Below, piece by piece: positions 1 to 7,474 of a stretch of DNA of 7,474 nt. The DNA is from Acidobacteriaceae bacterium. Its GTDB lineage: Bacteria > Acidobacteriota > Terriglobia > Terriglobales > Acidobacteriaceae. Numbering within the stretch: the first letter of the stretch is position 1; every line of letters begins with the position of its first letter. The notes under the pieces are model-generated. The model was not told where the DNA came from. It ran no database searches and saw only the letters and a list, made by a program, of their open reading frames with translations. A program made the translations under genes and the position numbers. Where the stretch lies: assembly GCA_030042915.1 (NCBI GenBank), contig JASHYS010000340.1:1-7474 (forward strand), read 5' to 3'.

Positions 1-494
1 ATGCCGCGCCCATCGTAACCGCCGCGGCCGATTTTGACGAACACGTCACCGCCCAACGCAGCCACGGTCTCGCGCAGTTCCGCTTCGCTGCTCACAACGC
101 CGAACGGGCCCACAGGAAATCCACTTTCCGCGAGCCAGGTCTTTTGCAGCGTTTTGTCCTGGATAATGCGCACCGGCTCGACGCCCGGGCGCAGCGGCGC
201 CAAGGCCGCCACTTCGCGCAACGCGTCAACGCCGATCTGCTCAATCTCCAGAGTCACGGCGTCGGCTCCCGCAGCCAGCCGGCGCGCGGCGTCCACATCG
301 TCCCAGCGGCCTACGATTGTCTCGTCCGCAACGAAGCTTGCCGGGCAGGCGGGTTCCGGATCCATCACGCGTACGCGATAGCCCATGGTGCGCGCGGCCA
401 TTGCGGTCATGCGGCCCAATTGCCCTCCGCCGAGTATGGCGAGCAAACCGCCGGGCTTAATTCTTTCTGGTTTTGGAGAAGAGGCTGCGCTCAC
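1..494 (-). CDS. purK: N5-carboxyaminoimidazole ribonucleotide synthase (PurK), N-terminal part, cut by the window edge
   Basis: PurK is a cytosolic ATP-grasp enzyme that makes N5-CAIR from AIR, bicarbonate and ATP in de novo purine synthesis; PurE then isomerises the product. The visible 164 codons start with GTG at 494-492. They contain the N-terminal nucleotide-binding glycine loop [14 protein letters not shown] (about residues 16-29), followed by [17 protein letters not shown], the segment [16 protein letters not shown], the [13 protein letters not shown] segment, and near the edge [12 protein letters not shown], the ATP-grasp loop typical of PurK. All agree with the family in order and spacing. 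The C-terminal half of the ATP-grasp domain lies outside the window. The GTG start overlaps the purE TGA stop in a four-base GTGA, so the two genes are probably translationally coupled. I see no frameshift in the visible part. Confidence 0.95.
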
Positions 495-994
495 TTCGGC
501 GAATCCTCGCCCAGTTTCTGATCGAGCACTTCCTGGGTGCGCGCCGCGCGCCACGCGGCAAGGCGCTCGTAGAGAGCAGCATCGGTCGCGGCCAGGATTT
601 CGGCAGCCAGCAGAGCAGCGTTGGCCGCGCCGGCTTTTCCAATCGCCAATGTTCCCACGGGAACGCCTTTTGGCATCTGCACAATCGAGAGCAGCGAATC
701 GAGGCCGTCGAGCTGCGTTGCCGGCACAGGCACGCCAAGCACGGGAACCAGCGTCTTGGCGGCTAACATGCCGGGCAAATGCGCTGCGCCGCCGGCTCCG
801 GCGATAATTGCCCGCAGGCCTCGCTCGCGGGCGGTCTCAGCATATTTGAAAAGCCAGTCCGGCGTGCGATGCGCGCTCACAATGCGCGCCTCGTGCGGAA
901 TCGCAAGCGCGCGCAGAATTTCCACGGCTGCCGACAGCACTTCGTAGTCGCTCTTGCTGCCCATCACCACGCCCACAAGCGGTTGCTGGCTCAT
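491..994 (-). CDS. purE: N5-carboxyaminoimidazole ribonucleotide mutase (PurE, class I)
   Basis: PurE converts N5-CAIR to CAIR in purine synthesis and acts downstream of PurK. The 167-residue product has the usual length for a bacterial class I enzyme. It carries the phosphate-binding MGSKSD (residues 11-16), SAHRTPD (40-46) and [12 protein letters not shown] (65-76, with the conserved His72), followed by LGVPV (86-90) and [14 protein letters not shown]. The reading frame stays open upstream to 1174, but homology begins at [16 protein letters not shown], so I place the start at the ATG at 994-992. The upstream extension would overlap the 75-residue gene and looks like noncoding translation. 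No good Shine-Dalgarno precedes the ATG; instead TATAAT lies six bases in front of it. The gene forms an operon with purK. Confidence 0.97.
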
Positions 995-1000
995 GGGCTG

Positions 1001-1006
1001 ATTATA
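1001..1006 (-). promoter_or_regulatory. Candidate -10 box of purEK, possibly giving a leaderless mRNA
   Basis: The coding strand reads TATAAT here, a perfect sigma-70-type -10 hexamer, and only six bases separate it from the purE ATG. Transcription normally starts about seven bases after the hexamer, which would place the first base at or next to the ATG. No Shine-Dalgarno is visible in front of purE, which fits a leaderless transcript. Against it, the hexamer expected 16-18 bases further upstream does not resemble TTGACA, and no extended -10 TG is present, so the match could be chance. Confidence 0.4.
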
Positions 1007-1028
1007 CGAAGACGAGCAGTTGCCCGGA

Positions 1029-1256
1029 TTAGCGCCGATACCACGCCTGCACTGCCACCTCGATGGCCGCGAATAGAACGCTGATGGCGGCAAGAAAGCC
1101 TTTGGCGCGCTGCCAGTTCTGCTCATGGCGATCCATGCGCCGCTCCAGTTCAGCCAGGCGTCCGCCGTTGCCATCGCCCATCAGGCTGGCCATCTGCGAC
1201 TTCAACACACTCAAGTCGCCGATCACCTGGGCTTCGAATTCGTTCATCATGCGCAT
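1029..1256 (-). CDS. Small coiled-coil plus membrane-segment protein, holin-associated (XhlA-like) candidate
   Basis: This 75-residue product has a charged N-terminal half, a GDGNGG turn (residues 28-33), a heptad-like helix [18 protein letters not shown] (33-50) and one hydrophobic segment, [20 protein letters not shown] (about 53-72), ending in Arg-Arg. This layout (coiled coil, then a C-terminal membrane helix) occurs in small phage proteins encoded near tail-tip or lysis genes, such as the XhlA group. The family placement is inferred from architecture, not from a firm motif. TTG at 1262 could extend the frame, but the Shine-Dalgarno GGAG at 1265-1268 is eight bases from the ATG at 1256, so I prefer that start. 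The ribosome site overlaps the end of the 772-residue hub gene, implying coupled translation. No endolysin gene follows it. Confidence 0.7.
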
Positions 1257-1264
1257 TCGCAAAA

Positions 1265-1270
1265 CTCCTA
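1265..1270 (-). promoter_or_regulatory. Ribosome binding site overlapping the hub stop codon
   Basis: The coding strand reads TAGGAG. Its first three bases are the TAG stop of the 772-residue gene, and AGGAG is a strong Shine-Dalgarno. It lies eight bases from the ATG at 1256, but only two from the TTG at 1262, which decides the start of the small membrane protein. Confidence 0.75.
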
Positions 1271-3586
1271 GGACCCGCCGCTCAGCGACAAGTTGATGAA
1301 CAAGGCCGTTGAGAACTCCGAATAGTTCGGCGGCGAGGAACCGTCATACATCCGGATGTAGAACCGGTCGCTCGCCGACACGCGCGAGAAGGTCAGGTTC
1401 TGCTCCGAGCCGCGCAGCACCAGCGTCGGATCCTCGCCGGGCATAAAGGCAAAATCTCGCAGACGAATCTCGAAGCCCCCACCTGTGGGTGGATTGATGC
1501 CGGTATTCACGGTCACCGTGCTGCCGTTCAGTGCCGTCACTGAAAGGCTCGTCAGGTTGGCCAGCACTGTCAGGTTCGCCGTCGCCGGTAGCCAGCAGTT
1601 CGCCGGCACGGTCGCGCTGGTCTTAATTGCTAAGTCATCTGCCCAATCGTTGGCAAAGCCGATATCATACCCCACTAAGTCGGGGTAACTCGGGCGATAG
1701 GTCACTTTTACAGCGCGAACCACGACCTGCGTATTTAACTTAGTCGACGGCGCATTAAGGAGCAGAGCGTCGCCAGGCCAAACATCGGAGGCGAAGCTGG
1801 TGCGGTTCCCTTTGTAAGTGCCGCTCCATAGCGCGCTCGCGCTCGCCGCCGCCTGCTCGATGGCCAGCGCGGCGTTGCGGCAATCCGCTGAGCTCCGCGC
1901 CGGCGGGCTGCTGACGGTTCCAATCCAAGCGGCCACCGCCGGCCAACCCGCCTGGGCAAGCGCCTGCTGGCTGGCGGTGTTCACCGCCCGGCCCACGGCG
2001 CGGCCAACAGTACGGTAGTTCACGGCGATCTGCTCCCCGATGGCCGGCGCGCAGCCGGTATAGAAAACAACCTCTCCGGTGCGCTCCAGATGACATTGGG
2101 CCGACTCGGCCGCACTACCGATGCGCCGCGTGTAGGCGCCTCCATTCGCTGGAGTGCTTACCACCCAGCCTGACCCCAAATTCTTCAGGTTCACGGCGCG
2201 CATGGTGCCAACTAAATTAATGCTGCTGGCCGCAACTGCCATGCAGGTTCCGGGCAGGTTGGCGAGCCCGCCATCGTAGAGAGTTACGGGCGTAGCGCCC
2301 ACGCCGCTCACAAACTCCTGGATTTCCATCTGAATCCTGGCCGAAGCCAGAATCGACTCGCCGCCTGTAGTGATCAGCCCGTTGTCGCCAAATGAGTAAT
2401 AGAGCGACTGCGCGCGCTGGCACTCGGGGCAATGGACGCGAACTCGCAGCGTGTACTGGTTAGCTGGGTTGACCGCGAAGGTCGCACCCGCCGGCGACCC
2501 TTGAACCATCGGTTGCAAGGTCAGCGCTCCGGTCCCCGCCTGCGCCGTAACCTGAAAGCCGGCTGTGCAATCGGCCGCCGTCTCAGAACCGGTAAAGAAG
2601 CCCGCCACAATCCCCGTACTTCCCGCTGACAAAGTCACGCCAACCGCTTCCAGCAGCAGCGTTCCACCCATCTCGATGGGATCGAGCCAGGTAAGCAGGG
2701 TCTGGCCATCAATGCCGTTGCCGCCGTTCATCGCCAGCCCGTTGGGACCTAGGCTGAAGGCGCCCGGCCCGGCAGCAACGCTCCATGCCGTCTCGTTGAT
2801 CTGGCTCTCGTTGAAGAACTCGCTGATGAGTGTGAATTGCGAGGTGGGCGGAAAGTAAGGATCGAAGGCCAGATCGAACTGCGTGGTCGCTCCGTCGCCC
2901 AGAAAATATTCAGTGACATAAGCCGCCGGCTCATTCTCGCCGCAAACGGTCACATCGTTAGCCAGCGCACGCTTCACGCTGGCCGTGAACGCCAGACCAG
3001 CCAGATCGAGACTTCCATCACTCTCGTTCAGCGGGTGCACAGTGCACGGGACCGTGGTGAGCGTCAACTCTCCATCGAGCGCGCGATATGCGGCACGGGC
3101 CATTCCCGCGGCCTGCCCGGCGCGTTCGCTCCAGTTGGCGTCCGCGGCAGGCGAAAAGTTGTTCACCTGAGTATTGGCCAGACTCTGCACGGCAAGCGCG
3201 TCTGCGCCGGACTCCGCAATCAGCAATGCCAGAATCTGGGCGGCCGGCAAGTTGGTCGAACTCGCGCTGGGGGGCATCAGAAGCTGATCCAACAGCCACT
3301 CGTCGCTCACCGCTTGAATCGCGGTGCGGTAACGCGGTCCTTCGAGGCCGAGCCCCGAGTACTCCGGCAGCGGAGTCACCGCAATGTAGCCGGTGAAATA
3401 GACGGTGCCGTCATCGCCAATCACCTGGAGCGTCTGCACTCGGCTGGGCGCCGCCAGGCTCCCGTTCGTCGGCAGGCTCAACCACAATTGGCAAATGGAT
3501 GGCTCATTCATCTTGCGCTCGATCGTCAATGGGCGCACGGCATCGAGCGCCGCCGTGTAGTCCTGGCCCTGAATTGTGATCTTCAT
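1268..3586 (-). CDS. Phage tail hub / tail-tip protein with an apparent inserted beta-rich domain
   Basis: The 772-residue product begins MKITIQGQDYTAALD and runs through WLSLPTNG and GDDGTVYFTGYIAV (about 57-70), a pattern seen at the start of tail hub and tail-tip proteins that form closed beta barrels. A Tyr/Phe- and Gly-rich segment follows (about 225-465), beginning YFLGDGATTQFDLAF; it looks like a concanavalin- or LamG-type beta sandwich and includes a CPEC pair (386-389). The hub-like sequence seems to resume with IGEQIAVNYRTVGRAVGRAVN (about 517-537) and DVWPGDALLLN (601-611). The last 110 residues, FEIRLRDFAFMPGEDP onward, look like a small Ig/FN3-like domain. No signal peptide, membrane segment, peptidase or lysozyme motif is visible. 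The gene follows the tail-tube candidate and is probably the receptor-proximal tail part. General role is likely; domain names are inferred from sequence texture. Confidence 0.65.
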   Translation of the reverse strand: MKITIQGQDYTAALDAVRPLTIERKMNEPSICQLWLSLPTNGSLAAPSRVQTLQVIGDDGTVYFTGYIAVTPLPEYSGLGLEGPRYRTAIQAVSDEWLLDQLLMPPSASSTNLPAAQILALLIAESGADALAVQSLANTQVNNFSPAADANWSERAGQAAGMARAAYRALDGELTLTTVPCTVHPLNESDGSLDLAGLAFTASVKRALANDVTVCGENEPAAYVTEYFLGDGATTQFDLAFDPYFPPTSQFTLISEFFNESQINETAWSVAAGPGAFSLGPNGLAMNGGNGIDGQTLLTWLDPIEMGGTLLLEAVGVTLSAGSTGIVAGFFTGSETAADCTAGFQVTAQAGTGALTLQPMVQGSPAGATFAVNPANQYTLRVRVHCPECQRAQSLYYSFGDNGLITTGGESILASARIQMEIQEFVSGVGATPVTLYDGGLANLPGTCMAVAASSINLVGTMRAVNLKNLGSGWVVSTPANGGAYTRRIGSAAESAQCHLERTGEVVFYTGCAPAIGEQIAVNYRTVGRAVGRAVNTASQQALAQAGWPAVAAWIGTVSSPPARSSADCRNAALAIEQAAASASALWSGTYKGNRTSFASDVWPGDALLLNAPSTKLNTQVVVRAVKVTYRPSYPDLVGYDIGFANDWADDLAIKTSATVPANCWLPATANLTVLANLTSLSVTALNGSTVTVNTGINPPTGGGFEIRLRDFAFMPGEDPTLVLRGSEQNLTFSRVSASDRFYIRMYDGSSPPNYSEFSTALFINLSLSGGS

Positions 3587-3590
3587 CGCT

Positions 3591-3632
3591 CCACTAACTC
3601 CACTAACTCCGCTAACTTAGCTAACTCCGCTA
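3591..3632 (-). repeat. 9-base tandem repeat, five units, in the tube-hub junction
   Basis: On the plus strand CTAACT recurs at 3594, 3603, 3612 and 3621, and a fifth, partial unit (CTA) begins at 3630; the full unit is CTAACTCCR. On the coding strand each unit reads roughly AGTTAGYGG. Because nine is a multiple of three, the tail-tube stop codon TAG (3632-3630) is followed in frame by four more TAG codons at 3623, 3614, 3605 and 3596. Three units also give GGAG, a Shine-Dalgarno-like word, and another GGAG lies directly before the hub ATG at 3586. The array fills the whole gap between the two genes. Confidence 0.9.
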
Positions 3633-4604
3633 CACCAACGCATTGGGCGCGGGAATAAAGCTCCGGTAACAGACAACTCTTTCTCCGTCCAGTGCGTCCG
3701 TCACCGGCAACGCCATGAATTGCCCTCTCAGCAACACGCGCGATTGGCCGTTCTGATTCTTTCCGTTGAGTGCAGCAACAGTTTCTTCAGCACCCATTGC
3801 CGGCTGTAATCGCGGATAGTAAAAAAAGATTCTTTCTCCCTGGCTGCCTTGCATTACAAACAACGCTGACCACTCCTGGTAAAAGCTGCCGCCTTCGCGG
3901 TCCACGAAGCCCGTCACTTCCTGCAGCTTTGCGCCCGCTGCCGGTGCGCCTCCGGGCAGCGGTTCGGCGAGCACCAGCCCGCTTGCTGTAACCTGGGCCA
4001 CCAGCGCCACGTTGAAAGTGATTCGACGGATGTAATCCACGTCCGACAGAGGCTGTCGCACATACGCGCTTGCAACCGGGCAACCCACATAGCCCGTCTG
4101 CCCCGTGTAATCCACATCCACCGCAATGATCGAACCTGCCGCGAACGTCGCTGCATCTGAGCTATTCAACAGGATCGATGTGCTGGTCGACCCGCTCTGC
4201 GGAATCACCGCCGTCGCAGCCTGCGCCCCATCCGCCGCCGGCCCAGCACCACTCGCCGCGGCCAGCACATTCATGTGCTGCGAGCCCGTCGCCAGCGCCA
4301 TGGTCAACTTCGTCCAACTCATGAACTGGAGACTTACCTGCGCCTGAAGGGTTTCGCGCACCTGCTCCAGGGGAGCGGCGGGAATGCCCGTCAACAGCGG
4401 CGCCGACTTGCTTGCCGGCTTGCGCACGAAATCCTGAATCCAGCCCAGGTCGATCCACGGCGCCGGCGGAGCGTCAAGACTGAATCCGCCCTGCTGCGAC
4501 GGATCGAAAAGCGCGGGCGTTTGCGTGGAGCGGTTCACCGGCGCAAAGTACGCACGCACGCGCCGCGCTACCGGCGCCGGCGCTGAAAACCAAGTTGATG
4601 ACAT
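3630..4604 (-). CDS. Putative phage major tail (tail-tube) protein
   Basis: The 324-residue product carries APWIDLGWIQDFVRK (48-62), then LEQVRETLQAQVSLQF (79-94) and WTKLTMALATGSQHMN (97-112). This layout, a 'label of the tail-tube' start followed by a beta strand and a short helix, recalls tail-tube subunits of long-tailed phages. The rest is beta-rich, and the C-terminal part (VDREGGSFYQEWSALFVMQG, then LRGQFMALPVTDAL) fits a capsid- or tube-like sheet. The frame is open upstream to 4811, but the ATG at 4604 has AGAGG (4613-4617) eight bases away and starts the plausible sequence MSSTWFSAPAP. Its place between the terminator candidate and the hub fits a tail tube. At 324 residues it is longer than many tube proteins, so an extra domain or another tail role is possible. 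Confidence 0.55.
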   Translation of the reverse strand: MSSTWFSAPAPVARRVRAYFAPVNRSTQTPALFDPSQQGGFSLDAPPAPWIDLGWIQDFVRKPASKSAPLLTGIPAAPLEQVRETLQAQVSLQFMSWTKLTMALATGSQHMNVLAAASGAGPAADGAQAATAVIPQSGSTSTSILLNSSDAATFAAGSIIAVDVDYTGQTGYVGCPVASAYVRQPLSDVDYIRRITFNVALVAQVTASGLVLAEPLPGGAPAAGAKLQEVTGFVDREGGSFYQEWSALFVMQGSQGERIFFYYPRLQPAMGAEETVAALNGKNQNGQSRVLLRGQFMALPVTDALDGERVVCYRSFIPAPNALV

Positions 4605-4612
4605 TGACTCAA

Positions 4613-4617
4613 CCTCT
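4613..4617 (-). promoter_or_regulatory. Ribosome binding site fixing the tail-tube start
   Basis: AGAGG on the coding strand sits eight bases in front of the ATG at 4604. It supports this internal start over the upstream one at 4811, which would run through the repeat-bearing gap and into the neighbouring gene. Confidence 0.7.
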
Positions 4618-4629
4618 GAATGGCATTTG

Positions 4630-4703
4630 TTTGTGGTCAGTTCACAGTTCGTGTTCGCCGAGAAAATCACCCGCACCACAAATTGCAGTGACTGTGAACT
4701 GAC
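4630..4703. repeat. Two overlapping inverted repeats with heptamer words in the terminator-tube junction
   Basis: GTCAGTTCACAGT at 4636-4648 is matched perfectly by its reverse complement at 4691-4703, a 13-base inverted repeat with a 42-base loop. A second, 8-base inverted repeat joins TTTGTGGT (4630-4637) with ACCACAAA (4675-4682). The two share bases 4636-4637, so they cannot form fully at once. The left arm also shows 7-base periodic words, TGGTCAG, TTCACAG and TTCGTGT, starting at 4634. A single TAATCCC heptamer at 4718-4724 lies just behind the upstream gene's stop. Confidence 0.85.
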
Positions 4704-4728
4704 GCCGTTTCCTGTTCTAATCCCTGCC

Positions 4729-5214
4729 TCACTCCCCCTGCTCCTGATAGCTGTACACAACCACGCTCGCGCTACGGCTGAGCCTGTCGCGATTGATCGT
4801 GATCGGCCCAAACACAGCTTCGTCCCAAAAGACCTGCGTAAGCATTGCGGCCGGAGGCGTGGCCGTGTAATTGAACTTGGGCGCGCAGAACGGCTGCAAC
4901 ATGGCCAGCAGTTCTTCGTCCATCTCGCTCAACGCCCGTCCGCGGTCCAATCCCCCAAAGCTCTGCGTTCCACACGTCTGGTAAATCACTTCGCATTGCT
5001 CAACCGCCATGGTCGATGCCAGATCCATATCCGCAGCCATGCCCAACCAGCGCAATACAAATACATCGTTCGGAAGTTGGCTGAAGGGAGCTTCCGCTTC
5101 CTCCACCAGGATTCCTGGGCGCACCGCGCCGCGGATCAAAATCGTTCGCTCCGGATTGATCGTGGTCAGCCGCGTGCGCAGCGCCATATAAAACGAATCT
5201 TTCGCATTCTGCAT
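4729..5214 (-). CDS. Putative tail terminator / tail-completion protein
   Basis: The 161-residue product starts MQNAKDSFYMALRTRL, an N-terminal helix of the kind seen in tail-terminator and neck proteins. The central part, FVLRWLGMAADMDL (52-65), is followed by the helix RGRALSEMDEELLAML (91-106), and it ends in a beta strand LSRSASVVVYSYQE (145-158). This order, a helix-rich middle with 'R-R-x-x-x-x-x-D-x-L' and a final strand before a short acidic tail, resembles small terminator proteins that cap the tail tube. The gene's place directly before the tail-tube candidate supports this. A GTG at 5220 is also possible, but GAGAG lies eight bases from the ATG at 5214, so I prefer the ATG. No decisive motif was recognised; a head-completion role is the alternative. 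Confidence 0.55.
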   Translation of the reverse strand: MQNAKDSFYMALRTRLTTINPERTILIRGAVRPGILVEEAEAPFSQLPNDVFVLRWLGMAADMDLASTMAVEQCEVIYQTCGTQSFGGLDRGRALSEMDEELLAMLQPFCAPKFNYTATPPAAMLTQVFWDEAVFGPITINRDRLSRSASVVVYSYQEQGE

Positions 5215-5229
5215 GTTCACTGCTCTCTG

Positions 5230-5297
5230 TTCGTAGTTCTCAGTTCGCAGTTCATAGTTCCGCCCCGTGCTGCGAACCGTGAAATAAGAACTGTGAA
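5230..5297. repeat. Heptamer array arranged as four direct plus four inverted units
   Basis: From 5230 to 5257 four 7-base units follow one another, each TTC-N-N-A-G (TTCGTAG, TTCTCAG, TTCGCAG, TTCATAG). After a 12-base centre, 5270-5297 holds four units of inverted sense, mostly CTGYGAA-like (CTGCGAA, CCGTGAA, ATAAGAA, CTGTGAA). The arms pair imperfectly, about 20 of 28 positions in the symmetric register by my hand count, and other registers exist because the units are similar. The array fills almost the whole gap between the 144- and 161-residue genes. Confidence 0.85.
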
Positions 5298-5300
5298 TTG

Positions 5301-5735
5301 CTAAACGGCTTGCTGCCTTGCCTCACGCATCAGCAGCCGGTAGAGATACACCTGGCCAAAGGCCTCGTTGGCGGCAATCGACTCGATCAGATAGTCCTGC
5401 CCAGCCACAGTTACTGCCAGCGTCATGGCAAAGAGCGCTTGCGCCGTGACCAGGTCCAGCGCGTTTACCTGTTGCTCAACGCTTGTGGCTGATACCAGAA
5501 GCTCCCACTTCGATTCGCCGCCTTCCTGCCAAGTGGGCCGCAGCTTGCGCAGCAGCACCGGGCTCACGGGCACATCGCCAAAGGTTGTTGCCACCAGCCC
5601 TACTTCCATCTGGCTGGTATCCGTATTTGCACCCGTCACCCGCAGAAGAGCCGTAGTTCCCCCCACGCCGCGCAGAAGGGCATCGGCCAGCCTGCGCGAC
5701 GCTCCGGTCGGGTTGCGCGGCGCCGTATCGCTCAT
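5301..5735 (-). CDS. Putative head-closure (stopper) or neck protein
   Basis: The 144-residue product starts MSDTAPRNPTGASRRLADAL and contains LLRGVGGTTALLR (20-32), a beta-rich middle and a C-terminal stretch DYLIESIAANEAFGQVYLYRLLMREAR (split around 114-140). The last part, a 'Y-x-I-x-S-I' strand, a turn and a final strand ending in Leu-Arg, recalls head-tail adaptors and stoppers of the SPP1 gp16 type. This is a weak resemblance by pattern only. Its position after the head-tail connector and before the terminator candidate is where a stopper gene normally lies. The ATG at 5735 is preceded by an AGAGAG-rich ribosome site six bases away. I see no membrane segment or signal peptide. Confidence 0.5.
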   Translation of the reverse strand: MSDTAPRNPTGASRRLADALLRGVGGTTALLRVTGANTDTSQMEVGLVATTFGDVPVSPVLLRKLRPTWQEGGESKWELLVSATSVEQQVNALDLVTAQALFAMTLAVTVAGQDYLIESIAANEAFGQVYLYRLLMREARQQAV

Positions 5736-5791
5736 AAATCGCTCTCTCTTCCCTCGAACAATCGGGATCCCGTGTAAGATCTGGGTTTTCG

Positions 5792-5812
5792 TTCGCAGTT
5801 CACAGTGATCAG
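5792..5812 (+). repeat. Short TTCNCAG heptamer run in the connector-stopper junction
   Basis: Three successive 7-base units, TTCGCAG, TTCACAG and TGATCAG, occur here. The first two equal units of the arrays at 5230-5297 and 4634-4654. A small inverted repeat, CTCGAT (5832-5837) and ATCGAG (5848-5853) with a 10-base loop, lies further along in the same gap. Confidence 0.75.
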
Positions 5813-5860
5813 TGCTCGCTCATCTGCGATTCTCGATTCCAACACGCATCGAGCGCTTTC

Positions 5861-5888
5861 TAATCCCTGGTCCCTAATCCCTAATCCC
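5861..5888 (+). repeat. TAATCCC heptamer tandem array, four units
   Basis: Four exact-phase 7-base units stand at 5861, 5868, 5875 and 5882: TAATCCC, TGGTCCC, TAATCCC, TAATCCC. On the coding strand these read (N)NAGGGA-like and start eight bases behind the connector stop codon. The 160-base gap 5736-5895 that holds this array contains no gene I can support; besides the repeats it has a perfect palindrome CGGGATCCCG at 5763-5772. Confidence 0.9.
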
Positions 5889-5895
5889 TGCTTCT

Positions 5896-6519
5896 TCATC
5901 CCAGCCTTGCCGCAACGTACGGATTCAGCCAGGCCTGCACCGTCTCGTCAATCAGCGAGCTGGAAAAGTACTTCATCTGCATGGTGTCGATCCTGCTCAT
6001 GCTGGCGTTCAGCGCCGGTGTCGCTTGCGCATTGCGCACAATCTGCGCGCACGCCGACTTCACGTCATCGCCGATCGTCGCCAGGCCGGCTGTGTACGTC
6101 ACCTGCACCTCGTTATAGGGCAGGCCAAAAACATTCCACGGCAATGTCAGCTCGCCGGTGTTCGGGTCGAAATCTACCAGTGTGGGATCGATCCCCGTCC
6201 ATTGCCCCGGCAATGCGAACGCCCACGCGATCTCGAACAGCGGCTCGTTCAGCATCTCGCCGCGCCGCGGTTTCGCATAGCGTCCCTGCAGGCTCACAAT
6301 CGCCGAGGTCGCCGGCGCGAGCGGCGCCAGAGGCAGATAGCTCAGCAACACGGTGCGGGCGCCGGCCACCACGCGCAGGCGCTCGGTGTACTGAATGACG
6401 TTCAGGTCGGGCCGCCCGCAGTAGCTGTTGATCAGCGCCGTCGCAGCCGTAATCCAGTCCGCCGTCGTCCCCGCCGGCAATCCGTAATTCGGATAATCCG
6501 TTGGCTCCAGATATGCCAT
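5896..6519 (-). CDS. Phage head-tail connector (phiE125 gp8-like adaptor)
   Basis: Connector proteins of this type bind below the portal and form the upper neck ring. The 207-residue product has the typical N-terminal helix DWITAATALINSYCGRP (21-37), a beta segment YTERLRVVAGARTVLLSYLPL (split 44-64), DFDPNTGELTLPW (117-128) and the characteristic strand VQVTYTAGL (138-146), followed by a helix DDVKSACAQIVRN (151-163) and a C-terminal region with SLIDETVQAWLNPYVAAR. The VTYTAG strand followed by a helix is the best family mark, and the length agrees. The ATG at 6519 is preceded by AAAGGAAG (6525-6532) at a normal distance. The gene lies directly after the capsid gene, as expected. Confidence 0.75.
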   Translation of the reverse strand: MAYLEPTDYPNYGLPAGTTADWITAATALINSYCGRPDLNVIQYTERLRVVAGARTVLLSYLPLAPLAPATSAIVSLQGRYAKPRRGEMLNEPLFEIAWAFALPGQWTGIDPTLVDFDPNTGELTLPWNVFGLPYNEVQVTYTAGLATIGDDVKSACAQIVRNAQATPALNASMSRIDTMQMKYFSSSLIDETVQAWLNPYVAARLG

Positions 6520-6539
6520 TGAAGCTTCCTTTCAAATGA

Positions 6540-6627
6540 AGGGACCGGGGGCGCAGAGACATCGGGACTAGCCCGCAAATCACTATCACCGGCTTCTAGT
6601 CCCTCAGTCCCTGGTCCCTCCGTCCCT
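6540..6627. repeat. GTCCCT repeat array with nested inverted repeats behind the capsid gene
   Basis: GTCCCT occurs at 6599, 6607, 6614 and 6622 (spacings 8, 7 and 8). GGGACTAG (6564-6571) is the exact reverse complement of CTAGTCCC (6596-6603), and AGGGACC (6540-6546) that of GGTCCCT (6613-6619), so the two stems nest. The 24-base loop and the bases between the stems show nothing else. No run of T follows on the coding strand, so it is not a standard intrinsic terminator. It may affect the end or stability of the capsid mRNA. Confidence 0.8.
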
Positions 6628-6636
6628 GCCGTCTTC

Positions 6637-7474
6637 CTACCGCTCGACCATCACTTGGGTGTGAGCGAAACTCGCACCCTTCACCACCGGAGCGCCGAAC
6701 TTGACCGCGACATACTGGTAGGTCAACGAGTTCGGCAGCCCGAGCTGGAAGATGCGCGGTGTCGGATCGCCCAGCCAGTGATACTCGATCAGATCCTCGG
6801 TCACGATGTACGCCGGATAGGTGCCGGGGTTGTAGCTGGCGCCTGATCCGGTGCCCGGAGTGTAGGGCAGGCTCCAATCCGGAATCAGCGGCAGGTCGCC
6901 GGCTTGCGTCGACAGCATCTTCACCCTGAAGCCGCCGGTGATCTGGTCGGTGTTCAGAACCACGTTGTAGTCGGTCTTCATCTCCTGGTCGATCAGGTCC
7001 AGCAGCACCGGGTTGGCGTAGATCGCCGTGGGCCGCACATGGTAGCCGGTGTTGGCCACCATCTGCGCGATCGTGGTCTTCATGGTGTCCACGATCTTCA
7101 TTGAGGTGGTGACGGTCACCGAGTTGCCGCCCGTCGCGATCTGCGCCGCGCAGCCCATGTATTGTGTGGTCGTGGGCGAGGCCAGGCTGGTGTCGTTACC
7201 CTGCCACAGGGCCACGTCGTGCGCCACCATTACGCCGCTCACCGTATCCACCAGGTCCTTGGCCTGCAAATACGCAAACTGCTTTTGCTGGTCGCCCAAT
7301 TCGATATCGAACAGGTTGTAGTTGATCTGCGCCACAATCGCTTTCAGCGGCACGCTCAGTTCGGTGCGCGACGGGCTCACCGTCGCGGGGCTGATGCTGC
7401 GCGGATTCACAAATCCCGCCGTGCCCGGATTGGGAATGGCCGTCTCTTCAAAGAACCGCGACGGATGTCCGGTT
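6637..7474 (-). CDS. Phage major capsid protein (HK97-fold type), C-terminal part, cut by the window edge
   Basis: The frame is open from the right edge to the TAG at 6639-6637, giving 278 visible residues. The internal GTG at 7410 is not the start, since the coding sequence continues upstream as SRFFEETAIPNPGTAGF. Visible parts fit an HK97-fold capsid subunit: an extended N-terminal stretch VNPRSISPATVSPSRTELSV, a helix-rich segment with DQQKQFAYLQAKDLVDTVSG and MVAHDVALWQG, a central region RPTAIYANPVLLDLIDQEM typical of the 'aiyanp' core strand and helix, and a C-terminal FGAPVVKGASFAHTQVMVER strand pair. The assignment rests on pattern and on its place before the connector gene. The N-terminal part (and any scaffold or protease gene) lies beyond the window. 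Confidence 0.7.
   Translation of the reverse strand, partial: TGHPSRFFEETAIPNPGTAGFVNPRSISPATVSPSRTELSVPLKAIVAQINYNLFDIELGDQQKQFAYLQAKDLVDTVSGVMVAHDVALWQGNDTSLASPTTTQYMGCAAQIATGGNSVTVTTSMKIVDTMKTTIAQMVANTGYHVRPTAIYANPVLLDLIDQEMKTDYNVVLNTDQITGGFRVKMLSTQAGDLPLIPDWSLPYTPGTGSGASYNPGTYPAYIVTEDLIEYHWLGDPTPRIFQLGLPNSLTYQYVAVKFGAPVVKGASFAHTQVMVER

Follow-up and report, generated by a model that had tools for sequence, protein, structure and literature searches.

Cyanobacterial STRRs and the Nostoc tRNA-Leu intron contain several degenerate heptamer words and hairpins with heptamer arms. Heptanucleotides are also mentioned for Calothrix. In Xanthomonas campestris and X. citri and in Nostoc, G-rich heptamers (GGGAATC and GGGGA(C/T)T) lie between genes; four units are preferred, the repeats are under-represented between divergent genes, inverted pairs are able to form stem-loops, sequence and length vary between close species, and the G-rich strand is either the coding strand, close to where an ORF ends, or the opposite strand, ahead of an ORF (PMC4692102). 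That study also describes heptamers as over-represented in bacterial spacers. TAACTGA heptamers occur in Beggiatoaceae, a range of Cyanobacteria and some Bacteroidetes (PMC4679880), and REP-type palindromes are operon-internal hairpins with a possible role in mRNA stabilisation (PMC3733652).

Here, we analysed a window of 7,474 nt from an Acidobacteriaceae bacterium whose phage-like genes are separated by five repeat-bearing gaps. These repeats are a new case of this bacterial phenomenon, and in the open-licence PMC literature we found no description of such repeats in Acidobacteria. With moderate confidence, we regard the gaps as host-type acidobacterial heptamer-array spacers laid into a phage-derived cluster, which may itself be kept like a host locus. 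The cluster offers spacers at homologous junctions together with tight-junction sister loci as built-in controls, making origin and effect directly testable.

A phage-like gene cluster next to purE

Genes were called by a simple ORF rule rather than a gene finder, and all lie on the minus strand:

3..482, minus strand: purK, host gene cut by the window edge (PF22660, E 7.2e-25)
491..994, minus strand: purE, host gene (PF00731, E 2.7e-60)
1029..1262, minus strand: 77-aa gene, hydrophobic stretch near the C-terminus; syntenic, without family match
1268..3586, minus strand: 772-aa putative tail gene; syntenic, without family match
3630..4604, minus strand: 324-aa cluster gene; syntenic, without family match
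4729..5214, minus strand: 161-aa cluster gene; syntenic, conserved start MQNAKDS
5301..5735, minus strand: 144-aa cluster gene; syntenic, without family match
5896..6519, minus strand: head-tail adaptor gene (phrog_442, E 5.5e-17)
6637..7473, minus strand: putative major capsid gene, 5′ end beyond the window; by synteny

The 77-aa product is possibly holin-like, and the tail role of the 772-aa product is suggested by gene position alone. For the putative capsid protein, sequence searches of Pfam, NCBIfam and PDB gave no match; two longer relatives weakly matched the phrog_264 major head protein (E 0.0014 and 0.0053) and a third did not, and all names given among the 120 relatives listed were 'hypothetical protein'.

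Of 100 family genomes, 61 carry the capsid-like gene, always as a single copy, and 39 lack it. The analysis thereby draws attention to a phage-like cluster of a soil phylum that is single-copy wherever it occurs. Downstream, purE was found in 38 of the 59 loci that were long enough (21 without), and mcp and purE distances showed a weak correlation (Spearman 0.28, a value reached in 9 of 999 permutations). Gene transfer agents, as in Rhodobacter and Caulobacter, are encoded by a single-copy phage structural cluster, with the terminase apart in some lineages. The cluster, single-copy where found and often near purE, may resemble these agents, of which it would be a candidate known from its genes. 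Our literature search found no gene transfer agent described for this phylum. A phage-like contig elsewhere aligns to an Acidobacteriaceae genome region, for which the source suggests a degraded prophage (PMC12142844).

Tandem arrays and inverted arms in the five gaps

Each gap was compared with its own 1000 dinucleotide shuffles, for tandem periods of 5–12 and, apart from these, for inverted repeats. This makes ten tests in all (five gaps, two tests each) with each p taken singly, and 7/1000 counts as weak. Fractions below give the outcome against shuffles:

Gap 1, 3587-3629 (43 nt), between the 324-aa and 772-aa genes: tandem 0/1000, inverted 412/1000
3589..3626, minus strand: period-9 array, GGAGTTAGY on the coding strand (TRF period 9, 4.9 copies; 0/1000)
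Gap 2, 4605-4728 (124 nt), between the 161-aa and 324-aa genes: tandem 224/1000, inverted 7/1000
4636..4648, minus strand: 3′ arm of a 13-bp perfect inverted repeat, ACTGTGAACTGAC, equal to family B (7/1000)
4691..4703, minus strand: 5′ arm GTCAGTTCACAGT, missed by the original prediction (shuffle test)
4717..4728, minus strand: single A-type unit GGCAGGGATTAG, directly 3′ of the stop codon (sequence)
Gap 3, 5215-5300 (86 nt), between the 144-aa and 161-aa genes: tandem 2/1000, inverted 0/1000
5224..5250, minus strand: 3′ arm of B-type words, CTGCGAACTGAGAACTACGAACAGAGA (inverted 0/1000)
5270..5296, minus strand: 5′ arm TCACAGTTCTTATTTCACGGTTCGCAG (inverted 0/1000)
5235..5260, minus strand: period-7 tandem array (2/1000; TRF)
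Gap 4, 5736-5895 (160 nt), between the adaptor and 144-aa genes: tandem 0/1000, inverted 788/1000
5792..5812, minus strand: B-type words (sequence)
5864..5889, minus strand: period-7 A array with four GGG tracts, adjoining the adaptor-gene stop codon (0/1000)
Gap 5, 6520-6636 (117 nt), between the putative capsid and adaptor genes: tandem 55/1000 (marginal), inverted 0/1000
6596..6627, minus strand: 5′ arm AGGGACGGAGGGACCAGGGACTGAGGGACTAG, directly 3′ of the putative capsid gene (inverted 0/1000; fold z -3.6)
6540..6571, minus strand: 3′ arm CTAGTCCCGATGTCTCTGCGCCCCCGGTCCCT (shuffle test)

All five gaps thus differ from shuffles by tandem or inverted structure, gap 2 weakly (7/1000). Tandem arrays exceed chance in gaps 1, 3 and 4 and inverted repeats in gaps 2, 3 and 5, both being significant in gap 3 only; an earlier run of the tandem test gave the same picture. 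The best period is 9 in gap 1, 7 in gaps 3 and 4, and 8 in gap 5. Gaps 1 and 4 have no significant inverted arms, an observation that counts against the explanation favoured here.

The original prediction had given the five gap lengths correctly (86 nt holds with the conserved ATG of the 161-aa gene, 80 nt with an upstream GTG), had located its words A (AGGGA core on the coding strand), B (TTCNCAG) and C (CTAACTCCR) where we also find them, and had rightly put A before B after the stop codon in both gaps carrying the two. Its proposal of tandem words in every gap holds beyond chance for gaps 1, 3 and 4, is marginal for gap 5 and stays within chance for gap 2. Words A and B are often the two arms of hairpins; the repeats it reported are real, and it saw half of each, overlooking both the inverted arms and family A's quadruplex motif.

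Period-7 arrays in related loci and genomes

In a survey of related Acidobacteria loci (658 spacers, 50 shuffles per spacer), 131 spacers beat all of their shuffles where about 13 were expected, and 104 of these had period 7. A subset of the same loci gave a similar preponderance (period 7 in 56 of 70 tandem-significant spacers, among 229). Chance or composition, for which one may cite the two window gaps that are not clearly significant as tandem arrays, is refuted at the related-locus level by these numbers, and we give it next to no credence. Both tandem and inverted structure were significant in 69 of the 658 spacers. The arrays, mostly of period 7 and with drifting words, often have a matching inverted array, with which the spacer can fold as a hairpin. 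About four units is the commonest size (50 of 159 period-7 arrays pooled from the related loci and all surveyed stretches, including 19 picked ones); unit numbers are approximate, since array ends were set by a score rule whose threshold disfavours short arrays.

Array modules like those of the window also lie elsewhere in related genomes. The window's A array had 18 matches in four of six related genomes, outside this junction (the best 35/35 identical), and CAGGTTTCAGG occurred in 41 copies in the genome of locus L010, against one for the reversed control. Together with the arrays across related loci, this upholds the proposed host derivation. The exact word GGGATTAGGGATTAGGGA was found in only 2 of 60 family genomes and is thus not conserved, for which reason we adopted a word-free period test. 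GTCAGTGGTCAGTG was found in 13 of the 61 genomes drawn for the class and in 12 of the 99 drawn for the phylum (G001 and some others being in both draws), its reversed control being nearly empty except in G162 and for a few matches in three class and two phylum genomes. A 4-tract GGGANNA array was present in 28 of 199 phylum genomes, a count that stands without a control because the reversed 3- and 4-tract patterns are nearly the patterns themselves.

In surveyed stretches, period-7 arrays were found in 10 of 219 family spacers (six of the ten from G007, a genome chosen after many matches; setting it aside leaves 4 of 131), 6 of 127 class spacers, 6 of 107 phylum spacers and none of 16 spacers in 50 kb of E. 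coli. The 19 further stretches picked for contigs or places with matches gave 36 of 215 and were kept apart in this survey. Among codirectional spacers, with the capsid gap excluded, period 7 was commoner in the cluster (57 of 243) than in the surrounding DNA (17 of 178), arguing that the cluster is not a passive sample of host spacers; this too counts against the favoured explanation.

Family A might be kept for a G-quadruplex formed just past the stop codon by four GGG tracts of the coding strand, an idea also raised for Xanthomonas and Nostoc. Such motifs lie at 5865-5888 and 6601-6626 of the window on the coding strand, with none on the other strand. Pooled codirectional spacers, picked stretches included, held 31 motifs on the coding strand, at a median distance of 7 nt past the stop, and 14 on the template strand, a median of 23 nt ahead of the start, a placement also reported for Xanthomonas and Nostoc (PMC4692102); the authors of that study could not identify a regulatory role. 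Many words of related loci (AGCTAGA, CAGTGAT, CCTGAAA and TTCNCAG types) are free of G tracts yet share period and layout. A quadruplex therefore cannot be the general cause, and we judge this reading improbable.

Spacers between genes that abut in sister loci

In the clade of the window, entire spacers separate genes that directly adjoin each other in sister loci. At the adaptor/144-aa junction, the window, L010, L011 and L012 have 160, 102, 164 and 116 nt, against 3 nt in L013-L015; at the 161/324-aa junction, the window, L010 and L011 have 124, 128 and 198 nt, against 0 nt in sister loci (the L012 contig ends before this junction). At both junctions, the coding termini are the same with and without spacers. 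Support is 0.944 for the clade of the window with L010-L012 and 0.849 with L013-L015 added; as the tree is midpoint-rooted, gain rather than loss of spacers is a matter of parsimony. These junctions agree with the earlier suggestion of a process seeding words in spacers. Fixed word families did not survive the comparison, the nearest relatives L010-L012 carrying partly other words at the same junctions. Nor did recent stepwise expansion by seven bases: across 13 close pairs, compared over spacers of more than 60% identity with those below that level left out, only 1 of 50 indels was 7 nt long, no excess, so recent slippage is not seen, a further point against the favoured explanation. In Acidobacterium capsulatum, indels are reported to make up more than 26% of all mutations (PMC8717266), a share that would fit an indel-driven origin of the arrays.

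Net insertion with intact coding ends, and array modules common to many places, are also what a mobile hairpin element (a MITE, or a REP with its transposase) inserted whole into junctions would leave. Yet for two inserts searched in six genomes, matches away from the query place were array parts only (24–41 nt) and never the whole 128- or 160-nt insert, and words differ between junctions of one locus. Given this lack of full-length copies elsewhere, we dropped this reading as improbable.

Hairpin arms and an RNA-type bias after the putative capsid gene

In spacers of 40–600 nt, we counted the reverse-complement 7-mers of each array. Their density was 34.9 per kb over the remainder of the spacer with the array and 9.6 per kb in the locus's other array spacers, while the reversed control gave 2.4 per kb. 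At least one such word of their own array is present in 66 of 117 array spacers (period 6–8). Such arms might be selected RNA elements, each spacer hairpin being fixed for tuning its flanking genes, like attenuators or mRNA-stabilising operon hairpins, with periodicity a by-product of long stems. As a general account, we think this rather unlikely.

The hairpin after the putative capsid gene shows an RNA-type G-U bias. The ratio of G-U to A-C in the capsid gap is 161:64 in 85 spacers, where composition predicts 55% G-U (p 8e-7; here and below, p-values treat the mutually related loci as independent); 46 hairpins lean to G-U against 9, and the bias is present with (51:27) and without (37:11) tandem arrays. 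Among spacers of 40–400 nt, fold z was below -2 in 75 of 81 at this gap. Outside it, non-array hairpins also lean to G-U (36:14, p 0.022; 47:30 in other stretches, p 0.21), and RNA-level selection thus reaches beyond the capsid gap, which counts against the favoured explanation. Also in favour of RNA elements, among spacers of 40–600 nt arms occur in a smaller share of those that separate divergent genes (9 of 89) than of codirectional (118 of 488) or convergent spacers (22 of 81).

Against RNA elements as the general cause, array hairpins outside the capsid gap have no such bias (70:74 in 61 spacers; 50:44 in 33 spacers of a second stretch set that includes the picked stretches minus L090 and L091, and in which six stretches are from L010's own genome). 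This strand symmetry of mismatches suggests a DNA-level origin. Moreover, the adaptor/144-aa and 161/324-aa junctions have no spacer in most related loci, and at the 144/161-aa junction fold z was below -2 in only 11 of 53 spacers.

An intrinsic terminator at the capsid gap, sought as a stem plus T run, was not borne out: of 76 capsid hairpins, 12 have at least 5 T in the next 8 nt, a minority, though more than chance would give (1.3% of random 8-mers), and the window hairpin has 4 T in the 8 nt after its stem. Rfam returned two sub-threshold microRNA matches, taken as chance.

Discussion

The reading that we favour, host-type spacers laid into a phage-derived cluster, suggests the following course. 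Arrays may arise and spread at the DNA level when short arrays are copied or undergo slippage; as a hairpin forms, template switching across it could keep the arms complementary while the word changes. In the capsid gap, the hairpin may be kept as an RNA element for 3′ end protection or partial termination, and might raise capsid output over that of downstream genes; both steps are partially supported. Other array hairpins would mostly be tolerated rather than needed, again with partial support.

More tentatively, and with clearly less confidence, we picture an ancient, single-copy head-and-tail cluster of phage origin in the Acidobacteriaceae, often neighbouring purE and perhaps functioning as a gene transfer agent. 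A host process would be reshaping it, opening abutting junctions and installing hairpin spacers in which a change of word in one arm is matched in the other; next to the capsid gene, the same DNA process would have supplied an RNA hairpin now kept by selection.

Like REP-type palindromes, these are operon-internal hairpins that might stabilise mRNA; unlike them, their arms are tandem arrays, with no conserved sequence or ends seen. Degenerate heptamer words and heptamer arms suggest a likeness to cyanobacterial STRRs and the hairpins of the Nostoc tRNA-Leu intron, and intergenic direct heptamers at many genome places are shared with the TAACTGA repeats (PMC4679880). A search of plasmids with a simple repeat as query gave no match, as was to be expected from its filter. 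Our case departs from Xanthomonas and Nostoc in three respects: the architecture extends to many words that are not G-rich, near relatives carry different words at a homologous junction, and entire spacers occupy junctions that are closed up in sister loci. The GGGANTN unit of those genera is matched by the family A motif in gaps 4 and 5 and is absent from B and C. The seven-base unit, the number of about four units, the scarcity between divergent genes, the variation between close relatives, the inverted pairs and the G strand, stop-proximal on the coding or start-proximal on the template strand, are common to both (PMC4692102), and the likeness to other bacterial heptamers that the original prediction raised is one of architecture.

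A phage-derived cluster beside purE and purK

On balance, we lean towards a reading in which the spacers of this phage-derived cluster are host-type heptamer-array spacers of DNA-level origin, while the hairpin in the gap that follows the capsid-like gene is kept as an RNA element. The genes of the window are:

left end of the window: purK and purE (Pfam)
adjoining these, on the strand of purE and purK: a 77-aa gene, a 772-aa gene and four smaller genes
one of the four smaller genes: a head–tail adaptor gene (phrog_442, E 5.5e-17)
truncated by the window end, on the strand of purE and purK: a putative capsid gene

We infer the capsid identity of this last gene, because the matches to phrog_264 (major head protein) are weak and came from two of three longer relatives of its product (E 0.0014 and 0.0053; no match for the third in the same search). 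Searching genome contigs with the capsid-like protein returned 190 relatives; the titles of the best 80 of these, which were kept, name Acidobacteria, Acidobacteriota, Acidobacteriaceae, Acidobacteriales, Terriglobia or certain genera, which we take to be acidobacterial as well. The gene also lies on nine IMG/VR 'viral' contigs (L001–L009), and pieces of host chromosome mistaken for virus may be among these.

Upstream of the capsid-like gene in the 80 loci (L010–L089), where upstream DNA exceeds 6.5 kb in 55, we found a portal gene in 72, a HipA-like kinase gene in 48 (e.g. L046:5146-6015) and a terminase in 43 (downstream in one more, L089). Terminase, HipA-like gene and portal occur together in 43 loci, always in the same order, with the HipA-like gene in the middle. 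Of 100 family genomes, 61 have the capsid-like gene, never in more than one copy; it was not found in the other 39, which may include incomplete genomes. Downstream of it, purE lies no more than 9 kb away in 38 of the 59 loci that are long enough, and not in the remaining 21. One terminase relative was detected in eight of ten genomes searched (noted at L046:3529-5094 and in the genome stretches L192–L196); the genomes of L010 and L013, which may be incomplete, gave none. It is adjacent in L046. In at least five neighbours of the window (L011, L015, L018, L019 and L025) the genome has it elsewhere than in the 10 kb preceding the capsid-like gene, and the loci of L012 and L014 are too short to show its place. 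Changes between close pairs fall mainly at third codon positions (in pairs whose lengths allowed counting), and capsid-like protein distances correlate weakly with those of PurE (Spearman 0.28). The phage-derived portal–capsid–tail cluster (window 1029-7473 and L010–L089) is thus a candidate for a domesticated phage structure, for which a gene transfer agent is one possibility.

Tandem arrays and hairpins in the spacers

We scored tandem and inverted structure in every gap of the window against 1000 shuffles per gap. The original prediction of tandem words in all five gaps held for 3587-3629, 5215-5300 and 5736-5895; it found no clear support at 4605-4728 (224/1000) or in the capsid gap, 6520-6636 (55/1000). 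Inverted repeats, which the prediction had not mentioned, exceeded chance at 4605-4728 (7/1000), 5215-5300 (0/1000) and 6520-6636 (0/1000); the gaps at 3587-3629 and 5736-5895 have no significant inverted arms, which counts against the explanation we prefer. On its coding strand, the capsid gap has AGGGACGGAGGGACCAGGGACTGAGGGACTAG shortly downstream of the stop codon, with CTAGTCCC...GGTCCCT near its end, and the TTCNCAG words at 5215-5300 stand opposite their own complement; several of the predicted words are therefore hairpin arms.

The same structures recur across the related loci. Among 658 spacers of 40–600 nt from the window and the 80 loci (genes called crudely, a caveat on the preferred explanation), 131 beat all of 50 shuffles per spacer for tandem repeats and 149 did so for inverted arms, each against about 13 expected by chance; 69 spacers passed both tests. 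The period is 7 in 104 of the 131, and array words vary between spacers and between genomes (AGGGACT, CAGGTTT, AGCTAGA, CAGTGAT, CAGTTCAC and others). Hairpin arms match within one spacer: in 117 array spacers, reverse-complement 7-mers of the array occur at 34.9 per kb in the remainder of the same spacer and at 9.6 per kb in the locus's other array spacers (reversed control, 2.4 per kb).

Arrays are rarer, yet present, in stretches of other genomes taken irrespective of hits, with 10/219 spacers in a family draw (4/131 without one genome picked for its hits, which held six of the ten), 6/127 in a class draw and 6/107 in a phylum draw; 50 kb of E. coli had none in 16 spacers. Period-7 spacers are denser in the cluster (57/243) than in the surrounding DNA (17/178), a further point against the preferred explanation. 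One stretch of the phylum draw (L166, genome G162) has nearly perfect arrays of more than 100 nt, with seven-base AGTCAGT and eight-base CAGGGTGA units.

DNA- or RNA-level origin of the hairpins

Hairpins kept as RNA should have more G-U than A-C stem mismatches on the transcribed strand, whereas a DNA-level process should leave no such bias; alignments were scored for Watson–Crick pairs only. In the capsid gap we counted 161 G-U and 64 A-C (85 spacers; p 8e-7 against the 55% G-U that composition predicts), with a G-U majority in 46 hairpins and an A-C majority in nine—though all G-U p-values here are too small, since the loci are related, and the sign count over hairpins is equally affected. 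The bias holds with tandem arrays (51:27) and without (37:11), and this gap folds better than shuffles (z < −2) in 75 of 81 spacers. Outside it, array spacers gave 70:74 (61 spacers) and non-array spacers 36:14 (34 spacers, p 0.022); other-genome stretches, a set that includes six stretches of L010's genome and stretches chosen for hits, gave 50:44 with arrays (33 spacers) and 47:30 without (35 spacers, p 0.21). By these splits, a strand-symmetric DNA process seems to have produced the arrays outside the capsid gap, while the capsid hairpin shows a signal of RNA-level selection; some non-array hairpins may show one too.

That the spacer hairpins are selected RNA elements throughout seems unlikely to us, as array spacers outside the capsid gap lack the bias; because non-array hairpins elsewhere lean to G-U, we have nevertheless weighted this alternative slightly up and the DNA-level explanation slightly down. 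A T run follows 12 of 76 capsid hairpins (1.3% expected), and a ribosome-binding-like motif precedes the next start in 72 of 76, a count without control. The capsid hairpin may act in stabilisation or in partial termination.

Probable gain of spacers at abutting junctions

A tree built from four concatenated cluster proteins and rooted at its midpoint places the window with L010, L011 and L012 (support 0.944) and joins this group to L013–L015 (0.849). At the adaptor/144-aa, 144/161-aa and 161/324-aa junctions, the window has 160, 86 (80 by another start) and 124 nt versus 3, 17 and 0 nt in L013–L015; many further loci share the 3 nt of the first junction and have about 0 nt at the third, the middle one being widely variable. 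Protein termini at the three junctions are alike in both groups (e.g. RLG* then MSDTA; QEQGE* then MSSTW). By parsimony, the first and third junctions each received an insert of 102–198 nt that left the genes on either side intact. Long spacers also occur there in L020, L022 and L023, whose clade includes L017 (3 and 48 nt), and at the third junction in L025; L075 and L084 have shorter ones (59–81 nt).

The 5′ array of the 160-nt gap matches 18 places in four of six related genomes (one over 35/35 bases), while the remainder of that gap matches nowhere in the six. Likewise, only array parts of L010's third-junction gap match elsewhere, at 14 places in three of six genomes besides its own place. 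Array modules, not whole inserts, are therefore common to several genomes. Recent expansion of words by copy-number change was not borne out: seven-base indels show no excess in close pairs (1/50), which also counts against the preferred explanation.

Likeness to known heptamer repeats

Two four-tract G-quadruplex motifs occur in the window, each shortly after a stop codon and on the coding strand. In codirectional spacers of related loci and other-genome stretches, 31 motifs on the coding strand follow the stop at a median distance of 7 nt, and 14 on the template strand precede the start at a median of 23 nt. Non-G words behave alike, which argues against a quadruplex as the general cause of the arrays.

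The repeat observation as a whole stands as real and, given the matches of the 160-nt gap's array in other genomes, as host-type; its tandem claim holds clearly in three of the five gaps. We found no description of heptamer arrays in Acidobacteria in the open-licence papers searched. A study of Xanthomonas and Nostoc heptamers (PMC4692102) reports motifs placed by stop and start as here, a preference for four units, pairs in inverted orientation and rapid turnover, and its authors identify no role there. The acidobacterial arrays resemble these and are a member of that known kind, which they extend by arms that stay matched while their words drift and by what looks like insertion where genes abut; the surprise lies mostly in the phage-derived cluster that bears them.
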